Assembly: GCA_016401345.1 (NCBI GenBank)
Contig: JAEACG010000001.1
Coordinates: 1 to 64,000, forward strand
Direction: 5' to 3'
Length of the DNA: 64,000 nt
DNA from: Fictibacillus nanhaiensis
Lineage (GTDB): Bacteria > Bacillota > Bacilli > Bacillales > Fictibacillaceae
Shown in pieces: positions 1-64,000 of the stretch. Below the pieces are notes generated by a model. It did no database searches, was not told the DNA's origin, and worked only from the letters and a program-made list of their open reading frames with translations. The translations under genes were made by a program, and so were the position numbers. Every line of letters starts with the position of its first letter. The first letter of the stretch is position 1.

Positions 1-102
1 ACAGATATGGCTGTTAAGTATATTCATAGATATCTGTTCATGAAATCAAACTTAAATGTGGTTAAACTGTCTAAAAAGATATATTTAGAAAAACTCACAT
101 GA
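1..102 (+). CDS. C-terminal end of a membrane protein, paralogue of the next gene (partial)
   Basis: An open frame enters from the left edge and stops with TGA at 100-102, giving 33 residues. The tail HRYLFMKSNLNVVKLSK closely matches the tail of the next gene (HRYLFMKSNIHLVKLSK), so the two are tandem paralogues. The domain itself lies outside the window. I do not recognise the family; the complete copy downstream suggests a small multi-pass membrane protein. The frame and the similarity are seen directly; function is unknown. Confidence 0.7.
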   Translation, partial: TDMAVKYIHRYLFMKSNLNVVKLSKKIYLEKLT

Positions 103-148
103 AAAACATTATAGTTATTTAAATTTTGTGACAGTGTGGTGATTAATT

Positions 149-859
149 CTGAAACTTGATGAAAAGATTAAATTTAGAAATTTACCTGATGCATTCAAAG
201 AACATTTAAGCTTCTTTGCATCATATCAAATTAAACAAATAATAGGGGCATTCACGTTTATTGGGCTTGATTTAGTAATTATTATGCCCTTGCTTTTCCC
301 GTATATTGAGGAGGTGTTATTTGTAACCCTTCCCTTAATTCTCCTTATTAATGTTTGGGCAATACGGTTATTAATCAAAAAAACATCTGAAACTGAATTT
401 GAGAGTTTGCTATATTTAGGATTTTTAGGTGCTGTAGGATCTTTCTGCTATTTCGTTCTAACCCAAAAAATGAGTTATTGGTTATTAAATATTAATACTC
501 CTTTATATTACGTAATTTCATTTGTTTCATATGTTTTTTTAATTCTCGTTTTCATTTATCAAAAAAATAAAAAGTTCTCCACTATTCAAATGGATGATAA
601 AAAGAATAAAAACAGTTTGACCTCGAAGAAAGCACTAAATTGGTCAGTACCAGCTGGATATATAATTGTTCATATTCTACTGAACCAATCATCTGTTTTG
701 CTTCATACTTATATGGTAATTATGTACTCAGGGCTTTTGATATTTTTTACAGATATTTCAGCGAAGTTTTTCCATAGATACTTGTTTATGAAATCAAATA
801 TACACTTAGTGAAGCTGTCGAAGCTAAAGACTTCAAAATTAAATGCAAAAAAAATCTGA
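149..859 (+). CDS. Multi-pass membrane protein of unknown function
   Basis: This frame encodes about five hydrophobic helices separated by a lysine-rich cytoplasmic loop (QKNKKFSTIQMDDKKNKN) and ends in a basic tail shared with the partial gene at 1-102. The first in-frame ATG is at 284, but it lies inside a hydrophobic stretch, and the frame stays open back to a stop at 140-142. The upstream codons read KLDEKIKFRNLPDAFKEHL, a normal hydrophilic N-terminus. The only candidate initiators there are CTG at 149 or ATT at 146, with a weak GGTGAT site just upstream. The start is therefore either rare or lost by mutation, which would make this a decaying duplicate. Start uncertain; family not recognised. 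Confidence 0.55.
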   Translation: MKLDEKIKFRNLPDAFKEHLSFFASYQIKQIIGAFTFIGLDLVIIMPLLFPYIEEVLFVTLPLILLINVWAIRLLIKKTSETEFESLLYLGFLGAVGSFCYFVLTQKMSYWLLNINTPLYYVISFVSYVFLILVFIYQKNKKFSTIQMDDKKNKNSLTSKKALNWSVPAGYIIVHILLNQSSVLLHTYMVIMYSGLLIFFTDISAKFFHRYLFMKSNIHLVKLSKLKTSKLNAKKI

Positions 860-950
860 TATTAAACTTCAATTTTACCTTCACATATAATCTCTTAAAT
901 TATGAATATAGTGGCATAGTCTATTACTTTCAGGTGGAAATAAAAAATTA

Positions 951-1137
951 ATGATGATTTATGGCAGAAAACAACTTGTTATTGATGAAAAAGAAGTACA
1001 ATATGATTATATTTCGGTTCCTTATCCTGAGGGACACATCAATGAAGAACATACATATGTTTTTAACCATTTTTAGAGGATATGAGAACGAAGAGGAACA
1101 AGAATTTCAGCTAGTGTTAAACTCTGTAAATCAGTAG
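951..1137 (+). pseudogene. Small gene broken by a one-base frameshift in a T run
   Basis: From ATG at 951 a 40-residue frame (MMIYGRKQLVIDEKEVQYDY...) ends at TAG 1074-1076, directly after a run of five T at 1070-1074. Removing one T restores a frame continuing RGYENEEEQEFQLVLNSVNQ to TAG at 1135-1137, with the same acidic character. An AGGTGG ribosome site lies at 932-937, somewhat far from the ATG. This looks like a roughly 60-residue gene inactivated by slippage, or a sequencing error in a homopolymer. I do not recognise the protein. The rest of 860-1276 holds only a terminator and the leader of the next gene. Confidence 0.4.
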
Positions 1138-1157
1138 GGAATAATATTACTAGGAAT

Positions 1158-1192
1158 AGATCATTCATGTATTTGAATGATCTAATTTTTTT
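1158..1192 (+). terminator. Rho-independent terminator
   Basis: A perfect 10-bp stem (AGATCATTCA with TGAATGATCT) around a 6-nt loop is followed by AA and a run of seven T. It closes the transcript of the genes at 1-1137. Confidence 0.85.
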
Positions 1193-1276
1193 ACTATGAG
1201 AATCATTTTTTATGAAAACATTAACATTGTTTTAGTGAAAAACTTAATAATAGATAAGGAAAGGTAAATCAAAACA

Positions 1277-1522
1277 ATGAGAAAACATATGGGCATCGCA
1301 TCTATACTAATCCTTTTAACCACCTTACTTATTTTACAATTCGTCATTGAGAACCGATTAAGTGAAATTGGTTTTATCATCCTTTTAGTCGGGGTACTTT
1401 TAGCATTTATAACAGCTTTCATTAGTACGAAAGGTTTCTGGCGTTCAACTGCATTCAGCGGTATCGGTTTGTTCTTTATTATCTTTATTTTTGGAGTTTT
1501 ATCTTTCATCGGAGTAATATAA
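1277..1522 (+). CDS. Small membrane protein of unknown function
   Basis: 81 residues with three hydrophobic helices (about 5-22, 30-50 and 58-80), linked by short basic or polar turns (ENRLSE, STKGFWR). The ATG follows an AAGGAAAGG ribosome site. An overlapping antisense frame covers almost the same interval, but it has no ribosome site and this strand has the normal membrane-protein composition. It is a single-gene unit between a terminator upstream and the MarR gene downstream. Function is unknown. Confidence 0.7.
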   Translation: MRKHMGIASILILLTTLLILQFVIENRLSEIGFIILLVGVLLAFITAFISTKGFWRSTAFSGIGLFFIIFIFGVLSFIGVI

Positions 1523-1530
1523 CCCTTCTT

Positions 1531-1553
1531 TTATATCGTGTTATAAGATATAA
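1531..1553. promoter_or_regulatory. Inverted repeat upstream of the MarR gene, candidate autoregulatory operator
   Basis: TTATATC (1531-1537) and GATATAA (1547-1553) form a perfect 7-bp inverted repeat with a 9-nt spacer, overlapping a TATAAT-like hexamer at 1549-1554. MarR repressors usually bind such palindromes near their own promoter. Binding by the 1587 product is inferred. Confidence 0.4.
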
Positions 1554-1586
1554 TCTTAATAAACGATGTAAAAAGAGGTGCTTATC

Positions 1587-2000
1587 TTGTTTAGTCCGTC
1601 AAAGTTAAATCAATATTGGACAGACATCTATTTTCATTTACATTATCCACATGGTGAGAAAATAACTCATCAAATGGTACGGATTCTACAATTGATTGAT
1701 AAAAAAGAGAGGGTAGTTGTAAATGATGTAGCGACTCATCTCGATATCTCTCACAATACCGCGTCTGAGCATGTAAAGCGGATGATTCAGAAAAATTATA
1801 TAGAAAAGAAACGTGATCAGGAGGATGAAAGAAAAGTCATTCTTCGGTTAACCGATTGTGGCACAATCGTACTTCATGAGAACACGAGTCTTGATGAAGA
1901 AAAGTTGAATCATATTTTTAGTAGTATGGATGAAGTTGAAAAGGAGTTAATCTCAAAGGCATTCAAACTCCTAAGTGAGCGTGCAAAATCATGTATGTAG
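1587..2000 (+). CDS. MarR-family transcriptional regulator
   Basis: 137 residues in the MarR winged-helix layout: an N-terminal dimerisation helix, a helix-turn-helix around VNDVATHLDISHNTASEHVKRM, a basic wing (KKRDQEDERKVILRLTDCG), and C-terminal helices. TTG at 1587 is chosen because AGAGGTG at 1574-1580 sits 6 nt ahead of it; the GTG at 1578 overlaps that ribosome site. Its 3' end overlaps the membrane-protein gene at 1991, so the pair is translationally coupled, and the regulator probably controls that gene and itself through the palindrome at 1531-1553. The ligand is unknown. Confidence 0.85.
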   Translation: MFSPSKLNQYWTDIYFHLHYPHGEKITHQMVRILQLIDKKERVVVNDVATHLDISHNTASEHVKRMIQKNYIEKKRDQEDERKVILRLTDCGTIVLHENTSLDEEKLNHIFSSMDEVEKELISKAFKLLSERAKSCM

Positions 2001-2338
2001 TTATGAAAATTTTAATTTCTGCAGGAGTTATAGCAGCTGTTACCGAAATTGCTAGAAGGTTTCCTAGTTTTGGTGGGGTGGTGGCTGCTCTTCCACTTGT
2101 CAGTTTGTTAAGCATCATTTGGCTTTATGTACAAGGAGAGCCAACCAAAGCGTTAAGCAAATTTGCTCTTGGCGTTCTATGGGGATTTCCGGCGACTGCC
2201 GTTTTATTAGTGATTGTATATATTTCATTAAAGCACTCATTATCATTAATCACCTGTTTAGGTTTAGGTATAAGCGGTTGGTTTCTATGTATTTTGCTTC
2301 AAGAGGTAGCTATAAAGTTCATAAAAACGATTATCTGA
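1991..2338 (+). CDS. DUF3147-like small membrane protein
   Basis: 115 residues with four hydrophobic helices. The N-terminal pattern ITEIARRFPSFGGVVAALPLVSLLSIIWLY-type (seen here as TEIARRFPSFGGVVAALP) is typical of DUF3147 proteins. It overlaps the MarR gene by 10 nt; ATG at 2003 is an alternative start. DUF3147 proteins have no established function, though coupling to a MarR regulator would fit an inducible transport or envelope role. The family call is from recalled motif similarity. Confidence 0.75.
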   Translation: MYVVMKILISAGVIAAVTEIARRFPSFGGVVAALPLVSLLSIIWLYVQGEPTKALSKFALGVLWGFPATAVLLVIVYISLKHSLSLITCLGLGISGWFLCILLQEVAIKFIKTII

Positions 2339-2373
2339 TTACCAGACATTTAATTCCGTAAAGAGGTGAAAGT

Positions 2374-2568
2374 ATGCAAAATACAAATCTCCCCACAAAA
2401 TTAGGAAAACCCGCTGAAAGAGCTTTGACATCTGCAGGCATATCTTCAATCGAGCAACTTACAGATTGGAGGGAATCAGATCTTAAGAAATTACACGGAA
2501 TAGGTCCGAAAGCGATGGGACAACTTCTTGCTGCACTCAATGAAAGAGGACTGTCTTTTAAGAAATAA
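2374..2568 (+). CDS. Helix-hairpin-helix, RNA polymerase alpha CTD-like small protein
   Basis: 64 residues. LGKPAERALTSAGISSIEQLTDW followed by LKKLHGIGPKAMGQLLAAL matches the paired-helix fold shared by the RNA polymerase alpha C-terminal domain and helix-hairpin-helix DNA-binding proteins, with the GIGPKA hairpin visible. The AGAGGTGAAAG ribosome site is well spaced. Stand-alone proteins of this kind are common in Bacillaceae; a role in DNA binding is likely but untested. It is a single gene in a cluster of small accessory genes. Confidence 0.8.
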   Translation: MQNTNLPTKLGKPAERALTSAGISSIEQLTDWRESDLKKLHGIGPKAMGQLLAALNERGLSFKK

Positions 2569-2604
2569 CACAGTGTTTTTATACATATAAAGGAGAACGC
2601 TTAC

Positions 2605-3534
2605 ATGTTAGATCAGACTACACTCGTAAAAGCAACAATTAGCGATGCAGTACAGTTAACTGCCATTATGAAAAAAACGTTTGATGGCGAAGCAGAAAAA
2701 TGGCTTACGCATCTAGATACCATCGACTTCAATATACAGCCACCAGGATACACATCTGTTGAAATGACTAAATATATGATTAGAGAATTAGAATATTTCA
2801 AAGTAATGTACGATGGTATTCTTGTTGGAGGAATCATAGCCACCATCTCAGGAAAGTCATACGGCAGGATTGATCGAATTTTTATTGATCCAGATTACCA
2901 AGGTAAAGGGATTGGTTCTTTAGTTATAAACTTAATTGAAAAAGAATTTCCTTATGTAAGAGCTTGGGATCTTGAGACGTCGAGTAGACAGCTGAATAAC
3001 CATTACTTTTATAAAAAGATGGGGTATGTTGTGACCTTTGAAGGTGAAGAAGAGTTTTGTTTTGTAAAACATATTAAGCAGCCGTTTCAACATGAGAGTA
3101 TGATGAAAAATCAAACCTTATCTCATCATCAATATGAAAACTCTGATCTAAGTCATTCTGAATATTACCAAGTTACGATGGAATGTTGTTCGATAAGCAA
3201 CAGTAACGTAAGTCAAATACATATGAGCAATTGCAATCTAAGTCGTTCAAAGTTTCAAAATATTAACTATAGAAATACAATGTTTGCCGATTTGAATTTA
3301 TCTGATAGTGAATTCATTTACGTGACGTTAAGTGGTGCCCAATTCATAGACACAAATCTTGGTGACAAAGGGAATCCTCTTCTATTTAACAGGTGCGATC
3401 TTACTGGTTCCAAACTAGTAAATTGTGACCTTAAACATGTTGAAATTGAAAAAAGTGATATTACCGGTATGAAGATAGATAACATTCCTGTAGAAGATTT
3501 GCTTCACTTGTACTATCAATCTAGTAAACATTAA
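2605..3534 (+). CDS. GNAT acetyltransferase fused to a pentapeptide-repeat domain
   Basis: 309 residues. Residues 1-150 are a GNAT N-acetyltransferase: beta strand RIDRIFIDPDY, then the acetyl-CoA loop QGKGIG at 99-104, and a C-terminal NNHYFYKKMGY motif. Residues about 170-295 read as loose pentapeptide repeats (NSDLSHSEYY, NCNLSRSKF, DLNLSDSEF, NRCDLTGSKL, NCDLKHVEIEKSDI), predicting a right-handed beta helix. A strong AAAGGAGAA site precedes the ATG. Pentapeptide domains often mediate protein-protein contact and some mimic DNA; fused to an acetyltransferase they may present the target. The substrate is unknown. Confidence 0.85.
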   Translation: MLDQTTLVKATISDAVQLTAIMKKTFDGEAEKWLTHLDTIDFNIQPPGYTSVEMTKYMIRELEYFKVMYDGILVGGIIATISGKSYGRIDRIFIDPDYQGKGIGSLVINLIEKEFPYVRAWDLETSSRQLNNHYFYKKMGYVVTFEGEEEFCFVKHIKQPFQHESMMKNQTLSHHQYENSDLSHSEYYQVTMECCSISNSNVSQIHMSNCNLSRSKFQNINYRNTMFADLNLSDSEFIYVTLSGAQFIDTNLGDKGNPLLFNRCDLTGSKLVNCDLKHVEIEKSDITGMKIDNIPVEDLLHLYYQSSKH

Positions 3535-3558
3535 GAACTTCATGAAAAAAGAAAGGCG

Positions 3559-4479
3559 ATGAAGAAAATGATAGAGCAACTAAACGGTCAAGAATTTGAA
3601 ATTAGAGGCAAAAAATTATATGTAGAACGTTACGGTACTGATGATAAACCAGCTATCCTTTATCTTCATGGAGGTCCTGGGGAAGGATGTCATGATTTTT
3701 CTTTTCATCAAGCTGAAAGATTAGGAAAGCATTTCAATCTAATTTTAATAGACCAAAGAGGAGTTTGTCGGTCTGAAAACATAGAAAAGAATGAACCCTT
3801 TGGCTTTCAAGATTTAATCGATGACTGTGAAGCTCTTCGAGAACTTTTACATATAAAAAAGTGGTCACTTATTGGTCATTCATTTGGTGGATTTTTAGCT
3901 CTAGCTTATGTTCGGCAACATCCTGAATCTATAGAAAAAGTGATTTTCGAGGGACCAACTTTTGATTTTGAACTAACATCGAGAAGTCTTATCAGAAAGA
4001 CTGCACATTTACTAAAAAAGTATGGCAAACACGAACTATACGAGAAAGGTTTGTTACTTGCTGAGGGGAATCATACCATTCGTGAATTAACAGAAGAATA
4101 TATGAAGTTGAGTGATGAGTTAGGTGAGAACCGTATGGAGATCTATCGGCATAATCATAATAACCCAACGGATTATTATTCATTTTATTCTGAGGAAGAA
4201 TGGGACGAATTCTATGACCGTTCAGAGCACCACTACAATTTGTTAAGAGAAGAAGGCAAGATATTTGATTCTTTGTTAGATGACATAAAGTTTGTTGAAA
4301 ATCCGGTGTTGTTACTCGTTGGAAAATATGATGCTTGTACGTGTGAAAAGCATTTTGAGGTGTTCGAGCGAGATGCTATTAACGGAGAAATATTAATCTT
4401 TGAAGAAAGTGGTCACACTCCTCATTACGAGGAGTCAGAAAAGTTTAAGGAAGTTATCATAGATTATCTGCAATCTTAG
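3559..4479 (+). CDS. Alpha/beta hydrolase, proline iminopeptidase-like
   Basis: 306 residues. The oxyanion-hole motif HGGPG is at 37-41, the nucleophile elbow GHSFGG has Ser at about 108, the acid is probably the Asp of GKYDAC near 262, and the catalytic His is in SGHTPH near 286. HGGPG with this spacing is typical of proline iminopeptidase (peptidase S33) relatives. A second ATG at 3568 is also usable with the AAAGG site. It stands alone and ends in a strong terminator. The substrate cannot be assigned. Confidence 0.85.
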   Translation: MKKMIEQLNGQEFEIRGKKLYVERYGTDDKPAILYLHGGPGEGCHDFSFHQAERLGKHFNLILIDQRGVCRSENIEKNEPFGFQDLIDDCEALRELLHIKKWSLIGHSFGGFLALAYVRQHPESIEKVIFEGPTFDFELTSRSLIRKTAHLLKKYGKHELYEKGLLLAEGNHTIRELTEEYMKLSDELGENRMEIYRHNHNNPTDYYSFYSEEEWDEFYDRSEHHYNLLREEGKIFDSLLDDIKFVENPVLLLVGKYDACTCEKHFEVFERDAINGEILIFEESGHTPHYEESEKFKEVIIDYLQS

Positions 4480-4483
4480 GATT

Positions 4484-4517
4484 AGAAAGACCATGTTTCG
4501 TAGCTGGTCTTTCTTTT
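4484..4517 (+). terminator. Rho-independent terminator
   Basis: A 10-bp stem (AGAAAGACCA with TGGTCTTTCT) with an 11-nt loop is followed by a short T run, right after the hydrolase gene. Confidence 0.8.
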
Positions 4518-4627
4518 AAATTTAACGGCCTTTTTAAAATACGTCTTCTAAGCTGTTTTGAAGAAGAGGTGTTTTTCATTCTTTTGTGTAACTAGAGAAT
4601 AAACATTTAACATATAGAGGTGAAGAG

Positions 4628-5188
4628 ATGAAACTCGTATTATTATTTGGCCCGCAAGCGGTTGGGAAGATGACTGTTGGGCATGAGTTAGAGAAAGTCA
4701 CAAAATTAAAGCTTTTTCATAATCACATGACGATCGATCTTGTTACACCGTTTTTTGAATATGGTTCTGATGAGGGAAGAAGACTGGTGAAATTGTTTCG
4801 TTCAGAGATTTTTCAAACATATGCGAAGAGTGATCAGTATGGAATGATATTTACATATGTATGGGCGTTTAATTATAAGGAAGATTGGGAGTTTGTTGAA
4901 GGTGTGTGCCAGGTGTTTGAGAAGGAAGGAGCAGAGATCTATTTTGTCGAACTTGAATCTGATCTAGAGACAAGACTTAAGAGAAACACGACTTCTCATA
5001 GGTTAGACCATAAACCTTCTAAAAGAAATATTAAGTGGTCGGAAAATGATGTAAAGACATCGATGGAAAAGTACCGTTTGAACTCTGAAGAGGGAGAGTT
5101 AAAAAGAGAAAATTATCTGCGAATCAACAACGAAAATTTAAACCCTGATGAAGTAGCTGAACAAATAAAATATACATTTAACTTATAA
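4628..5188 (+). CDS. P-loop nucleoside kinase-like protein
   Basis: 186 residues beginning with a beta strand and a Walker A loop, GPQAVGKM at 8-15, where the usual Lys-Ser/Thr is Lys-Met. FHNHMTIDLV resembles the substrate-binding helix of shikimate/gluconate-type kinases, and a lid-like basic stretch follows (LETRLKRNTTSHR). These features suggest a small AAA or kinase-family protein that phosphorylates an unknown small molecule. The ribosome site AGAGGTGAAGAG is good. Single gene, sharing a terminator with the convergent SRPBCC gene. Confidence 0.75.
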   Translation: MKLVLLFGPQAVGKMTVGHELEKVTKLKLFHNHMTIDLVTPFFEYGSDEGRRLVKLFRSEIFQTYAKSDQYGMIFTYVWAFNYKEDWEFVEGVCQVFEKEGAEIYFVELESDLETRLKRNTTSHRLDHKPSKRNIKWSENDVKTSMEKYRLNSEEGELKRENYLRINNENLNPDEVAEQIKYTFNL

Positions 5189-5214
5189 AAAAAGGACCTA
5201 AGAGGTCCTTTTTT
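5187..5214. terminator. Bidirectional terminator between convergent genes
   Basis: AGGACCT and AGGTCCT pair around a 3-nt loop. A-rich and T-rich flanks extend the stem and supply a T run in both directions, serving the kinase-like gene and the SRPBCC gene. Confidence 0.85.
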
Positions 5215-5219
5215 GCTGC

Positions 5220-5684
5220 TTATACGTGAAAATCTGGTGCTTTATCTGCCACTAGGTTTAATTGGATGCCGTGTTCCAAATACGCTTTTAGCCCACACAA
5301 TACCATTGTATATCCTCCCATTGCATCAATGGCATGGTTTAGTACCTCATCACCATCACCGGTAAAACCAGCATTTGTGATGTTAACCATAGTTTCATTA
5401 TTGTTGCGAGAAGTAAATGACCACTCCACTGTTGTTCCATTGGAAGATTCAATTAAAATGCGTTTATTTGTTTCTAATTCTTTAACTAAAATCTCGTCGG
5501 AAACTCCGTACATTTCCCATTCCCACAAGACTTTTTTTCCTTCTGATAGTCTTCCACTGCTTTTAGTGAACCAGAATTTTGTGGTGATGTCAGGCTCTAT
5601 AAAAGCTTCAAATACGAGGTTAGCTGGTTTCCTAATAAGCATTTCTGTACGTACGACAGGATTCGTTTTAATAGATTTATTCAT
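5220..5684 (-). CDS. SRPBCC (AHSA1-like) domain protein
   Basis: 154 residues. PANLVFEAFIEPDITTKFWF near the N-terminus and the long C-terminal helix (GGYTMVLCGLKAYLEHG) are typical of the AHSA1/SRPBCC helix-grip fold, which forms a hydrophobic ligand pocket. The middle is alternating strands ending in VEWSFTSRNNNETMVNITNAGF. An AAAAGGAG site precedes the ATG. The ligand is unknown; it is not an Aha1 co-chaperone in the eukaryotic sense. Confidence 0.85.
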   Translation of the reverse strand: MNKSIKTNPVVRTEMLIRKPANLVFEAFIEPDITTKFWFTKSSGRLSEGKKVLWEWEMYGVSDEILVKELETNKRILIESSNGTTVEWSFTSRNNNETMVNITNAGFTGDGDEVLNHAIDAMGGYTMVLCGLKAYLEHGIQLNLVADKAPDFHV

Positions 5685-5836
5685 ATATTCTCCTTTTCTT
5701 AATACGTTTCTCCATGGTTTTATTACATTTTATTATAGAAGAATTAGTCATTAGGAACAACGCTTCTATAGAGTTTTATTTACAATGATTCACATAATCT
5801 TTTGTAATTAGTGTGGTAAAATGATCACCAATGTTA

Positions 5837-5866
5837 TATAGTGTGTATATAGATATAAACACTATA
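5837..5866. promoter_or_regulatory. YtrA-type operator upstream of the ABC export operon
   Basis: TATAGTGT (5837-5844) and ACACTATA (5859-5866) form a perfect 8-bp inverted repeat with a 14-nt spacer, just downstream of a TAAAAT-like -10 at 5816-5821. YtrA-subfamily GntR repressors bind long spaced palindromes of this kind before their own operon, and the operon's second gene is such a regulator. Repressor identity is inferred. Confidence 0.65.
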
Positions 5867-5893
5867 ACAGTTACAAAAAGGTGGATGATGTTT

Positions 5894-6619
5894 ATGAACC
5901 GATGGCAACAAGCATTTCGGCTATCAAAATTTGAATTAATACATTCAAAGAAAAGTATTTTATTTTTACTTTTTTTATTAGCGCCATATTCGTTTTTCTT
6001 GACGATGTCTATTGGTTCTTACTTAGAAGAGCACTTTATGCTGTATGATATTTTCTTTTTACTTACTTTTGGTGTTGCAGCCATATGGGCTAAACCAAAG
6101 GAATATCAATACCAAAAACTTTCTGACAATATGTGGGCACAACCTTTTACAGTCTTTCTTAACCAACTTCCTATTCCAAGAGAGATTGTGGTAAGAAGCC
6201 GATTTATTATTTATTTTATTTACTCACTTCCGTTCCATCTAGCAGTATTAGTGATCATGTATAGCTTTGCTCCTGAATTGCGACAAACGTTACCGCCTCT
6301 TGAGTTTATAGCATTTTCACTCATCTGGCTTAGCTTTGGCATTTGTTATGGAAGTGTATATCCGGCGAGTGATTCAGGAGATAAAGTCACGAACGTGAAG
6401 ATGGCGTTTTACGCAGTTGTTTTATTGGGAAGCTTCTCGTTAATATTATTTGCTGTTCCTTATCTCTCGAGTTACGGATTAGTTGGACTCACCATTGTGC
6501 TTGCAAGCAAATGGCCCATTGTTTCATCTTTGATATCCGTCATCGCAGCGGGTGCAAGTGTTGAATTTTGGATGAGATATATGAAAAAACACATGAATAA
6601 ATTGGATTATTTTCAGTAA
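5894..6619 (+). CDS. ABC transporter membrane protein (predicted)
   Basis: About 241 residues with six hydrophobic helices, no obvious catalytic motif, and a short positively charged N-terminus (MNRWQQAFRLSKFELIHSKK) like ABC-2 permeases. The open frame reaches back to 5831, but that segment overlaps the operator. ATG at 5894 is preferred because AAGGTGG at 5878-5884 lies 9 nt upstream. It is the first gene of the operon and is followed by the GntR regulator. In Bacillus ytr operons similar membrane genes pair with an ATPase; the partner here is probably the ATPase at 7044. Confidence 0.7.
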   Translation: MNRWQQAFRLSKFELIHSKKSILFLLFLLAPYSFFLTMSIGSYLEEHFMLYDIFFLLTFGVAAIWAKPKEYQYQKLSDNMWAQPFTVFLNQLPIPREIVVRSRFIIYFIYSLPFHLAVLVIMYSFAPELRQTLPPLEFIAFSLIWLSFGICYGSVYPASDSGDKVTNVKMAFYAVVLLGSFSLILFAVPYLSSYGLVGLTIVLASKWPIVSSLISVIAAGASVEFWMRYMKKHMNKLDYFQ

Positions 6620-6639
6620 AGAAGGGAGGAAGCATTTTA

Positions 6640-7047
6640 ATGGAACTTCCTATTAAGCTTTCTAGAGATTCCAGGGTTCCCATCTATCACCAGATAGAAG
6701 GACAAATTAAAGCACTAATTGTTAGTGGTAAGTTACCAGCAGGTTCACCTCTTCCTTCCATTCGAGCACTTTCAAAAGATTTAGAGATCAGTGTCATTAC
6801 TACTCGGCGTGCTTATCAAGATTTAGAGTACGGAGGCTTTATCAAAACAACGCAAGGGAAGGGAACTTTCGTTGCTGAAGTGGAGGTAAAAAAGATGGAG
6901 AAATTAGCTGTATCATCTGTTTCTGAAGCGATTGAAAAAGGTGTAGAGACCGCTCTTCGACACAATTACTCAGTAGATGAAATTCGATCAGTGTTTGAAG
7001 AAGTGCTAGCAAGACTTAAAGATAACGATCGAGGTGGTAGTGAATGA
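6640..7047 (+). CDS. GntR-family repressor, YtrA subfamily
   Basis: 135 residues. The N-terminal winged helix contains VPIYHQIEGQIKALIVSGKLPAGSPLPSIRALSKDLEIS and the recognition helix VITTRRAYQDLEYGG, followed by the KTTQGKGTFVAE wing. The C-terminus is a short helical tail of about 50 residues rather than a large effector domain, which defines the YtrA subgroup. Its stop overlaps the start of the next ATPase gene (ATGA). It probably represses its own operon through the palindrome at 5837-5866; in known cases such operons respond to cell-wall antibiotics. Confidence 0.9.
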   Translation: MELPIKLSRDSRVPIYHQIEGQIKALIVSGKLPAGSPLPSIRALSKDLEISVITTRRAYQDLEYGGFIKTTQGKGTFVAEVEVKKMEKLAVSSVSEAIEKGVETALRHNYSVDEIRSVFEEVLARLKDNDRGGSE

Positions 7048-7898
7048 AGCTATGTACACAAATTGAAAGAGTAGAGAAAACAGTAGATGATTTCACAGTG
7101 GGTCCAATAGATCTAGATATTGAACTCGGTACGATTACGTCACTAATTGGCAACAACGGTGCAGGGAAAAGCACACTCATAAAAATGATGATGAACCTCG
7201 TTAAACCGGACAACGGCCTTCTGTTGCATTTTGGAACAAATATAAAGACCAGTGAACATTGGAAACAAGATGTTGCATATCAACCACAATCTGTTCTAGG
7301 TTGTGATTTGTTAACTGGAAATCATCTCAGAGATTTAATGGCACCTTGGTATAAAAACTGGGATCAAGAAATGTTTATGAATCTTGTAAGAATTTTTGAA
7401 ATCGATCTTAATAAACGTTTTGGAAAAATGTCTAAAGGCATGCAGCAAAAACTTAACATTGTTTTAGCTCTCTCTAAGAACACAAAACTTTTAATCTTAG
7501 ATGAACCCACTGCCAATATGGATATTCCTTCAAAACAAAAGTTAATGAACATTCTTGTGGGTTGGATGGAAAGAGATGAGAGAGCGATTGTTATTGCTAC
7601 TCACCAAGTTGATGATATTAAGAAGTTAGCAGATTATATCGTGATCATGAACGAAGGCAAAGTATTAGGTAAATACGAAAAAGAAGAATTAGTGTACCGA
7701 TACAAGCGCTATTGGTTTGAAGATGGGTTAGAGATTGAAAAGATTCCTGGTGAGATCGACCGTTTGAACGATCGTTTGCTCATTTCTAATAATGTAGATC
7801 AAACAGACACATTCTTGAAGAAAAATGAAATAAAAATTATGCAATCAGAGGTTTTAGAAGTAGAAGAAATTATTACTTACATGCTAATGGGGAGGTAA
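7044..7898 (+). CDS. ABC transporter ATP-binding protein
   Basis: 284 residues. Walker A is GNNGAGKST at 36-44, the signature is the variant MSKGMQQKL in place of LSGGQ, Walker B is LLILDEPTANMD, and the switch His is in IATHQVDD. The last 80 residues are an extension without motifs. Translation is coupled to the GntR gene by a 4-nt overlap. It likely energises the membrane protein at 5894, as in YtrB-type systems. Confidence 0.92.
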   Translation: MKLCTQIERVEKTVDDFTVGPIDLDIELGTITSLIGNNGAGKSTLIKMMMNLVKPDNGLLLHFGTNIKTSEHWKQDVAYQPQSVLGCDLLTGNHLRDLMAPWYKNWDQEMFMNLVRIFEIDLNKRFGKMSKGMQQKLNIVLALSKNTKLLILDEPTANMDIPSKQKLMNILVGWMERDERAIVIATHQVDDIKKLADYIVIMNEGKVLGKYEKEELVYRYKRYWFEDGLEIEKIPGEIDRLNDRLLISNNVDQTDTFLKKNEIKIMQSEVLEVEEIITYMLMGR

Positions 7899-7904
7899 GA
7901 GAAG

Positions 7905-8834
7905 ATGAATGAGCGCATATTGAAAGTAGAGCGATTAGGGAAATCGTTTAAAGATAAGAGAATTATTTCTGATATCTCTTTTGAAGTACATCGTGGTGAA
8001 ATCATGGGGATTCTTGGGCCGAATGGTGCTGGGAAATCTACAACGATCCGGAACATTATGGGCATTATGTATCCAGACGAAGGATCTATTCATTTTCATG
8101 GAAATTCTGAGATTCCTCGTCATAAGATAGGCTATTTGCCGGAGGAAAGAGGTTTATATAAAAACGTAAATGTGATGGATATCTTGCTTTATTTCGCCGA
8201 ACTTAAAGACTATCCACAAAAAAAGGCGAAGAAACGTGCTCTGGAGTATTTAGAAAAATTCGGACTTGCTGGTAAAGAGAACACAAAGGTAGAAGAGCTT
8301 TCAAAAGGGATGGGGCAAAAAGTTCAATTGATCGCGGCGATTATTCACGAACCAGAACTGCTTATTTTAGATGAACCATTTTCAGGTCTTGATCCTGTAA
8401 GTCAAGAAGTATTTAAAGAAGAAATTAAAGAACTTGCAGCCAATGGCACAGCAATTCTCCTGTCATCTCATCAGATGAACATGGTCGAAGAATTATGTGA
8501 TCGATTATTTATGATCCATCGAGGCAAGAAAGTGATCTATGGTGAGATGGAAGATGTAAAGAGAGAATACGCAAACTTCAAATGTACGATTATTGGTGAC
8601 AACCCTGAAGAATTGTTGCGTAATATACCCTCTGTTCATCGCGTTGAAAGTAAAGAGGATCGAGCGATTCTTTACTTAGAGCAAGACGTACACATCCCGA
8701 CCTGGCTTAGAGAGCTGCCAGTAGAGTTGAATGTATATGAATTAATAATCGATCGTGTATCTCTTCATGAGATTTTTATTGATATCGCTTCTGATAAAAA
8801 CATGATTGTGAAAGAAGGTGTGAAATATGCGTAA
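7905..8834 (+). CDS. ABC exporter ATP-binding protein, NatA-like
   Basis: 309 residues. Walker A GPNGAGKST at 38-46, YLPEERGLYKNV Q-loop region, signature LSKGMGQK, Walker B LLILDEPFSGLD, switch His in LLSSHQMNMVEE. The YLPEERGLY pattern and a 100-residue C-terminal domain are typical of the NatA/DrrA export group. It overlaps the permease gene at 8827 by 8 nt, so the two almost certainly form one complex. Confidence 0.92.
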   Translation: MNERILKVERLGKSFKDKRIISDISFEVHRGEIMGILGPNGAGKSTTIRNIMGIMYPDEGSIHFHGNSEIPRHKIGYLPEERGLYKNVNVMDILLYFAELKDYPQKKAKKRALEYLEKFGLAGKENTKVEELSKGMGQKVQLIAAIIHEPELLILDEPFSGLDPVSQEVFKEEIKELAANGTAILLSSHQMNMVEELCDRLFMIHRGKKVIYGEMEDVKREYANFKCTIIGDNPEELLRNIPSVHRVESKEDRAILYLEQDVHIPTWLRELPVELNVYELIIDRVSLHEIFIDIASDKNMIVKEGVKYA

Positions 8835-10077
8835 CAGCTGGAAAGTAGCTAAGTGGGAACTTAAGCGGAACATGAAAAATAAATCTTTTATTATCTCACT
8901 CCTCTTGACGCCGCTATTATTTATCGTGTTCGCTAGTTTCCCTACACTCCTTGAAAAGCTGGAAGGAGAACCTGATTCAGAGAACGTTACAGTATATGTG
9001 AAGGATGAACTGAACCTTTTTGATGATATTGATTCATTGGTTAAGTCTCAAGATTTATCTTGGAAGATGGAAGAAGTGACAGGTGATTCAAAAAAGATAC
9101 TCAAAGAGATAGAATCATCCGAAAACCAAGCTTATGTGGCATTGACAGATAATGCGGTAAAAACAGGAGAAGTGAAGGTTTTCACAAGTAATGAAATGCC
9201 TGACACCTTTTCAAGTGAAGTGCAGTTTCTACAAGAGCCACTGCGTCAGGTGAAATTTGATCAGCTTAACCTTTCTCCTGAAGTCGTTCAATCGATAACA
9301 AAAGGGATAGAGATCAAGTCAGAAGAAGCTTCAACACAAACTGATTCAGGCTCTCTAAATCCGTCAGATAAACAGAGTGCGGATGACAGCTCAATGGAAC
9401 GCATCATCCCAGGAGCATTTGCTGGTATCGTCCTTTTTTCAATCGTTATGACAGGTATGATGATCTTCCAGAGTGCCTCTCAAGAAAAGAAGGAAAAAGT
9501 AGCTGAGATTGTATTATCCTCCGTAACACCTGGAGACTTAATGCAAGGGAAAATCATCGGTTATTTCATATTAGGACTTGTTCAAGTAGGAACTTGGCTA
9601 TTACTCGTTGTTCCGATTGCAGCATGGAGATATGAGCTGCCAGTCATGGAATATCTCTTTGTACCGGAACTATTGCTCTTGCTAGCGATCTCTATAGCCG
9701 GTTACTTGATGTTTGCTGCTATTTTCGTTGGTATTGGTGCAACGGTTGAAGATATGACAGCTACAAGCAATTTTCAAGGAATCGTCATGATGCTGCCGTT
9801 TCTTCCGCTTATATTTCTCGGCCCTATTTTGGCAAACCCGAGCGGAATCATTGCTCAAGTTGCCACATATTTTCCACTTACATCTCCAAGCATCCTTATC
9901 CTTCGCCTATCCTTATTGGATGAATGGCCGTGGGTCGAGATCATTATTGCATTAGTTATCTTGTTAGCTAGTATTTGGCTGTTGATGAAATTAGCTGGAA
10001 AAGTGTTTAAGACAGGTATATTACTTTATGGAAAAAATGCGACACCAAGTGAGATTTGGAAGTGGCTGCGCTACTAG
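8827..10077 (+). CDS. ABC-2 type export permease, NatB-like
   Basis: 416 residues. One N-terminal helix (about 20-40) precedes a large extracytoplasmic region (45-190) that is acidic and serine-rich (TQTDSGSLNPSDKQSADDSS). Five or six C-terminal helices follow, including the conserved QSASQEKKEKVAEIVLSSV cytoplasmic loop of ABC-2 exporters. It pairs with the ATPase at 7905. NatAB of B. subtilis exports sodium; this sequence shares the architecture, but the substrate here cannot be deduced. Confidence 0.88.
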   Translation: MRNSWKVAKWELKRNMKNKSFIISLLLTPLLFIVFASFPTLLEKLEGEPDSENVTVYVKDELNLFDDIDSLVKSQDLSWKMEEVTGDSKKILKEIESSENQAYVALTDNAVKTGEVKVFTSNEMPDTFSSEVQFLQEPLRQVKFDQLNLSPEVVQSITKGIEIKSEEASTQTDSGSLNPSDKQSADDSSMERIIPGAFAGIVLFSIVMTGMMIFQSASQEKKEKVAEIVLSSVTPGDLMQGKIIGYFILGLVQVGTWLLLVVPIAAWRYELPVMEYLFVPELLLLLAISIAGYLMFAAIFVGIGATVEDMTATSNFQGIVMMLPFLPLIFLGPILANPSGIIAQVATYFPLTSPSILILRLSLLDEWPWVEIIIALVILLASIWLLMKLAGKVFKTGILLYGKNATPSEIWKWLRY

Positions 10078-10134
10078 ACCGTTTATTGATGGTGACTCAT
10101 TAAATTAACAAAAAATAAGAAAGGAGTTATGCCG

Positions 10135-10323
10135 ATGACAAAATTATTTTATAGCGGTTTGAAGTATGGAGAAGCTGATGTTCAAATAACAATAATGGTA
10201 GATATACAAAATGATTGGTGTGAAATTACACACACCAATCAAGTGTCACAAGTAATGAATAAAACTACAGGTGAATATATCCAAGTGAATCGAAATACGT
10301 TAAAGTGTGAGATTGTTTCCTAA
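10135..10323 (+). CDS. Small soluble protein of unknown function
   Basis: 62 residues, mostly predicted beta strand (DVQITIMVDIQNDWCEITHT), no recognised domain. ATG at 10135 is preferred over 10129 because AAGGAG at 10121-10126 is then 8 nt away. The coding sequence contains a perfect 10-bp inverted repeat at 10213-10222 and 10231-10240. It is followed by a strong terminator and may be read through from the ABC operon. Not recognised. Confidence 0.6.
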   Translation: MTKLFYSGLKYGEADVQITIMVDIQNDWCEITHTNQVSQVMNKTTGEYIQVNRNTLKCEIVS

Positions 10324-10342
10324 TTAAATCTATTAAACTTTG

Positions 10343-10372
10343 TGTGACTGGACATACCAGTCACATTTTTTT
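10343..10372 (+). terminator. Rho-independent terminator
   Basis: Perfect 9-bp stem (TGTGACTGG with CCAGTCACA), 5-nt loop and seven T. It ends the ABC operon and the small gene. Confidence 0.9.
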
Positions 10373-10425
10373 GAATTTTAAGTGTCTTGAGGTTGCATAT
10401 TTAGTCTTTTAACTTCCGAAATGTA

Positions 10426-11361
10426 TCATTTCTCTTCCCAGTTAAGTGGAGGCTTATTTAATTGTGGCTGGTATCCCAATTCTTTTGAGGCAGCCACAAT
10501 GAACTCTTTTCTAAAAAAGAAGCTTCTGTGGTATACAATCTTGTTATTTTCGATTTCTTGATATTGAATATCGTGTACAAGCTGACCTTGATCCGTTTCA
10601 GCCAATACCACAATGACATGTTTACCCCATAGCTCACATTCAATAGCATGATGTCCAGGTAAGCCGTATGAAAGTGACCCATTTATGATTTCCTCTTTGT
10701 TTACTTCTAGGAAACCTAATGATGCTTCGTAATGTGCTTGATCACTTATAAGAGATAGCACTCCTTTTAGATCACCATGATTAAATGCCTTCAAATAGGC
10801 TTGTATCGTCTTTGATTGTTGAGGTGTATTTTCAAGCATGGGTTTAATCGAATGATCTCTATTGGTTTGTAATTTATTTTTCATTCTTCTCACTGAAGCA
10901 TACACAGCGCCAGGCGTTGTTTTTACGATACTCGCAACTTCATCAGCTTGAAAGCGAAAGATCTCCAAAAGAAGAAACACTGCTGTTTGTCGTGGGGAAA
11001 AAAGGGCATCTAATTTTACTAGAGCTTCTTCTAACTCCAGATTGTCCGACAATTCTTCAAAAGCTTCATTGTTTTCCTGTAGTTCGCCGAGTGTTCTTTT
11101 TTCTTTTCGACACTGGTCGATCCAAGTGTTGGTTGCGATGCGAAATACATAGGATTTTAAGTTAGTAGGATGCCATCTTGTAAAAAGACCACCAAGTACT
11201 TTTAGTATCGTTTCTTGATACAAGTCTTCACCATCCCATGGTGAACCCGTAAGATATCTGCAATAGTTCCATAAAGGTTCACTAATATTACATATTTCTT
11301 CATCAAGTCTTTGTCTTATTTCATTTGATTGCTCATGAAGTGTTTTTGTTGTTTGAGACAT
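10426..11361 (-). CDS. Sigma-70 family factor with C-terminal SnoaL-like domain (SigJ-type)
   Basis: 311 residues. Region 2 covers LWNYCRYLTGSPWDGEDLYQ and FRIATNTWIDQCRKEKRT. Region 4 covers FSPRQTAVFLLLEIFRF and the helix-turn-helix ADEVASIVKTTPGAVYASVRR. From about residue 185 there is an NTF2/SnoaL-like fold (YLKAFNHGDLKGVLSLISD). ECF factors of this ECF41/SigJ type carry their own regulatory C-terminal domain instead of a separate anti-sigma, and none is seen here. A good AAAAAGGAGG site precedes the ATG. It diverges from the serine hydrolase gene, a possible target. Confidence 0.88.
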   Translation of the reverse strand: MSQTTKTLHEQSNEIRQRLDEEICNISEPLWNYCRYLTGSPWDGEDLYQETILKVLGGLFTRWHPTNLKSYVFRIATNTWIDQCRKEKRTLGELQENNEAFEELSDNLELEEALVKLDALFSPRQTAVFLLLEIFRFQADEVASIVKTTPGAVYASVRRMKNKLQTNRDHSIKPMLENTPQQSKTIQAYLKAFNHGDLKGVLSLISDQAHYEASLGFLEVNKEEIINGSLSYGLPGHHAIECELWGKHVIVVLAETDQGQLVHDIQYQEIENNKIVYHRSFFFRKEFIVAASKELGYQPQLNKPPLNWEEK

Positions 11362-11441
11362 TTTAAAAAATTCCCTCCTTTTTTACCGTTCACTATGTAA
11401 AACGAATTTAATATAGAAAATTATACGCTTCTTTTAAATTT

Positions 11442-11470
11442 TTTACAGAAAAATTCAATTATGGTATGGT
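11442..11470 (+). promoter_or_regulatory. SigA-type promoter for the serine hydrolase gene
   Basis: TTTACA at 11442-11447 and TATGGT at 11465-11470 are separated by exactly 17 nt, 45 nt before the start codon. Confidence 0.5.
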
Positions 11471-11514
11471 TCAATTGGATATAAATTACAAATTTAACGG
11501 AAGGAGTAATACAT

Positions 11515-12297
11515 ATGGAAAGAGTTGTAACATCACTAAAGACTGTTGAATCCGATCAAGTAGGCATAATCATCTATTCAACGAAACTGCAAGAAGTTGT
11601 ATGTTCATTTAGTTCTAACTTGATTGTTCCACTAGCTTCGGCCGCAAAAGTAGTAATTGGATATTGCGTAACAAAATGGGTGGAGAGAGGCTTGTTTCAT
11701 TGGAATGACTTAATTGAGGATTTTCAACTCGATAAAGAGGAGAACAGTGCCATATTATTTCCACATTTTCAAGGTATACTGTCTTTGTCTTTAGGTACTC
11801 TCGTTGAAGTGATGATCACATGTCACGATAGTAAAGCTGCTGATAGCATTGTGAATTACTGTGGAGGGTGGAAGAAGTTAAATGCAGAGCTTAGTCGAGA
11901 GTACAATCACTTCAATCTCACTTCAAATCCCCGCGATCTTGAAAATAGCGGAGAAATCGGTGAAGTGCTTCATATATTAAAAGCGATATATAATGGATAT
12001 CACGCTGAACCTCAATTGTGGTTACCAGTAATGAACGGTCTAGTTCGTCCTCAAGATCACCTTGACGGAATTCCAAACCATATGTTGAATCACATGAGCG
12101 GTGGTTTAGAGAATTTAGTGGTGGATATAGGAATTTTAGGAGAATTCCATCAAGATCCGTTGCTCTATGTACTAGGAGTTAAAGATATCCCGAATCGTTA
12201 TTCAAACGCTTTATCTGATGAAAGAATAGTAGAATCTATGAAGTTGTTGTACCACGAATATACCAAACAAAGAAAAGAACAGATGACAATGGAGTGA
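11515..12297 (+). CDS. Serine hydrolase, class A beta-lactamase-like
   Basis: 260 residues. ASAAKVVIGYCV supplies an SxxK catalytic pair (Ser42, Lys45), and ITCHDSKAAD stands where class A enzymes have the SDN motif. A clear KTG triad is missing; SGGLENLVVDIG is the nearest equivalent. There is no signal peptide, so the protein is predicted to be cytoplasmic, which argues against a true secreted beta-lactamase. It forms a two-gene unit with the phosphotransferase 4 nt downstream. The fold is likely; the reaction is unknown. Confidence 0.75.
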   Translation: MERVVTSLKTVESDQVGIIIYSTKLQEVVCSFSSNLIVPLASAAKVVIGYCVTKWVERGLFHWNDLIEDFQLDKEENSAILFPHFQGILSLSLGTLVEVMITCHDSKAADSIVNYCGGWKKLNAELSREYNHFNLTSNPRDLENSGEIGEVLHILKAIYNGYHAEPQLWLPVMNGLVRPQDHLDGIPNHMLNHMSGGLENLVVDIGILGEFHQDPLLYVLGVKDIPNRYSNALSDERIVESMKLLYHEYTKQRKEQMTME

Positions 12298-12301
12298 TGT
12301 G

Positions 12302-13222
12302 ATGAGTTACAAACTTCCTGATACATTCATTAAACAGATTATAGGTGTTCATGGAGAAAAGGCTAGTGAATGGTTAGGTCATTTTGAAGAGATACTCACT
12401 GACTGCGAAAAAATCTATGATCTTCATATCCAACAGCCTTTCATTCTTTCATACAATTTCGTTGCTCCGGCTTTAAGGAGTGATGGAAGTGAAGTGGTTT
12501 TAAAAATTGTGATCGATCAGAAAGAATTCGAAGCCGAGCTACTTGCACTTCAGCTTTTATCAGGTGAAAGTACAGTTAAAGTGTTAGCGTTCGAGAGGGA
12601 ACGAGGCACTATGATTCTTGAACGAATACAGCCAGGACAAACTTTAGCAGAAATAGAAGATGATGATGAGGCTACAATAATTGCTGCCAATGTGATGAAG
12701 AAGTTAATGATTCCTGCCCCAGTTGATTCTAACCTTCCGACTGTTCTTGATCGTAAAAATAGTTTGAAACGAATCTATCAAAATTACAACAGTTATCTAC
12801 CTGTTTCAAAAGCAACCATTGAAGAGGCTTTATTTATTACTGAAGGATTAAACACTTCTATAGAGAAGACATATTTACTTCATGGCGATCTTCACCACTA
12901 CAATATACTAGCAAATGGAGATTCTTGGACTGCGATCGATCCAAAGGGTTTAATCGGAGACCGAGAATATGAGGTTGTTCAATATTTGCTGAATAAATTA
13001 CCTGAACATGGAGTGGAAGAGATAATAGAAAAACGAATTGATATTTTTGTAGATGTATTGAATCTGAATAAAGAACGAGTTTTGTTAAGAGCCTATTCAC
13101 ATGCTGTGTTAGCAACTTGTTGGACAATTGAAGATGGTCAAATGCAAGACAGCTTTTTAAATACCATTCAGATCTTCAAAAACTTAGTGAGTAAATACAT
13201 ACATAAAGACGCACTTCTCTAG
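12302..13222 (+). CDS. APH(6)/hydroxyurea-type phosphotransferase
   Basis: 306 residues of the aminoglycoside phosphotransferase fold. VVLKIVID contains the ATP-binding Lys. LLHGDLHHYNIL has the Brenner motif with catalytic Asp, and AIDPKGLIGDREYEV is the metal-binding DxxG-like segment; this spacing is typical of the streptomycin 6-phosphotransferase/hydroxyurea phosphotransferase group. GTG at 12299 is also possible, but ATG at 12302 sits 7 nt after GGAG. It is coupled to the hydrolase gene. It may phosphorylate an aminoglycoside or another small metabolite; resistance is not shown. Confidence 0.8.
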   Translation: MSYKLPDTFIKQIIGVHGEKASEWLGHFEEILTDCEKIYDLHIQQPFILSYNFVAPALRSDGSEVVLKIVIDQKEFEAELLALQLLSGESTVKVLAFERERGTMILERIQPGQTLAEIEDDDEATIIAANVMKKLMIPAPVDSNLPTVLDRKNSLKRIYQNYNSYLPVSKATIEEALFITEGLNTSIEKTYLLHGDLHHYNILANGDSWTAIDPKGLIGDREYEVVQYLLNKLPEHGVEEIIEKRIDIFVDVLNLNKERVLLRAYSHAVLATCWTIEDGQMQDSFLNTIQIFKNLVSKYIHKDALL

Positions 13223-13241
13223 ATTGAGAAGTGCGTTTTTT
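13210..13241. terminator. Terminator overlapping the phosphotransferase stop codon
   Basis: A 10-bp stem (CGCACTTCTC with GAGAAGTGCG), 6-nt loop and six T. The stop codon TAG at 13220-13222 lies at the stem-loop junction. It may also act on the convergent reductase gene. Confidence 0.88.
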
Positions 13242-13250
13242 GGTTGGGTT

Positions 13251-14162
13251 TTAAACCACTCTTATGACAACATTACCTTTCTTACGTCCAGTTTCAACGT
13301 ATTCATGAGCTTCTGAAATTTGGTCTAGCTTATAATGACGATCGATGACGGGTATCATTTGACCAGATTCAATTCGTTTCTTTAAGAATTCTAGATCTTC
13401 TGTACGCTCTTTTGCAATACCTTGCCCATCAACGGTTACGAATTTACCGTTAGCTGTTAATGCATTTTGACTTTTAGACGTTGATGTTTTTCCTACAGCG
13501 TCAAAAATGATATCGTATTTTTTATCCGATTTTGTAAAATCCTCTCTTGTATAATCTACTACATGATCAGCTCCTAATGATTTAACCAGTTCTAGATTGG
13601 TTGAACCGCACACAGCTGTTACTTCAGTATCAAAAAACTTGGCAAGTTGGACAGCGGCTGTTCCTACAGCTCCAGAGGCACCATAAATCAGAACCTTTTG
13701 TCCGCTTTGAATCTTCCCTTTTCTTAAAAAATGCAGCGCTGTAGTCCCTCCAAAGGGAATGGCAGCGGCTTCTTCAAAAGTTACATTCTGTGGTTTATGT
13801 GTGACAATTCCGTCTTCAGGGAGGCAAATATACTCTGCATGTGCGCCAAATCGCATTCCGGTCATGGCATACACGTCATCTCCTTTTTTAAACCGAGTAA
13901 CACGTTGGCCGACTTCTTCTACAACTCCTGCTAATTCAACTCCTAAAATCGGTTTTCTCGGTTTTCGTATACCAAGGAATAAGCGCATCGGAAGCCAATA
14001 TAATAGAGGACTATTAAAGCCACGAACTCTGACGTCCCCAGTTGTTACTGTAGTAGCATGGATTTTGATCAGTATCTCGTTTTCTTTAGGCGATGGTTTT
14101 GGAACTTGTTGTAGGCTAAGTACTTCTGGCGTACCATACTTCAGACATAATACAGCTTTCAT
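13251..14162 (-). CDS. Zinc-independent NAD(P)-dependent alcohol dehydrogenase/quinone oxidoreductase
   Basis: 303 residues of the medium-chain dehydrogenase family. The N-terminal GroES-like domain contains EILIKIHATTVTTGDVRVRG and ILGVELAGVVEEVGQ. The nucleotide-binding site is VLIYGASGAVGTAAVQLAKF. The catalytic-zinc ligands of alcohol dehydrogenases are not present at the usual positions, so a quinone-reductase (Zta1/QOR) type enzyme using NADPH is more likely. An AGGAGG site precedes the ATG. Single gene. Confidence 0.88.
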   Translation of the reverse strand: MKAVLCLKYGTPEVLSLQQVPKPSPKENEILIKIHATTVTTGDVRVRGFNSPLLYWLPMRLFLGIRKPRKPILGVELAGVVEEVGQRVTRFKKGDDVYAMTGMRFGAHAEYICLPEDGIVTHKPQNVTFEEAAAIPFGGTTALHFLRKGKIQSGQKVLIYGASGAVGTAAVQLAKFFDTEVTAVCGSTNLELVKSLGADHVVDYTREDFTKSDKKYDIIFDAVGKTSTSKSQNALTANGKFVTVDGQGIAKERTEDLEFLKKRIESGQMIPVIDRHYKLDQISEAHEYVETGRKKGNVVIRVV

Positions 14163-14312
14163 AGTGAACCTCCTGTTAAATTCGTTTATTCATCTTATGT
14201 TGATGATTGAATTAAAAATGCTTTATAAGTTTGAAGGTATAAGAAGGAAAAATGAGTTTTTTAAGGAATGAAATATGAATCGCAAATTATAGACATAAAC
14301 GGAGGACAGCTT

Positions 14313-14603
14313 ATGAAGTCACTGAAACATTTTTTCTTTAAACGATCCAAAAACAATGTCGGAGAGCTTTGTGGACTTATTGTGATCTTAACGATTATTC
14401 AATTTGTGGATTTTGAACGTATTTGGGATGAGCCCCTTAACTTTTTCATTTTCATTTTAGGAAGTGGGACCTTGTATCGAATACTTGACGAACTCTTTGA
14501 AAAGATCCTTGGAGATAAAAACATAGTTATAGGAAGCCGCTACACATTCGTTACAATTTTTGTATTTGTATTCGTAGTGAATATGTTTGAAAATCCGCTA
14601 TGA
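14313..14603 (+). CDS. Small membrane protein of unknown function
   Basis: 96 residues: a basic N-terminus (MKSLKHFFFKRSKNN), then helices at about 18-32, 40-55 and 75-93. The frame opens earlier (14268), but GGAGG at 14301-14305 is 7 nt before ATG 14313. Its stop overlaps the next small gene (ATGA), so the two are coupled. Not recognised. Confidence 0.65.
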   Translation: MKSLKHFFFKRSKNNVGELCGLIVILTIIQFVDFERIWDEPLNFFIFILGSGTLYRILDELFEKILGDKNIVIGSRYTFVTIFVFVFVVNMFENPL

Positions 14604-14773
14604 AATTAACACTTTTTAATAGTTTTTTCACGGCAATTGCAATTGTGTTCATACAATATTTGTTTGAAAGAATGAAGTACAAAGGAACACCATTGAAACG
14701 AACTGGACTTGTAATGATTGAAGTTATTATTTTTACGCTGATTCTATTTTATGGGAGTAAATTATTCAATTAG
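14600..14773 (+). CDS. Very small membrane protein, coupled to the preceding gene
   Basis: 57 residues: MKLTLFNSFFTAIAIVFIQY, a basic loop (ERMKYKGTPLKRTG) and a second helix (LVMIEVIIFTLILFYG). The ATG overlaps the previous stop codon by the ATGA arrangement, which supports translation by coupling; no separate ribosome site is needed. Two helices with a basic loop make a hairpin-in-membrane topology likely. Family unknown. Confidence 0.6.
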   Translation: MKLTLFNSFFTAIAIVFIQYLFERMKYKGTPLKRTGLVMIEVIIFTLILFYGSKLFN

Positions 14774-14786
14774 TGGGTGAAAAATC

Positions 14787-15266
14787 ATGCCGGCATACGG
14801 AAAATATCTTCTTTATATTGTTGAACATAAATTGAATGTCTTTATAGAATGCTGGAAGTTAGGACTTTATGTTCAAGCATTTACACATGATCTATCTAAA
14901 CTTCATCCAGCTGAGTTTTTTACATATGCTAAGAAATTTTATTCAGATGAGAAGCCCAGTGAAGTGGAATGGCAATATGCTTGGCTTCATCATCAACATC
15001 ACAATAAACATCATTGGAATTATTGGGTGGTAGATCAGCTTAAAAAAGAAGCGGTTCCGATTCCCCGAAAGTATGTATACGAGATGATCTGTGATTACAA
15101 ATCTTTCTCAAGAAGATGGGGAAGAAAACGATCAGGACCCACCATTTCGGATCGCTTGATCGCCAATCTTTTAACGGATCGTGTAATTCTACATCCTGAC
15201 ACAAGGAAAGAATGTGCACAAATAATTGAAAAGTTGAAACCCGAGAATGCTCAGAAATCAATCTGA
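14787..15266 (+). CDS. DUF5662-like metal-binding protein
   Basis: 159 residues rich in histidine: FTHDLSKLHPAEF near residue 30 and WLHHQHHNKHHWNYW near residue 70, a pattern resembling the HD-type metal site of DUF5662 proteins. A short GTGGGTGA site precedes the ATG. It ends on a hairpin terminator. A hydrolase role is plausible from the metal ligands but unproven. Confidence 0.75.
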   Translation: MPAYGKYLLYIVEHKLNVFIECWKLGLYVQAFTHDLSKLHPAEFFTYAKKFYSDEKPSEVEWQYAWLHHQHHNKHHWNYWVVDQLKKEAVPIPRKYVYEMICDYKSFSRRWGRKRSGPTISDRLIANLLTDRVILHPDTRKECAQIIEKLKPENAQKSI

Positions 15267-15275
15267 GTATTTTTT
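15246..15275 (+). terminator. Terminator overlapping the stop of the DUF5662-like gene
   Basis: AATGCTCAG pairs with CTGAGTATT (9 bp, one G-T pair) around an 8-nt loop, followed by a T run. Confidence 0.7.
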
Positions 15276-15297
15276 ATTGAAAATAATTGTAAAATAT

Positions 15298-15323
15298 TGC
15301 AACTTTTTTTATGGTTAAAACGT
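15298..15323 (+). promoter_or_regulatory. ECF-type promoter, probably autoregulated by the downstream sigma factor
   Basis: TGCAAC at 15298-15303 followed after 17 nt by CGT at 15321-15323. This matches the Bacillus ECF pattern (AAC in the -35, CGT in the -10). It lies 26 nt before the sigma gene's start, where ECF autoregulation normally acts. Confidence 0.6.
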
Positions 15324-15348
15324 GGTTGATTTGAAAGGGGGAGCGGTT

Positions 15349-15855
15349 GTGGAACTGGAGGATGTATATAAACACTATATGAATGACCTGTACCGCTATT
15401 TGTACTCTCTTTCGAAAAATCACCATGTTGCGGAGGATTTGGTGCAAGAAGCATTTTACCGAGCTTATCTAACCTTGGCAGACTATGAGATTAACAACAT
15501 TAAAGCTTGGTTGTTTAAAGTTGCGTATCATGCATTTATCGATCACCAAAGAAAGAATAAAAAAACGATTGTTACGGATGAGATTAAAGAAAATGTAGAT
15601 ATGAGAGAAAATACACCAGAAAGTAAGATGCTAGAAAAGGAATCATTTTTATTATTAATGGAGGATTTAAAGTGTTTAAAAGAGATTGAAGAACAAGCTG
15701 TTCTGTTGTGCGATTTGAATGAACTTAGTTATCAAGAAGCAGCTGAGATTTTAAACATAAAGCTGAACACATTAAAAAGCCATATTTCAAGAGGTAGAAA
15801 AAAGCTAGTGGAACGTGTTAAGGAAAGGATGAACCTAGATGAGCGACGAGCATAA
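15349..15855 (+). CDS. ECF RNA polymerase sigma factor
   Basis: 168 residues. Region 2: YKHYMNDLYRYLYSLSKNHHVAEDLVQEAFYRAY and WLFKVAYHAFIDHQRK. Region 4: LCDLNELSYQEAAEILNIKLNTLKSHISRGRKKL. GTG at 15349 is chosen because AAAGGGGGAG ends 5 nt earlier; the ATG at 15322 falls on the promoter. It overlaps the anti-sigma gene by 17 nt. SigM/SigY-like size and domain layout; the stimulus is unknown. Confidence 0.92.
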   Translation: MELEDVYKHYMNDLYRYLYSLSKNHHVAEDLVQEAFYRAYLTLADYEINNIKAWLFKVAYHAFIDHQRKNKKTIVTDEIKENVDMRENTPESKMLEKESFLLLMEDLKCLKEIEEQAVLLCDLNELSYQEAAEILNIKLNTLKSHISRGRKKLVERVKERMNLDERRA

Positions 15856-16882
15856 ACAGGATCAAAATAAAGATGAAAGTTTATATAAAGCTTACATGAT
15901 GAAAACGAAAAACGACATTCATACGTCACCATCTCTTTCTGAAGAAGAGCAAAGAGAGATTATTCGAGTGGGGTCAAATACAGCTCGAAATGCAACCGTT
16001 ATGATTAGCCTGGCAATCTTACTTCTAATGTTACCCATCATGACATTAATCACTTACTTGTATTATGGCATTGGTGGTAAAGCAAACACGATGATCGATG
16101 TAGTAGGGAAGGCAATTTATGTAACTGAACCAAATGTCAGTTTAGAAGAGATGGAAATAGAAAGTGAGATTGGTTTGTTTTCCATGAATGTGACCTTTGA
16201 TACGTTTAAGCGTATTGGCAGTGAAGATTATTTAGCTGAGAAGGTGGATGTATATTTCGGATTAGAAAAGCCGAAATTTCCTGATAAAATATCATTCTTA
16301 GAGCAGCTTCCTCCGATGGGTTATGGAATTGATGTGGTGAAGGATAGCCAGAAGATGTATCATCCCGATGCAATGATTTCATTCAATACAATTGAAGCAG
16401 AAGATGTGTTGAATAACCTTCCCGACGGTACAGTTGCCGAAGCTTACCTTTCGTTTTCAGAATTAATGAAGCCTAATGAAATTGAAAAAGCTTTACCGAA
16501 AGAAATGGAGGTACGATGGTTAGCAGTTGATACTGGATTAGAAGCAAAGCAGCTGGATAAAGAAGGTGTTCCGATCACACCAATTGGCTATCCAGCTCAG
16601 GTCGATACAACAACTTGGTCACCTTTTGACGGGGATCAAACGAATGAGGAAGTATTTCTTGATATATTAAAATTATTAGAGAAAAATGAACAAACGGCTG
16701 AAATTGTATCACAGATAAAATCTCTTGAAATACAAGATCGCCGTAAGTATGTGGAAGACAAAGGCATTCTCATTTATGGAGCAGTAGTAACAGGACCTGT
16801 TCCAGAGTTAAGAAAATTAGAACAAGTGAAAGAAGTCCGAGCAATAAATGTAGGGGAGGTAAAATTATGGAATTGGAAATAA
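15839..16882 (+). CDS. Membrane-bound anti-sigma factor with Sigma_reg_N/Sigma_reg_C domains
   Basis: 347 residues: a cytoplasmic N-terminus of about 65 residues (SLYKAYMMKTKNDIHTSPSL...), one transmembrane helix (TVMISLAILLLMLPIMTLIT), and an extracellular region. The latter resembles the Sigma_reg_C family, with FEVYVSFS-like segments such as VAEAYLSFSELM and WLAVDTGLEAKQ. The overlap with the sigma gene and this topology indicate that it sequesters the 15349 sigma factor and senses an envelope signal. The stop overlaps the next small membrane gene. Confidence 0.88.
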   Translation: MSDEHKQDQNKDESLYKAYMMKTKNDIHTSPSLSEEEQREIIRVGSNTARNATVMISLAILLLMLPIMTLITYLYYGIGGKANTMIDVVGKAIYVTEPNVSLEEMEIESEIGLFSMNVTFDTFKRIGSEDYLAEKVDVYFGLEKPKFPDKISFLEQLPPMGYGIDVVKDSQKMYHPDAMISFNTIEAEDVLNNLPDGTVAEAYLSFSELMKPNEIEKALPKEMEVRWLAVDTGLEAKQLDKEGVPITPIGYPAQVDTTTWSPFDGDQTNEEVFLDILKLLEKNEQTAEIVSQIKSLEIQDRRKYVEDKGILIYGAVVTGPVPELRKLEQVKEVRAINVGEVKLWNWK

Positions 16883-17172
16883 AGAAAAAAAGTAAAAGAA
16901 AACTGCAGACTTTAACAGGATTTATTTCTTTTATCATTGGCTTACTCGCTCTAGCCGTTTTAAATATTGGGTTATTAATAGAAACAATGGATATACCTGA
17001 CTTATTTCTATTTCATTTACCTTTTCTTGGTGTTTTCTTAGGTGTAGTCGGATTGTTTACGAAGAATCGTTCCAAACAGTTCGCTTGGTGGGGAATAGGA
17101 ATCAATCTTTTTATCCCCATATTTATTGGATTGATGTTTGGATTATCGTGGACCATAAACGCTAAACCATAA
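16867..17172 (+). CDS. Small membrane protein, third gene of the ECF sigma operon
   Basis: 101 residues: a basic N-terminus (MELEIKKKSKRKLQ), helices at about 15-38, 45-63 and 75-95. It overlaps the anti-sigma gene by 16 nt, with GGGGAGG upstream of its ATG. Such proteins sometimes modulate the anti-sigma factor; that is inference from position only. Confidence 0.75.
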   Translation: MELEIKKKSKRKLQTLTGFISFIIGLLALAVLNIGLLIETMDIPDLFLFHLPFLGVFLGVVGLFTKNRSKQFAWWGIGINLFIPIFIGLMFGLSWTINAKP

Positions 17173-17184
17173 ATTACGGTGAGG

Positions 17185-17213
17185 AAAGGATCTGAAATCT
17201 CAGATCCTTTTTT
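17185..17213. terminator. Terminator between convergent genes
   Basis: Perfect 11-bp stem (AAAGGATCTGA with TCAGATCCTTT), 4-nt loop, then T run. The A-rich left flank could serve the opposite strand. Confidence 0.92.
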
Positions 17214-17219
17214 CTTTTA

Positions 17220-18872
17220 CTAATCCATTGTTGGCCGTAACCATAGTTTAGAAAAATCAACATATCCGAAATGCTTGATGTTCACGTTCATCAATTCAGT
17301 TGAAAAAGGAATATACCTTTTTTGATAATAAAGTGGAATCATAATGGCTTCATCAATAAGTTCTTTTTCGACTGCAATATTCAAATCGGTCCAATTCTCA
17401 AATGGTGTATGAACATATTGAGAAAGGCGTTTTTGCCACCTCTTGTTTTTCCCTAAAATTAAAGGCAATGGAGCAAACCCATTTGTTAAGAAGAAATAGA
17501 AAGATAGATCTTGATTCAACTCGAAAATTTCACCATGTATAAACATGTCTGTTTGGTCAGTTAGTTGTTTATTAAAAATAGCGTCTTCAAACGATACTTT
17601 TATAACTTTAACTGGGATGTCATATTGTGCAAACGTGTCAAGAAGCCATCTGGAAACTTCTTCTGTATGCTCCGCTACCCTAATAATGAGAGGCTCTGTA
17701 AATTCGGGCCTGACTGCTTTAGGTATCGAATAGGGTAGACGATTTCCAATCATGCAGCTGTTGTCGTTTGGAATGGCTCTTGCCTCATACTCTGGTATTC
17801 TATGACGATTCATAGCGACAATGTGGTGGATGTATTGGCGTACTTCTGTTTTAGCTATTTGTGACCCTTTACGATAAGCATTCATGATAAGTACTCCAAA
17901 TCCCGAATCACTCTCTACTTGAAAGGTTTCATGATGATCAGGTTCTAAAGATGAGTGATAAACGATCGGAAAATCTTTCGGAACTTTTACGAATTCAACC
18001 GCATCGAGTAATGGCCGCTCTTGAAAATGGTCTTTAAAAGCGACAAGCGTTGTTTTTTGGTCGGTGTCCACTTCGACTAAGAACCCTCCATTTCCATATA
18101 TTCTTCCTTTGCTTTCTTTGTATATACTCGAAGTCATTGTGCTTAACAATGGAAGAATATAGCTGCAGCCTCCAGGGTACAGAATATCGACCACGAGTGG
18201 CGCTTTAGAAACAATATCCTCTATCGGTGTCCATAACTCTCTGTTTTGCTCATGAAATCTTAGTTTCTCTAAACAGTTGATTACATCTGCTGCTGTTAGA
18301 ACAGATCCGTCGTGAAAGCAGACGTCTTTTCTTAAATAAAGTCGTAGTTTCGTAGGTGAAACATCCCAGCTGTGAGCAAGTTCAGGTAGGATATCTCCTT
18401 GATCGGTTAAAGATACGAGTCGGTTAAATACATTTGATACCATATTTGCGCTATGTGCATCTGCTGCATCTAAAGGGTGTAGAGTTCTAAACGGAAAGCG
18501 CTTTGGAACGACGAGTTTGTCTTTCGCTTTCTGTACGAAACCAAATTGGGTATGAAATTTGTTCATCAATCTTATCTTCGTATCCGTTGACCAATCATAC
18601 ATCAAATATTTACTGCTGATTTCAACCGGTTCATGATCCAACTTGAGAAGAACTTCATCTTCAAAGTTTTCTTCGATATTCTTCAACCATTGTAGTCGTG
18701 AAACATTTCCTCTTCTTCGACCTGGAGTAAAAGTTAACCATCCTTCATCGTTCCATTTCTTTAAATATCGGGTAGTTTGCTTTTGACTGATCTGAAGTAC
18801 TTCAGCAATCTCTTCTGTTCGTATATGACCTGATGGAAAGTATCTCCATAGAATGAGAAGTTTGTTATCCAT
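17220..18872 (-). CDS. SgrR-like transcriptional regulator with solute-binding domain
   Basis: 550 residues. The N-terminal 110 residues form a winged helix (LWRYFPSGHIRTEEIAEVLQISQKQTTRYLKKWNDEGWLTF). The rest resembles an extracellular solute-binding protein of the oligopeptide type (SBP_bac_5: YLRKDVCFHDGSVLTAADVINCLEKLRF) but has no signal peptide, as in SgrR. ATG at 18872 is preferred because GGAGGAG directly precedes it; an upstream ATG at 18899 lacks a ribosome site and lies on the operator. It diverges from an MFS transporter, its likely target; the ligand is probably a small peptide or sugar-like solute. Confidence 0.88.
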   Translation of the reverse strand: MDNKLLILWRYFPSGHIRTEEIAEVLQISQKQTTRYLKKWNDEGWLTFTPGRRRGNVSRLQWLKNIEENFEDEVLLKLDHEPVEISSKYLMYDWSTDTKIRLMNKFHTQFGFVQKAKDKLVVPKRFPFRTLHPLDAADAHSANMVSNVFNRLVSLTDQGDILPELAHSWDVSPTKLRLYLRKDVCFHDGSVLTAADVINCLEKLRFHEQNRELWTPIEDIVSKAPLVVDILYPGGCSYILPLLSTMTSSIYKESKGRIYGNGGFLVEVDTDQKTTLVAFKDHFQERPLLDAVEFVKVPKDFPIVYHSSLEPDHHETFQVESDSGFGVLIMNAYRKGSQIAKTEVRQYIHHIVAMNRHRIPEYEARAIPNDNSCMIGNRLPYSIPKAVRPEFTEPLIIRVAEHTEEVSRWLLDTFAQYDIPVKVIKVSFEDAIFNKQLTDQTDMFIHGEIFELNQDLSFYFFLTNGFAPLPLILGKNKRWQKRLSQYVHTPFENWTDLNIAVEKELIDEAIMIPLYYQKRYIPFSTELMNVNIKHFGYVDFSKLWLRPTMD

Positions 18873-18892
18873 GTTCTCCTCCAGTTTAAAAG

Positions 18893-18917
18893 TGGACATG
18901 TTTTATTTTATTGTCCA
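18893..18917. promoter_or_regulatory. Inverted repeat in the divergent SgrR-like/MFS promoter region
   Basis: TGGACA (18893-18898) and TGTCCA (18912-18917) form a perfect 6-bp inverted repeat with a 13-nt AT-rich spacer, midway between the divergent genes. It is a candidate site for the SgrR-like regulator. Confidence 0.5.
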
Positions 18918-18972
18918 TTTTTATCATTTGTAGTCTAGTTTAATATTACAATACAGAGAAGGAGGGGACAAT

Positions 18973-20238
18973 ATGGGATGGAGAGAATACCCCCAAAATA
19001 TTAAAGTACGGTTGATTACATCGTTCTTTAATCGTGCCGTTTCATCGGCCGTCATGCCATTTATGGCCTTATTCTTTGCTACTGAAAAGGGCAAAGTTTG
19101 GGCAGGAACATTTTTAATTTTAACGGTTGTCATCGGATTTGTTGTAAATTTAATAGGTGGCTACATATCTGATCGTTTTCCAAGAAAGAAAGTGTTGATG
19201 ACGACTTCTTGCTTAAATGCAATCATGTTTTTACTCATGACCGTTAGCTTACTTCCTGATCAAAATTGGATCCTGCTCTTCGCGATCGCTTATATAGGAT
19301 TCATCATTACGAGCAGCTTAGGCAGACCTGCCATGCATGCGATCATCATGGATTCGACAACTCCTGAAAATAGGAAAGAAGTATACACGCTTGATTATTG
19401 GATGATTAACTTGTCAATGGCGATAGGAGCCGCTTTAGGTGGATTGCTCTATGTGAGCCATCAGATTGAACTTTTCGTGATGTTGACCGTAACGTCAATC
19501 AGCATCCCTATTGCTTATGGAATTTGGCTGCGTGATGAGTTCACTGGTTTTCTGGAAAAAACACACGAGAATGTGTTTCTGGACTTGTTTCAAAACTACA
19601 GAGTGGCTTTAAAAGATTCAGCATTTGTTAAAGTCGTGATTGGTGGAACATTTATCTTTTCTGCAGAATTTACACTAAATAGCTATATTGGTATCCGTTT
19701 GGCTGAAACATTCGACTCTTTTCATATTGGTAACTTTGAGATCACTGGGGTTCGCATGCTCAGTATGCTAAACATTCAAAATATGTTGATGGTTGTTTGT
19801 TTCACGTTCTTGATCAACCGAATTATGGATCGTTTTTCTAAGAAGAATGCCTTATTGATTGGGTTGTTGTTATATGGGATCGGTTACGTGACCGTTACGT
19901 CAGCGAACGCTTGGTATGTTCTCCTTCTATTTAATGTAATCGCTACAATGGGTGAGTTGATCTACTCTCCGATTAAAGAAGCTGAAAAAGCTAACATGAT
20001 CCCTAGCGATAAGAGAGGATCTTACTCTGCCTTTGCGAATGTTTCATTCAGTGGAGCAGATATGCTAGCTCGTTCGACGATCATCCTTGGCGCGTTTTTA
20101 GTACCAGTAATGATGAGTGTATATATGGGAGTAGTTATCATGATCGGTGCGTTCTTCATGTATTCTGGACTTTTCTTGAGAGAAAAGGTAACAGAAAAAG
20201 CTGTGAAAAAAGAGGTAATAGCTCAAGTTGTAAAATAA
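18973..20238 (+). CDS. MFS transporter
   Basis: 421 residues with about twelve transmembrane helices. The loop 2-3 motif GGYISDRFPRKKV is the MFS signature, and MDRFSKKNALLIGLLLY is its half-repeat equivalent. GAAGGAGGGG precedes the ATG. It diverges from the SgrR-like regulator with only 100 bp between start codons, suggesting coregulation. Efflux of a sugar, drug or peptide-like compound is likely; the substrate is unknown. Confidence 0.92.
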   Translation: MGWREYPQNIKVRLITSFFNRAVSSAVMPFMALFFATEKGKVWAGTFLILTVVIGFVVNLIGGYISDRFPRKKVLMTTSCLNAIMFLLMTVSLLPDQNWILLFAIAYIGFIITSSLGRPAMHAIIMDSTTPENRKEVYTLDYWMINLSMAIGAALGGLLYVSHQIELFVMLTVTSISIPIAYGIWLRDEFTGFLEKTHENVFLDLFQNYRVALKDSAFVKVVIGGTFIFSAEFTLNSYIGIRLAETFDSFHIGNFEITGVRMLSMLNIQNMLMVVCFTFLINRIMDRFSKKNALLIGLLLYGIGYVTVTSANAWYVLLLFNVIATMGELIYSPIKEAEKANMIPSDKRGSYSAFANVSFSGADMLARSTIILGAFLVPVMMSVYMGVVIMIGAFFMYSGLFLREKVTEKAVKKEVIAQVVK

Positions 20239-20330
20239 GCATAGTTGAATACAGGAACTTAAACAAATAATGTCCACCACAATTGAACAAAATCAATCTA
20301 TGTTTGATTCGTATGTACATCTATCATTTA

Positions 20331-20383
20331 TTACGAGGTAAGAACAAATAATTACGAGGTAAATTACAATAAATACGAGGTAA
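20331..20383. repeat. Three tandem 21-nt repeats (TTACGAGGTAA core)
   Basis: The 11-nt core TTACGAGGTAA occurs at 20331-20341 and 20352-20362, and as ATACGAGGTAA at 20373-20383, exactly 21 nt apart, with partly conserved A-rich spacers. The array lies after the MFS gene, before the shared terminator hairpin at 20467. The rest of 20239-20466 shows nothing else. Confidence 0.8.
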
Positions 20384-20466
20384 ATTCAAGTTAATTCCGT
20401 TTATAAAATTATTTATCCGATTTTCGACACACTTTGACAAGCGCCTTGAGATTAAGAATAGAAAAA

Positions 20467-20498
20467 GAAGCTTGGAATTCATTCCAAGCTTCGATTTT
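20467..20498. terminator. Bidirectional terminator between convergent genes
   Basis: GAAGCTTGGAAT (20467-20478) and ATTCCAAGCTTC (20481-20492) are a near-perfect palindrome. T runs follow on both strands (GATTTTTT on plus, TTTTTC on minus). Confidence 0.85.
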
Positions 20499-20819
20499 TT
20501 ATAAATTGGATTCTTTTACAGAAGCGATCTCGATCTTTTCTACAAACATGTTGAAAACGCTGCGTTTCTCTTCAAGCTTTTTCAGCTGTTGCTTCAATTC
20601 ATTGTACTTTTCCTCAAAAGGCTCTTGATAAGTTTTCTTGATGTTCTTGATCATTTCTTCATTGATCGTTGATTGGATGACTTGTTTGGTGATTCCAAAT
20701 TTATAAGAATAGAGTTGAAGTTCTGTTTTGACTTTTTCGTATTCTTCGTCTATTTCTTTCTTTTGTTGCTCAATCTCATCTTTCCATTCAAGCAGAGCAT
20801 CCTTTACATACGGCTCCAT
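20499..20819 (-). CDS. Coiled-coil protein of unknown function
   Basis: 106 residues, almost entirely charged helix: two heptad-rich stretches (WKDEIEQQKKEIDEEYEKVK and KYNELKQQLKKLEEKRSVF) joined by a segment QLYSYKFGITKQVIQST. No membrane segment or catalytic motif. A good AAGGAGG site precedes the ATG. A structural or interaction role is likely. Not recognised. Confidence 0.75.
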   Translation of the reverse strand: MEPYVKDALLEWKDEIEQQKKEIDEEYEKVKTELQLYSYKFGITKQVIQSTINEEMIKNIKKTYQEPFEEKYNELKQQLKKLEEKRSVFNMFVEKIEIASVKESNL

Positions 20820-20920
20820 GTTTTGCCTCCTTACAGTGTTCGTGCTTCTGTCATTTCTTTTTTATGTACTCTATACACTATTAAGAGAGAACCATTCATT
20901 TATGGGGGTATTTTCACTCG

Positions 20921-20949
20921 TTGACTAAATTTTTCCATCAACCTATTAT
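20921..20949 (+). promoter_or_regulatory. SigA-type promoter
   Basis: TTGACT at 20921-20926 and TATTAT at 20944-20949 with exactly 17 nt between, 42 nt before the zinc-ribbon gene. It probably drives the three genes 20992-22189. Confidence 0.75.
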
Positions 20950-20991
20950 TGATTTAACCATGTAAGTAAAGAGCAGAAAGGATTTGTTTAA

Positions 20992-21234
20992 ATGAGCAGA
21001 GTAGAAGAAGCGATTAAGAGCAGATTTAAATGTAACAAGTGTAGCCATTCGCGCTGCAGAACAAAAGAACTAGCCATGACTGGTTCGAGTTTAAGTAAAT
21101 TTCTCGACATTCAGCACAACCACTTTTTATTCGTGTCATGTGAAAATTGTGGATTTGTAGAGGTGTATGATCCTAATGTTCTTGAAGGAAAAAAAGGGCA
21201 GTTGGGGTCTGTACTGGATCTTTTATTCGGATAA
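20992..21234 (+). CDS. Zinc-ribbon protein
   Basis: 80 residues. CNKC near residue 15 and CENC near residue 50 provide four cysteine ligands of a zinc ribbon, separated by RTKELAMTGSSLSKFLDIQHN. This matches small DUF2082-type zinc-ribbon nucleic-acid-binding proteins. First gene of a probable operon with the DUF2007-like gene 23 nt downstream. Confidence 0.8.
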   Translation: MSRVEEAIKSRFKCNKCSHSRCRTKELAMTGSSLSKFLDIQHNHFLFVSCENCGFVEVYDPNVLEGKKGQLGSVLDLLFG

Positions 21235-21256
21235 CAACTCTTAAGAGGTGATGTGC

Positions 21257-21547
21257 ATGCCAGTTTTTGGATGGGTTTTTCTTTTAATCGTGCTGGGCGG
21301 AATCATTGTGGGTTCTCTTGTTCAAAAGCATCGTTACCGTAACATGAATCTCATCTATACTGCGTTTGGTCAGGAAAACTATTTTAATGTTACAGCTAAG
21401 CTCAAAGCAGATGGTGTGCCATATAAAGTGAGGATACCGGGGCAGGCATTTGGTGATAGAGAACGGTCAATCATTGATAACACGCAATACGACATTTACG
21501 TCAAGAAAGCAGATGCACATCTAGCAGCGGATGCTCTTAGAAAATAA
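21257..21547 (+). CDS. Single-span membrane protein with DUF2007-like domain
   Basis: 96 residues: an N-terminal helix (VFGWVFLLIVLGGIIVGSLV), then a soluble alpha-beta domain with NYFNVTAKLKADGVPYKVRIPG and YDIYVKKADAHLAADALRK, resembling DUF2007 putative signal-transducing proteins. ATG 21257 is chosen because AAGAGGTG ends 6 nt upstream; the GTG and ATG at 21248 and 21251 lie within or beside that site. Confidence 0.7.
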   Translation: MPVFGWVFLLIVLGGIIVGSLVQKHRYRNMNLIYTAFGQENYFNVTAKLKADGVPYKVRIPGQAFGDRERSIIDNTQYDIYVKKADAHLAADALRK

Positions 21548-21562
21548 GGGGATGAAACGAAA

Positions 21563-22189
21563 GTGAAAACTTTAAATTATGTGAAAAGCCAAGAGGAACT
21601 AAGGCTTATGCTCGGAACTCCAAGTCTTAGAGGGCAGAATAAAGTTATTTCTAAGATTGATGAACACTGCAAAGACTTTATTGCCCATTCACCGTTTGTT
21701 ACCATTGCTACATCAGATCATGAGGGGAATTGTGATAGTTCTCCAAGAGGAGATGAACCTGGATTTGTATATGTAATGGACGATCATCACCTCGTTATTC
21801 CAGATCGACCAGGGAATAAGCGAGTAGATTCAATGTTTAATATTCTTTCAAATCCGAAAGTAGGCTTACTTTTTCTAATACCGGGAATGGATGAGACGCT
21901 TCGGATCAACGGAGAAGCTTTTATAATTAAGGATGAAGAAGTACTCGTAAATATGGCAGTGGGCAGAAAAGTTCCGAGTCTTGGAATTCTTGTAAAAGTA
22001 GAGCAATGCTACATGCACTGCGGTAAAGCTTTTAAGCGATCTGGACTTTGGAACCCGGAAAGTTGGGCAAAGAAAGAGTCCCTTCCGAAGGCTGCTAAGA
22101 TCTTAGCGGCTCACGTCAATCTACCGGAAATGACAGAAGACAGAATTGCAAATGACTTAATAGAAGGCTATAAGAACAAGCTTTACTAG
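21563..22189 (+). CDS. Pyridoxamine 5'-phosphate oxidase-like flavoprotein (MSMEG_1061 type)
   Basis: 208 residues. A split-barrel FMN-binding fold: FVTIATSDHEGNCDSSPRGDEPGFVYVMDDHHLVIPDRPGN, where SSPRGD is characteristic, and KVGLLFLIPGMDETLRINGEA. The GTG start follows AAGGGGATG. The C-terminus contains CYMHCGKAFKRSGLW, typical of the MSMEG_1061 group. Probably an FMN or F420-like reductase; the substrate is unknown. Confidence 0.88.
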   Translation: MKTLNYVKSQEELRLMLGTPSLRGQNKVISKIDEHCKDFIAHSPFVTIATSDHEGNCDSSPRGDEPGFVYVMDDHHLVIPDRPGNKRVDSMFNILSNPKVGLLFLIPGMDETLRINGEAFIIKDEEVLVNMAVGRKVPSLGILVKVEQCYMHCGKAFKRSGLWNPESWAKKESLPKAAKILAAHVNLPEMTEDRIANDLIEGYKNKLY

Positions 22190-22205
22190 TTAGAAGTCTT
22201 ATAGG

Positions 22206-22247
22206 AAACTTTTAAAAGCACTGCATGTACAGTGCTTTTAAAAGTTT
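22206..22247. terminator. Long bidirectional terminator
   Basis: An 18-bp perfect stem (arms 22206-22223 and 22230-22247, containing AAAAGCACTG/CAGTGCTTTT) around a CATGTA loop. The right arm overlaps the stop codon of the convergent nucleotidyltransferase gene. Confidence 0.9.
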
Positions 22248-23031
22248 AAACGTTATTCTTTGGTTTTAACAACTCAAGTAATGAATCATCTAGTGTATAT
22301 ATTGAACTCTGCATTACGGTATGTATAAACAATTCTTTTAATAAAGAAGCGGATTCAACCAAATTGTCAAACGTAATATCTTTTGGATAAGTTGAAAGAT
22401 ATTTCTCTAGGAAGTTACTATTTAACGAGTCGTAAGCTTTAAACTGATGAAGTTTTTTATCCTCATTCAATGCCTGTACGATTAACGTATAATCTCTCAT
22501 CGACTCTAGCATCTTTAGTGCATATACGAGATTCTTGCGCTTTAACTCTTTGTCTAATCTTATGTAACAATAAACAAATTCGAAAACAGGATCTTCGAAA
22601 GTAGCATACTTTACCGTTTTGTTTGAAAAAGTACGGTCCTCTTTTTCCATCTTCTCAGAGACTAAGCCTGTTTTGTCCAAAACTACTCTCCACAACGGAG
22701 ATCTTACACTTAATAAATTCCTCGGAAGAATTGAAATATTGAATTCCAACGAGTTTTCTAGAATAACAATCAGTAGATAAATATCTTTTGAAAACTGCTT
22801 CTCTTTGATGATAACGGGATTCAAACCCTTGTAAAATTGTTGAATATTCTCTTTTGCTCCAATGACTTCATCCTCAGTGGACGAAGCTACCATTAAATCA
22901 ATATCCGAGAATTCGTCTTTATAACTCGTTACACCTGAACCTAATTGAACAGCACCTTCAACCATTGGTAGTACATTTAACATATCGATCGTACGCTGAA
23001 AATAAGAATCTCTCTCTGTTGGCGTATACAT
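22246..23031 (-). CDS. Nucleotidyltransferase-fold protein
   Basis: 261 residues. LGSGVTSYKDEFSDIDLMV at about 31-49 is the GSx(n)DxD signature of the DNA polymerase beta superfamily, with two metal-binding aspartates. The C-terminal part is helical and resembles aminoglycoside adenylyltransferase helical domains. Adenylyl transfer to an antibiotic or other small substrate is possible but unproven. GAGGTG precedes the ATG; its stop lies in the terminator stem. Confidence 0.8.
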   Translation of the reverse strand: MYTPTERDSYFQRTIDMLNVLPMVEGAVQLGSGVTSYKDEFSDIDLMVASSTEDEVIGAKENIQQFYKGLNPVIIKEKQFSKDIYLLIVILENSLEFNISILPRNLLSVRSPLWRVVLDKTGLVSEKMEKEDRTFSNKTVKYATFEDPVFEFVYCYIRLDKELKRKNLVYALKMLESMRDYTLIVQALNEDKKLHQFKAYDSLNSNFLEKYLSTYPKDITFDNLVESASLLKELFIHTVMQSSIYTLDDSLLELLKPKNNV

Positions 23032-23212
23032 AAGACACCTCGCATTATTTATATCTTTTCATGTTAACATAATTTGTAAAACCCTATTATGTTTTTTATG
23101 TAATCACTATTTTCCTAAAGATTATTGCATCTATTTTAATCGTTGCTTTGCGTAGAAAGTGCCTGTAACGGAAATGAACCACTTCCAAAAGAGTTTACGA
23201 AACCAGCCAAGT

Positions 23213-23257
23213 AAAAAAACAATAGTTACCCGATCATCAAAATAACGGATAACTATT
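23213..23257 (-). terminator. Terminator of the FAD-dependent oxidoreductase gene
   Basis: On the minus strand AATAGTTATCCG pairs with CGGGTAACTATT (one G-T pair), followed by GTTTTTTT. It lies right after the oxidoreductase stop. The rest of 23032-23212 shows nothing recognisable. Confidence 0.85.
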
Positions 23258-23271
23258 GCTATTGATAATTT

Positions 23272-24609
23272 TTAAAAAAGTGGTGGGACACTCTGAGGAT
23301 GGTTAAATACATTCTCAGGATCATATTTTGTTTTTACTCTTTGCAGCCTAGCAAAGTTTGTTGCCCAATATGCTTTTCCGAAGTTCTGAATGTTTTCATC
23401 TGGGACGTTTACATAAGAACCTATTGTATAAGGTTTTAACTGCTGACGCACAGATTCGACTGATGCAAGACTACTCGCTTCTTCAGATTTATCAACCCAT
23501 GTTGCGTTCCATTCTGTGTAAAACAAAGGATCTCGCCAATAGAAGGCTGTTTTGTCTTTAGGCACGCTGCTTATCGCACCGCCCCAATTGGTAAAATAGA
23601 AATTAGATTCTGTTCCAGGTGCTTCTTCTAAAAACTGTTTCATTACCTTAATCGGTTCTTCTGGCCAAAGATTAGTCGCCCAAGAAGATGAGAATTTAAA
23701 GTTTTGATCAGCATAAGGTGGCTCAGGTGGGTCAAGGAAATCAATACAATCTGGGTAGAAGAGCGTTTCTATGACTACTTCCGAAGGTGTCCCAGCATTA
23801 AGTAAAGGTTGTATGATTTGAATCAATTCAGGTCTTGAACCTAAGAAAAGGCCGGTTACCTGACATAATCCATTTACTTTGCTATAGATCTCTATATAAC
23901 TGCCTAATCGTGAATCTACAAACGGCATTAAATTCTGCCATGCTTCGAATACAGTTTCGAGTTGTTCCCAAGGCCAAATAATGTTAAAGACCGTTGCGGT
24001 TTCAGGTGCACGATGCACTTTAAACGTATATTCGGTATTGTAGCCAAACGTACCACCACCGCCTCCTCTAGAAGCCCAAAACAAGTCTTCGTTGCAAGTT
24101 GGACTAGCTTTAAGAATCCGTCCTTTTGCATCAACGGTCTCAAGTGCAAGAAGGTTATCAGATATTACACCAATTGTACGTGAGAGTAATCCGAATCCTC
24201 CACCGGTTGTTATACCACCGATTCCAACAGTCGGACTATCGCCAAACACCGCCATAAAACCTTCTTTAGCAAGACCTTTTACAAGAGGTCCGACTCGAAT
24301 TCCAGGTTGAACAGTAGCAATTCCCCTTTTTTTATCTAAGTGCACTTTATTCATATCACCTGTGTCGATAACGATTCCACCCTTTACAACATTGAACTCT
24401 TTGTCTAGAGCATGTCGGCCACTCCTAACCCTTAAAGGAACATCGTTCTCTCGAGCCCATTTAATTGCATTACTGACGTCACATGCATTTTGTGCGAATA
24501 CGAATACAAGAGGATATGTGTTGACATAAGGGTTCCAGTTTCGAACGGCTTCCTTATAGCCAGGGTCACCTTTAAAGATTATTCTTCCTGTTAACTCTGT
24601 AGATCCCAT
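23272..24609 (-). CDS. BBE-like FAD-linked oxidoreductase
   Basis: 445 residues of the berberine-bridge/VAO family: an FAD-binding PP-loop with VRSGRHALD, whose His is the usual 8-alpha covalent FAD attachment, then PGIRVGPLVKGL and GIGGITTGGGFGLLSR. The second Cys attachment of bicovalent enzymes is absent (GDSPTVGIGG), so single-site attachment is predicted. The C-terminal BBE motif is YWATNFARLQRVKTKYDP. ATG 24609 is preferred (GGGAGTGG 5 nt upstream); 24633 has no ribosome site. It resembles B. subtilis YgaK; the substrate is probably a sugar or alcohol. Confidence 0.9.
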   Translation of the reverse strand: MGSTELTGRIIFKGDPGYKEAVRNWNPYVNTYPLVFVFAQNACDVSNAIKWARENDVPLRVRSGRHALDKEFNVVKGGIVIDTGDMNKVHLDKKRGIATVQPGIRVGPLVKGLAKEGFMAVFGDSPTVGIGGITTGGGFGLLSRTIGVISDNLLALETVDAKGRILKASPTCNEDLFWASRGGGGGTFGYNTEYTFKVHRAPETATVFNIIWPWEQLETVFEAWQNLMPFVDSRLGSYIEIYSKVNGLCQVTGLFLGSRPELIQIIQPLLNAGTPSEVVIETLFYPDCIDFLDPPEPPYADQNFKFSSSWATNLWPEEPIKVMKQFLEEAPGTESNFYFTNWGGAISSVPKDKTAFYWRDPLFYTEWNATWVDKSEEASSLASVESVRQQLKPYTIGSYVNVPDENIQNFGKAYWATNFARLQRVKTKYDPENVFNHPQSVPPLF

Positions 24610-24886
24610 TAATTCCACTCCCGGCAAAGACATATTTGTAGTTATATAAATGTATGCAGGAAATGAATAGTCGGTTAAAACCTTTTATTAAGTCGAGCTC
24701 AGTCAGAAACAGATATAAGGATTGTCCTAGAAAAAGTATAGATAGTAAGTTAAAAAAAGTGACGAATAAGGGAATGCTATAACTAGAATTAGAAATATGT
24801 TAAGGATAGATTAAAGCAGTTCATTTGGTGAAAAAATATCTACATGATATCATTTTCAATTATAGTTTTAGAAAAGGAGGGGAACC

Positions 24887-27076
24887 GTGCAACGAATATA
24901 TAACAAGCACCATTGGTTAGCGAAAATGGTAGCAGCTGACCCTGGATATGTGCGGTTGCAAAAAGCAGGAAGGGCGACTGCTAGTTTAATTCTTGCTGTA
25001 TTCACGACCCTTCTTATCATGCGATACACCGGTCACTCTGGAGACATCACACCAGCTATTGTTTCCGGTATGCTAGGGCTGATGGGAATCATGGTCGTTA
25101 TGGATGATACAAAACAAGAGATGCGAATAACCACGCTATGGCTCGGAGTTTCTGCTATGTTGGGCATTACGATTGGTTCTCTTGTCGCAAACAATGCGTA
25201 TTACATAGATGCAGTTTTAGTGTTAAGTGTCTTTAGCAGTTTTTATTTCTCAAGATTTGGTACACGTTATTTTTCCTTGTTCATGATCTTCTTTATGACC
25301 GTTTATTTTTCCTCTGTTTTAAAGTTATCCAGTGACCAGTTACCGTGGTTTTATGTTGGAATATGGTTCGGTGTAGCTTATGCCTTTATCCTTAATTTCT
25401 TCTTGTTTCAAGATACGGCGAAAAATTTAAAAAGAAGTATTCATTCGTTTCATATACAAAGCAATCTGACTCTTAACCTCCTGATCGAAGCGATGCAAGA
25501 TAAAGAATCAAGCCTTAAACGTAAGGAAGAATTAGAGAAGAACGTTTCCAAGCTAAGAGATTATGCACTAATTGTTTCTGGTTATATCACCGAGCATGAT
25601 GTAAAAAAAATATGGCCAGGTCTCTTACCAAGTCAACTTCGGCTTTACGTGTTTGATACGGGTATGTTGATTGAAACGTTAGTGGATTCGGTACGAGGAT
25701 TGAAAAAGGCAGATGCTCTTCAAGTTGATGAGATTAAGCAACTTCTCATTGCTGTGACGGTAGCTGTTCGTGATGTCGAAGTACTCGCTCAACATGTGAA
25801 AGAGCAAAATATTCTTCCTGCTGAAAAATCGGTTCAGCAACTTCGCATGTTAATCATGAAACTTTTTGAACGAGAAGCGCCTCCACAAGGGTGGATCTAT
25901 CTTATCCGCCGAATTGAATCGATCGCTAATCACGTGATAGAAGGTGCTGTAACGATACAGCAATCTCTCTATTCTCAATCGGAAGAAAAAAAAGAAGAAG
26001 AGACCGTCGATAAAGTGGGCGAAGAAGATACGAAAACAGAGGACAAAGCGTTAAAGCCGTCTACTAAAAAAGCATATCAAGCACTCGTAGCAGCAATTCT
26101 ATCTATTATTGTTGGTTTGATCATCTCACCTGCACAGCCATATTGGGTTCTTCTTACAGCATTTGTCGTTCTACTTGGAACAGAGTCCATCGGACGGATT
26201 TATACGAAAGGATATCAGCGTTCTTTAGGCACGATCATAGGGGCTGTTATCGGTTTTGTTCTTGCTAAACTTCTTTCCGGACAGACCGTTCTGGAAGTCA
26301 TCTTTCTCTTTGTTGTTGTTTTTCTTGCCTTCTATTTAATGACGGTTTCGTACACATTGATGAGTGTGTTTATCACTATGTTGATCGCTTTTATGTACGA
26401 TCTTTTATTAGGTGGCATTACGTTTTCACTGATTGGATCCAGAGTTCTTGATACGATTGCAGGGGCATCCATAGCGTTAGCTGTCTCTTATTTGATCTTT
26501 CCGAAGAAAACAAAAGTAAAAGTAGCTGAATCGATCAACGAATTCTTAGAAGAACTTGCTCCTTTTTTGACCGAGTACGTGAGAGGATTTAGAGAAGATG
26601 TAAATGTTAAGAATTTGTCCGAAAGTGCGTTTAAGCTGGATTTAAAACTTCAGGCGATCAGGGATGAAGCGCAATCCTTTCTCCAACGTCCAGGATCACC
26701 GATTTACGCTGATATGGTAAGTTGGATGACAAGGTTAGCTGCTATCAATTATTACGCAAAACATTTGGTCGCTTCTGCTTACAGAAAAGGATTTGATTAT
26801 CCTGAAGAACTGCTCGAAGGTTTTATTCAAATCGAGACGAAGATAAAGAACAATATTGATTCATTATCTAATCTTGTAACAGAGAATGAAGGTGAATATG
26901 TTCTTCAAACATTAGAAGAAGAACGAGAGAAGTTCGAGCGTCTTGCGCCTAGCCGTAAGCAATCTCAGCGTGATCTAATTCATCACCTCTATTATATATG
27001 GCGCATCAACCAATCCATTGTTGAGTTAGGGAATGAGTTGGGAGGAGTAATAGAGAACCAAAATAGAGATAAGTAA
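24887..27076 (+). CDS. FUSC-family membrane transporter (aromatic acid exporter-like)
   Basis: 729 residues: two blocks of about five to six transmembrane helices (roughly 30-165 and 395-550) separated by cytoplasmic helical regions. This is the FUSC/YccS/AaeB layout. The second block contains QPYWVLLTAFVVLLGTESIGRIYTKGYQRSLGT, the typical FUSC motif. GTG start after AAAGGAGGGG. Such proteins export aromatic acids or fusaric acid; the substrate is not assignable. Single gene. Confidence 0.88.
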   Translation: MQRIYNKHHWLAKMVAADPGYVRLQKAGRATASLILAVFTTLLIMRYTGHSGDITPAIVSGMLGLMGIMVVMDDTKQEMRITTLWLGVSAMLGITIGSLVANNAYYIDAVLVLSVFSSFYFSRFGTRYFSLFMIFFMTVYFSSVLKLSSDQLPWFYVGIWFGVAYAFILNFFLFQDTAKNLKRSIHSFHIQSNLTLNLLIEAMQDKESSLKRKEELEKNVSKLRDYALIVSGYITEHDVKKIWPGLLPSQLRLYVFDTGMLIETLVDSVRGLKKADALQVDEIKQLLIAVTVAVRDVEVLAQHVKEQNILPAEKSVQQLRMLIMKLFEREAPPQGWIYLIRRIESIANHVIEGAVTIQQSLYSQSEEKKEEETVDKVGEEDTKTEDKALKPSTKKAYQALVAAILSIIVGLIISPAQPYWVLLTAFVVLLGTESIGRIYTKGYQRSLGTIIGAVIGFVLAKLLSGQTVLEVIFLFVVVFLAFYLMTVSYTLMSVFITMLIAFMYDLLLGGITFSLIGSRVLDTIAGASIALAVSYLIFPKKTKVKVAESINEFLEELAPFLTEYVRGFREDVNVKNLSESAFKLDLKLQAIRDEAQSFLQRPGSPIYADMVSWMTRLAAINYYAKHLVASAYRKGFDYPEELLEGFIQIETKIKNNIDSLSNLVTENEGEYVLQTLEEEREKFERLAPSRKQSQRDLIHHLYYIWRINQSIVELGNELGGVIENQNRDK

Positions 27077-27179
27077 TGGATGAAAAACGAGATAAAGCTG
27101 ACAACAAGCTTGCGTTGATTGATAATAAAACGTTTGAGTCAGGTTTGGTATAGGTAAGCTATAATGTGTTATTGAACCG

Positions 27180-27207
27180 AGCAGCAACTTTTAGAGTTGC
27201 TGCTTTT
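27180..27207 (+). terminator. Rho-independent terminator
   Basis: Perfect 10-bp stem (AGCAGCAACT with AGTTGCTGCT), 5-nt loop, T run, about 100 nt after the FUSC gene. Confidence 0.85.
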
Positions 27208-27288
27208 CATTATTCATGAGGGAATCTGGAAGGAATCACATAAAAGATAAAGAAGTTACTCTGAGCATAGATAGGAGGTAGAATATTA

Positions 27289-27819
27289 ATGAAATCGTTG
27301 AAATCAATAGATATTCAAAGAGCATCTGGAGAAGATCTACAAATGATTATGAGTCTATTAAAAGATTGTGCACAATGGTTGAAAGATAGAAATATTGATC
27401 AATGGAGATTTTTGCTCGGTGGTGGTGAAGATACAGAGATCAAACTTGCAATTCAGAGAAACCATACATACAAGGTTACATGGAATGAACAACTGGTTGC
27501 TACATTTACCTTATCACCAGAACAAACAGAGTGGGACGAGCATATATTCGGCAAAGATGAACTCCATGCTTCTCTCTATTTACACCGATTAGCTGTGCGT
27601 CCGTCTTTTATGAACAAGGGGATTGGTAAAGAAATTGTGAATTGGATTCAAGCAAATGTTGAACATGGTAGAGAGTATATCAAGTTAGATTGTGTTGCAA
27701 ATAATATTAAATTAAACCAGTTTTATGTTGAAAATGGATTTGAATATATAGGTGAGTTTGATAATCATAGTAAATATATGAAACACCTTTTTAGGAGGAA
27801 AGATGAGAGACACTTTTAA
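27289..27819 (+). CDS. GNAT-family N-acetyltransferase
   Basis: 176 residues. LYLHRLAVRPSFMNKGIGKEIVNWI contains the acetyl-CoA loop (NKGIGK), and KLDCVANNIKLNQFYVENGFEYIG is the C-terminal signature. AGGAGG precedes the start. It overlaps the next gene by 17 nt, forming a unit with it and dihydrofolate reductase. Acceptor substrate unknown. Confidence 0.9.
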   Translation: MKSLKSIDIQRASGEDLQMIMSLLKDCAQWLKDRNIDQWRFLLGGGEDTEIKLAIQRNHTYKVTWNEQLVATFTLSPEQTEWDEHIFGKDELHASLYLHRLAVRPSFMNKGIGKEIVNWIQANVEHGREYIKLDCVANNIKLNQFYVENGFEYIGEFDNHSKYMKHLFRRKDERHF

Positions 27820-28228
27820 TCAGTATTACAAAGAATTTATTAAAAGTTGGAGTACCTTTTCTATCAAAGGTATAGAGGATGTAATCTCGTCTGAATACAC
27901 AGCTCGGGAAATTAGAGGCAAGGATGTTTATGATTTTGGTTATGAAGAATCGATTGATGGATGGAATCATGCATTTAAGGAATTAAGTGAAAAGCAAGCA
28001 ACGTGGATTCTAAAAGAAGACGTAATCTTAACTTTAAAAGATGATGAAGTGATGGCAATTCTTTGGGCATCTCTAATTATTGATGATAAACCAATTGAAA
28101 CGGCTAGTTTATTTTTCCAGACTTTTAGATGGGAAAATGATAGCTGGAAATTAGTTAGAAGTTATATAGAGGCAGGGTTAGCGATAGAAAAAATGCTGAG
28201 TTTAGAGATCACCTTAAAAGAAAGGTAA
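27803..28228 (+). CDS. SnoaL/NTF2-like protein
   Basis: 141 residues with an NTF2-like cone fold: an N-terminal helix (FNQYYKEFIKSWSTFSIKGIEDVIS), then strands ending in ASLFFQTFRWENDSWKLVRSYIEAG. A perfect AGGAGGAAAG site lies inside the preceding gene's end. It sits between an acetyltransferase and dihydrofolate reductase. Probable small-ligand binding or enzyme; function unknown. Confidence 0.75.
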   Translation: MRDTFNQYYKEFIKSWSTFSIKGIEDVISSEYTAREIRGKDVYDFGYEESIDGWNHAFKELSEKQATWILKEDVILTLKDDEVMAILWASLIIDDKPIETASLFFQTFRWENDSWKLVRSYIEAGLAIEKMLSLEITLKER

Positions 28229-28237
28229 GATTCGGTT

Positions 28238-28726
28238 ATGAACTTTTCAATAATAGCTGCTATGGACGAAAATAGAGTGATAGGCAAAGACAATGATTTA
28301 CCTTGGAGGTTACCAAAAGATTGGAAGTACGTACAAAAGATTACGATGGGAAAAACTATCGTTCTAGGTAGGAAAAACTTTGAATCTATTGGTAAAGCGT
28401 TGCCTGGAAGGAAGAACATTGTAATTACGAGAAAAAATGATTTCTCACCTCAAGATTGTATCGTTGTCCATTCTATTGACGAGGTGTTGAAGACGTGTGA
28501 TGGCGATGAAGAAGTCATAATTTTTGGTGGAGAGGAAATCTATAGGCTGTTTATGCCGATCGTAACTAAAATGTACCTTACAAAAATACATCATGCTTTT
28601 GAAGGAGATACTTTCTTTCCAGAATTCAATGAAAGTGATTGGAAAGAGGTTTCTAGAGTCAAAGGAATCCAGGACAAAGATAATCCGTACATCTATTATT
28701 TTCATCAATACATTAGGGAATTGTGA
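28238..28726 (+). CDS. dfrA: Dihydrofolate reductase
   Basis: 162 residues, full length. IAAMDENRVIGKDNDLPWRLPKDWKYV is the N-terminal substrate and NADPH loop. TIVLGRKNFESIGKALPGRKNIVITRK binds NADPH, and EVIIFGGEEIYRLFMP plus LTKIHHAFEGDTFFPEF are the C-terminal signatures. It reduces dihydrofolate to tetrahydrofolate. GRKNFESIG has Asn where most enzymes have Thr, a feature I recall from the B. cereus/B. anthracis enzyme. It is not next to thyA here; AAAGGT lies before the ATG. Confidence 0.93.
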   Translation: MNFSIIAAMDENRVIGKDNDLPWRLPKDWKYVQKITMGKTIVLGRKNFESIGKALPGRKNIVITRKNDFSPQDCIVVHSIDEVLKTCDGDEEVIIFGGEEIYRLFMPIVTKMYLTKIHHAFEGDTFFPEFNESDWKEVSRVKGIQDKDNPYIYYFHQYIREL

Positions 28727-28774
28727 AAATTCAATTCATCACTAACAGCTTACATAAAATCAGAAAAGACAGAC

Positions 28775-28803
28775 TTGACAGAAATTTCTAATCATCTTAT
28801 CAT
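28775..28803 (+). promoter_or_regulatory. Strong SigA-type promoter of the T-box leader
   Basis: TTGACA at 28775-28780 and TATCAT at 28798-28803, with a 17-nt spacer. Transcription should start near 28810, giving a leader of about 270 nt before the HIT gene. Confidence 0.85.
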
Positions 28804-28809
28804 TAGTAA

Positions 28810-29064
28810 AAGTTTTCCATCGTTTAAACGTGATGATTAGGAGTAGTAAGGATCTATTTGTTGTTTAGAGAGCTGCTGATTGGGTGCAATGCAGTCAACA
28901 TATATCCTGAACTCGCCTAGGAGTGGACAGACTAAAATGAAGTCTGTACGGTTAACCCCCGTAATCAGGTTCTGAGGTTTGCATGGATTCTTTGCAAACA
29001 AAGAAGAGTGGTACCACGTTAGGAAAAGCCTATCGTCTCTTTATCGAGATGATAGGCTTTTTTG
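28810..29064 (+). promoter_or_regulatory. T-box riboswitch (tRNA-responsive leader), probably leucine-specific
   Basis: All T-box landmarks appear in order: the AGTA motif in GGAGTAGTAAGG (28840-28851), AGAGAGC (28867-28873), and the distal-loop region GGGTG (28882-28886). AGGAT pairs with ATCCT across stem I, and the specifier loop reads GAACTCG (28909-28915). GTTTGCA/TGCAAAC is stem III. The T-box core AGAGTGGTACCACG (29005-29018) and the terminator GCCTATC...GATAGGC with T run (29028-29063) follow. CTC at 28912-28914, followed by G, fits a leucine specifier. Uncharged tRNA should favour the antiterminator and express the HIT and PP2C genes. Confidence 0.9.
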
Positions 29065-29083
29065 TATTAAGGGGGAGATAGCA

Positions 29084-29539
29084 ATGAGTAAGGATTGTTT
29101 TATTTGTGACAAACATACAGGCACTATTGATACAGTTGGTGTAAAAATATTTGAAGATGATTATGTTTATGTGGGCCATATCGATAAAGGTGTTCGCCCT
29201 TCTTACCTAGGGCATATCATGATCGATTTGAAACGACACGCACCAGGTCTTGGTGATCTGACGATTGAAGAAGCTAATGCATTCGGCCAGATCATGGCTC
29301 GAGTGAGCAAAGCAGTGGAAGAGACAGAAAATGCTGAGCACATTTATGCACTCGTATCAGGTAATTCTGTTGCACATCTTCATATGCACATCGTGCCACG
29401 TTATCCAAATACACCAGAAGAGTACTGGGGACCGAATGAAGTCTATAGTTGGGCAGATGCTCCGTTTGGAATGAATGAAGATATAGTAAAAGTTTGCGAA
29501 CGAGTGAGAAATTATTTGGAGGAGAATAGTGATGAATAG
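29084..29539 (+). CDS. HIT-family (histidine triad) hydrolase
   Basis: 151 residues. The triad HLHMHIVPR occurs near residue 110. CFICDKHTG near the N-terminus provides a possible CxxC metal or structural motif, and YVYVGHIDKG...GHIMIDLKRH is typical HIT core. HIT proteins hydrolyse nucleoside phosphoramidates or dinucleotides, and some remove aminoacyl-AMP. ATG 29084 follows GGGGGAG; earlier in-frame starts lie within the T-box leader. It is translated with the PP2C-like gene by an 8-nt overlap. Confidence 0.92.
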   Translation: MSKDCFICDKHTGTIDTVGVKIFEDDYVYVGHIDKGVRPSYLGHIMIDLKRHAPGLGDLTIEEANAFGQIMARVSKAVEETENAEHIYALVSGNSVAHLHMHIVPRYPNTPEEYWGPNEVYSWADAPFGMNEDIVKVCERVRNYLEENSDE

Positions 29540-30335
29540 TCCTAATATGAAGTGGGTAGGAAGCGATAAAACATTTATAGATGAATTAGATATAACAGAA
29601 GTACAAAACGTAACCTTGGGCAGGTTCGGAGGTAATTCTAAAGCAGGTTCATATAAAAATGAAGATGGATGCTTAGTGTGGGCGAACGAAGCAGAAAACT
29701 GGGAGTTTACAATGGTACTTGATGGTCATAAAACAGCACAAAGTGTTGAACTGGTTTTAAATCACTTTGAAAAGAATGAGAATGAAATTAAGTCTGTTCT
29801 CTCTGAATCTGCAAGTGCAGCTCTTAAAAAGCTAGATTATCTTATACTTAATATCTTTCAAGATCCTGATTTTATGGATTCTTGTCGAAAAACAACAGGT
29901 GAAACGGCATGTCTGATCGTTGTTCGAAAAGGAAAATATTTATGGTGGTTCTCAATTGGGGATTGTATTCTTCATCTTTTTCATCCTGAGCTGATTGCAC
30001 TAGGTGAAAGACAGCTTGTTCAGCGTAGTTTTTATGAGTGGGTCGGTGAAGTGAACACATTTGAACTTCCAGTACCTTGTTATAGCTCAGGTAAGAAAGA
30101 AATGAGAAAGGGACTTAACCAAATTTTCATGACAACGGATGGGTTGACTGAATGTCCGGGTGTTGCATTTGAAGATGCTGGAGAGGTACAAAAAGTATTG
30201 AGCGATAACGGTATGAAAGAAGGCGTTCGATTTCTATTAGATGAAATAAGAAGAAATAATGTAAGAGATAGCACGACCATCATTGCATGGTCTGTTGATA
30301 TTGAGGAAACAGCTAGTTTGCCAAGTGATCTGTAA
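29532..30335 (+). CDS. PP2C-like serine/threonine phosphatase
   Basis: 267 residues. PP2C motifs are recognisable: GGNSKAGSYKNEDGCL (first metal-binding region), TMVLDGHKTAQS (the DGH motif), GETACLIVVRKGKYLWWFSIGDC (GDS-like), MTTDGLTEC (the DG motif) and RDSTTIIAW (terminal Asp). ATG 29532 is chosen after GGAGGAG; GTG 29529 is an alternative. Predicted to dephosphorylate Ser/Thr phosphoproteins; the target is unknown. A 12-bp hairpin spans its stop codon without a T run. Confidence 0.8.
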   Translation: MNSPNMKWVGSDKTFIDELDITEVQNVTLGRFGGNSKAGSYKNEDGCLVWANEAENWEFTMVLDGHKTAQSVELVLNHFEKNENEIKSVLSESASAALKKLDYLILNIFQDPDFMDSCRKTTGETACLIVVRKGKYLWWFSIGDCILHLFHPELIALGERQLVQRSFYEWVGEVNTFELPVPCYSSGKKEMRKGLNQIFMTTDGLTECPGVAFEDAGEVQKVLSDNGMKEGVRFLLDEIRRNNVRDSTTIIAWSVDIEETASLPSDL

Positions 30336-30368
30336 AGCTGTTTCCTCCTATTCTAGTGTTGAAATTTA

Positions 30369-30740
30369 TTATTTGATATCAATATAATGCTGAAGCACGC
30401 GTGGTGGAATATATTTTAGTGGGAGTGGGCGTAAGGAAACGGTAATGGTGTGGGGCATGATTGAGTCTTTTTGAGCTTGTTTAAGGCAGTTGTACATGTT
30501 CTTGCCTCCGACAGAGTTGGCAGAGTGTATGGTTATTCGGTTCGCAAATAACTTTTCATTAACCATCATTTGTACAAGCATCATGCCGTTTCTCGTTCTG
30601 CTCAGTAAATCATGATCTAATGATAAGTGTTCAATATCATGGTTCCTCAGAAGATCCAAACATTCATCTATTGTTTCAACGAAGACATATCCTTCAGGCG
30701 GGCTCCGATAATCATCCATAAAAACACTAATCTTTTTCAT
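30369..30740 (-). CDS. Cyclic-phosphate-processing receiver domain protein
   Basis: 123 residues resembling a stand-alone receiver-like domain: MKKISVFMDDYRSPP at the start, HLSLDHDL near residue 40, and TIHSANSVGGKNM. The DDYRSPP and SLDHDL combination is typical of proteins annotated as cyclic-phosphate processing receiver domains. GGAAGGGAG precedes the ATG, within a GC-rich hairpin that could mask it. Partner and substrate are unknown. Confidence 0.75.
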   Translation of the reverse strand: MKKISVFMDDYRSPPEGYVFVETIDECLDLLRNHDIEHLSLDHDLLSRTRNGMMLVQMMVNEKLFANRITIHSANSVGGKNMYNCLKQAQKDSIMPHTITVSLRPLPLKYIPPRVLQHYIDIK

Positions 30741-31112
30741 TTTCTTGCACTCCCTTCCTTAACGGAGGGTGACTAAGAAAAGTCAAAGGCCCTAAGTTAT
30801 TTTAATATATTAATTATAACACATTATTCCAAAACAAGTTTTGCATGGGGTATTATGAAATCTAAACTAATTCTTTACTACGTTACAATAAACGTTATTT
30901 AAATAGTTATGCTTATGAAATATTAAAGTATTAAATTCTTCATCATTTTCTATTTTCCTTCAAGAAAAGTCTATTTTTCATCAAAAATTAACAAATTAAA
31001 TTTGAATTTATACAAATTTGTTGAAATGCCTCAATTAAGACTTGAACATTCCCTTTAAGTCTCTGTTTCATTACGAACAGATATTCGTTAAAATAGAAGT
31101 GAGGTGGTAAAC
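30741..31112. other. Intergenic region between divergent genes
   Basis: 372 nt. Near 30752-30772 a CCTTCC...GGAGGG hairpin overlaps the ribosome site of the minus-strand gene. The middle is AT-rich with no frame or repeat that I can support. The right end contains a near-consensus LexA box at 31074-31087. Confidence 0.6.
31074..31087. promoter_or_regulatory. Candidate LexA (SOS) box upstream of mrfA
   Basis: CGAAC-AGAT-ATTCG matches the Bacillus LexA consensus CGAAC-N4-GTTCG in nine of ten fixed positions, 26 nt before the mrfA start. It would place mitomycin-repair genes under DNA-damage control. Binding is inferred. Confidence 0.45.
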
Positions 31113-33395
31113 ATGTTTCAAAAAAAATCAATCCAGCAAGTTATGGACGTTTTACGAGAGCCAGAACTAGCTAAACAAATTGTTCAATGGAAAACAATTG
31201 AGCCACGAGAGGCGGTTTCAGTGCCACTTCCAGACTCTTTGCATCCAACTATTCAATCTGCTCTTTCTAAAAGAGGGATTTCTTCTTTATATATTCACCA
31301 ATTATCTGCCTATGAAGCTGCTTTACGCGGTGAAAGCTTTGTAGCTGTTACACCTACCGCGTCTGGAAAAACGCTCTGCTATAACCTTCCTGTTTTACAG
31401 GAGGTCGCTAATAATCCCGAGGCAAGAGCTTTGTATCTTTTTCCAACAAAAGCTCTGGCACAAGATCAGAAGTCAGAGATGAACGAACTGATTGATGAGA
31501 TGGGATTGGATATAAAAAGTTATACGTATGATGGGGATACTCCAGCAAATATTCGACAAGTGGTCAGAAAAGCGGGAAACATCGTGATGACGAATCCCGA
31601 TATGCTTCATGCAGCTGTACTTCCTCATCACACGAAATGGGTATCGCTATTCGAAAATCTGAAATATGTAGTGGTAGATGAGCTACATACATATCGAGGT
31701 GTCTTCGGCAGTCATGTTGCAAATGTAATACGCCGACTGAAAAGAATCTGTAACTTTTATGGCAGTGATCCCATTTTTATCTGTACATCTGCAACTATTG
31801 CGAATCCAAAAGAGTTGGCAGAGCAACTTACTGGAAACCCGATGACTCTGATCAATAACAACGGAGCACCAGCCGGTCGTAAGCATTTTCTCTTTTATAA
31901 TCCTCCCGTTGTGAATAAGCCGTTGAACGTAAGGCGAAGCGCCACACTTGAAGCTAGAAATCTTGCGAAGCTATTTTTAGAAAACCATATTCAAACGATC
32001 GTTTTCGCACGCAGTCGTGTACGAGTGGAAATATTGCTTACTTACTTGCAAGAACTTGTAAAAAAAGAGTTTGGTACAAAGTCCATACAAGGTTATAGAG
32101 GGGGATATCTTCCTAAACAGCGACGCGCCATTGAAAAAGGACTTCGTAACGGAGATATCATGGGAGTCGTTTCAACAAATGCATTAGAACTAGGCGTGGA
32201 TATAGGTCAGCTTCACGCTTGTATTTTGACAGGTTATCCGGGATCGATCGCTAGTGCGTGGCAACAGGCTGGACGGGCAGGGCGTCGTCAGGATGAAAGT
32301 GTTGTGATCATGGTTGCTTCTTCCTCACCACTCGATCAATATGTTATACAGCATCCAGATTACTTTTTTGAACGATCACCAGAGTCTGCTCGTATGAATC
32401 CTGATAATCTCATTATTTTAGTGGATCATCTAAAATGCGCATCGTATGAACTTCCGTTTCAAGAGAATGATAAATTTGGTGATCAAGAGATACAGGATGT
32501 TTTAGAATTTTTAGTTGATGAGCAAGTGCTCCATAAAAGAGGAAAGCATTTTTACTGGATGAATGATTCCTTTCCTGCTCATAACATTTCACTTCGCTCT
32601 GCATCACAGGAGAATGTTGTAATCATCGATCAAAGTAATGTCGCTGACGTGAAAGTGATTGGCGAGATGGATCGCTTTAGTTCGATGACACTTCTTCACG
32701 AAGAGGCGATCTACCTTCATCAAGGTACACAATATCAGGTTGAGAAGCTCGATTATGAAGAAAAGAAAGCCTTCGTTCGGGAAGTGGATGTTGATTACTT
32801 TACAGATGCAAACCTTGCTGTATCGCTAAATGTACTAGAAGTAGACAAAGAAACGACAGATGAGCAAAATGCAAAAGCCTACGGTGATGTTATGGTAGTC
32901 GCAAAGGCAACTATCTTTAAAAAGATTAAATTTGAAACACATGACAATATTGGGTCAGGACCGATTCATCTTCCGGAAGAAGAGTTGCACACTTCTGCCA
33001 CTTGGCTAACGTTTGAAAATAACGATTTAAGTGAAGAGAAACTCGAAGCGGGCCTCCTTGGAATCGCACACGTACTGCGGCATGTCGCTCCATTATTTGT
33101 TATGTGTGATGCAAATGATCTTCATGTTGTACCGCAAGTTAAAGCGGTACATAATCAACAGCCTACAATCTTTATTTACGATCGATACCCAGGAGGAATA
33201 GGTCTGAGTGAAAAAGTGTATGGCTCTTGGGATACTGTTCTTGACCAAGCGCTCTCTATGATCCAACGTTGTCCTTGCGAAAGTGGCTGTCCGTCTTGCA
33301 CGGGTACATTAGAAGAAGGAAATAACAGCAAGAATCTAGCTGTAAAGCTGATTTCTCAAATTAAAGGAGCGACAGAGCATGTCGATTCAAAATAA
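31113..33395 (+). CDS. mrfA: DEAD/DEAH-box helicase MrfA (YprA)
   Basis: 760 residues. TPTASGKTL is Walker A near residue 85. VVVDELHTYRG is a DELH Walker B. STNALELGVDIG and QQAGRAGRRQDE are helicase motifs V and VI. A C-terminal DUF1998 region ends in CPCESGCPSC, the conserved zinc-binding cysteines. In B. subtilis MrfA acts with the exonuclease MrfB in repair of mitomycin-type DNA damage. ATG 31113 is chosen after GAGGTG. It overlaps mrfB by 17 nt. Confidence 0.93.
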   Translation: MFQKKSIQQVMDVLREPELAKQIVQWKTIEPREAVSVPLPDSLHPTIQSALSKRGISSLYIHQLSAYEAALRGESFVAVTPTASGKTLCYNLPVLQEVANNPEARALYLFPTKALAQDQKSEMNELIDEMGLDIKSYTYDGDTPANIRQVVRKAGNIVMTNPDMLHAAVLPHHTKWVSLFENLKYVVVDELHTYRGVFGSHVANVIRRLKRICNFYGSDPIFICTSATIANPKELAEQLTGNPMTLINNNGAPAGRKHFLFYNPPVVNKPLNVRRSATLEARNLAKLFLENHIQTIVFARSRVRVEILLTYLQELVKKEFGTKSIQGYRGGYLPKQRRAIEKGLRNGDIMGVVSTNALELGVDIGQLHACILTGYPGSIASAWQQAGRAGRRQDESVVIMVASSSPLDQYVIQHPDYFFERSPESARMNPDNLIILVDHLKCASYELPFQENDKFGDQEIQDVLEFLVDEQVLHKRGKHFYWMNDSFPAHNISLRSASQENVVIIDQSNVADVKVIGEMDRFSSMTLLHEEAIYLHQGTQYQVEKLDYEEKKAFVREVDVDYFTDANLAVSLNVLEVDKETTDEQNAKAYGDVMVVAKATIFKKIKFETHDNIGSGPIHLPEEELHTSATWLTFENNDLSEEKLEAGLLGIAHVLRHVAPLFVMCDANDLHVVPQVKAVHNQQPTIFIYDRYPGGIGLSEKVYGSWDTVLDQALSMIQRCPCESGCPSCTGTLEEGNNSKNLAVKLISQIKGATEHVDSK

Positions 33396-34644
33396 ACTAA
33401 ATCGGCTAAAAAAACATATGGTAAATCCGGTTTCAACGCCTCCTGTACAGAGCAAGCAACCACTTGAGGATTCATCAGGTAAAAGGATTGATCATGCGGA
33501 TTATTGGGAGAAATTTGGGGCGTCAGCTTATTTTTTCGAAGAGGATTATTGCATCATCCGAAAAGTAGAATATCCTCTTGACACAAAGTGGGGGCGTTAT
33601 CGGTTTTCTGACGCTTTGGACGCTGTGTCGAAATGGCAGGATATTGATGCTGAGCACCCTTTACATGCAAGGGATTTAGAAGCATCTGACCTTTTGTTCT
33701 TTGATACAGAAACAACTGGTTTAAGTGGTGGAGCCGGGAATACGATCTTTATGCTCGGTATGAGTCAGATCAAGGGAGATCACGTTTTAGTGCACCAGTT
33801 CTTCCTACCAGGACCAGGATCTGAAGTTGCTCTTTATCATTACTTCTTAAATCATGTGAAAGAACTGAGGAATCTAGTAACGTATAACGGAAAATCCTTT
33901 GATTGGCCACAAGTGAAAACGCGGCATACTTTAATTCGTGATTTTGTACCTTCATTGCCAGAGTTTGGTCACTTTGATCTCCTTCATGGCGCTAGGAGGC
34001 TTTGGAAAGATACGTTACCTGCGGTTAAGCTTTCTGTAGTGGAAAAAGAGATACTTGGCGTGAATCGGATTCATGATACACCTGGTTATCTTGCGCCCAT
34101 GCTCTATTTTCAATATTGCAATGAAGGAGAACCTTCGCTCCTTGAAGGAGTTTTTCAGCACAACGAGTGGGATGTTCTTTCGCTCATCACGCTATATACT
34201 CATATGTCTGGGATTGTGACAGGTAAAGGTTTTCGTACAGAAAAAGAAACGTATGAATCTGCGAGATGGTTTGAAGCTTTAAACGAACAAGAACATGCGA
34301 TGTCTCTTTATAACGAGGTTCTGGAAACGGGAAATTCACATACATCTCAATCAAAAAAATCATTAGCTGCTCTAAACAAAAAGTGTAATGAGATAGAAAT
34401 CTCTGTCCAGTATTGGTTGGAATTGCTTGAAGAAGATCATTTAGATGAAGAGCCAGCTGTTGAACTTTCTAAGTATTTTGAGCACATACAAAAAGATTAC
34501 GATAAAGCTCTTCATTTTGCTGTTATGGCCTATTCAAGGTGGAAGGGCAAAAAAAGGTTAACAAAGAGGAAAGAAGAACAGGAAAAACAGCGTTTTTTGA
34601 AAAGAATCGAACGATTAGAACAACGCGTCATCCAATATTCGTAA
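33379..34644 (+). CDS. mrfB: Exonuclease MrfB (YprB)
   Basis: 421 residues. LLFFDTETTGLSGGAGNTIFMLG is the first DEDD exonuclease motif; NLVTYNGKSFDWPQVK and EWDVLSLITLY provide later acidic residues. The C-terminal 150 residues are TPR-like helices. The protein partners MrfA, with translational coupling and an AAAGGAG site inside the preceding gene. The transcript has no clear terminator before 35005. Confidence 0.92.
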   Translation: MSIQNKLNRLKKHMVNPVSTPPVQSKQPLEDSSGKRIDHADYWEKFGASAYFFEEDYCIIRKVEYPLDTKWGRYRFSDALDAVSKWQDIDAEHPLHARDLEASDLLFFDTETTGLSGGAGNTIFMLGMSQIKGDHVLVHQFFLPGPGSEVALYHYFLNHVKELRNLVTYNGKSFDWPQVKTRHTLIRDFVPSLPEFGHFDLLHGARRLWKDTLPAVKLSVVEKEILGVNRIHDTPGYLAPMLYFQYCNEGEPSLLEGVFQHNEWDVLSLITLYTHMSGIVTGKGFRTEKETYESARWFEALNEQEHAMSLYNEVLETGNSHTSQSKKSLAALNKKCNEIEISVQYWLELLEEDHLDEEPAVELSKYFEHIQKDYDKALHFAVMAYSRWKGKKRLTKRKEEQEKQRFLKRIERLEQRVIQYS

Positions 34645-34760
34645 AAATTCGTCAAATTTATGAATTCCTGCAAAATATCTCTTCTCAAACGGCATTGTTT
34701 TTTGTAGAATATAAGAGGACATGAAAATGTTCTTAAGAAAATAAATTCCCCCTTTTTTTA

Positions 34761-34862
34761 TTCCCCGGGTAAGCGCAAAAAACGTCATAAAACCTTATAT
34801 TTCTGCTAGGTTTTCGTCATATTTCCTGACGATTCGATTGTTTTCGCAAAATAACCCGGAAT
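34761..34862 (+). other. Possible structured RNA upstream of a 30-residue membrane protein
   Basis: CCGGGT (34765-34770) and ACCCGG (34854-34859) pair across 83 nt. Between them lie two inner hairpins, AAAACC/GGTTTT (about 34789-34794 and 34809-34814) and CGTCA/TGACG (34815-34819 and 34827-34831), a three-way-junction arrangement. The region lies 37 nt before the small ORF's ribosome site. It matches no riboswitch I recognise; nested pairing may be chance. Confidence 0.3.
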
Positions 34863-34905
34863 AGGGATAGGGAAATATATATTTTAAGCTATGGAGAGAT
34901 GGTAC

Positions 34906-34998
34906 GTGAAGCAGTGGATTGTTGTTCTATTTTTTGTAATCGTCGGGTTAACAGTAATGATTGGCAATCAAATCAGTCACACAACACAAAACTTTTAA
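34906..34998 (+). CDS. Tiny single-span membrane protein
   Basis: 30 residues: MKQWIVVLFFVIVGLTVMIG followed by NQISHTTQNF. GTG at 34906 lies 7 nt after GGAGAG, and the frame ends just before a strong terminator. One transmembrane helix with a short hydrophilic tail. Too short for family assignment; ribosome site, composition and terminator support a real gene. Confidence 0.6.
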   Translation: MKQWIVVLFFVIVGLTVMIGNQISHTTQNF

Positions 34999-35004
34999 TG
35001 AAGC

Positions 35005-35033
35005 CCCGGCTATAGACAGAGCCGGGTGTTTTT
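35005..35033 (+). terminator. Rho-independent terminator
   Basis: CCCGGCT pairs with AGCCGGG around an 8-nt loop, followed by TGTTTTT. It closes the transcript of the small ORF and possibly mrfAB. Confidence 0.88.
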
Positions 35034-35055
35034 CATTAATAGGAGGTATTTTCAC

Positions 35056-35616
35056 ATGCTTCAAACACTGCTTGTCAGTGGCTACAAAGCTCATGAACTG
35101 GGGATTTTTAGTGACAAACATGAAGGGGTATACTATATAAAGAAAGCGATTGGACAAAAGTTAGTCTCGCTACTTGATGAAGGACTTGAATGGGTGATCA
35201 TCAGTGGGCAGCCTGGTGTTGAAATGTGGGCTGCAGAAGTGGTGTTTGATCTTCAAGCAGAATACCCCGATCTAAAACTTGCAGTTCTTACACCGTTCTT
35301 AGAGCAAGAAGCTCGTTGGAAAGAAAACGTTCAAGAAAAATATCATGAAATTTTAGCTGGTGCCGATTTTGTTGATTCAGTCAGCCGAAAGCCATACGAG
35401 TCGCCAGGGCAGCTTCGTGTTAAAAATCAATTTCTTGTGCAAAAAAGCGATGCCGTGTTGCTTTTATACGACGAAGAAAAAGACGGTTCACCGAAGTATT
35501 ATTTACAGGCAGCTAAACAAAAGCAGGAAATGGACAATTCGTACGAAATATTTTATATTACTCCTTATGACTTGGATGTTCTTGTACAAGAGGAACAATA
35601 CAATCGTAATGAATAA
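35056..35616 (+). CDS. ypsA: YpsA, DUF1273/SLOG-fold protein
   Basis: 186 residues. VSGYKAHELGIFSDKHEGVYYIKKAI at the N-terminus and WVIISGQPGVEMWAAEVV form the SLOG nucleotide-ligand fold; LRVKNQFLVQKSDAVLLLYDEEKDGSPKYYL is the C-terminal signature. YpsA influences cell division in B. subtilis and S. aureus and sits next to gpsB, as here. ATG 35056 follows AGGAGG. Confidence 0.92.
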   Translation: MLQTLLVSGYKAHELGIFSDKHEGVYYIKKAIGQKLVSLLDEGLEWVIISGQPGVEMWAAEVVFDLQAEYPDLKLAVLTPFLEQEARWKENVQEKYHEILAGADFVDSVSRKPYESPGQLRVKNQFLVQKSDAVLLLYDEEKDGSPKYYLQAAKQKQEMDNSYEIFYITPYDLDVLVQEEQYNRNE

Positions 35617-35698
35617 ATGAATCTAAAGTCGAAAAAAATTGACATTTAGGTCAGGTAGTGAAAAAATAATTTTAGAATCTTTGTGTGAGGTGATTCAC

Positions 35699-36013
35699 AT
35701 GAGTGAACAGCGTTTTCATTTAACGGCGAAAGAAATTTTGGAAAAAGACTTTAAACAAGGCTTTCGTGGCTATGATCAAGACGAAGTAGACAAATTCTTA
35801 GATCTTATCATTAAGGATTATGAAAATTTCCAAAAAGAGTATGATGCAGTTGTGCAAGAAAACAATCGACTGCGTAAAGAAGCTCAAAATACTACTGATC
35901 ATCAGCAAACACGCAGAATGTCTTCAGTAACTTCAAGCACGACGAACTCCGATATTCTTCAGCGTTTGTCTAACTTGGAAAAACATGTTTTTGGCAGCAA
36001 ATTGTACGATTGA
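35699..36013 (+). CDS. gpsB: Cell-division regulator GpsB
   Basis: 104 residues. LTAKEILEKDFKQGFRGYDQDEVDKFLDLIIKDYE is the DivIVA-like membrane-binding N-terminus. A coiled coil (QEYDAVVQENNRLRKE-like) and a short C-terminal helix (ILQRLSNLEKHVFGSKLYD) follow. GpsB links PBP1 and divisome proteins to shuttle between division and elongation. ATG 35699 follows GTGAGGTGATT. Neighbouring ypsA and rnpB give the usual Bacillus order. Confidence 0.95.
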   Translation: MSEQRFHLTAKEILEKDFKQGFRGYDQDEVDKFLDLIIKDYENFQKEYDAVVQENNRLRKEAQNTTDHQQTRRMSSVTSSTTNSDILQRLSNLEKHVFGSKLYD

Positions 36014-36030
36014 TTCCAGTTATTATCCAT

Positions 36031-36059
36031 TTGTTTTTATCCATTCAGCATGCTATAAT
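36031..36059 (+). promoter_or_regulatory. Promoter of rnpB
   Basis: TTGTTT at 36031-36036 and TATAAT at 36054-36059 with a 17-nt spacer, and an extended -10 TG at 36051-36052. Transcription should begin near 36066, just before the RNase P RNA. Confidence 0.8.
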
Positions 36060-36077
36060 GAATCTTGCTTTTAAAAC

Positions 36078-36512
36078 TTAAATCAATAGCGTTCGGGTAA
36101 TCGCTGGATCAGATTTTCTGGTTTAGAGGAAAGTCCATGCTCGCACGGATCTGAGATGACCGTAATGATCGTGCCTGGCCAAAAAATAAGCCAGGGTAGA
36201 TTGGTTTGCTTGTATAAAGCTTACTGGACTAACGGCAGGGAACGCACCTAAGTCTTCGGATATGGTGTTAATACCTTGAAAGTGCCACAGTGACGTAGTC
36301 CCGATGGAAACAAAGGGAGTGGAACGAGGTAAACCCCACGAGCGAGAAACCCAAATTATGGTAGGGGAGTTTCCCATTTCGGAATTGAACGATTGGGAGA
36401 ACAAGAAGCCAAGGCTTTTTGTAGATAGATGATTACCACCGGTGTACGAGGCTACCAGCCGTTTGTAGTACTAAGGAACAGAACATGGCTTACAGAACGT
36501 TATTGGTACCTA
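36078..36512 (+). ncRNA. rnpB: RNase P RNA, class B (Bacillus type)
   Basis: The conserved core GTTCGGGTAATCGCTGG appears at about 36089. It is followed by AGAGGAAAGTCCATGCTCGC, CTTCGGATATGG, GAAAGTGCCACAGTGACG, GGTAAACCCC, CGAGCGAGAAACCCAAAT and TAGATAGATGATTACC, closing with TGGCTTACAGAACGTTATT. The ends CAATAGCGTT and AACGTTATTG pair as helix P1. The length of about 435 nt and the class B insertions match Bacillus RNase P RNA, which cleaves tRNA precursors with RnpA. Confidence 0.97.
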
Positions 36513-36530
36513 AATTAAAGCTGAATGAGG

Positions 36531-36552
36531 GCCCCGTTTACCGGGGCTTTTT
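36531..36552 (+). terminator. Terminator of rnpB
   Basis: GCCCCG pairs with CGGGGC around a 5-nt loop, followed by TTTTTC. Confidence 0.88.
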
Positions 36553-36631
36553 CTATTTACATAAAAAAGTGTCCTCAAATAAGGGTATACTTATTACTAT
36601 AGAAATCGATGAAGATTAAGGAGTTCATATT

Positions 36632-37780
36632 ATGACACAATTAAGACTGCTGGCAACAGCAGCTATGGGATTAGAGGCTCTTGTAGCCAATGAAGTTCGC
36701 GCGCTAGGTTTTGAGAATGTGAAAGTTGAAAACGGGAAAGTTTATTTTGATGGTGATGAGAAAACTTTAGTAAAAGCTAACTTATGGTTAAGAACGGCAG
36801 ATCGCGTAAAATTAGTGGTTGGTGAGTTTAAAGCAGAGACGTTTGATGAACTTTTTGAGCAAACGAAGGCACTTCCTTGGGCTGATTTTATTCCTGAAGA
36901 CGGGGAATTCCCCGTAATCGGCCGGTCCGTAAAATCAAAGCTATTTTCTGTATCCGACTGCCAAGCAATCGTAAAGAAAGCAGTAGTGGATAACTTGAAA
37001 ACGGCGTATAACCGTAAAACATGGTTCCCTGAGGACGGAGCATTGTATCGAATCGAGGTGGCGATTCATAAGGATATCGCGACATTAACTCTTGATACGA
37101 GTGGTACAGGTCTACACAAGCGTGGATACCGTGAGTTGCATTCAGGTGCGCCGATTAAAGAAACGATGGCTGCAGCCCTTATTATGCTAACAAATTGGAC
37201 GCCAGACAAGCCTTTCGCTGATCCTTTTTGTGGTTCAGGCACATTGCCGATAGAAGCTGCGATGATCGGCCAAAACATCGCGCCTGGTTTAAATCGTGAA
37301 TTTGCTTCAGAAAAATGGAACTGGATTGATAAAAAGGTCTGGTATGAGGCAGTTGGAGAAGCTCAAGATGTTGCGAAATACGATCTGCCTCTTGAGATTC
37401 AAGGATCTGATATTGATCATAAGATGATCGAACTATCTAAGAATAATGCTAACGAAGCTGGATTCGATGATTTTATTACGTTTAAACAGATGCAAGTCCG
37501 CGATTTCACGACTAGAAAAGATTTCGGTTGTCTTGTGACGAATCCGCCTTACGGAGAGCGACTAGGTGAGAGAGAAGAAGTAGCACAGATGTATCGTGAT
37601 CTTGGTATGGCGATGAAACCGTATGATACATGGAGTGTATACGTGATAACTTCAAATGAGAAATTTGAAGAATATTATGGCCGTTCAGCAACGAAAAAAC
37701 GCAAGCTTTATAACGGTGACTTGAAGACCGACTATTATCAATACTTCGGAAAGCGTCCGCCTAGACAGCACCAGAGTTAG
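36632..37780 (+). CDS. ypsC: THUMP-domain RNA methyltransferase YpsC (RlmL N-terminal-like)
   Basis: 382 residues. An N-terminal ferredoxin-like and THUMP RNA-binding region (about 1-165) precedes a Rossmann methyltransferase with PFADPFCGSGTLPIEAAMIG (SAM loop), LEIQGSDIDHKM and LVTNPPYGERLGE (the NPPY N-methylation motif). Family knowledge points to N2-guanine methylation of 23S rRNA. AAGGAG precedes the ATG. Confidence 0.93.
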   Translation: MTQLRLLATAAMGLEALVANEVRALGFENVKVENGKVYFDGDEKTLVKANLWLRTADRVKLVVGEFKAETFDELFEQTKALPWADFIPEDGEFPVIGRSVKSKLFSVSDCQAIVKKAVVDNLKTAYNRKTWFPEDGALYRIEVAIHKDIATLTLDTSGTGLHKRGYRELHSGAPIKETMAAALIMLTNWTPDKPFADPFCGSGTLPIEAAMIGQNIAPGLNREFASEKWNWIDKKVWYEAVGEAQDVAKYDLPLEIQGSDIDHKMIELSKNNANEAGFDDFITFKQMQVRDFTTRKDFGCLVTNPPYGERLGEREEVAQMYRDLGMAMKPYDTWSVYVITSNEKFEEYYGRSATKKRKLYNGDLKTDYYQYFGKRPPRQHQS

Positions 37781-37815
37781 TGAGTGTGTTTTAAATTTAT
37801 GGTATGGGTAGCTGT

Positions 37816-37927
37816 GGATGTCGAAAATTGTAGACTCGCGGATAAAAGCTGAAAATTTGTGGATTGAGAAGCAAAACTCGTGGATTGAACTACAAAATTT
37901 GTGGATTCAAGGACAAAACTTTTGGAT
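37816..37927. repeat. Degenerate 21-nt tandem repeats (GTGGATT core)
   Basis: GGAT occurs at 37840, 37861, 37882, 37903 and 37924, exactly 21 nt apart, and once more at 37816, 24 nt earlier. The surrounding unit is roughly AAAACTTGTGGATTGAA. The array follows the ypsC stop and ends just before a strong terminator. Read on the minus strand it would encode a heptad peptide (STNFV.Q), but no ribosome site supports translation. Confidence 0.85.
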
Positions 37928-37944
37928 TCTACCCCCAAACCAAT

Positions 37945-37982
37945 AAAAAAGGCTGACTCGATCAAAAAAGTCAGCCTTTTTT
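37945..37982 (+). terminator. Terminator of ypsC
   Basis: AAAAAAGGCTGACT pairs with AGTCAGCCTTTTTT, with a 10-nt loop. The remaining stretch, 37983-38214, is AT-rich without a feature I can support. Confidence 0.9.
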
Positions 37983-38214
37983 ATGTGAATCATACACCTT
38001 AATAGCAATAAAACCATAATAATTTCACGTACCGTATACATTTAATAAATTTTATTTTAAAAAACATTAGGAAATAGCAATTTTAAACCGAAATTAAATA
38101 ACACAATGCATACTCACTACTACATTGGTCATCACCAATTACAGAAACAAAGTTTAAAGACCTCTTAAACACGTACATACTATGCCTAACCATAAAACGA
38201 AAGCAGGTTATATT

Positions 38215-38394
38215 ATGTACACACAATTCAGCCATTTAGATAGCATTCAAAAGGCATTACAAAACATACAACCACACCTGAAAGATCATCATAAAGCCGA
38301 AATTCAAAGTGTCCTACATCAATCAATTGGTCACGTAAACAATATTGATCCTTCTTTTGCAACGTATGCAGAACTTTTTAAAGAAGATTTTTAG
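38215..38394 (+). CDS. Small protein of unknown function
   Basis: 59 residues: MYTQFSHLDSIQKALQNIQPHLKDHHKAEIQSVLHQSIGHVN, mostly amphipathic helix, with tail DPSFATYAELFKEDF. ATG 38215 has a moderate AGCAGG site; the alternative ATG 38182 has none. No terminator or partner seen. Not recognised. Confidence 0.5.
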   Translation: MYTQFSHLDSIQKALQNIQPHLKDHHKAEIQSVLHQSIGHVNNIDPSFATYAELFKEDF

Positions 38395-38489
38395 AAAAAA
38401 AATAAAATCGACCAGCAGGACTTTTTTATTGCGTCACGAATTCATATAGCGGTATGTTTTTTATGAAACCGTGAAGGGATGGAATAGCA

Positions 38490-40010
38490 ATGACGCAAAC
38501 AAAAGTAACTGTTGAAAAAGAATTCTTAGATTATGTGAAAAAAATGGTACACATCAATGAAGCCATCGGCCTCATGTATTGGGACCTTCGTACAGGCGCA
38601 CCTAAAAAAGGGGTCGAGCAACGTTCTGAAGTAATCGGGACATTATCTTCGGATGTTTTTGCGATGTCTACTTCTGAAGAAATGAAGAGTTATATCGAAG
38701 AACTTTCTAAGTCTGATATACAAGACTCTCTTTCTGATGTTACGAAGAAGACGCTAGAGGAAGTAAAAAAAGATTACGAGCGTAATGCCAAGATTCCTCC
38801 AGCAGAATTTAAAGAGTACGTTATTCTTCAATCAAAAGCAGAAACGGTGTGGGAAGAAGCGAAGAACGCTTCAGACTTCTCCTTATTCCAGCCATACTTA
38901 GAAAAACTTGTTGATTATAATAAGAAGTTCATCGGCTATTGGGGCTATGAAGGGAATAAATATAACACACTCTTAGATATGTATGAGCCTGGTGTTACAG
39001 TAGAAATCTTAGATGAGACGTTCTCTAAACTTCGTGATCGAATCGTACCTCTTCTTCAAAAAGTTACAGAAGCAGGACAGCCAGATACGAAGTTCTTATT
39101 CGAACATTTCCCGAAAGAAAAGCAAAAAGAATTCAGCATGCATGTTCTAAAAGACATGGGTTATGACTTTGATTCTGGTCGTTTGGATGAAACGGTTCAC
39201 CCGTTCGCAATCGGATTAAACCCGGGAGACGTTCGAGTAACAACGAAGTATATGGAAAACGACTTCCGTACGGCTGTATTCGGAACCATTCATGAAGGTG
39301 GACACGCACTTTATGAGCAAAACATTTCAGATGAACTCGTTGGAACACCACTTGCTACTGGAACATCTATGGGCATTCACGAGTCTCAGTCTCTGTTCTG
39401 GGAGAACTTTGTCGGTCGTCACTTTGGATTCTGGAAAAATCAATACAACATGTTAAAGACGGTTTCGGGTGCACAGTTTAACGGAGTAGAGCTTGAAGAT
39501 TTCTACCGCTCTATTAACGTTGTCGAGCCTTCGCTCATTCGTATTGAAGCTGATGAGATGACATATCCACTGCATGTTATCGTTCGTTATGAAATCGAAA
39601 AAGGCTTGTTTAACGACGAAATTGAAGTAAAAGACCTTCCGCGCATCTGGAATGAAAAGATGCAAGAATATATCGGTGTTACGCCTAAGAACGATGCGGA
39701 AGGAGTGCTTCAAGATGTACACTGGTCAGGCGGAAGCTTTGGTTACTTCCCGTCCTATGCTCTTGGATACATTTATGCAGCACAGCTTAAAAATGCGATG
39801 GTAAACGACATTCCTGATTTCGATGCACTTATGGAGTCTGGAAACCTTCTTCCGATCAAAGAATGGTTAACAAAAAATGTGCATCAGTACGGAAAGATGA
39901 AGAAGCCTATTGAAATCTTAAAAGACGTAACAGGTGAGGGTCTAAACCCAGATCATCTGATCGCTTACTTCGAAAAGAAGTATAGTGATATTTACCGCTT
40001 AGAGAAATAA
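38490..40010 (+). CDS. Carboxypeptidase, M32 family
   Basis: 506 residues, the usual M32 length. GTIHEGGHALYEQ carries the HExxH-like zinc motif HEGGH, followed by HESQSLFWENFVGR with the third ligand Glu. The N-terminus (INEAIGLMYWDLRTGAPKKG) is typical of thermostable carboxypeptidase 1. It removes C-terminal amino acids from peptides with a metal ion. Cytoplasmic, no signal peptide. Good AAGGGATGG site; single gene. Confidence 0.95.
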   Translation: MTQTKVTVEKEFLDYVKKMVHINEAIGLMYWDLRTGAPKKGVEQRSEVIGTLSSDVFAMSTSEEMKSYIEELSKSDIQDSLSDVTKKTLEEVKKDYERNAKIPPAEFKEYVILQSKAETVWEEAKNASDFSLFQPYLEKLVDYNKKFIGYWGYEGNKYNTLLDMYEPGVTVEILDETFSKLRDRIVPLLQKVTEAGQPDTKFLFEHFPKEKQKEFSMHVLKDMGYDFDSGRLDETVHPFAIGLNPGDVRVTTKYMENDFRTAVFGTIHEGGHALYEQNISDELVGTPLATGTSMGIHESQSLFWENFVGRHFGFWKNQYNMLKTVSGAQFNGVELEDFYRSINVVEPSLIRIEADEMTYPLHVIVRYEIEKGLFNDEIEVKDLPRIWNEKMQEYIGVTPKNDAEGVLQDVHWSGGSFGYFPSYALGYIYAAQLKNAMVNDIPDFDALMESGNLLPIKEWLTKNVHQYGKMKKPIEILKDVTGEGLNPDHLIAYFEKKYSDIYRLEK

Positions 40011-40020
40011 TGAATTATAG

Positions 40021-40063
40021 CCGGCGGTTCTCGAAAACAAGATTCGAGATTGCCGGTTTTTTT
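40021..40063 (+). terminator. Terminator of the M32 carboxypeptidase gene
   Basis: CCGGC...CTCGAA (40021-40034) pairs with TTCGAG...GCCGG (40043-40056), followed by seven T. Confidence 0.85.
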
Positions 40064-40199
40064 CACTTAGTACGATAGTATAAGTTCAACTAAGGCTGTC
40101 TTGAATAACTTGGCGTCTGCCAAGTTTTCTTTTTGAAAAGGTTTCATTTCTACATAATTTGTCTAAAACTATATAAAAAGACACTAGGAGGACATAAAG

Positions 40200-40607
40200 A
40201 TGGGAGCTGCAACGACACAAGATATCCAAAACCTGTTAAAATTAAGAAAACGCATTGCTGTAGTCGGTCTATCTGATCAACCCTTTCGCACATCTTATAT
40301 GGTTTCAGAATATATGCAGAATGCCGGTTACGAGATTATCCCTGTAAATCCTAATGTCAGAGAGGTTTTAGGGCAAAAGGCGTTTGCGACGCTCGAAGAG
40401 ATCGAGGGGCATGTAGATATTGTTAACGTGTTTAGACGCAGTGAATATTTGCCTGAAGTTGCACGTTCTGCTGCGAAAATAAAAGCTGGTTTCTTTTGGG
40501 CACAGCTCGGTCTTTATAGTGCAGAAGCAGAAGAGATTTTGCAAAGTGCGACGATTCCTTATATTATGGATAAGTGCATTAAAGTGGAACATGCTATGAT
40601 ACGGTAG
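40200..40607 (+). CDS. yneT: CoA-binding domain protein, YneT-like
   Basis: 135 residues with a Rossmann fold: KRIAVVGLSDQPFRTSYMVSEYMQNAGYEIIPVNPN is the CoA-binding nucleotide loop, and IVNVFRRSEYLPEVARSA and CIKVEH complete it. B. subtilis yneT lies just before parEC, exactly as here. The AGGAGG site is good. Ligand binding to CoA is the family assignment; the biochemical role is unknown. Confidence 0.9.
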   Translation: MGAATTQDIQNLLKLRKRIAVVGLSDQPFRTSYMVSEYMQNAGYEIIPVNPNVREVLGQKAFATLEEIEGHVDIVNVFRRSEYLPEVARSAAKIKAGFFWAQLGLYSAEAEEILQSATIPYIMDKCIKVEHAMIR

Positions 40608-40612
40608 TAATG

Positions 40613-40640
40613 AACCACCCGCATTCATACGGGTGGTTTT
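40613..40640 (+). terminator. Terminator of the yneT-like gene
   Basis: AACCACCCG pairs with CGGGTGGTT around an 8-nt loop, followed by a short T run. Confidence 0.85.
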
Positions 40641-40755
40641 CCCATGCTTATCTTGTGTAATCACTTTTTATTAGAAAAATATTCTTTTCGACACTAAAGG
40701 TTTTCAGTCGATATACCGAGAAATAAGAGGAGAATATACAGACAACAGTAGTATA

Positions 40756-40769
40756 GAAACAAACGTTCT
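40756..40769. promoter_or_regulatory. Possible LexA-like box upstream of parE
   Basis: GAAAC-AAAC-GTTCT resembles the LexA consensus CGAAC-N4-GTTCG in seven of ten fixed positions. From memory, B. subtilis parEC has been linked to LexA. Weak on sequence alone. Confidence 0.25.
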
Positions 40770-40813
40770 GCTATTATAGTAGTACTGCAGCAACGTGAAA
40801 GGAGCAACACAAC

Positions 40814-42775
40814 TTGGCTAGTAATAAGTCATTAATGGAGTATAACGATGATGCCATACAGGTGCTCGAAGGTTTAGAAGCCGTTCGAAAACGTCCAGGT
40901 ATGTATATTGGAAGTACGGATGCTAGAGGATTGCATCACCTCGTATATGAAATTGTAGATAACGCCGTTGACGAAGCATTAGGCGGATTCGGTGATTACA
41001 TACATGTGAAAATTCACAAAGACAATAGTGTGTCGGTATCGGATGATGGCCGAGGAATGCCTACAGGTATGCACAAACTTGGCAAACCAACACCAGAAAT
41101 CATCTTTACTGTTCTTCATGCTGGTGGAAAGTTTGGTCAAGGGGGATACAAAACATCTGGAGGATTGCATGGTGTAGGTGCTTCTGTTGTAAACGCACTA
41201 TCTGAATGGTTGGAAGTAACAATCCATCGTGACGGAAAGACTTATCGCCAGCGTTTTGAGAATGGCGGAAAACCTGTAACAACCCTTGAAGTGATCGGGA
41301 ATACGCGTAAGTCTGGAACAACCGTACACTTTAAACCAGACCCGACCATGTTTTCTACGATCAACTATAACTATGAAACATTAAGCGAACGATTACGAGA
41401 AGCCGCATTCCTGTTAAAAGGGATCAAGATCGTACTTGAAGATGCGCGTAACGGTGAAAAAGACGAGTTTCAGTTCGATACAGGTCTTGAAGCATTCGTA
41501 AAATACTTGAACGAAGATAAAGACTCTCTTCACACGGTTGTGAGTTTTGAAGGCATACAAAATGAGATCGAAGTGGATTTTGCTTTTCAGTATAACGATG
41601 GTTATGCAGAAAACGTATTATCATTCGTAAACAACGTTCGTACCAAGGACGGCGGAACACATGAATCGGGTGCGAAAACGGCGATCACTCGAAGCATTAA
41701 CGAATACGCTCGAAAAACGAGCATGTTAAAAGAAAAAGATAAAAACTTAGATGGATCTGATATCCGCGAAGGTTTAACAGCTGTTGTTTCCGTTCGTATT
41801 CCTGAAGAATTTCTGCAATTTGAAGGGCAAACGAAGAGTAAACTAGGAACGAGTGAAGCACGTTCTGCTGTGGATGCGGTCGTAGCGGTTAAGTTAGCGT
41901 ATTTCCTTGAGGAAAATCCTGCAATTAGTGAAATGCTCATCCGTAAAAGTATTAAAGCCGCACAAGCACGTGAAGCAGCACGAAAAGCACGTGAAGATGC
42001 TCGTAACGGTAAAAAGAACAAACGTAAGGATTCGATGTTAAGCGGTAAATTAACTCCAGCTACATCAAAGAATCCTGAACGAAATGAACTTTATCTTGTC
42101 GAGGGTGATTCTGCAGGAGGTTCGGCAAAGCAAGGGCGAGACCGTAAATTCCAAGCGATCCTTCCACTACGAGGAAAAGTAATCAACACAGAAAAAGCAA
42201 AGCTTGCTGATATCTTCAAGAACGAAGAAATCAACACAATCATTCATGCGATTGGAGCTGGAGTGGGCTCTGATTTTACTTTAAAAGATGTGAACTACGA
42301 TAAGATTGTAATCATGACTGATGCAGATACAGATGGTGCACACATTCAAGTTTTATTACTCACTTTTTTCTATCGATACATGAAGCCGCTTATTGAAGAA
42401 GGAAAAGTGTTCATCGCACTTCCTCCACTTTACAAAGTAAGCAAAGGGACTGGTAAGAAAGAAGTCATCGAATATGCTTGGGATGAAGACGAGCTTAGAG
42501 AAGCGCAGAAAAAGATCGGAAAAGGCTATATCATCCAGCGCTATAAAGGTCTAGGTGAGATGAATGCTGACCAATTATGGGAAACTACGATGGATCCTGA
42601 CACACGTACGTTGATCCGAGTAAGAATTGATGACGCTGCCCGTGCTGAAAAACGTGTATCTGTCCTAATGGGAGATAAAGTAGAACCGCGACGAAAGTGG
42701 ATCGAAGAACACGTTGCGTTTGGCATAAACGAAGAAACTAACATACTAGATAACGAGAACTTGTCAGCATTCTGA
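40814..42775 (+). CDS. parE: DNA topoisomerase IV subunit B
   Basis: 653 residues. The GHKL ATPase domain contains VDNAVDEALGGFG, DDGRGMP and GLHGVGASVVNALS. The TOPRIM domain contains LVEGDSAGGSAKQGRD, PLRGKVINTEKA (ParE rather than GyrB) and the metal-binding DADTDGAHI. With ParC it decatenates daughter chromosomes. The start is TTG at 40814 after GGAG. It is followed 13 nt later by parC. Confidence 0.97.
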   Translation: MASNKSLMEYNDDAIQVLEGLEAVRKRPGMYIGSTDARGLHHLVYEIVDNAVDEALGGFGDYIHVKIHKDNSVSVSDDGRGMPTGMHKLGKPTPEIIFTVLHAGGKFGQGGYKTSGGLHGVGASVVNALSEWLEVTIHRDGKTYRQRFENGGKPVTTLEVIGNTRKSGTTVHFKPDPTMFSTINYNYETLSERLREAAFLLKGIKIVLEDARNGEKDEFQFDTGLEAFVKYLNEDKDSLHTVVSFEGIQNEIEVDFAFQYNDGYAENVLSFVNNVRTKDGGTHESGAKTAITRSINEYARKTSMLKEKDKNLDGSDIREGLTAVVSVRIPEEFLQFEGQTKSKLGTSEARSAVDAVVAVKLAYFLEENPAISEMLIRKSIKAAQAREAARKAREDARNGKKNKRKDSMLSGKLTPATSKNPERNELYLVEGDSAGGSAKQGRDRKFQAILPLRGKVINTEKAKLADIFKNEEINTIIHAIGAGVGSDFTLKDVNYDKIVIMTDADTDGAHIQVLLLTFFYRYMKPLIEEGKVFIALPPLYKVSKGTGKKEVIEYAWDEDELREAQKKIGKGYIIQRYKGLGEMNADQLWETTMDPDTRTLIRVRIDDAARAEKRVSVLMGDKVEPRRKWIEEHVAFGINEETNILDNENLSAF

Positions 42776-42788
42776 GGAGGTTTAAAGA

Positions 42789-45233
42789 TTGTCACTGCTT
42801 GAGAAATTTAGAGAGCTGCCGTTAGAAGACGTAATCGGCGACCGCTTCGGAAGATACAGTAAATACATCATTCAGGAGCGTGCATTACCTGATGCAAGAG
42901 ACGGCCTGAAGCCCGTTCAGCGCCGTATTTTATATGCGATGTTCGCAGAAGGAAACACGAACGAAAAACCATACAGAAAATCAGCAAAAACGGTCGGAAA
43001 CGTAATCGGTAACTATCACCCACATGGTGATTCTTCCGTTTATGAAGCAATGGTCCGTATGAGTCAAGACTGGAAAGTAAGAAATGTGCTTATTCAGATG
43101 CACGGTAACAACGGTAGTATCGATGGAGACCCTGCAGCTGCTATGCGTTATACAGAGGCGAGGCTATCAGCTATCGCTTCTGAGCTACTCCGTGATATTG
43201 ATAAAGAGACAGTAGAATTCGCACCAAACTTTGATGATACAACCGAAGAACCGGTCGTATTACCAAGCCGTTATCCGAATCTATTAGTCAATGGATCAAC
43301 AGGGATCTCTGCTGGTTATGCGACAGATATTCCACCACATCACCTTGGTGAAGTAATCGATGCAGTTACGATGCAGATCGATAACCCGGATGTTTCTCTT
43401 GAGGAATTAATGACCGTGATTAAAGGGCCAGATTTCCCAACAGGTGGAATCGTTCAAGGTCTAGATGGCATTAAGAAGGCGTTTGAAACAGGAAAAGGTC
43501 GCTTTGTCATTCGTGCAAAAACGGAGATCGAGAGCTTAAAAGGCGGTCGTCAGCAGATCGTCATTACTGAAGTTCCTTTTGAAGTGAACAAAGCGAACCT
43601 TGTTAAGCGCATGGATGAGTTGCGTTTAGATAAAAAAGTAGATGGTATCGCTGAAATACGCGATGAGACGGATCGAACGGGTCTAAGAATCGTAATCGAG
43701 CTTCGTAAGGACGGTAATGCAGAAGGAATTCTAAACTATTTCTTTAAAAATACGGATCTTCAAGTCTCCTATAATTACAACATGGTAGCGATTCATAATA
43801 AGACACCGAAGCTGATGGGTTTGAAGGCGATTCTTCATTCTTACATTCAGCATCAAAAAGAAGTTGTTACTCGAAGAACACGATATGACCTAAGAAAAGC
43901 GGAAGAACGTTCACATATTGTTGAAGGTTTAATTAAAGCTATTTCAATTTTAGACGAAGTAATTGAAACGATCCGTGCTTCTAAAGATAAACGAAACGCC
44001 AAAGACAACATCATTGAAAAATTTCAGTTTACAGAACCACAAGCTGAAGCGATCGTTACGTTACAGCTTTATCGTTTAACGAATACAGATATCACGACGC
44101 TTCAATCGGAAGCTGAGGAATTAGCGAAAAAAATTACGTATCTTCGTTCACTATTAGACAGCGAGAAAAAGCTGTTTAACGTTATCAAAAAAGAGATGGC
44201 CGAGGTTCAGAAGAAATACGCTGATCCACGCCGAACAATCATTGAAGCGGAAATTGAAGAGATCAAGATCGATATGGAAGTCATGATTCCGTCTGAAGAT
44301 GTCATGGTGACTGTTACAGAAGACGGCTATGTAAAACGCTCTAGTGTTCGTTCATACAGTGCTTCTAACGGTGAACCGCCAGGCATGAAGGATACCGATT
44401 CACTTCTAATGGCGTCTCAGCTCAACACAACAGAAACGCTACTTATGTTCACGAACAAAGGAAACTACGTTTACCTGCCTGTGTACGAGATGCCTGAGAT
44501 CCGCTGGAAAGACATGGGGCAGCACTTAGCAAGTCTTGTTGGCCTAGATAAAGATGAAAAACTGATTAAAGCATACCCGATTAAAGAGTTTGCAGAGAAT
44601 CAATATCTAATCTTCTTTACTAAGCAGGGTATGGCGAAGAAAACAGAACTCAAGTCTTACAAAGCGACACGTTATAACCGTCCACTGATGGCCGTTAAGC
44701 TAAAAGCAGATGATGAAGTCGTAGACGTTTCGTTAACAAACGGAGTGCAAGATGTTTTCATTGCGACACATTTTGGACTAGGATTATGGTTTGCTGAAGA
44801 TGAGATCTCAATCGTTGGACAAAGAGCGTCTGGCGTTAAAGGCATAAATTTAAAAGCTGGGGACCATGTGGTTAGTGGATTTGCACTACCAGAAGACCCT
44901 GAGAAGGCACAAGTTGTTATTGCTACACAGCGTGGTGCACTTAAAAAGATGAAGATTTCAGAATTTGAAAGAACATCGCGTGCTAAACGTGGTCTTGTGA
45001 TGGTGAGGGAGTTAAAATCGAACCCTCATCGAATCGTGGGTATGAAGTTAATTACAGCAGATGGAGTACAGTTTGTACTAGAAACAAGCTCAGGTAAAGT
45101 TGAGACAATTTCTACATTGAATTACAAACCAGCTGATCGTTATAACAATGGTTCGTTCGTAGTGGATACCGGAGAAACAGGGCCTATAACGAGAATCAAA
45201 TCATTGGTTTCAACCGAACAAACAAAAGAGTAG
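42789..45233 (+). CDS. parC: DNA topoisomerase IV subunit A
   Basis: 814 residues. AAAMRYTEARLSAIA has the catalytic Tyr near 120. The quinolone region is HPHGDSSVYEAMVRMSQ, with the Ser and Glu at the positions of Ser80 and Glu84 in S. aureus intact, so no quinolone resistance is predicted here. The C-terminal beta-propeller repeats lack the GyrA box QRRGGKG, distinguishing it from GyrA. TTG start at 42789 after GGAGG. Confidence 0.97.
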   Translation: MSLLEKFRELPLEDVIGDRFGRYSKYIIQERALPDARDGLKPVQRRILYAMFAEGNTNEKPYRKSAKTVGNVIGNYHPHGDSSVYEAMVRMSQDWKVRNVLIQMHGNNGSIDGDPAAAMRYTEARLSAIASELLRDIDKETVEFAPNFDDTTEEPVVLPSRYPNLLVNGSTGISAGYATDIPPHHLGEVIDAVTMQIDNPDVSLEELMTVIKGPDFPTGGIVQGLDGIKKAFETGKGRFVIRAKTEIESLKGGRQQIVITEVPFEVNKANLVKRMDELRLDKKVDGIAEIRDETDRTGLRIVIELRKDGNAEGILNYFFKNTDLQVSYNYNMVAIHNKTPKLMGLKAILHSYIQHQKEVVTRRTRYDLRKAEERSHIVEGLIKAISILDEVIETIRASKDKRNAKDNIIEKFQFTEPQAEAIVTLQLYRLTNTDITTLQSEAEELAKKITYLRSLLDSEKKLFNVIKKEMAEVQKKYADPRRTIIEAEIEEIKIDMEVMIPSEDVMVTVTEDGYVKRSSVRSYSASNGEPPGMKDTDSLLMASQLNTTETLLMFTNKGNYVYLPVYEMPEIRWKDMGQHLASLVGLDKDEKLIKAYPIKEFAENQYLIFFTKQGMAKKTELKSYKATRYNRPLMAVKLKADDEVVDVSLTNGVQDVFIATHFGLGLWFAEDEISIVGQRASGVKGINLKAGDHVVSGFALPEDPEKAQVVIATQRGALKKMKISEFERTSRAKRGLVMVRELKSNPHRIVGMKLITADGVQFVLETSSGKVETISTLNYKPADRYNNGSFVVDTGETGPITRIKSLVSTEQTKE

Positions 45234-45249
45234 CGCTTGCTGCTCTTTT
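45228..45249 (+). terminator. Terminator of parEC
   Basis: GAGTAGC pairs with GCTGCTC (one T-G pair) around a 4-nt loop, overlapping the parC stop codon and followed by TTTTC. Confidence 0.75.
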
Positions 45250-45291
45250 CTTCTTTTTTGAATGTATTAATTCTTTGTAGTTCATGAAAGT

Positions 45292-45422
45292 AGTTGATTT
45301 CCGTTCCAGGATACTCGCTTTCCATGGGGCGTGCGGTGAGCCTCCTGCCGCTTTGCGCCTTTAGAAGTCTCCACCTGACCGCTCGTCCCATAGGAGTCTC
45401 GCACCTTGCACTCCAATCAACT
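45292..45422. repeat. Interspersed Bacillaceae repeat, 131 bp, with terminal inverted repeats
   Basis: AGTTGATT at 45292-45299 and AATCAACT at 45415-45422 bound the element. Inside is GC-rich sequence unlike its surroundings: CCGTTCCAGG, GGGGCGTGCGGTGAGCC, GCTTTGCGCC, CCGCTCGTCCCATAGGAGTC and TCGCACCTTGCACTCC. The same text, in slightly varied form, is familiar to me from many Bacillaceae intergenic regions. It encodes no protein and has no transposase. It occupies most of the 300-nt gap after parC. Confidence 0.75.
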
Positions 45423-45538
45423 TATCAAAGAAGTCAAGAATTAAAAATCATGTAAATAAGAACCCTCTATAATTAGTAAATGAAGAAGATAAAACAGTAA
45501 GGGAAACGACACAACGAGAGAAATGAGAGATACATAAC

Positions 45539-46045
45539 ATGAAGAGCAACACACATTTACTTGGAGGCGTTGTTGCAGGGGCCCTTTATAAGGCTTTCAC
45601 TGATTTGCCTCCAGAGACTCTGCAGCATGAACTGACTTTTTTTGGTGCGGCTATTTTTGGCAGCTTGCTTCCAGATCTTTGTCATCCAGGATCATATTTA
45701 GGGAAGAAAACCGTTTTTTTATCAAGAACAATTTCTAAGACATTCGGGCATCGTACGATTACTCATAGCTGGATGATGATTTTAGTATTATTTTTGTTGC
45801 CACAATGGATAGATTGGCGTTATGAAGAAAGTTTAAGCATCGGCTTGGTAGTAGGAGTACTTTCGCATCTTATTCTAGATGCTGCGACATCTAGGGGTAT
45901 TCAACTTCTTTATCCGCTACCTATTCGCTTTCGTTTTCCTTTCTACACGAAAACAGGCTCAAGAACAGAAACGAACATAGCGTCATTACTCGGATTATTA
46001 GCCGCTGTCTTGATGATTCATCTATATATTGTGTCCCTGTTTTAA
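45539..46045 (+). CDS. Membrane-bound metal-dependent hydrolase, YdjM/DUF457-like
   Basis: 168 residues. THLLGGVVAGALYKAF at the N-terminus, GSLLPDLCHPGSYLGKK, GHRTITHSWMMILVLF (the HRxxTHS signature) and GVLSHLILDAATSRGIQLLYP with several metal ligands are characteristic of YdjM-type proteins. Four or five hydrophobic helices. The ribosome site is weak. The physiological substrate is unknown. Confidence 0.88.
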   Translation: MKSNTHLLGGVVAGALYKAFTDLPPETLQHELTFFGAAIFGSLLPDLCHPGSYLGKKTVFLSRTISKTFGHRTITHSWMMILVLFLLPQWIDWRYEESLSIGLVVGVLSHLILDAATSRGIQLLYPLPIRFRFPFYTKTGSRTETNIASLLGLLAAVLMIHLYIVSLF

Positions 46046-46129
46046 AGCAAGAACTTAAAAAAAGGGTTTAATTTACTTCCTCAATGGTAATACAACAATT
46101 GTATACAAAAAATGAGGAGTGGTTTAGTA

Positions 46130-46645
46130 ATGGCTAAAATTGCAACAGTACTCGCAAACATGTTTGAAGATGTAGAATATACGGAACCGGCAAAAGCTTT
46201 TCGAGAAGCTGGCCATGAGGTAACCGTTATCGGCTCAGAAAAAGGGGCAACACTTGAAGGAAAACAAAAGGAAGCTCAAGTGACGACAAATGCCGCAATT
46301 TCAGAAGTGTCGCCTAATGATTATGATGCGCTTTTCATTCCCGGTGGATTTTCGCCTGATATTTTAAGAGGTGATGACGAATTCGTTCAGTTTACAAAAC
46401 ATTTTGCTGATGAAGGGAAGCCTGTATTTGCAATCTGTCATGGTCCGCAGCTCTTGATTTCTGCAGAGGTTCTAAACGGAAGAAGCATTACCGGATTTAA
46501 GTCCATTCATGTTGATCTAAAAAACGCTGGAGCAACAGTTAAGGATGAAGAGGTTGTCGTTTGTGGAGGTAATCTTGTAACGAGCCGCCAACCAGATGAT
46601 ATTCCTGCCTTTATTCGAGAGTCATTAAAAGCCCTGCAACAATAA
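46130..46645 (+). CDS. DJ-1/PfpI-family protein (general stress protein 18-like)
   Basis: 171 residues. IATVLANMFEDVEYTEPAKAF, DALFIPGGFSPDILRG, and the nucleophile elbow AICHGPQLL with Cys near residue 104. This is the PfpI/YfkM/YraA class of glutamine-amidotransferase-like proteins, proposed as deglycases or peptidases. ATG 46130 is preferred, 10 nt after GAGGAG; ATG 46112 overlaps that site. A palindrome TTGTATACAA lies at 46099-46108, a possible operator. Confidence 0.9.
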   Translation: MAKIATVLANMFEDVEYTEPAKAFREAGHEVTVIGSEKGATLEGKQKEAQVTTNAAISEVSPNDYDALFIPGGFSPDILRGDDEFVQFTKHFADEGKPVFAICHGPQLLISAEVLNGRSITGFKSIHVDLKNAGATVKDEEVVVCGGNLVTSRQPDDIPAFIRESLKALQQ

Positions 46646-46660
46646 GCTAATACAAGATGA

Positions 46661-46691
46661 ACCGTCTAGAAATAGCTTCTAGACGGTTTTT
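46661..46691 (+). terminator. Rho-independent terminator
   Basis: 11-bp perfect stem (ACCGTCTAGAA with TTCTAGACGGT), 5-nt loop, T run. Confidence 0.92.
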
Positions 46692-46758
46692 CAATGTTGA
46701 AACTAAATCTAGCACACAGCGTACAATAGGTATGAACATATAGATAGGATGAAGAACG

Positions 46759-47583
46759 ATGGAATCGAAAGAGTATTTATTAAAAGAACTTCAACAGATC
46801 GAGAAATGGGAAAAAGATCAAAAAGGGTTATGGTTCTGGGAGCGAATTACTCGCCTGCCGTTTAAGCTGCTAGATAAAGTGACACCAAAATTCATTCAAA
46901 ATAAGATTGGAACACTGCTTGATGAGATTGGTGGATACATACAAAACGGTGGTCAATATCTATCAAAAGAGCAATCGGTTTTTCAGTTCTTCGAAAAACA
47001 AACAGGTAGATCGATACATGAATTAGCCGACTTTAAAACCATACCCGTTGAAGAAATGAAGAACGTTTCCTTGGAGCTTGCAAACAAACGAAAAAGTGCT
47101 GCAACTCTACAAGGAGCCAGTACTGGAATTGGAGGTATCTTCACACTAGCGATTGATATACCTGCTATATTAGCCATCTCTTTAAAAACTTTACAAGAAA
47201 TCGCGATCATACACGGATATGATCCAAATAATAAAGAAGAACGAGTCTATATCTTAAAATGCCTCCAATTTTCTACTTCTGATTATGTAGGTAAAGAAGC
47301 GATTCTTAATGAACTTGCTGCAATCAGTAAGGATGAAATGAAATCAAGAGAAGTCGTTTCTCAAATACAAGGATGGAGAGAGGTCACATTAACATTTACA
47401 GAGTCATTTGGTTGGAAAAAGCTGTTTCAGATGGTACCTATAGCAGGAATTATATTTGGAGCATTTGCCAATCGTTCAATGATCAGTGATCTTGCAGAAA
47501 CAGGAACCATGCTTTACCAAAAGAGAAGGATTGTAGAACGACTAAATTCTACTTCTAATCCTATCGTTGAATCGCAAAATTAA
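46759..47583 (+). CDS. EcsC-family protein
   Basis: 274 residues. LANKRKSAATLQGASTGIGGIFTLAIDIPAILAISLKTLQEIAIIHGYDP is the EcsC family core, two hydrophobic segments with a conserved glycine-rich turn. The rest is charged helix. AGGATGAAG before the ATG. EcsC is tied to the Ecs ABC system in B. subtilis but this gene is alone; function unclear. Confidence 0.88.
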   Translation: MESKEYLLKELQQIEKWEKDQKGLWFWERITRLPFKLLDKVTPKFIQNKIGTLLDEIGGYIQNGGQYLSKEQSVFQFFEKQTGRSIHELADFKTIPVEEMKNVSLELANKRKSAATLQGASTGIGGIFTLAIDIPAILAISLKTLQEIAIIHGYDPNNKEERVYILKCLQFSTSDYVGKEAILNELAAISKDEMKSREVVSQIQGWREVTLTFTESFGWKKLFQMVPIAGIIFGAFANRSMISDLAETGTMLYQKRRIVERLNSTSNPIVESQN

Positions 47584-47601
47584 TAAAAGTGAAATATACG
47601 G

Positions 47602-47642
47602 AAAGGACATTTTTCTACTACGTTAGAAAATGTCCTTTTTTT
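47602..47642 (+). terminator. Rho-independent terminator
   Basis: AAAGGACATTTT pairs with AAAATGTCCTTT around a 13-nt loop region, followed by seven T. Confidence 0.9.
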
Positions 47643-47783
47643 GTAGTCTGGTCATCTTTTATACAAACCATAGAGAATCGAATTTCAGTTTAGAAGGACT
47701 AATGAACGTGTATGTTGAAAATACATGTAATACACATAAGAAATATATGTAAATAATAGAACTCAAGAAGGTGACAAGGAAAC

Positions 47784-48017
47784 GTGGAACATATTGATAA
47801 AAGAAATCGATTAGAAGAAAAACCTTTTAGTTATCGAGAAACAAAAGATCACAACGTATTTTTAGATTACTACGGAAAACAAGTGAAAATTCTTAAAGGA
47901 AAGGAAGCAGAAAAGTTTTTAAATAGAATAAAAGCAGCAGACAGCGAAATGGCAGAACAGCTGATTATGGCTAAAATAACCGGTAATTTCAAAAGGGGTA
48001 ATGAACGAAAAGCATGA
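47784..48017 (+). CDS. Small basic protein of unknown function
   Basis: 77 residues: MEHIDKRNRLEEKPFSYRETKDHNVFLDYYGKQVKILKGKEAEKFLNRI, highly charged, no membrane segment. GTG start at 47784, with AAGGTGACAAGG just upstream. Similar small proteins occur throughout Bacillaceae without assigned function. Single gene. Confidence 0.7.
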   Translation: MEHIDKRNRLEEKPFSYRETKDHNVFLDYYGKQVKILKGKEAEKFLNRIKAADSEMAEQLIMAKITGNFKRGNERKA

Positions 48018-48101
48018 CATGACTTCAATTCCTTGAGATGCACAAATTCTATTAAACAATGATTTTTAAGTCATACTCATCAAAGTTCAGGAGTGAAGTA
48101 G

Positions 48102-49595
48102 ATGAAAGGGTTCAATTACAAAGATTATGATGGATTAGGGCTTGCAGAGTTAGTTAGAAAAAAAGAAGTCAAGCCGATTGAACTGCTTGAAGAGTCCATC
48201 AAAAGGATTGATACTCTAAATCCAAAAATAAATGCTGTTATAAATACGATGTATGAAAAGGCACGGGTGATGGCTGACAATGAACAAAGTGGACCGTTTT
48301 CAGGTGTACCTACGCTGTTAAAAAATATTTCACAAGAGGTTGAAGGTGAACCGATTACTGCTGGCTCGAAAGCTTTCCTTTCTTACCGGTCAAAGATAGA
48401 TTCTGAATATGTACGAAGATTAAAAAAAGCTGGCGTTGTATTAGTCGGCCAGACGAACGTTCCGGAGTTTGCGTTAGTCGCTTATACCGAACCCGTTCAA
48501 TACGGTCCAACCCGGAATCCATGGAATCTGAAACATACGCCTGGCGGTTCAAGTGGAGGTTCAGCAGCAGCTGTCGCCTCTGGTATGGTTCCTTTTGCCG
48601 GTGCTAATGATGGAGGTGGTTCCATTCGAATTCCAGCATCTTATTGTGGTTTGTTTGGATTAAAACCAACAAGAGGAAGAACCCCCGTCGGTCCTAACTT
48701 AGGCCGTTCCTGGCAAGGAGCGTCAGCTGAACACGTCCTAACACGAACCGTTAGAGACAGTGCTGCCATGCTGGATCAATTGCATGGTCATGAGAAAGCA
48801 GGTGCCTTTTATACTCCAAAATATAAAGGCAGTTTCCTAGATGCTGCTAGTACTCCAATTGATGGGAAGTTAAGAATTGCTTTTTCTGTTACATCGCCGA
48901 TCAAAACAGGAGTTCATCCTGAATGTCGAGATGCAGTGCTTAATTCTGCGAGAATATTAGAGTCTATGGGGCACGATGTGGAAGAAGTTGATGCTCCTGT
49001 TGATGGGGAAAAGCTAGCAAAAAGTTATTTAAATATGTACTTTGGTGAAACGGCGGCTACTTTGACGTCTCTAGAAAGTATTCTTGGCCGGAAAGTGACT
49101 TACCGAGATGTAGAACCTTCTACTTGGCTGCTTGGTTTGCTAGGAAAAGCAACTTCCGCAGAAGAATTTGTGCTCAGTATTAGAGAATGGGATATTGCAG
49201 CTCTCCAGATGGAGACCTTTCATGAAACTTATGATCTTTACATAACGCCTACGACGGCTTTTCCCCCGGCTATGATTGGAGAACTTCAGCCAAGCGCTTC
49301 TGAACAGTTTCTTATTCGTACTGTTAGTAGAATCGGTCTTGGTGGGTTATTAAAAAAGGCAGGAATCGTAGATCAGATTGCTCGAAAAAATCTAGCTAGA
49401 ACTCCTTTCACTCAGTTGGCTAATCTGACTGGACAACCGGCTATGTCCGTTCCGATGCATCGTACAGAAGATGGACTACCGATAGGAGTGCAGGTCATTG
49501 CGGCAAGAGGTCATGAGAATTTGTTGCTGCAATTAGCTGGAGAGCTTGAACAATCGGAACATTGGATAGATGTGCGTCAAAATCCTTTATTTTAA
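48102..49595 (+). CDS. Amidase of the amidase-signature family
   Basis: 497 residues. [18 protein letters not shown] is the amidase-signature core with the cis-Ser and the nucleophile Ser in [19 protein letters not shown]; the catalytic Lys is in [12 protein letters not shown]. These form the Ser-cisSer-Lys triad. The family hydrolyses diverse amides; it is not a GatA, as no gat genes are near. CAGGAGTGAAG before the ATG; ends on a terminator. Confidence 0.93.
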
Positions 49596-49625
49596 ATCGT
49601 CTAGCACCTGCTAGGCGATTTTTTT
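49594..49625 (+). terminator. Rho-independent terminator
   Basis: AAATCGTCTAGC pairs with GCTAGGCGATTT (one G-T pair) around a 4-nt loop, then a T run; overlaps the amidase stop codon. Confidence 0.9.
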
Positions 49626-49735
49626 ATTAGCGAACAAAATTTACTATCATTCACATAAGTGGCAAGTACATGTTCATACAATAAGAGGAGTTCTTCGCTA
49701 TCTTTCATTCTTAATAAATTATCGAAGGAGGTAAC

Positions 49736-50293
49736 ATGGTGAGAACGATTCAAAAGTCATTGACCATACTCGATTCATTAAGCGATCCTTCAAAGGAAGA
49801 TCTCAAGACAGCGTTGATTTCTTTAAATATAGAGCTAGAGGATGTTCAAACTGAACTTAAAATTTCAGAGAGTAAACCGTATTATAGAAAGCTGTTATAC
49901 CAGAACGAAGATGTAGAATTATTGGTAATGAATTGGTCACAATTAGAGTGTGCTCCGCATGATCACGGTTCTTCTCAAGGTTGGATCAAAGTGCTTAGTG
50001 GTTCTTCCAAAAATACTGTTTATGAGATTAGTGAAAATGGGTTGCCTTCTGAATTATTTACATCGACTCATACTAAAGACCAGATTTTCTACGCACCTAA
50101 AAGAGGAATCCATAAGATGAAGGCTGAAGAAAGTAGCGCTCTTGTCACACTCCACCTCTATTCGCCACCCATTAGTGGTATGAAAGTATATGATCTTGAA
50201 AAATGTTCAGTGTGTGTCGTCTCTGATGATTGCGGAGCATGGTGGCCAGATGAGCAGCGACAAAAGTTAAAAGAGGTACAGTTGAATTCTTGA
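49736..50293 (+). CDS. Cysteine dioxygenase-like cupin
   Basis: 185 residues. CAPHDHGSSQGWIKVLSGS carries the HxH metal ligands and KRGIHKMKAEESSALVTLHLYSPPIS the third histidine, matching the cysteine dioxygenase cupin. It would oxidise cysteine or a related thiol to its sulfinate. ATG 49736 or GTG 49739 follow AAGGAGGT closely. Single gene with its own terminator. Confidence 0.85.
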   Translation: MVRTIQKSLTILDSLSDPSKEDLKTALISLNIELEDVQTELKISESKPYYRKLLYQNEDVELLVMNWSQLECAPHDHGSSQGWIKVLSGSSKNTVYEISENGLPSELFTSTHTKDQIFYAPKRGIHKMKAEESSALVTLHLYSPPISGMKVYDLEKCSVCVVSDDCGAWWPDEQRQKLKEVQLNS

Positions 50294-50306
50294 GTAACAG
50301 ATACGA

Positions 50307-50341
50307 AGTCCAATTAAAGGAAAAGTTTAATTGGACTTTTT
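50307..50341. terminator. Terminator between convergent genes
   Basis: 12-bp perfect stem (AGTCCAATTAAA with TTTAATTGGACT), 7-nt loop and T run. Confidence 0.92.
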
Positions 50342-50345
50342 CTAT

Positions 50346-50969
50346 TCACTCTTTACTTCTTTTTTCTAAGTCTTTAGCAGTATCGCTCAATTCCACCTCT
50401 TTTTCATCCTTTAACGTCCCAAACAATACATCGATAAAGGGAGTTGAAACGCCGTACCAATAGTTCTCGTTTTTATAATGATGCAAAGTATGTGTCTTCT
50501 TAATCCATCTGCCAAACTTGGTTTTCGGCTTCAGCGGCCTATGAGCCACATAATGTTTCCATTCATAGACGAAAAACATAAATAAAAGACCGATAGAAAA
50601 AGACAAGGTGTACTGAATTGCTTGTGTGAAGAGAAAAAAGAGGGTAGATAAAAGAAAGAGGCTAGGGATGCTATACCAAATTGGCAGGAATAACAACTTT
50701 AATTCATTTGGCTTTTTATGATGATCATAGTGTAATCTCTTTATTAATTTGAACAGAATTGTATTTTTAGGTGCTTTAATATGAAAGAAAAAACGATGCG
50801 TGAGATATTCGCTGAACATGTAAATCAAAATACCTAGTGGAAAGAAAAGTAGAACTGTTGTCGTAAGGTTCATCGTAAACAGAAAGCTGGTTATTAAGAA
50901 GAAAATAATCATCATAACTACTATATCAAAATGCAAGAAAAAATCTCGATATATTCGTTTACTCTTCAT
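50346..50969 (-). CDS. Sterol desaturase/fatty acid hydroxylase family membrane protein
   Basis: 207 residues, about four membrane helices. Histidine boxes HRFFFH, HYDHH, HYVAHR and HTLHHYKN supply the eight-histidine di-iron site. Such enzymes hydroxylate or desaturate lipids. ATG 50969 is chosen because GGAGG is 8 nt upstream; the longer start at 50984 lacks one. It overlaps the upstream GntR gene by 11 nt, so the two are coupled and the regulator likely controls lipid modification. Confidence 0.88.
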   Translation of the reverse strand: MKSKRIYRDFFLHFDIVVMMIIFFLITSFLFTMNLTTTVLLFFPLGILIYMFSEYLTHRFFFHIKAPKNTILFKLIKRLHYDHHKKPNELKLLFLPIWYSIPSLFLLSTLFFLFTQAIQYTLSFSIGLLFMFFVYEWKHYVAHRPLKPKTKFGRWIKKTHTLHHYKNENYWYGVSTPFIDVLFGTLKDEKEVELSDTAKDLEKRSKE

Positions 50970-51657
50970 TGTTCTTTCCTCCATTCATCTTTTTCTTCCA
51001 AAGACTTAGACTATCTTCCATCATGGATTGCGTTAATTTTTCAGTTCCTTCAATGTCACCGATTAATATTGATTCTAACAGGGCTACGTAATACTGTTTA
51101 GATAACGATCGAGAAGAGGAATCATCGAAGTATTGGAGTGCCATTCTGTAATAAACATCTTTAAAGCTATTCAGGATTAGGCAATAGATCGGGTTAGGAG
51201 ATAATTGAGCCATATCTTGCTGCAGATGATAATCAAAAAGAGCATATGAAGCTGGTTCATCTTTCAATTCATCCAGAGATGAAAACAAAGATATTAGTTT
51301 TACTCGGTTATGTTTAACCGCATCTTTTATATATGTTGGGGTTAAAGAAACCCTAAGTTCAAGCATATACACAATAAATTCATCAGGAATTTCGTCTTGC
51401 AGTTGAAGAATGGTAACGATCGTCATTAAGTTTCCTTGTTTCCAATATTCATTTACCGTGGCTGGCAGTCCCTTATGAAAAACGATCCAGCCATCCCGCT
51501 CTAATCGCTGCAAAGCCTCTCTAATTGTTGGTCTTCCTACATTGTAAATCGATGATAAATCTCTTTCAGAAGGGATTGATTCATGAATTTCTATTTTTCC
51601 TTGTAGAATGGATTGGATGATTTGTTGGCCGATCATTTCAGAAGAACGCTTCTTCAT
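50959..51657 (-). CDS. GntR-family regulator, FadR-like (FCD-type)
   Basis: 232 residues. The N-terminal winged helix has SILQGKIEIHESIPSERDLSSIYNVGRPTIREALQRLERDGWIVFHKG, and the FadR-like helical effector domain follows. FadR-group regulators bind acyl-CoA or small carboxylates. Two palindromes of FadR type lie upstream (51680-51712), suggesting autoregulation. The gene is coupled to the fatty-acid hydroxylase gene. Effector unknown, acyl-CoA plausible. Confidence 0.88.
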   Translation of the reverse strand: MKKRSSEMIGQQIIQSILQGKIEIHESIPSERDLSSIYNVGRPTIREALQRLERDGWIVFHKGLPATVNEYWKQGNLMTIVTILQLQDEIPDEFIVYMLELRVSLTPTYIKDAVKHNRVKLISLFSSLDELKDEPASYALFDYHLQQDMAQLSPNPIYCLILNSFKDVYYRMALQYFDDSSSRSLSKQYYVALLESILIGDIEGTEKLTQSMMEDSLSLWKKKMNGGKNNEE

Positions 51658-51679
51658 GGCAAGTTACACCTCATTCTTA

Positions 51680-51712
51680 TGGTAATACCAATTATTGATG
51701 CTGGTCTTACCA
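51680..51712. promoter_or_regulatory. Pair of FadR-type palindromes
   Basis: TGGTAATACCA (51680-51690) and TGGTCTTACCA (51702-51712) each read TGGT-N3-ACCA, and their centres are 22 nt apart, about two helical turns. E. coli FadR sites share the TGGT...ACCA core. They lie 22 nt before the regulator's start codon, on its promoter side. Confidence 0.6.
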
Positions 51713-51765
51713 AATATATGAATGCAGTTGATTTTCATGACATTATTCAAAATCAATCATGATTC

Positions 51766-51801
51766 CACAAACCACCTGTCCTTAGATGCAGGTGGTTTGT
51801 G
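51766..51801. other. Long hairpin upstream of the germinant receptor operon
   Basis: CACAAACCACCTG pairs perfectly with CAGGTGGTTTGTG around a 10-nt loop. No T run follows on either strand, so a simple terminator is unlikely. It may be an RNA structure or an operator for the divergent genes. Confidence 0.5.
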
Positions 51802-51885
51802 TGTCTTGCGATTTACCTAAACTGTATAAAACAGAAGGCAGTTACAAAAGCTGAGAACATCAATGATTTAGAAGGAGGGAAAGAG

Positions 51886-53388
51886 ATGAGCCAGCAATTT
51901 TTCAAAAGAAAACGTCACGATTCCTCTTCATCAACTGAAAATTATGACCATCTTCATGTATCCTCTGATCTAAAGACGAATGTAGCAGAGATCAAGAACA
52001 TTCTAGGAGAGAGTATCGATGTAAAAATCGTAGAGTTTTTAGAGATGCCTATTCCTTTTGGCATTTGTTACATCGAAGGATTGATCAACAAACAACAACT
52101 TGAATTATCCATTATTGAGCCTATAAAACGCACACAACTAGCAAATAAAACGTTACAACCGAAAGAACTTATTCATCAAACAGAAGTTTCCGCAATGATA
52201 AGTCCATGTCCTCATTTCGATTTGATCATAACCCCTGTCTTAAAAGGCCAGGTCATTATTTTTGTAGATGGGATGACAGAGGCATACTCTATTCCCCTTG
52301 AAACGTGGGAGACACGCGGTGTAGAAGAACCTGAAGCACAAACAATGGTAAGAGGTCCACGTGAAGGATTTATTGAAACGCTTCAGACCAATACAACCTT
52401 GCTGAGACGCCGAATCTCAAACCCTACTTTACGCTTTAAGCCGTTTGAAGTAGGAAAAATAACGAAAACAACGATTTTAGTTTCCTATCTAGAAAGCCAG
52501 GTCGATCAAGAAGTCTTACAAGAAGTGATAAAAAGGGTATCGAATCTAAACACTGACAAAATATTTGAAAGTGGAATGCTTGAAGAATTAATCGATGAGA
52601 ACGGATACTCTCCGTTTCCTACCTTTCAATCTACAGAACGACCAGATGTAGCAGCTGCAGCACTATCTGAAGGTAACGTTGTAATCATGTTCGAGGGTAC
52701 ACCATTTGTCCTTATCACACCAACAACCTTTATATCTTTTTTCCAAGCGGCTGAAGATTATTACCATCACTTTGATCTTTCAAGCTTTATTCGTGTGATT
52801 CGGGTGATTTCTTTCATGATATCATTAGCACTTCCGGCGGCATATATTGCTGTTACTACCTTTCATCAAGAGTTGGTTCCCACTAATCTTCTAGTCAGTT
52901 TAGCCGCTCAAAGAGAAGGTGTACCGTTTCCAGCATTCGTTGAAGCACTTGTTATGGAAACAATCTTTGAAATCTTGCGTGAAGCCGGTATTCGAATGCC
53001 CCGTCCAATTGGTTCTGCTGTTTCAATTGTAGGAGCGATTGTAATCGGTGAATCTGCTGTAGCCGCAGGACTTGTTTCCCCAGCTATCGTAATTGTCGTT
53101 TCATTGACAGCAATTTCAAGCTTCGTCTCACCTTATTATGGATTTAGTGGTGCTGCACGTTTGCTAAGGTTCGTACTAATGATTTTAGCAGCAACAACAG
53201 GCATTTTTGGAATGATTTTTTTCATGATTGGTCTACTGATCCACCTATGTTCGCTAACGTCCATGGGAAAACCTTACTTCTCACCGTTAGCGCCGTTTCA
53301 ATCGGGAAAACAAAAAGACAGCCTACTCCGTCTACCTTTATGGTGGACACAAACGAAACTGCATAGAAAATGGGTAAAAAAATCATGA
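51886..53388 (+). CDS. Spore germination protein, GerA/GerKA-type A subunit
   Basis: 500 residues. The N-terminal hydrophilic domain (SDLKTNVAEIKNILGESIDVKIVEF) is followed by a region with AFVEALVMETIFEILREAGIRMPRPIGSAVSIVGAIVIGESAVAAGLVSP, the conserved GerA membrane core of four or five helices. It forms the germinant receptor in the spore inner membrane. ATG 51886 follows GAAGGAGGG. The gene order A-C-B recalls gerK; the nutrient is unknown. Confidence 0.93.
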   Translation: MSQQFFKRKRHDSSSSTENYDHLHVSSDLKTNVAEIKNILGESIDVKIVEFLEMPIPFGICYIEGLINKQQLELSIIEPIKRTQLANKTLQPKELIHQTEVSAMISPCPHFDLIITPVLKGQVIIFVDGMTEAYSIPLETWETRGVEEPEAQTMVRGPREGFIETLQTNTTLLRRRISNPTLRFKPFEVGKITKTTILVSYLESQVDQEVLQEVIKRVSNLNTDKIFESGMLEELIDENGYSPFPTFQSTERPDVAAAALSEGNVVIMFEGTPFVLITPTTFISFFQAAEDYYHHFDLSSFIRVIRVISFMISLALPAAYIAVTTFHQELVPTNLLVSLAAQREGVPFPAFVEALVMETIFEILREAGIRMPRPIGSAVSIVGAIVIGESAVAAGLVSPAIVIVVSLTAISSFVSPYYGFSGAARLLRFVLMILAATTGIFGMIFFMIGLLIHLCSLTSMGKPYFSPLAPFQSGKQKDSLLRLPLWWTQTKLHRKWVKKS

Positions 53389-54596
53389 GGAGATGGAATA
53401 TAGTTGCTGTAATCATCTCATTCTCATTGATACTATCTGGATGTGCTGGTCGAGTAGAGCTTAATGAACTCCTAATTGTATCCTCTATTGGTGTGGACTA
53501 TAAAAAGAATAAAACGATCGTTCATTTTCAAGTGGTGAATCCAGGAGGCACAGCAGGTGGGCAAGGTGGTGCACCATCAGGAGGATCGGGGGGATCGGTT
53601 TACACGTATACAGTTTCAGGTGAGACCCTTTATGATGCTGTTGAAAAAGGAAGAAACATTTTACCTCGGAAATTGCTTTTTTCACATATTACAAGTGTCA
53701 TTATTGGTGAAAAATATGCAAGGACCGAAGGGTTAGCTCCATTATTTGATTTTATGGAGCGAAACCATGAAGTTCGGGATAATCTCATCATGTTTGTTGC
53801 AAGAAATTCGACTGCCAAAAATATTCTCTCTATTTATACGCCAATCTTTAAGAACCCTGGTGAATCATTAAAGAACAGAGTGCGCTTAGCTGCCACCTCT
53901 ACTGGTATATCAGATGGAATTAAGGAGAAAGATGTCGTTCGTTGGCGATATGGTGAATTTAGGGATCCGGTCATTCAAGGCGTAGAAATTGTTCAGATAA
54001 ATGATAGTCAAAGCGAAACATCCAATTTAGAAAATATAAATGCAAATGATAAAACTTATCGAATTACTGGACTGGCTGTCTTCAACAAAGAAAAAATGGT
54101 GACCTGGTTGAACAATGATCAAACGAGAGGTTGGTCTATTATCAATCAAAGAGTAAAGGATATCTTTATTTTGAGTCACAAATGTGATAGTCAAAAAGGT
54201 AACGTAGGATTTATGGTAAAAGACGTTGACTCGAAAACAAATGTACATTATACAAATGGAAAATTGAAATATGTAGTAAATGTAAAAGGGAAAGCCATTC
54301 TACAAGAAGTGACATGTGCAGTCGATGTTGGTGATCCAAGGACCCTTATTGAGATGGAAAAACGAGTAAATGAGGAGCTAGCACGTCATATAAAAAGCAC
54401 GGTGAAAAAGGCACAGAAAGAAAAGACGGATGTTTTTGGATTAGGGAAGTTACTTTATAATAAGCATCCTGAAGTCTGGAAGAAATACAAAGAAAATTGG
54501 AAAGAAGAGTTTTCCGATGCGGAACTAGAAACAAATGTATCCATAAAACTTGAATCTGTAGGAGCGAGGGTGGAAACCATTCATGAGCAAAAATAA
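53385..54596 (+). CDS. Spore germination lipoprotein, GerC subunit
   Basis: 403 residues. The signal peptide ends in LILSGC, a lipobox with the acylated Cys at residue 20. VELNELLIVSSIGVDYKKNKTIVHFQVVNPGG is the GerC family N-terminus, with later NHEVRDNLIMFVARN. The ATG at 53385 overlaps the A-subunit stop (ATGA); 53370 is an alternative. Anchored to the outer face of the inner membrane with the A and B subunits. Confidence 0.92.
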   Translation: MRRWNIVAVIISFSLILSGCAGRVELNELLIVSSIGVDYKKNKTIVHFQVVNPGGTAGGQGGAPSGGSGGSVYTYTVSGETLYDAVEKGRNILPRKLLFSHITSVIIGEKYARTEGLAPLFDFMERNHEVRDNLIMFVARNSTAKNILSIYTPIFKNPGESLKNRVRLAATSTGISDGIKEKDVVRWRYGEFRDPVIQGVEIVQINDSQSETSNLENINANDKTYRITGLAVFNKEKMVTWLNNDQTRGWSIINQRVKDIFILSHKCDSQKGNVGFMVKDVDSKTNVHYTNGKLKYVVNVKGKAILQEVTCAVDVGDPRTLIEMEKRVNEELARHIKSTVKKAQKEKTDVFGLGKLLYNKHPEVWKKYKENWKEEFSDAELETNVSIKLESVGARVETIHEQK

Positions 54597-54741
54597 ACCC
54601 TATCGTATTACACTTACGACTTTTTGGATCTTTTCAATGTTGAATGTGGCAGCATTCCTCTCCAATAGACAATGGCTTCCTTTTTCAAAATGGATCGATG
54701 CTATATATTCACCACTATATAAACTGATGTTTGGAGGATAA
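54583..54741 (+). CDS. Small membrane protein in the germinant receptor operon (candidate D subunit)
   Basis: 52 residues: MSKNKPYRITLTTFWIFSMLNVAAFLSNRQWLPF, then SKWIDAIYSPLYKLMFGG. One clear helix (about 11-26) and a second amphipathic segment. It overlaps the C-subunit gene by 14 nt, and its stop directly precedes the B-subunit ATG, so it belongs to the operon. Some Bacillus ger operons contain a small D subunit, reported to modulate germination; this may be one. Assignment is by position and size only. Confidence 0.6.
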   Translation: MSKNKPYRITLTTFWIFSMLNVAAFLSNRQWLPFSKWIDAIYSPLYKLMFGG

Positions 54742-54743
54742 AC

Positions 54744-55859
54744 ATGAACCATACTATAAATCGATGGCAGCTTGTTTTAATCGTAATCAGTTTTATAATG
54801 GGTAGTTCCTTGCTAATGGCACCTAACTTAACCGCTTTTTTCTCTGCTCAGGATGCATGGATTTCTATGTTATTTGCGGTAATAATCGGTTTGACCCTAA
54901 ACATTATTTGGATATTGATTCTTAAACGGTACCAGTTTCGCTCTATTTTTCGTATCACCGAAGTAGCTGGAGGTAAGGTAGTTGGCACGATATTAAATAT
55001 TATCATCATCTTTTATGCTCTACATTTAGCTTCCTATGTGGTTAGAAACCTTAGTAACTTTATGATCTCAAATGTTATACCAGAGTCAAGTCCATGGACT
55101 TTTCAGATTATGATCGTTCTACTTGCAGCATATTCCTGCTTTTATGGATTAAATAACATTGGTCGTGTAAATGAGTTTTTAACGCCATTTATGATTCTCT
55201 TTTTCATTTGTTCGTTAGCCCTTACTACGAATCAATTCAGATTTTCACACTTGCAGCCTTTTTTCGAACAAGGGATGTTGAAAATTTCACAAGGTGCATA
55301 TACGACGACTGGATTTCCATTCATAGAGATCATTCTTTTAGGAAGTGTTCTCACATATGTGAAAAACAAAGAAAAACTCTCTAAGAACTATCTGGGAGGA
55401 ATCTTGTTTGGAGGATTAGCTCTTATCTTAACCGTATTTATTGCTGTAGGTGTTGAAGGAGCTTATATGGTTAAACGGCAAAGTTATCCTACTTATGAGT
55501 TGATGAGAGATATTTCAATCATCAATATTTTTGAGAGAGTAGAGGTCATCATTGGTGTTGTATGGATATTTGGAATTCTTGTTAAGATTGTCATTTGTCT
55601 ATTTACAGCACTAAAGGGATTACAACATCTATCTAAGTTTCCGAACTATCATCCCTTTTTACTTCCAGCCGGATTATTAATATGGGCGTTGAGTAACCAT
55701 ATGCACACGAATACAATGGAATTTACAGATTTTGTAGGGGGAAATTGGTCATTATGGTGGTTTACTTTATATCTGATCTTACTTGTTGTGTTAGGTATAG
55801 GTATTTTGCGAAAGAAGGATAAGAATATGGATCAGGATGCAGATGATTCCACTCAATAG
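54744..55859 (+). CDS. Spore germination permease, GerB subunit
   Basis: 371 residues with ten hydrophobic helices of the amino-acid permease superfamily: INRWQLVLIVISFIMGSSLLMAPNL at the start, then typical GerAB segments such as GLNNIGRVNEFLTPFMILFF. GGAGGATAAAC before the ATG. It probably binds the nutrient. Its last 7 nt overlap the end of the convergent squalene-hopene cyclase gene. Confidence 0.93.
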   Translation: MNHTINRWQLVLIVISFIMGSSLLMAPNLTAFFSAQDAWISMLFAVIIGLTLNIIWILILKRYQFRSIFRITEVAGGKVVGTILNIIIIFYALHLASYVVRNLSNFMISNVIPESSPWTFQIMIVLLAAYSCFYGLNNIGRVNEFLTPFMILFFICSLALTTNQFRFSHLQPFFEQGMLKISQGAYTTTGFPFIEIILLGSVLTYVKNKEKLSKNYLGGILFGGLALILTVFIAVGVEGAYMVKRQSYPTYELMRDISIINIFERVEVIIGVVWIFGILVKIVICLFTALKGLQHLSKFPNYHPFLLPAGLLIWALSNHMHTNTMEFTDFVGGNWSLWWFTLYLILLVVLGIGILRKKDKNMDQDADDSTQ

Positions 55860-57700
55860 TATTTTCTATAATAGTGAGAGAGCGCAAGTAACGGCCAGAT
55901 TTTATCATAACTATGGTAATGGATATAAAAAGCGCCAGGTAAGCCGGCTCCTGTTGGATAGCTGGCTTCTTTCTTTTTAGTTAGCAACCAATTAACAGCT
56001 TTTTTCATACTGAGATTAGGCTGGTCCGAGATAGCCGTTAATGTGTTAAGCGCCCAAGCTGTTTGAGAGTGTGTACTTTTGTTTAGGCTAACATACATTC
56101 TCTTCGTATCACTCTCACAAGACTCGCCCCAACCTCCATCTTCATTTTGAATTGATAACAACCAGTTTTTCGCTTTTTGAATTTCTTTATCATTTTTGTG
56201 CACGCCACAGGCGATTAAACCTGTAACGGCAGCCCATGTCCCATAAATATAACAAACTCCCCATCGTCCATACCATGAACCATCTAATTCTTGATTCGCT
56301 CGTAGCCAGTTCACACCTTTTGTTATTGAGAGATGATCTTGATTCAAGCCATGGTAATTTCCTAAGAACTCTAAAGTTCTGCCTGTAATATCTGGGGTGG
56401 ACGGGTCAACTAGAGCGTCTTTTGCGTGCTTTATGGGTAGGCTTCCGATTAAATACCGATTTGTATTCTTTTCAAAGGCTGCCCATCCTCCATCATCGTT
56501 CTGCATAGATAGAAGCCATCCAAGCCCTTTTTCATAGCTTGAATAATAAGAAGAGTGGGTACGACAGTATTGCGCAGTGGTACGGAGTGACACTTGAGTA
56601 TCATCTAGATCTGGGTGCTGCGTATTACCTATAGAAAAGCCCCAGCCTCCTGGGATTGCATCAGGATTATGAACAGACCAATCACCATATTTATTCTGCT
56701 GTTGTGTAAGTAGAAATCTTGCTCCTTTTAATACGTGGGCGTTTGTATGTGGAACACCCGCTTCAAGCAATGTATAAAGCATGAGAGACGTATCCCATGT
56801 AGTGGATGGTGAATTTTGCAGATGCAACGTATCATCTACCTCACAAAACATATTCATCAACCCGTTCAGAGCGTTTTTAATAACCGGTGATGATGTATTA
56901 AATCCTTCTGAAAGCAGACCGTACACCATGAAAATAGTGGTTAACCCATAACTAAGAAGTGTTCCATCAGGTTCGATATGGTTTTGAATGTATGAAAGTA
57001 TATTTTCTTTCTTCGTTTTCATGTATGAGTCTCTAATGTTCAACAACGAGAACAGATTTATCCAATCTTCAATGTTGGAACCTTGATCTGATTTTCCTAA
57101 TGATACTGATAGATCAGGTGTGTAGCTTGAAGTTAGTTTCTTTTTACCCTCAATCATTAACAGAACAGGAGCAAAGTGGGCTCTAGCATAACTGCTGATA
57201 TCATAACGGTTAATGGGAGAAGTAAGAGGCAGTGAAAAGAGAATGGCTGGATCGATTGGTAGTTCTGGCCAGTGATATAAACCGTTCATAGCTAAAAAGA
57301 CTTTTGTTAAAAGGTCAGCATTTTTTAATCCACCATTATTTATAATGAATTGTTTGGCGTTTTGAAGTGATTCTTCAGTGTGTGGAGGGAGCTTTGAATA
57401 CAAAAGAGCTGTATAGGCTTGGATCGTAGCTGACAAATTCGCCGGTTCCTCATCAGGATATATACGCCATAAGCCATCGTGAGACTGTTTGGAAAGGATT
57501 CGATCGGTTATCCTTTTAATAAGGTTTTCATTTTTGTAGTCTATGGTTCGTAATAAAATGAGCATATACGCATCTGTGATCACAGAATTCTCAAAACAAA
57601 AACGCCAAGTTCCATCCGTTTTTTGGAGGGAAAGAAGCTCATTACACCGTTTATAAATTTCAGATTCAATTTCATTAAAATTAAAATTCAAATTCCTCAC
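55853..57700 (-). CDS. sqhC: Squalene-hopene cyclase/sporulenol synthase
   Basis: 615 residues, close to B. subtilis SqhC. HPDLDDTQVSLRTTA contains the catalytic DxDD motif. QW repeats such as QNDDGGWAAFEKN, QELDGSWYGRWGVCYIYGTW and QNEDGGWGE are numerous. SqhC cyclises C35 terpenes in spores to give heat-resistance lipids. The start is GTG 57700 or TTG 57691, both with weak sites. It lies convergent to the germinant receptor genes, a fitting sporulation neighbour. Confidence 0.95.
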   Translation of the reverse strand: MRNLNFNFNEIESEIYKRCNELLSLQKTDGTWRFCFENSVITDAYMLILLRTIDYKNENLIKRITDRILSKQSHDGLWRIYPDEEPANLSATIQAYTALLYSKLPPHTEESLQNAKQFIINNGGLKNADLLTKVFLAMNGLYHWPELPIDPAILFSLPLTSPINRYDISSYARAHFAPVLLMIEGKKKLTSSYTPDLSVSLGKSDQGSNIEDWINLFSLLNIRDSYMKTKKENILSYIQNHIEPDGTLLSYGLTTIFMVYGLLSEGFNTSSPVIKNALNGLMNMFCEVDDTLHLQNSPSTTWDTSLMLYTLLEAGVPHTNAHVLKGARFLLTQQQNKYGDWSVHNPDAIPGGWGFSIGNTQHPDLDDTQVSLRTTAQYCRTHSSYYSSYEKGLGWLLSMQNDDGGWAAFEKNTNRYLIGSLPIKHAKDALVDPSTPDITGRTLEFLGNYHGLNQDHLSITKGVNWLRANQELDGSWYGRWGVCYIYGTWAAVTGLIACGVHKNDKEIQKAKNWLLSIQNEDGGWGESCESDTKRMYVSLNKSTHSQTAWALNTLTAISDQPNLSMKKAVNWLLTKKKEASYPTGAGLPGAFYIHYHSYDKIWPLLALSHYYRKYY

Positions 57701-57840
57701 CGCACTTTATCCATAGTGCTTACAGTGTATGTCGTATATAGGTTATCCTATGAACAGGTAAGTGCAATCACTGTTCTTTTTTGAATTATCACGATAAAAT
57801 CTTTTTATGAATTGAGTTTTTGTTTTTAGGAGGAATTAGT

Positions 57841-58365
57841 TTGAATAATAAACAGCTTGCAACATTCGCAGGGGGTTGCTTTTGGTGTATGGTCAAACCG
57901 TTCGATGAGCTACCTGGCATTCATGGTATCGTATCTGGTTACACAGGTGGAGAACTTAACAACCCAACCTATGAACAGATTAAAACAGGTGAGACCGGGC
58001 ATCGTGAAGCGGTTCAAATCACATTTGATCCGGAGGTTTTTCCGTATCAAAAATTGTTAGATCTGTATTGGCCGCAAATTGATCCAACGGATGATGAAGG
58101 ACAGTTTATCGACCGAGGAACACAATATAGAACGGCGATCTTTTATCATACGGAAGAACAAAGAGAACTTGCCGAACAATCTTTAAAGAATTTAGAAGAA
58201 AGCGGAAAGTTTAAAAAGCCGATCGTAACAGAAATTTTACCAGCAAGCGTGTTTTATGAAGCTGAAGAATATCATCAAGATTTTTATAAGAAAAACCCAA
58301 AAGCATATAAAGAAGAGCGAGAAACTTCAGGCAGAGACACTTTCATTGAGCAGAATTGGAAGTAA
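57841..58365 (+). CDS. msrA: Peptide methionine (S)-S-oxide reductase
   Basis: 174 residues. The active motif AGGCFWC is at 9-15, followed by GIVSGYTGGELNNPTYEQI and GHREAVQITFDPEVF, the classic MsrA core, and EEYHQDFYKKNPKAY near the end. It reduces S-methionine sulfoxide in proteins. TTG at 57841 is selected after AGGAGG 7 nt upstream; the earlier TTG 57820 overlaps that site. Confidence 0.95.
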   Translation: MNNKQLATFAGGCFWCMVKPFDELPGIHGIVSGYTGGELNNPTYEQIKTGETGHREAVQITFDPEVFPYQKLLDLYWPQIDPTDDEGQFIDRGTQYRTAIFYHTEEQRELAEQSLKNLEESGKFKKPIVTEILPASVFYEAEEYHQDFYKKNPKAYKEERETSGRDTFIEQNWK

Positions 58366-58396
58366 GAGGACTGTAATATTATTATGTAAACTTATA

Positions 58397-58425
58397 AAAG
58401 AGACTTTTTTGAAAGTCTCTTTTTT
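58397..58425 (+). terminator. Terminator of msrA
   Basis: AAAGAGACTTT pairs with AAAGTCTCTTT around a 4-nt loop, with T run. Confidence 0.88.
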
Positions 58426-58458
58426 GAGATACACAAGCAAGAACATTTGAGTAGATAA

Positions 58459-58569
58459 TTATATTTTCTCAAGAAACCATATCAATGCTTGCTTAGCATC
58501 CTCAGGAGACATACCAATTGATACATTTTTCAATGCAGCTCGCAATAGGGGATTTTCACAGATGATTCA
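58459..58569 (-). pseudogene. Remnant of a protein-coding 3' end
   Basis: On the minus strand a frame reads ENPLLRAALKNVSIGMSPEDA then KQALIWFLEKI, ending in TAA at 58459-58461. It is cut off upstream by a stop after about 35 codons and has no start or ribosome site. It looks like a gene tail left by deletion. Function not recognised; low confidence. Confidence 0.35.
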
Positions 58570-58634
58570 GGAAATCCGATTAGAATTATTGATATGTCAA
58601 AACGATAAAAACACGTTGTTAATTCAGGAAGTGT

Positions 58635-59351
58635 TTACTCAACATCCATAGGAGAATGTAGTTTATCGTCATGGATATCTATATACAATTTATTGTTGCT
58701 AGTAAGTAGTGCATAAACTACACTTTCAATTGTAAGATTACGTTTCTTGAGTTCCGATAACAGCCATTCTTTAGAGATGTTATTCTCTTTTAAGTTGTTC
58801 AGTAGAATCTCACCATCCATCATCAACTCGATGGGGAGCTTCACTTCTTCTTTAAAGATATGTAAGTCTTTACGGGTGACAGCAAGGTGCGCTTCTTTTT
58901 TCTTTACAGAGAGAAGTCCGTTATTCTCAACGAGTGCGTAGTCTACATCGTCTATGGAGAAAATATCTTTTTGCCTAAGTTGCTGATTTAAATAATCAAG
59001 GGTGTAACGCATTTTCCTCATATTATGCTCTAATATTTTTCCGTTCTCAATAACGACAGTAGGATCTCCTGCTACGTATTTACGAGCTCTTTTACTCTTT
59101 AAGGAAAGAAATGCAGAAAGATAGATCAGAAGAACAAAGATGAAGAACACGAGAAAGATATAACGCGCTTTTACTTCTAAGGCAAATGCTAAGTTTGCAG
59201 TGACAGAACCAAGCGTGACGACAGCGATAAAATCAAAGATCGTCATTCTTGAAACGGTTTGTTTGCCTAAAATACGAGCAGCAAAAAATATAGAAAAAAA
59301 GGCAATGATAGATCGAATAATTACATCAACATAAGGATTCAAGTAGGTCAC
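58635..59351 (-). CDS. YetF-like DUF421 membrane protein
   Basis: 238 residues. Two or three N-terminal helices (IIRSIIAFFSIFFAARILGKQTVSRMTIFDFIAVVTLGSV, the DUF421 signature) precede a cytoplasmic domain with DPTVVIENGKILEHNMRKMRYTLDYLNQQLR and a terminal strand SVVYALLTSNNKLYIDI. It probably starts at GTG 59351. YetF-type proteins have been tied to spore germination in Bacillus; role here unknown. Confidence 0.9.
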   Translation of the reverse strand: MTYLNPYVDVIIRSIIAFFSIFFAARILGKQTVSRMTIFDFIAVVTLGSVTANLAFALEVKARYIFLVFFIFVLLIYLSAFLSLKSKRARKYVAGDPTVVIENGKILEHNMRKMRYTLDYLNQQLRQKDIFSIDDVDYALVENNGLLSVKKKEAHLAVTRKDLHIFKEEVKLPIELMMDGEILLNNLKENNISKEWLLSELKKRNLTIESVVYALLTSNNKLYIDIHDDKLHSPMDVE

Positions 59352-59435
59352 ATCCCTGAAACAACAATTTAAATACTACCTTATCTTTTTATCCAACTTA
59401 TTTTGATTTAAGTCGATTTAATTGTTAAGAGTTAT

Positions 59436-59469
59436 AAAAAAAACGCACAGAATCATTCCTGTGCGTTTT
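59436..59469 (-). terminator. Terminator of the small RHH gene
   Basis: On the minus strand AAAACGCACAG pairs with CTGTGCGTTTT around an 8-nt loop, followed by a T run. Confidence 0.9.
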
Positions 59470-59474
59470 CTTGC

Positions 59475-59654
59475 TTACATCTTGTTCTTTTTATACTGAT
59501 TCAATACATGAACCATACCTTCTTCAATAAGTTCATTCGCTGGTTTATCAAGTTTTTTAGCTAATATCTTAATCTCAGTGTATAACGAATGGCTTAAAGT
59601 AGTATTTACATTTTTTCGATCATGGTTCTTTTTTCTTATCTCGCTTGAATACAT
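59475..59654 (-). CDS. Small ribbon-helix-helix-like protein
   Basis: 59 residues: MYSSEIRKKNHDRKNVNTTLSHSLYTEIKILAKKLDKPANELIEEGMVHVLNQYKKNKM. The VNTTLSHSLYTEIKILAKKLDKPANELIEEG segment fits a CopG/Arc-type ribbon-helix-helix DNA-binding fold. ATG 59654 is 6 nt after GGAGGT; the upstream ATG 59660 abuts that site. No toxin partner is adjacent, so it is not an obvious antitoxin. It could bind DNA as a regulator. Confidence 0.7.
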   Translation of the reverse strand: MYSSEIRKKNHDRKNVNTTLSHSLYTEIKILAKKLDKPANELIEEGMVHVLNQYKKNKM

Positions 59655-59723
59655 GTGCATACCTCCAACAGGAGACTTCTTAATCTTCTTGATTCAGTCT
59701 ATCATAATATAGAGGTGGTACGA

Positions 59724-60485
59724 CTATTTTCTTTGTCTAGCTGCATACGGATAGATTGGGTCTTTTAAGTGGAATTCATAGGTCTCACCATCAACGATAC
59801 CAACTATTTTCTCACTATCGTATAAATTCAGTAAGAATTCAGCCATCTCTTTACTTGTATGAAATTTTGGGACAGTTCCTTCATACTGAAAGTCTTCGAG
59901 ATCCATGGAACGCTTCGCAAATTCTGTCTCAGTAGCAGCTGGAGCCAATACTTTTGCTTGCATGGCTTGTCCTTTACTCTTTAATTCCTGTGCAAGTCCT
60001 TCTGTAAAGGCACTCACATAAAATTTGGATGCACAATATGTTACAGCGTCTGCAACAATCGTGTAGCCTCCGCCAGAAGATATGTTGATAAGCTGTGTAC
60101 CTTCAACCTCAGCATAATCTCTAACATAAAGAGAAGAAAGAACGGTTAATGCTTCAATATTTAAATGAATCATCGTTTCAATTTTATCTAAATTTTGCTC
60201 ACCAACTGAAGCGAAGTTCCCAAATCCAGCATTGTTAATCCAAGTTTCAATCTCATATTCCTTTAGACTTCCGTAGAAATCATGTACTTTAGCGGTTATT
60301 GATAGATCAACTGTGTAAACAACAACGTCAAGATCTGGATACATAGACAATACGTTTGCTCTAAGTTGCTCTAATTCTTCTGTTCTCCGAGCTGCAATAA
60401 TTAAATTCTTACCTCTAGCAGCAAATCCAAGTGCCGTTTCGTATCCAATTCCAGAGCTCGCTCCCGTAATTACTGTGTATTTCAT
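59724..60485 (-). CDS. Short-chain dehydrogenase/reductase
   Basis: 253 residues. TGASSGIGYETALGFAARGKNLIIAARR is the NAD(P)-binding TGxxxGIG loop. NNAGFGNFASVG, the catalytic Ser in ISSGGGY, and YCASKFYVSAF with Tyr-x-x-x-Lys complete the SDR active site. ATG 60485 follows GAGGAGTG. A MerR-type promoter with a 19-bp spacer controls it (60534-60564), and the divergent MerR gene is its probable regulator. Substrate unknown. Confidence 0.92.
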   Translation of the reverse strand: MKYTVITGASSGIGYETALGFAARGKNLIIAARRTEELEQLRANVLSMYPDLDVVVYTVDLSITAKVHDFYGSLKEYEIETWINNAGFGNFASVGEQNLDKIETMIHLNIEALTVLSSLYVRDYAEVEGTQLINISSGGGYTIVADAVTYCASKFYVSAFTEGLAQELKSKGQAMQAKVLAPAATETEFAKRSMDLEDFQYEGTVPKFHTSKEMAEFLLNLYDSEKIVGIVDGETYEFHLKDPIYPYAARQRK

Positions 60486-60533
60486 TAAAATCACTCCTCA
60501 AATTTATTCATTTGGTAATTCCTCTTGTGTTTT

Positions 60534-60564
60534 ATTATACTGATTAGAGTAAACTCTAAGTCAA
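60534..60564 (-). promoter_or_regulatory. MerR-type promoter with 19-bp spacer and palindromic operator
   Basis: On the minus strand TTGACT (60559-60564) and TATAAT (60534-60539) are separated by 19 nt, longer than the optimal 17. The palindrome TTAGAGT-N2-ACTCTAA (60544-60559) lies in the spacer. MerR regulators activate exactly such long-spacer promoters by twisting DNA. It drives the dehydrogenase gene. Confidence 0.8.
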
Positions 60565-60593
60565 GGAACTAGATAACTGTTGGGGTGATTAAT

Positions 60594-60962
60594 ATGTATT
60601 CTATTGGAGAAGTAGCTAAACTTCTTAACGTATCAACACATACACTGCGATTTTATGAGAAAGAAAAGATCATCACACCAGAACGAACAGTTCGTGGTGA
60701 TCGACGTTACTCTGAATACCATGTTCAATGGCTGCGTTTTGTTATCAAACTTAAAGAAACGAAAATGCCGCTTGCTCAGATTCAGGAATATGCTTCTTTA
60801 TTTTTACAGGGTGATCAAACTACTCATAAGAGGTTGAAATTATTAAAAAATCACCAAGATCATGTTAAGAATCAGGTACAAGTATTAATGGAAATTGATG
60901 ATATGTTGCGTAAAAAGATATCAGCATATGAAGAATATCTTCGTAATCAAGATTTCAACTAA
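60594..60962 (+). CDS. MerR-family transcriptional regulator
   Basis: 122 residues. YSIGEVAKLLNVSTHTLRFYEKEKII is the MerR helix-turn-helix, with GDRRYSEYHVQWLRFVIKLKE as the second wing and a C-terminal dimerisation coiled coil. No cysteine cluster for metal binding, so it probably senses an organic compound or aldehyde. ATG 60594 follows GGGGTGAT. It diverges from the dehydrogenase gene and is expected to act on the promoter between them. Confidence 0.93.
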   Translation: MYSIGEVAKLLNVSTHTLRFYEKEKIITPERTVRGDRRYSEYHVQWLRFVIKLKETKMPLAQIQEYASLFLQGDQTTHKRLKLLKNHQDHVKNQVQVLMEIDDMLRKKISAYEEYLRNQDFN

Positions 60963-60983
60963 ACATAAGGAGGTGCTACTTAC

Positions 60984-62048
60984 ATGACACAGAAACGGAT
61001 TAGAGATTTCGGGGTGAAGATTGGTAAGATAGAAACCGGGGCTTTTAACTCAATTACAGATGTTGAAGGAGTTACAGTAGGGCATGTAACGCTAAGCGAA
61101 GGGAATATGCAAACAGGGGTTACTAGCATCATTCCTCATGACGGAAATACATTTATGGACAAACTTATCGCTTCGAGTCATGTGATCAATGGATTCGGGA
61201 AAACGATGGGAACCATTCAGATGAAAGAACTAGGGGTGTTAGAAACTCCTATCATACTGACTAACACGTTGAGTATAGGAACCGCCGCAGATGCCTTAAT
61301 TCAATATATGTTAGATAAGAATCCTGAGATTGGCCAGATAACAGGTACAGTAAACCCTATCGTTGGTGAATGTAATGACATGTTTTTGAATGATGTAAGA
61401 GCACAATTTGTAAAAAGAGATCATGTCGTAAAAGCTATAGAAAATGCCGGAAAGGAAGTAAAGGAAGGCAGTGTTGGAGCGGGAGCGGGAATGCTTTGCT
61501 ATTCCTTAAAAGGTGGAATCGGTACGTCTTCAAGATGTTTTTCAATCGACAACGAAACGTTTACGATTGGCGTACTTGTATTGTCAAACTTCGGCATATT
61601 AAGCGACCTGCTGATAAACGGTAGAGCTATCGGACAAGAATTAAAGGAAGCTTTACTAAAATCGTGGGAAGAAAAGGACAAAGGATCTGTCATGATTATC
61701 GTAGCTACAGATCTACCCGTTTCTGAAAGACAACTGAACCGAATTATTAAGAGATCTGTGACAGGTTTGTCAAGAACGGGTTCGATTATTACGCACGGCA
61801 GCGGGGAAGTGGTGATTGGTTTTTCAACAGCAACTAAGATTCCTCATAATAAACCGAATCAGATTACTATGATTCCAACGATACATGAAGAAGATATGGA
61901 TCTAGCATTTCGTGCTGTTGGAGAAGCTGTAGAAGAAGCAGTGTTAAACTCCATAGTAACAGCTACACATGTCAAAGGCCGAGACGGGAATGAACGGCCA
62001 GCGTTCAAAGATCTTCTAGAAGAATTCGATATACAATTATCGGAATGA
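60984..62048 (+). CDS. P1-family peptidase (DmpA-like aminopeptidase)
   Basis: 354 residues. DVEGVTVGHVTLSEG, GNTFMDKLIASSHVINGFGKTMGTIQMKELGVLETPIILTNT, and GSVGAGAGMLCYSLKGGIGTSSR are typical P1 (DmpA/BapA) segments; the enzyme is processed at a Gly-Ser bond, giving an N-terminal nucleophile Ser near 180-185. It cleaves N-terminal residues from small peptides, including beta- or D-amino-acid amides. AAGGAGG before the ATG. Confidence 0.93.
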   Translation: MTQKRIRDFGVKIGKIETGAFNSITDVEGVTVGHVTLSEGNMQTGVTSIIPHDGNTFMDKLIASSHVINGFGKTMGTIQMKELGVLETPIILTNTLSIGTAADALIQYMLDKNPEIGQITGTVNPIVGECNDMFLNDVRAQFVKRDHVVKAIENAGKEVKEGSVGAGAGMLCYSLKGGIGTSSRCFSIDNETFTIGVLVLSNFGILSDLLINGRAIGQELKEALLKSWEEKDKGSVMIIVATDLPVSERQLNRIIKRSVTGLSRTGSIITHGSGEVVIGFSTATKIPHNKPNQITMIPTIHEEDMDLAFRAVGEAVEEAVLNSIVTATHVKGRDGNERPAFKDLLEEFDIQLSE

Positions 62049-62077
62049 TAATTAAAGCTTACAACGCACAATACATA

Positions 62078-62116
62078 AAGAAATCCCTATCGAATATCAT
62101 TCGATAGGGATTTCTT
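62078..62116. terminator. Bidirectional terminator
   Basis: An 18-bp perfect stem (arms 62078-62095 and 62099-62116) around a 3-nt loop between convergent genes. Only a few T follow on either strand (none beyond TTAC on the plus strand), so termination rests mainly on stem strength. Confidence 0.88.
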
Positions 62117-62123
62117 ACATTTG

Positions 62124-63470
62124 TTATACAAATAGATTTAATAGAAGGATGAAACCTAATCCAGCCACTGAGATAATGGTTTCTAATAAAGTCCATGTTG
62201 CAAACGTTTCTTTCATACTTAAGCCAAAATACTCTTTGAACATCCAGAAACCTGCATCATTCACGTGTGATGCTATTAAACTACCAGCTCCTGTTGCAAG
62301 GACAACTAACGCAAGGTTAACATCGGTTTGACCTAATAATGGGATGACTAGACCCGCTGTTGTTAATGCAGCTACTGTTGCAGATCCTAACGAAATTCGA
62401 AGGATGGCTGCGATAATCCATGCTAGTAAAATCGGGGAGAACGTAGTGTCTTTGAACAACTCAGCTACATAATCGCCAACGCCACCGTTGATCAATACTT
62501 GTTTGAAGGCTCCGCCTCCACCGATGATTAATAGCATCATTCCGATATGAGTGATAGCTGTCGTACATGAATCCATAACTGTTTTAATCGGTATATTTCT
62601 AGCTAATCCCATCGTATAAACAGCTACAAGTAATGAGATCAGCATGGAAGTAGATGCGTCACCAACAAAGCGAATCACTTCAAATGTCTTTGAGTCTGCA
62701 ATACCCATCGTGTTCTGAACAAGTGTGATTACAGTAGCGATAGACATTAAAATAACTGGAAGCATCGCTGTAAACACTGAGATACCAAATGAAGGTGTAT
62801 CTTCTAATTTAAATACTTTCTGTTCACCTAGTGAAGCAATATTTCCTGTTTTGTTGAATGAGTCAGGAACAATCTTTTTTGCAATCTTTGTAAATACTGG
62901 TCCTGCAAGAATTACAGTAGGGATTGCAATAATAAAACCATAAAGCAATACTTCACCAATATTAGCACCAAATTCTCCTGCAATTACCGTTGGCCCCGGG
63001 TGAGGAGGTAAGAATCCGTGTGTTACTGAAAGAGCTGCTACCATTGGAATACCTAGATAAAGAATGGAAACGCGTAATTGTTTTGAAATGGCAAAAACGA
63101 TCGGAATTAATAGAACAAGACCTACTTCAAAGAATAAAGCGATACCAATAATGAAAGAAGCAACAACAATCGCCCATTGAATTTTCTTTTCACCGAATTT
63201 CTCAATGAGTGTGATAGCAATCCGCTGAGCACCGCCGGCATCAGCAATTAGTTTACCTAGCATGGCACCTAGACCGAAAATTAATGCCAGGTGTCCGAGT
63301 GTTCCACCTAAACCAGCTTCAATTGATTTTACAATTTCACCAAGTGGCATACCTAGTGCTAATGCAACACCGAAAGATACGATGATTAAAGAAATGAATG
63401 TGTTTAATTTGAAATACATGATCAATAATAACAATGCTAAAATTCCACAAGCTACAATAAATAATGGCAT
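62124..63470 (-). CDS. gntP: Gluconate permease
   Basis: 448 residues with about twelve membrane helices and the GntP family pattern: GGTLGHLALIFGLGAMLGKLIADAGGAQRIA, VLLIPIVFAISKQ, and the C-terminal SHVNDAGFWMFKEYFGLSMKETF. It imports gluconate. GGGGGATC precedes the ATG. It follows gntK by 17 nt, as in B. subtilis gntRKPZ, so it is transcribed from upstream of gntK. A convergent terminator closes the unit. Confidence 0.95.
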   Translation of the reverse strand: MPLFIVACGILALLLLIMYFKLNTFISLIIVSFGVALALGMPLGEIVKSIEAGLGGTLGHLALIFGLGAMLGKLIADAGGAQRIAITLIEKFGEKKIQWAIVVASFIIGIALFFEVGLVLLIPIVFAISKQLRVSILYLGIPMVAALSVTHGFLPPHPGPTVIAGEFGANIGEVLLYGFIIAIPTVILAGPVFTKIAKKIVPDSFNKTGNIASLGEQKVFKLEDTPSFGISVFTAMLPVILMSIATVITLVQNTMGIADSKTFEVIRFVGDASTSMLISLLVAVYTMGLARNIPIKTVMDSCTTAITHIGMMLLIIGGGGAFKQVLINGGVGDYVAELFKDTTFSPILLAWIIAAILRISLGSATVAALTTAGLVIPLLGQTDVNLALVVLATGAGSLIASHVNDAGFWMFKEYFGLSMKETFATWTLLETIISVAGLGFILLLNLFV

Positions 63471-63487
63471 GATAGATCCCCCTGATA

Positions 63488-64000
63488 TTAATTTTCTCTA
63501 GTGATTAAACTTCTTTGATACGCTGCAATACGTGAATAATCTTCTTCTAGTTTTCTAGATAGACTGATAAAGATGGGTAACAATTCTCTATATTCTTTAA
63601 CCGCTTCTTGATTTGGAGTGTGATTGTGAGTACTTCCAATCATATCTGAAGCCGCTTCAAACGATTCAATTTTTCCTGTTGCATATAACCCTAGAATACA
63701 TGCACCTAAACAAGAACTTTCGTAAACCTCTGGCACCGCTACCTCTGTATCAAAAATGTCTGACATCATCTGACGCCATGTTTCTGATCGAGCAAAGCCT
63801 CCAGTCGCTTGGATTCGGCTTACAGGTTCATCCATACATTCAATCAATGCTAGATACACGGTATAAAGGTTATAGATCACTCCTTCAAGTGCGGCTCTAA
63901 TCATATGTTCTTTCTTATGAGACAACGTTAGACCGAAGAATGATCCTCGAACATCTGAATTCCAAAGTGGAGCACGTTCACCAGCGAGATAAGGGTGAAA
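63488..64000 (-). CDS. gntK: Gluconokinase, C-terminal part (runs off the window)
   Basis: 170 residues of the C-terminal domain: HPYLAGERAPLWNSDVRGSFFGL, IQATGGFARSETWRQMMSDIFDTEV, and SSCLGACILGLYATGKI, the FGGY-family kinase signature. The frame is open to 64000, so the N-terminus and start lie outside. It phosphorylates gluconate imported by GntP to 6-phosphogluconate. Partial. Confidence 0.95.
   Translation of the reverse strand, partial: FHPYLAGERAPLWNSDVRGSFFGLTLSHKKEHMIRAALEGVIYNLYTVYLALIECMDEPVSRIQATGGFARSETWRQMMSDIFDTEVAVPEVYESSCLGACILGLYATGKIESFEAASDMIGSTHNHTPNQEAVKEYRELLPIFISLSRKLEEDYSRIAAYQRSLITREN

Follow-up and report, generated by a model that had tools for sequence, protein, structure and literature searches.

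A T-box leader, very likely sensing leucine, ahead of a conserved HIT-PP2C gene pair in Fictibacillus nanhaiensis and other Bacillales

The window analysed here is a stretch of 64,000 nucleotides from Fictibacillus nanhaiensis (contig JAEACG010000001.1, positions 1 to 64,000, forward strand). Between positions 28775 and 30335, a promoter-like site, a T-box leader and genes for a HIT-family protein and a PP2C-like phosphatase follow one another on the plus strand:

28775-28780 and 28798-28803, plus strand: promoter-like site of sigma-A type, TTGACA and TATCAT separated by 17 bases (read directly, also on the scan list)
28824-29043, plus strand: T-box leader (RF00230), from Stem I to the antiterminator (cmscan, family of 41 leaders)
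28912-28914, plus strand: putative specifier codon CUC, leucine (sequence, alignment of 41 leaders, tRNA-Leu GAG in the genome)
29005-29040, plus strand: predicted antiterminator, AGAG 29005-29008 pairing with CUCU 29037-29040 (cmscan and covariation)
29009-29012, plus strand: antiterminator bulge UGGU
29016-29023 with 29029-29036, plus strand: second helix of the antiterminator, ACGUUAGG with CCUAUCGU, one U-U mismatch
29026-29063, plus strand: predicted intrinsic terminator, stem 29026-29039/29046-29059, then TTTT (folding and covariation)
29070-29077, plus strand: likely ribosome binding site AGGGGGAG of the HIT gene (sequence)
29084-29539, plus strand: HIT-family protein, 151 aa (Pfam PF01230, E 9.1e-11; alignment of 67 sequences; AlphaFold2)
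29532-30335, plus strand: PP2C-like phosphatase, 267 aa (Pfam PF13672, E 9.3e-13, 48.6 versus 24 bits)

The PF01230 and PF13672 matches lie where an earlier note on this DNA had placed a HIT and a PP2C-like gene downstream of a T-box; specifier and T-box core agree with that note in position as well. On its 5' side, the leader is preceded by a dihydrofolate reductase gene (28238-28726, plus strand; nearest NCBIfam model DfrD/G/K, 247.5 bits, below the cut-off of 300), relatives of which are also found upstream in three Fictibacillus loci (L053, L054 and L055). Convergent with the PP2C gene lies a gene for a cREC receiver-domain protein (30369-30740, minus strand), which is also present in eight Fictibacillus loci (L053-L060) and absent from that of F. 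macauensis (L080). In the latter, a leaderless HIT-PP2C pair is followed by another T-box (L080 positions 4954-5198, plus strand, 102.2 bits) ahead of a different gene. Farther downstream, the window contains a class B RNase P RNA (36089-36497, plus strand, 295.7 bits).

The claim of a complete T-box leader is upheld by the covariance model, which accepts the leader over its full length (model positions 1-219, 123.1 bits versus a gathering cut-off of 93, E 8.4e-27); the leader also has the mutually exclusive terminator and antiterminator, with a UGGN bulge, that mark T-boxes. The same genome yielded 22 T-box matches, that of the HIT leader included, and 21 of them exceeded the cut-off. The T-box lies between the promoter-like site and the HIT gene. 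As for the promoter itself, the sequence and place given in the earlier note (TTGACA-17-TATCAT) stand, but the scan showed no enrichment: two such sites were counted in the region versus a mean of 5.9 in shuffles. Because this is fewer than expected, the scan by itself is no evidence for a promoter. Similar promoter-like sites were seen in Fictibacillus HIT leaders.

The terminator hairpin is predicted at -21.9 kcal/mol (z -7.6), and none of 200 shuffles folded as well; a simple terminator scan did not list positions 29026-29063, although folding does find the hairpin. The strand CGUCUCU is common to terminator and antiterminator. Across the leaders, 96.7% of terminator cells were paired and 32 carried double changes versus 12.5 in shuffles, a count reached by none of 500 shuffles; the number of terminator pairs with a double change was four, which 57 of the 500 shuffles also reached. 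For the antiterminator, 89.9% of cells were paired and six carried double changes versus 1.2 in shuffles, yet six were also obtained in a control with the partner strand slid by three columns, and one antiterminator pair was unpaired in 24 of 36 cases. Covariation is thus good for the terminator and weak for the antiterminator. The RNAalifold consensus of the leaders contained 46 pairs, 21 of them with a double change kept.

The specifier loop GAACTCG occupies positions 28909-28915, with the specifier CTC at 28912-28914. Among the 41 distinct HIT leaders, that of the window included, the specifier triplet was CUC in 35, CUU in five and CUA in one, i.e. always CUN, and the base 3' of it was a purine in all 41. 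With only these triplets occurring and a purine next, reading in the leucine frame makes every change silent. The shifted frames AAC and ACU are both invariant, and leader variation therefore cannot exclude them. The genome contains a tRNA-Leu(GAG) whose discriminator A is the Watson-Crick partner for the UGGU bulge, whereas the tRNAs for the shifted frames carry G (Asn), U (Thr) and G (Ser(GCU)); all were read with ARAGORN, which covered 10 of the 30 tRNA loci fetched. The bulge is UGGU in 39 of the 41 leaders, the exceptions being L106 (UGAU) and L115 (UGGA).

When 397 genomes were searched with the window leader, matches were found in at least 70, two candidates being scored per genome, so that further matches could be missed. 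Of 20 fetched places without a HIT gene, ten were before leuA (NCBIfam check on one locus, the remaining ones by sequence likeness), three before APC permeases, two before GNAT genes, three near methyltransferases, one near unknown genes and one before pyrroline-5-carboxylate reductase. The methyltransferases are of class I and occur in L203, L208 and L210 (families f17, f6 and f21), about 500 bases from the leader in L208; the GNAT acetyltransferases occur in L202 and L209, and one of them is best matched by PF13302. A detoxification theme suggested by the GNAT neighbours was dropped: the leader stood before GNAT in the two loci from which the searches of relatives set out (L224 and L233), and in none of eight and none of nine others, respectively (10 of 22 matches were fetched in the second search), so that these are single, non-conserved cases. 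Taken together, the synonymous specifier variants, the match of the tRNA-Leu discriminator and the similar leaders before leuA make it very likely that the leader senses leucine, as the earlier note had claimed from its CTC specifier.

The HIT leader resembles the leucine T-boxes of the B. subtilis ilv-leu, leuS and yvbW type in its Rfam match, GAA-CUC specifier, UGGU bulge and terminator/antiterminator switch. GAA-CUC T-boxes also precede a leuS-like gene (L008, by sequence likeness) and an APC permease gene (L007) of the same genome, the latter being the nearest to the HIT leader among the genome's T-boxes. The HIT leader has the core GAGUGG with CGUCUCUUU, whereas most other T-boxes of the genome have GGGUGG with CGUCCCU. 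Its target also falls outside the synthetase, biosynthesis and transport genes. By comparison, one T-box survey places 62% of T-boxes before synthetases, 12% before transport genes, 18% before biosynthesis genes and 8% before other or unknown genes (PMC2494555). In the literature searched (supplements, TBDB and RegPrecise lay outside the search), no T-box with a HIT-family gene or a PP2C gene was found, in line with the earlier note, which was aware of no such T-box-HIT-PP2C unit. Where PMC6212727 holds both 'T-box' and 'histidine triad', the latter refers to Pht surface proteins, and the passages of PMC7438776 that mention both make no connection between them. The mechanism would be the already known one of a canonical leucine T-box, with a target that is both unusual and conserved.

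The conservation of this arrangement was surveyed in 397 genomes of the order, where a HIT orthologue was present in 63 (27 of 135 genera). A PP2C match lay 3' of HIT in 58 of the 63 and a leader, called with a profile of the HIT leader family, lay 5' of it in 33, which span 12 coded families; the gene order proposed earlier thus recurs in relatives. In a scan of named genomes with 67 loci, PP2C matched directly downstream in 63 and a leader was present upstream in 19, all of which pass Rfam; within the genus, 12 of 13 had the leader. Order loci from families other than that of the window number 51; the profile detected a leader at 23 of them, of which Rfam passed 19, and Rfam found no T-box at the 28 profile-negative loci. 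The four that did not pass (L196-L199, among the 41 leaders) fall below the Rfam gathering score, and the family count stays at 12 without them. After removal of duplicates, 109 loci remained, 41 with leader and 68 without (L101 was dropped from the trees); PP2C matched at all 41 leader loci and was missing from eight of the 68 leaderless ones. No other gene family recurred in more than 11 of the 67 named loci when a wider operon was sought. In a phylum sample of 398 genomes, HIT was found at E 1e-25 only in the window's own genome, and PP2C was found in three further genomes, where the 5.5 kb fetched contained no HIT match. The T-box-HIT-PP2C unit is genuine and conserved, yet not obligatory. 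Because 30 of the 63 order genomes with HIT have no such leader, T-box control is not essential to the HIT-PP2C module.

The leader state changes nine times on the joint tree and 11 times on the HIT tree, versus 33.5 in 200 shuffles (minimum 27), and leader distances correlate with HIT distances (Mantel r 0.804; none of 9999 permutations as high). The leader state follows the tree: it is inherited within clades, with several gains or losses. Against the 21 other T-boxes of the genome, the HIT leaders form one clade. The claim that they are one clade was withdrawn, as a single origin is neither supported nor rejected (p-AU 0.489, L220 dropped) once leuA, GNAT and methyltransferase leaders are added to the tree.

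From these data, we consider that a leucine-specific, transcription-attenuating T-box controls the HIT-PP2C two-gene operon, with a probability of roughly 85%. When tRNA-Leu(GAG) is charged, the hairpin at 29026-29059 would end transcription ahead of the HIT gene. Under leucine shortage or inhibition of leucyl-tRNA synthetase, uncharged tRNA-Leu would pair with the leader at two points, through its anticodon at CUC and through its ACCA 3' end at UGGU; the antiterminator would then form and the operon would be transcribed. The RNA parts, the leucine specificity and the gene order are derived from sequence and comparison, and it is from these that we infer switching in the cell. The amino acid that a T-box senses serves as a pointer to the function of the genes it controls. 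A leucine T-box kept with HIT-PP2C over many families is accordingly a regulatory clue to the function of this uncharacterised pair, and it would widen the reach of T-boxes beyond amino-acid supply into clean-up or signalling.

It is possible, rather than probable, that an ordinary leucine T-box was duplicated from leuA or a leucine permease and that the HIT-PP2C pair is merely co-induced, without itself contributing anything when leucine is short. The similar leaders before leuA, APC permeases, methyltransferases and single GNAT genes, a single origin that is neither supported nor rejected and the leaderless pairs in the order all fit such a history, whereas the retention of leucine specifier and terminator over 12 families, and leaders that track the divergence of the HIT gene, unlike fresh insertions, speak against it.

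Returning to the operon as the target of a leucine T-box, the two genes appear closely linked: the PP2C start overlaps the HIT stop by eight bases in the window, and the median gap between the aligned parts is 11 bases (range -10 to 34) over 63 loci. In Alkalihalobacterium chitinilyticum (L119, 3001-4251), HIT and PP2C are read as one 416-aa open frame; this was seen once and may also reflect an assembly fault. The Pfam score and the conserved aspartates D45, D64, D144, D203 and D246, invariant in 62 sequences and in our view presumably the metal site, place the second protein among PP2C phosphatases. It resembles PP2C_2 phosphatases in its Pfam match and invariant acidic residues, but the DGH motif is mostly DAH in relatives, and no PDB sequence matched it even with a 62-sequence profile. 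When nine loci were read in three frames, PP2C was interrupted or frameshifted in five (L056, from the genome of L030; L077, from that of L156; L176; L194; L197) and lost in L178. In L194 the gene is split by an insertion which, by eye, we take to resemble an IS200/IS605 transposase. Since PP2C is broken or lost at some loci, the HIT gene can persist without the phosphatase. The signalling step that the earlier note suggested for the phosphatase stays hypothetical. Four of the loci with broken PP2C (L056, L077, L194 and L197) all keep the leader.

The HIT protein has the HLHMH triad (H98/H100/H102) and C5/C8, and its AlphaFold2 model (pLDDT 88.9) matches PDB folds; the HxHxH motif and predicted HIT fold assign it to the HIT superfamily. 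It shares the triad, the Pfam HIT match and the predicted fold with Fhit, Hint/HinT and Ap4A phosphorylase, but belongs to a group of Bacillales proteins that usually occur together with PP2C, and no NCBIfam equivalog reached its cut-off (Hint/HinT PRK10687, 18.4 versus 206 bits). Ranked against the PDB, its top five rows were HIT proteins without stated function at 15-24% identity; Ap4A phosphorylase and Fhit stood above Hint, whose alignments were shorter and ended near residue 118 of the model. In an anti-phage library, only ThsC matched the HIT protein, at 17.8 bits, and nothing matched PP2C. According to PMC7157772, HIT enzymes confer resistance to one form of microcin C by cleaving a phosphoramidate aminoacyl-adenylate, and the MccH clade has the motif ExxxxxHxHxKxx. 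The MccH phosphoramidase described there is similar in HIT fold and C-terminal extension, but the third catalytic residue here is His, not Lys (H102, invariant in 67 of 67), and the leading Glu is absent (Ser at position 92 in the window). The earlier suggestion that the HIT protein acts on aminoacyl-AMP was thus not borne out by the fold ranking or by the MccH signature, and an aminoacyl-AMP hydrolase stays hypothetical.

For the function of the pair, we tentatively propose that an adenylate arising in the vicinity of leucyl-tRNA synthetase, be it aminoacyl-AMP, Ap3A/Ap4A or a nucleotide analogue, might be cleared by HIT and that PP2C might remove a stress phosphate mark. That the pair is a dedicated leucyl-tRNA stress module, in which stalled charging would lead HIT and PP2C to reset adenylate by-products and protein phosphorylation, seems unlikely. 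Alternatively, HIT could be an Ap3A/Ap4A hydrolase which, with PP2C, resets alarmone and phospho-signals from stalled synthetases; this is possible, rather than probable, as a fold ranking cannot by itself settle the substrate, its leading rows are the HIT proteins without stated function, and the Hint alignments were shorter. Inducible self-protection modelled on agrocin-84, with HIT cleaving an antibiotic of nucleotide type directed against leucyl-tRNA synthetase and uncharged tRNA as the alarm, is improbable: the microcin C precedent and the leaders before two GNAT genes suggest it, but the HIT protein lacks the MccH signature, the leaders before GNAT genes were not conserved in the relatives checked and PP2C would have no obvious place.

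At six loci (L065, L083, L088, L091, L099 and L102), HIT lies between rnr upstream and smpB, followed by tmRNA, with PP2C present in five of the six; in L083, PP2C ends 53 bases before smpB. Five of these loci form one clade in the joint tree, and L065 is placed apart. The position of HIT between rnr and smpB may represent hitch-hiking. This place beside rnr and smpB-ssrA, the ribosome-rescue genes, is a further hint of translation stress.
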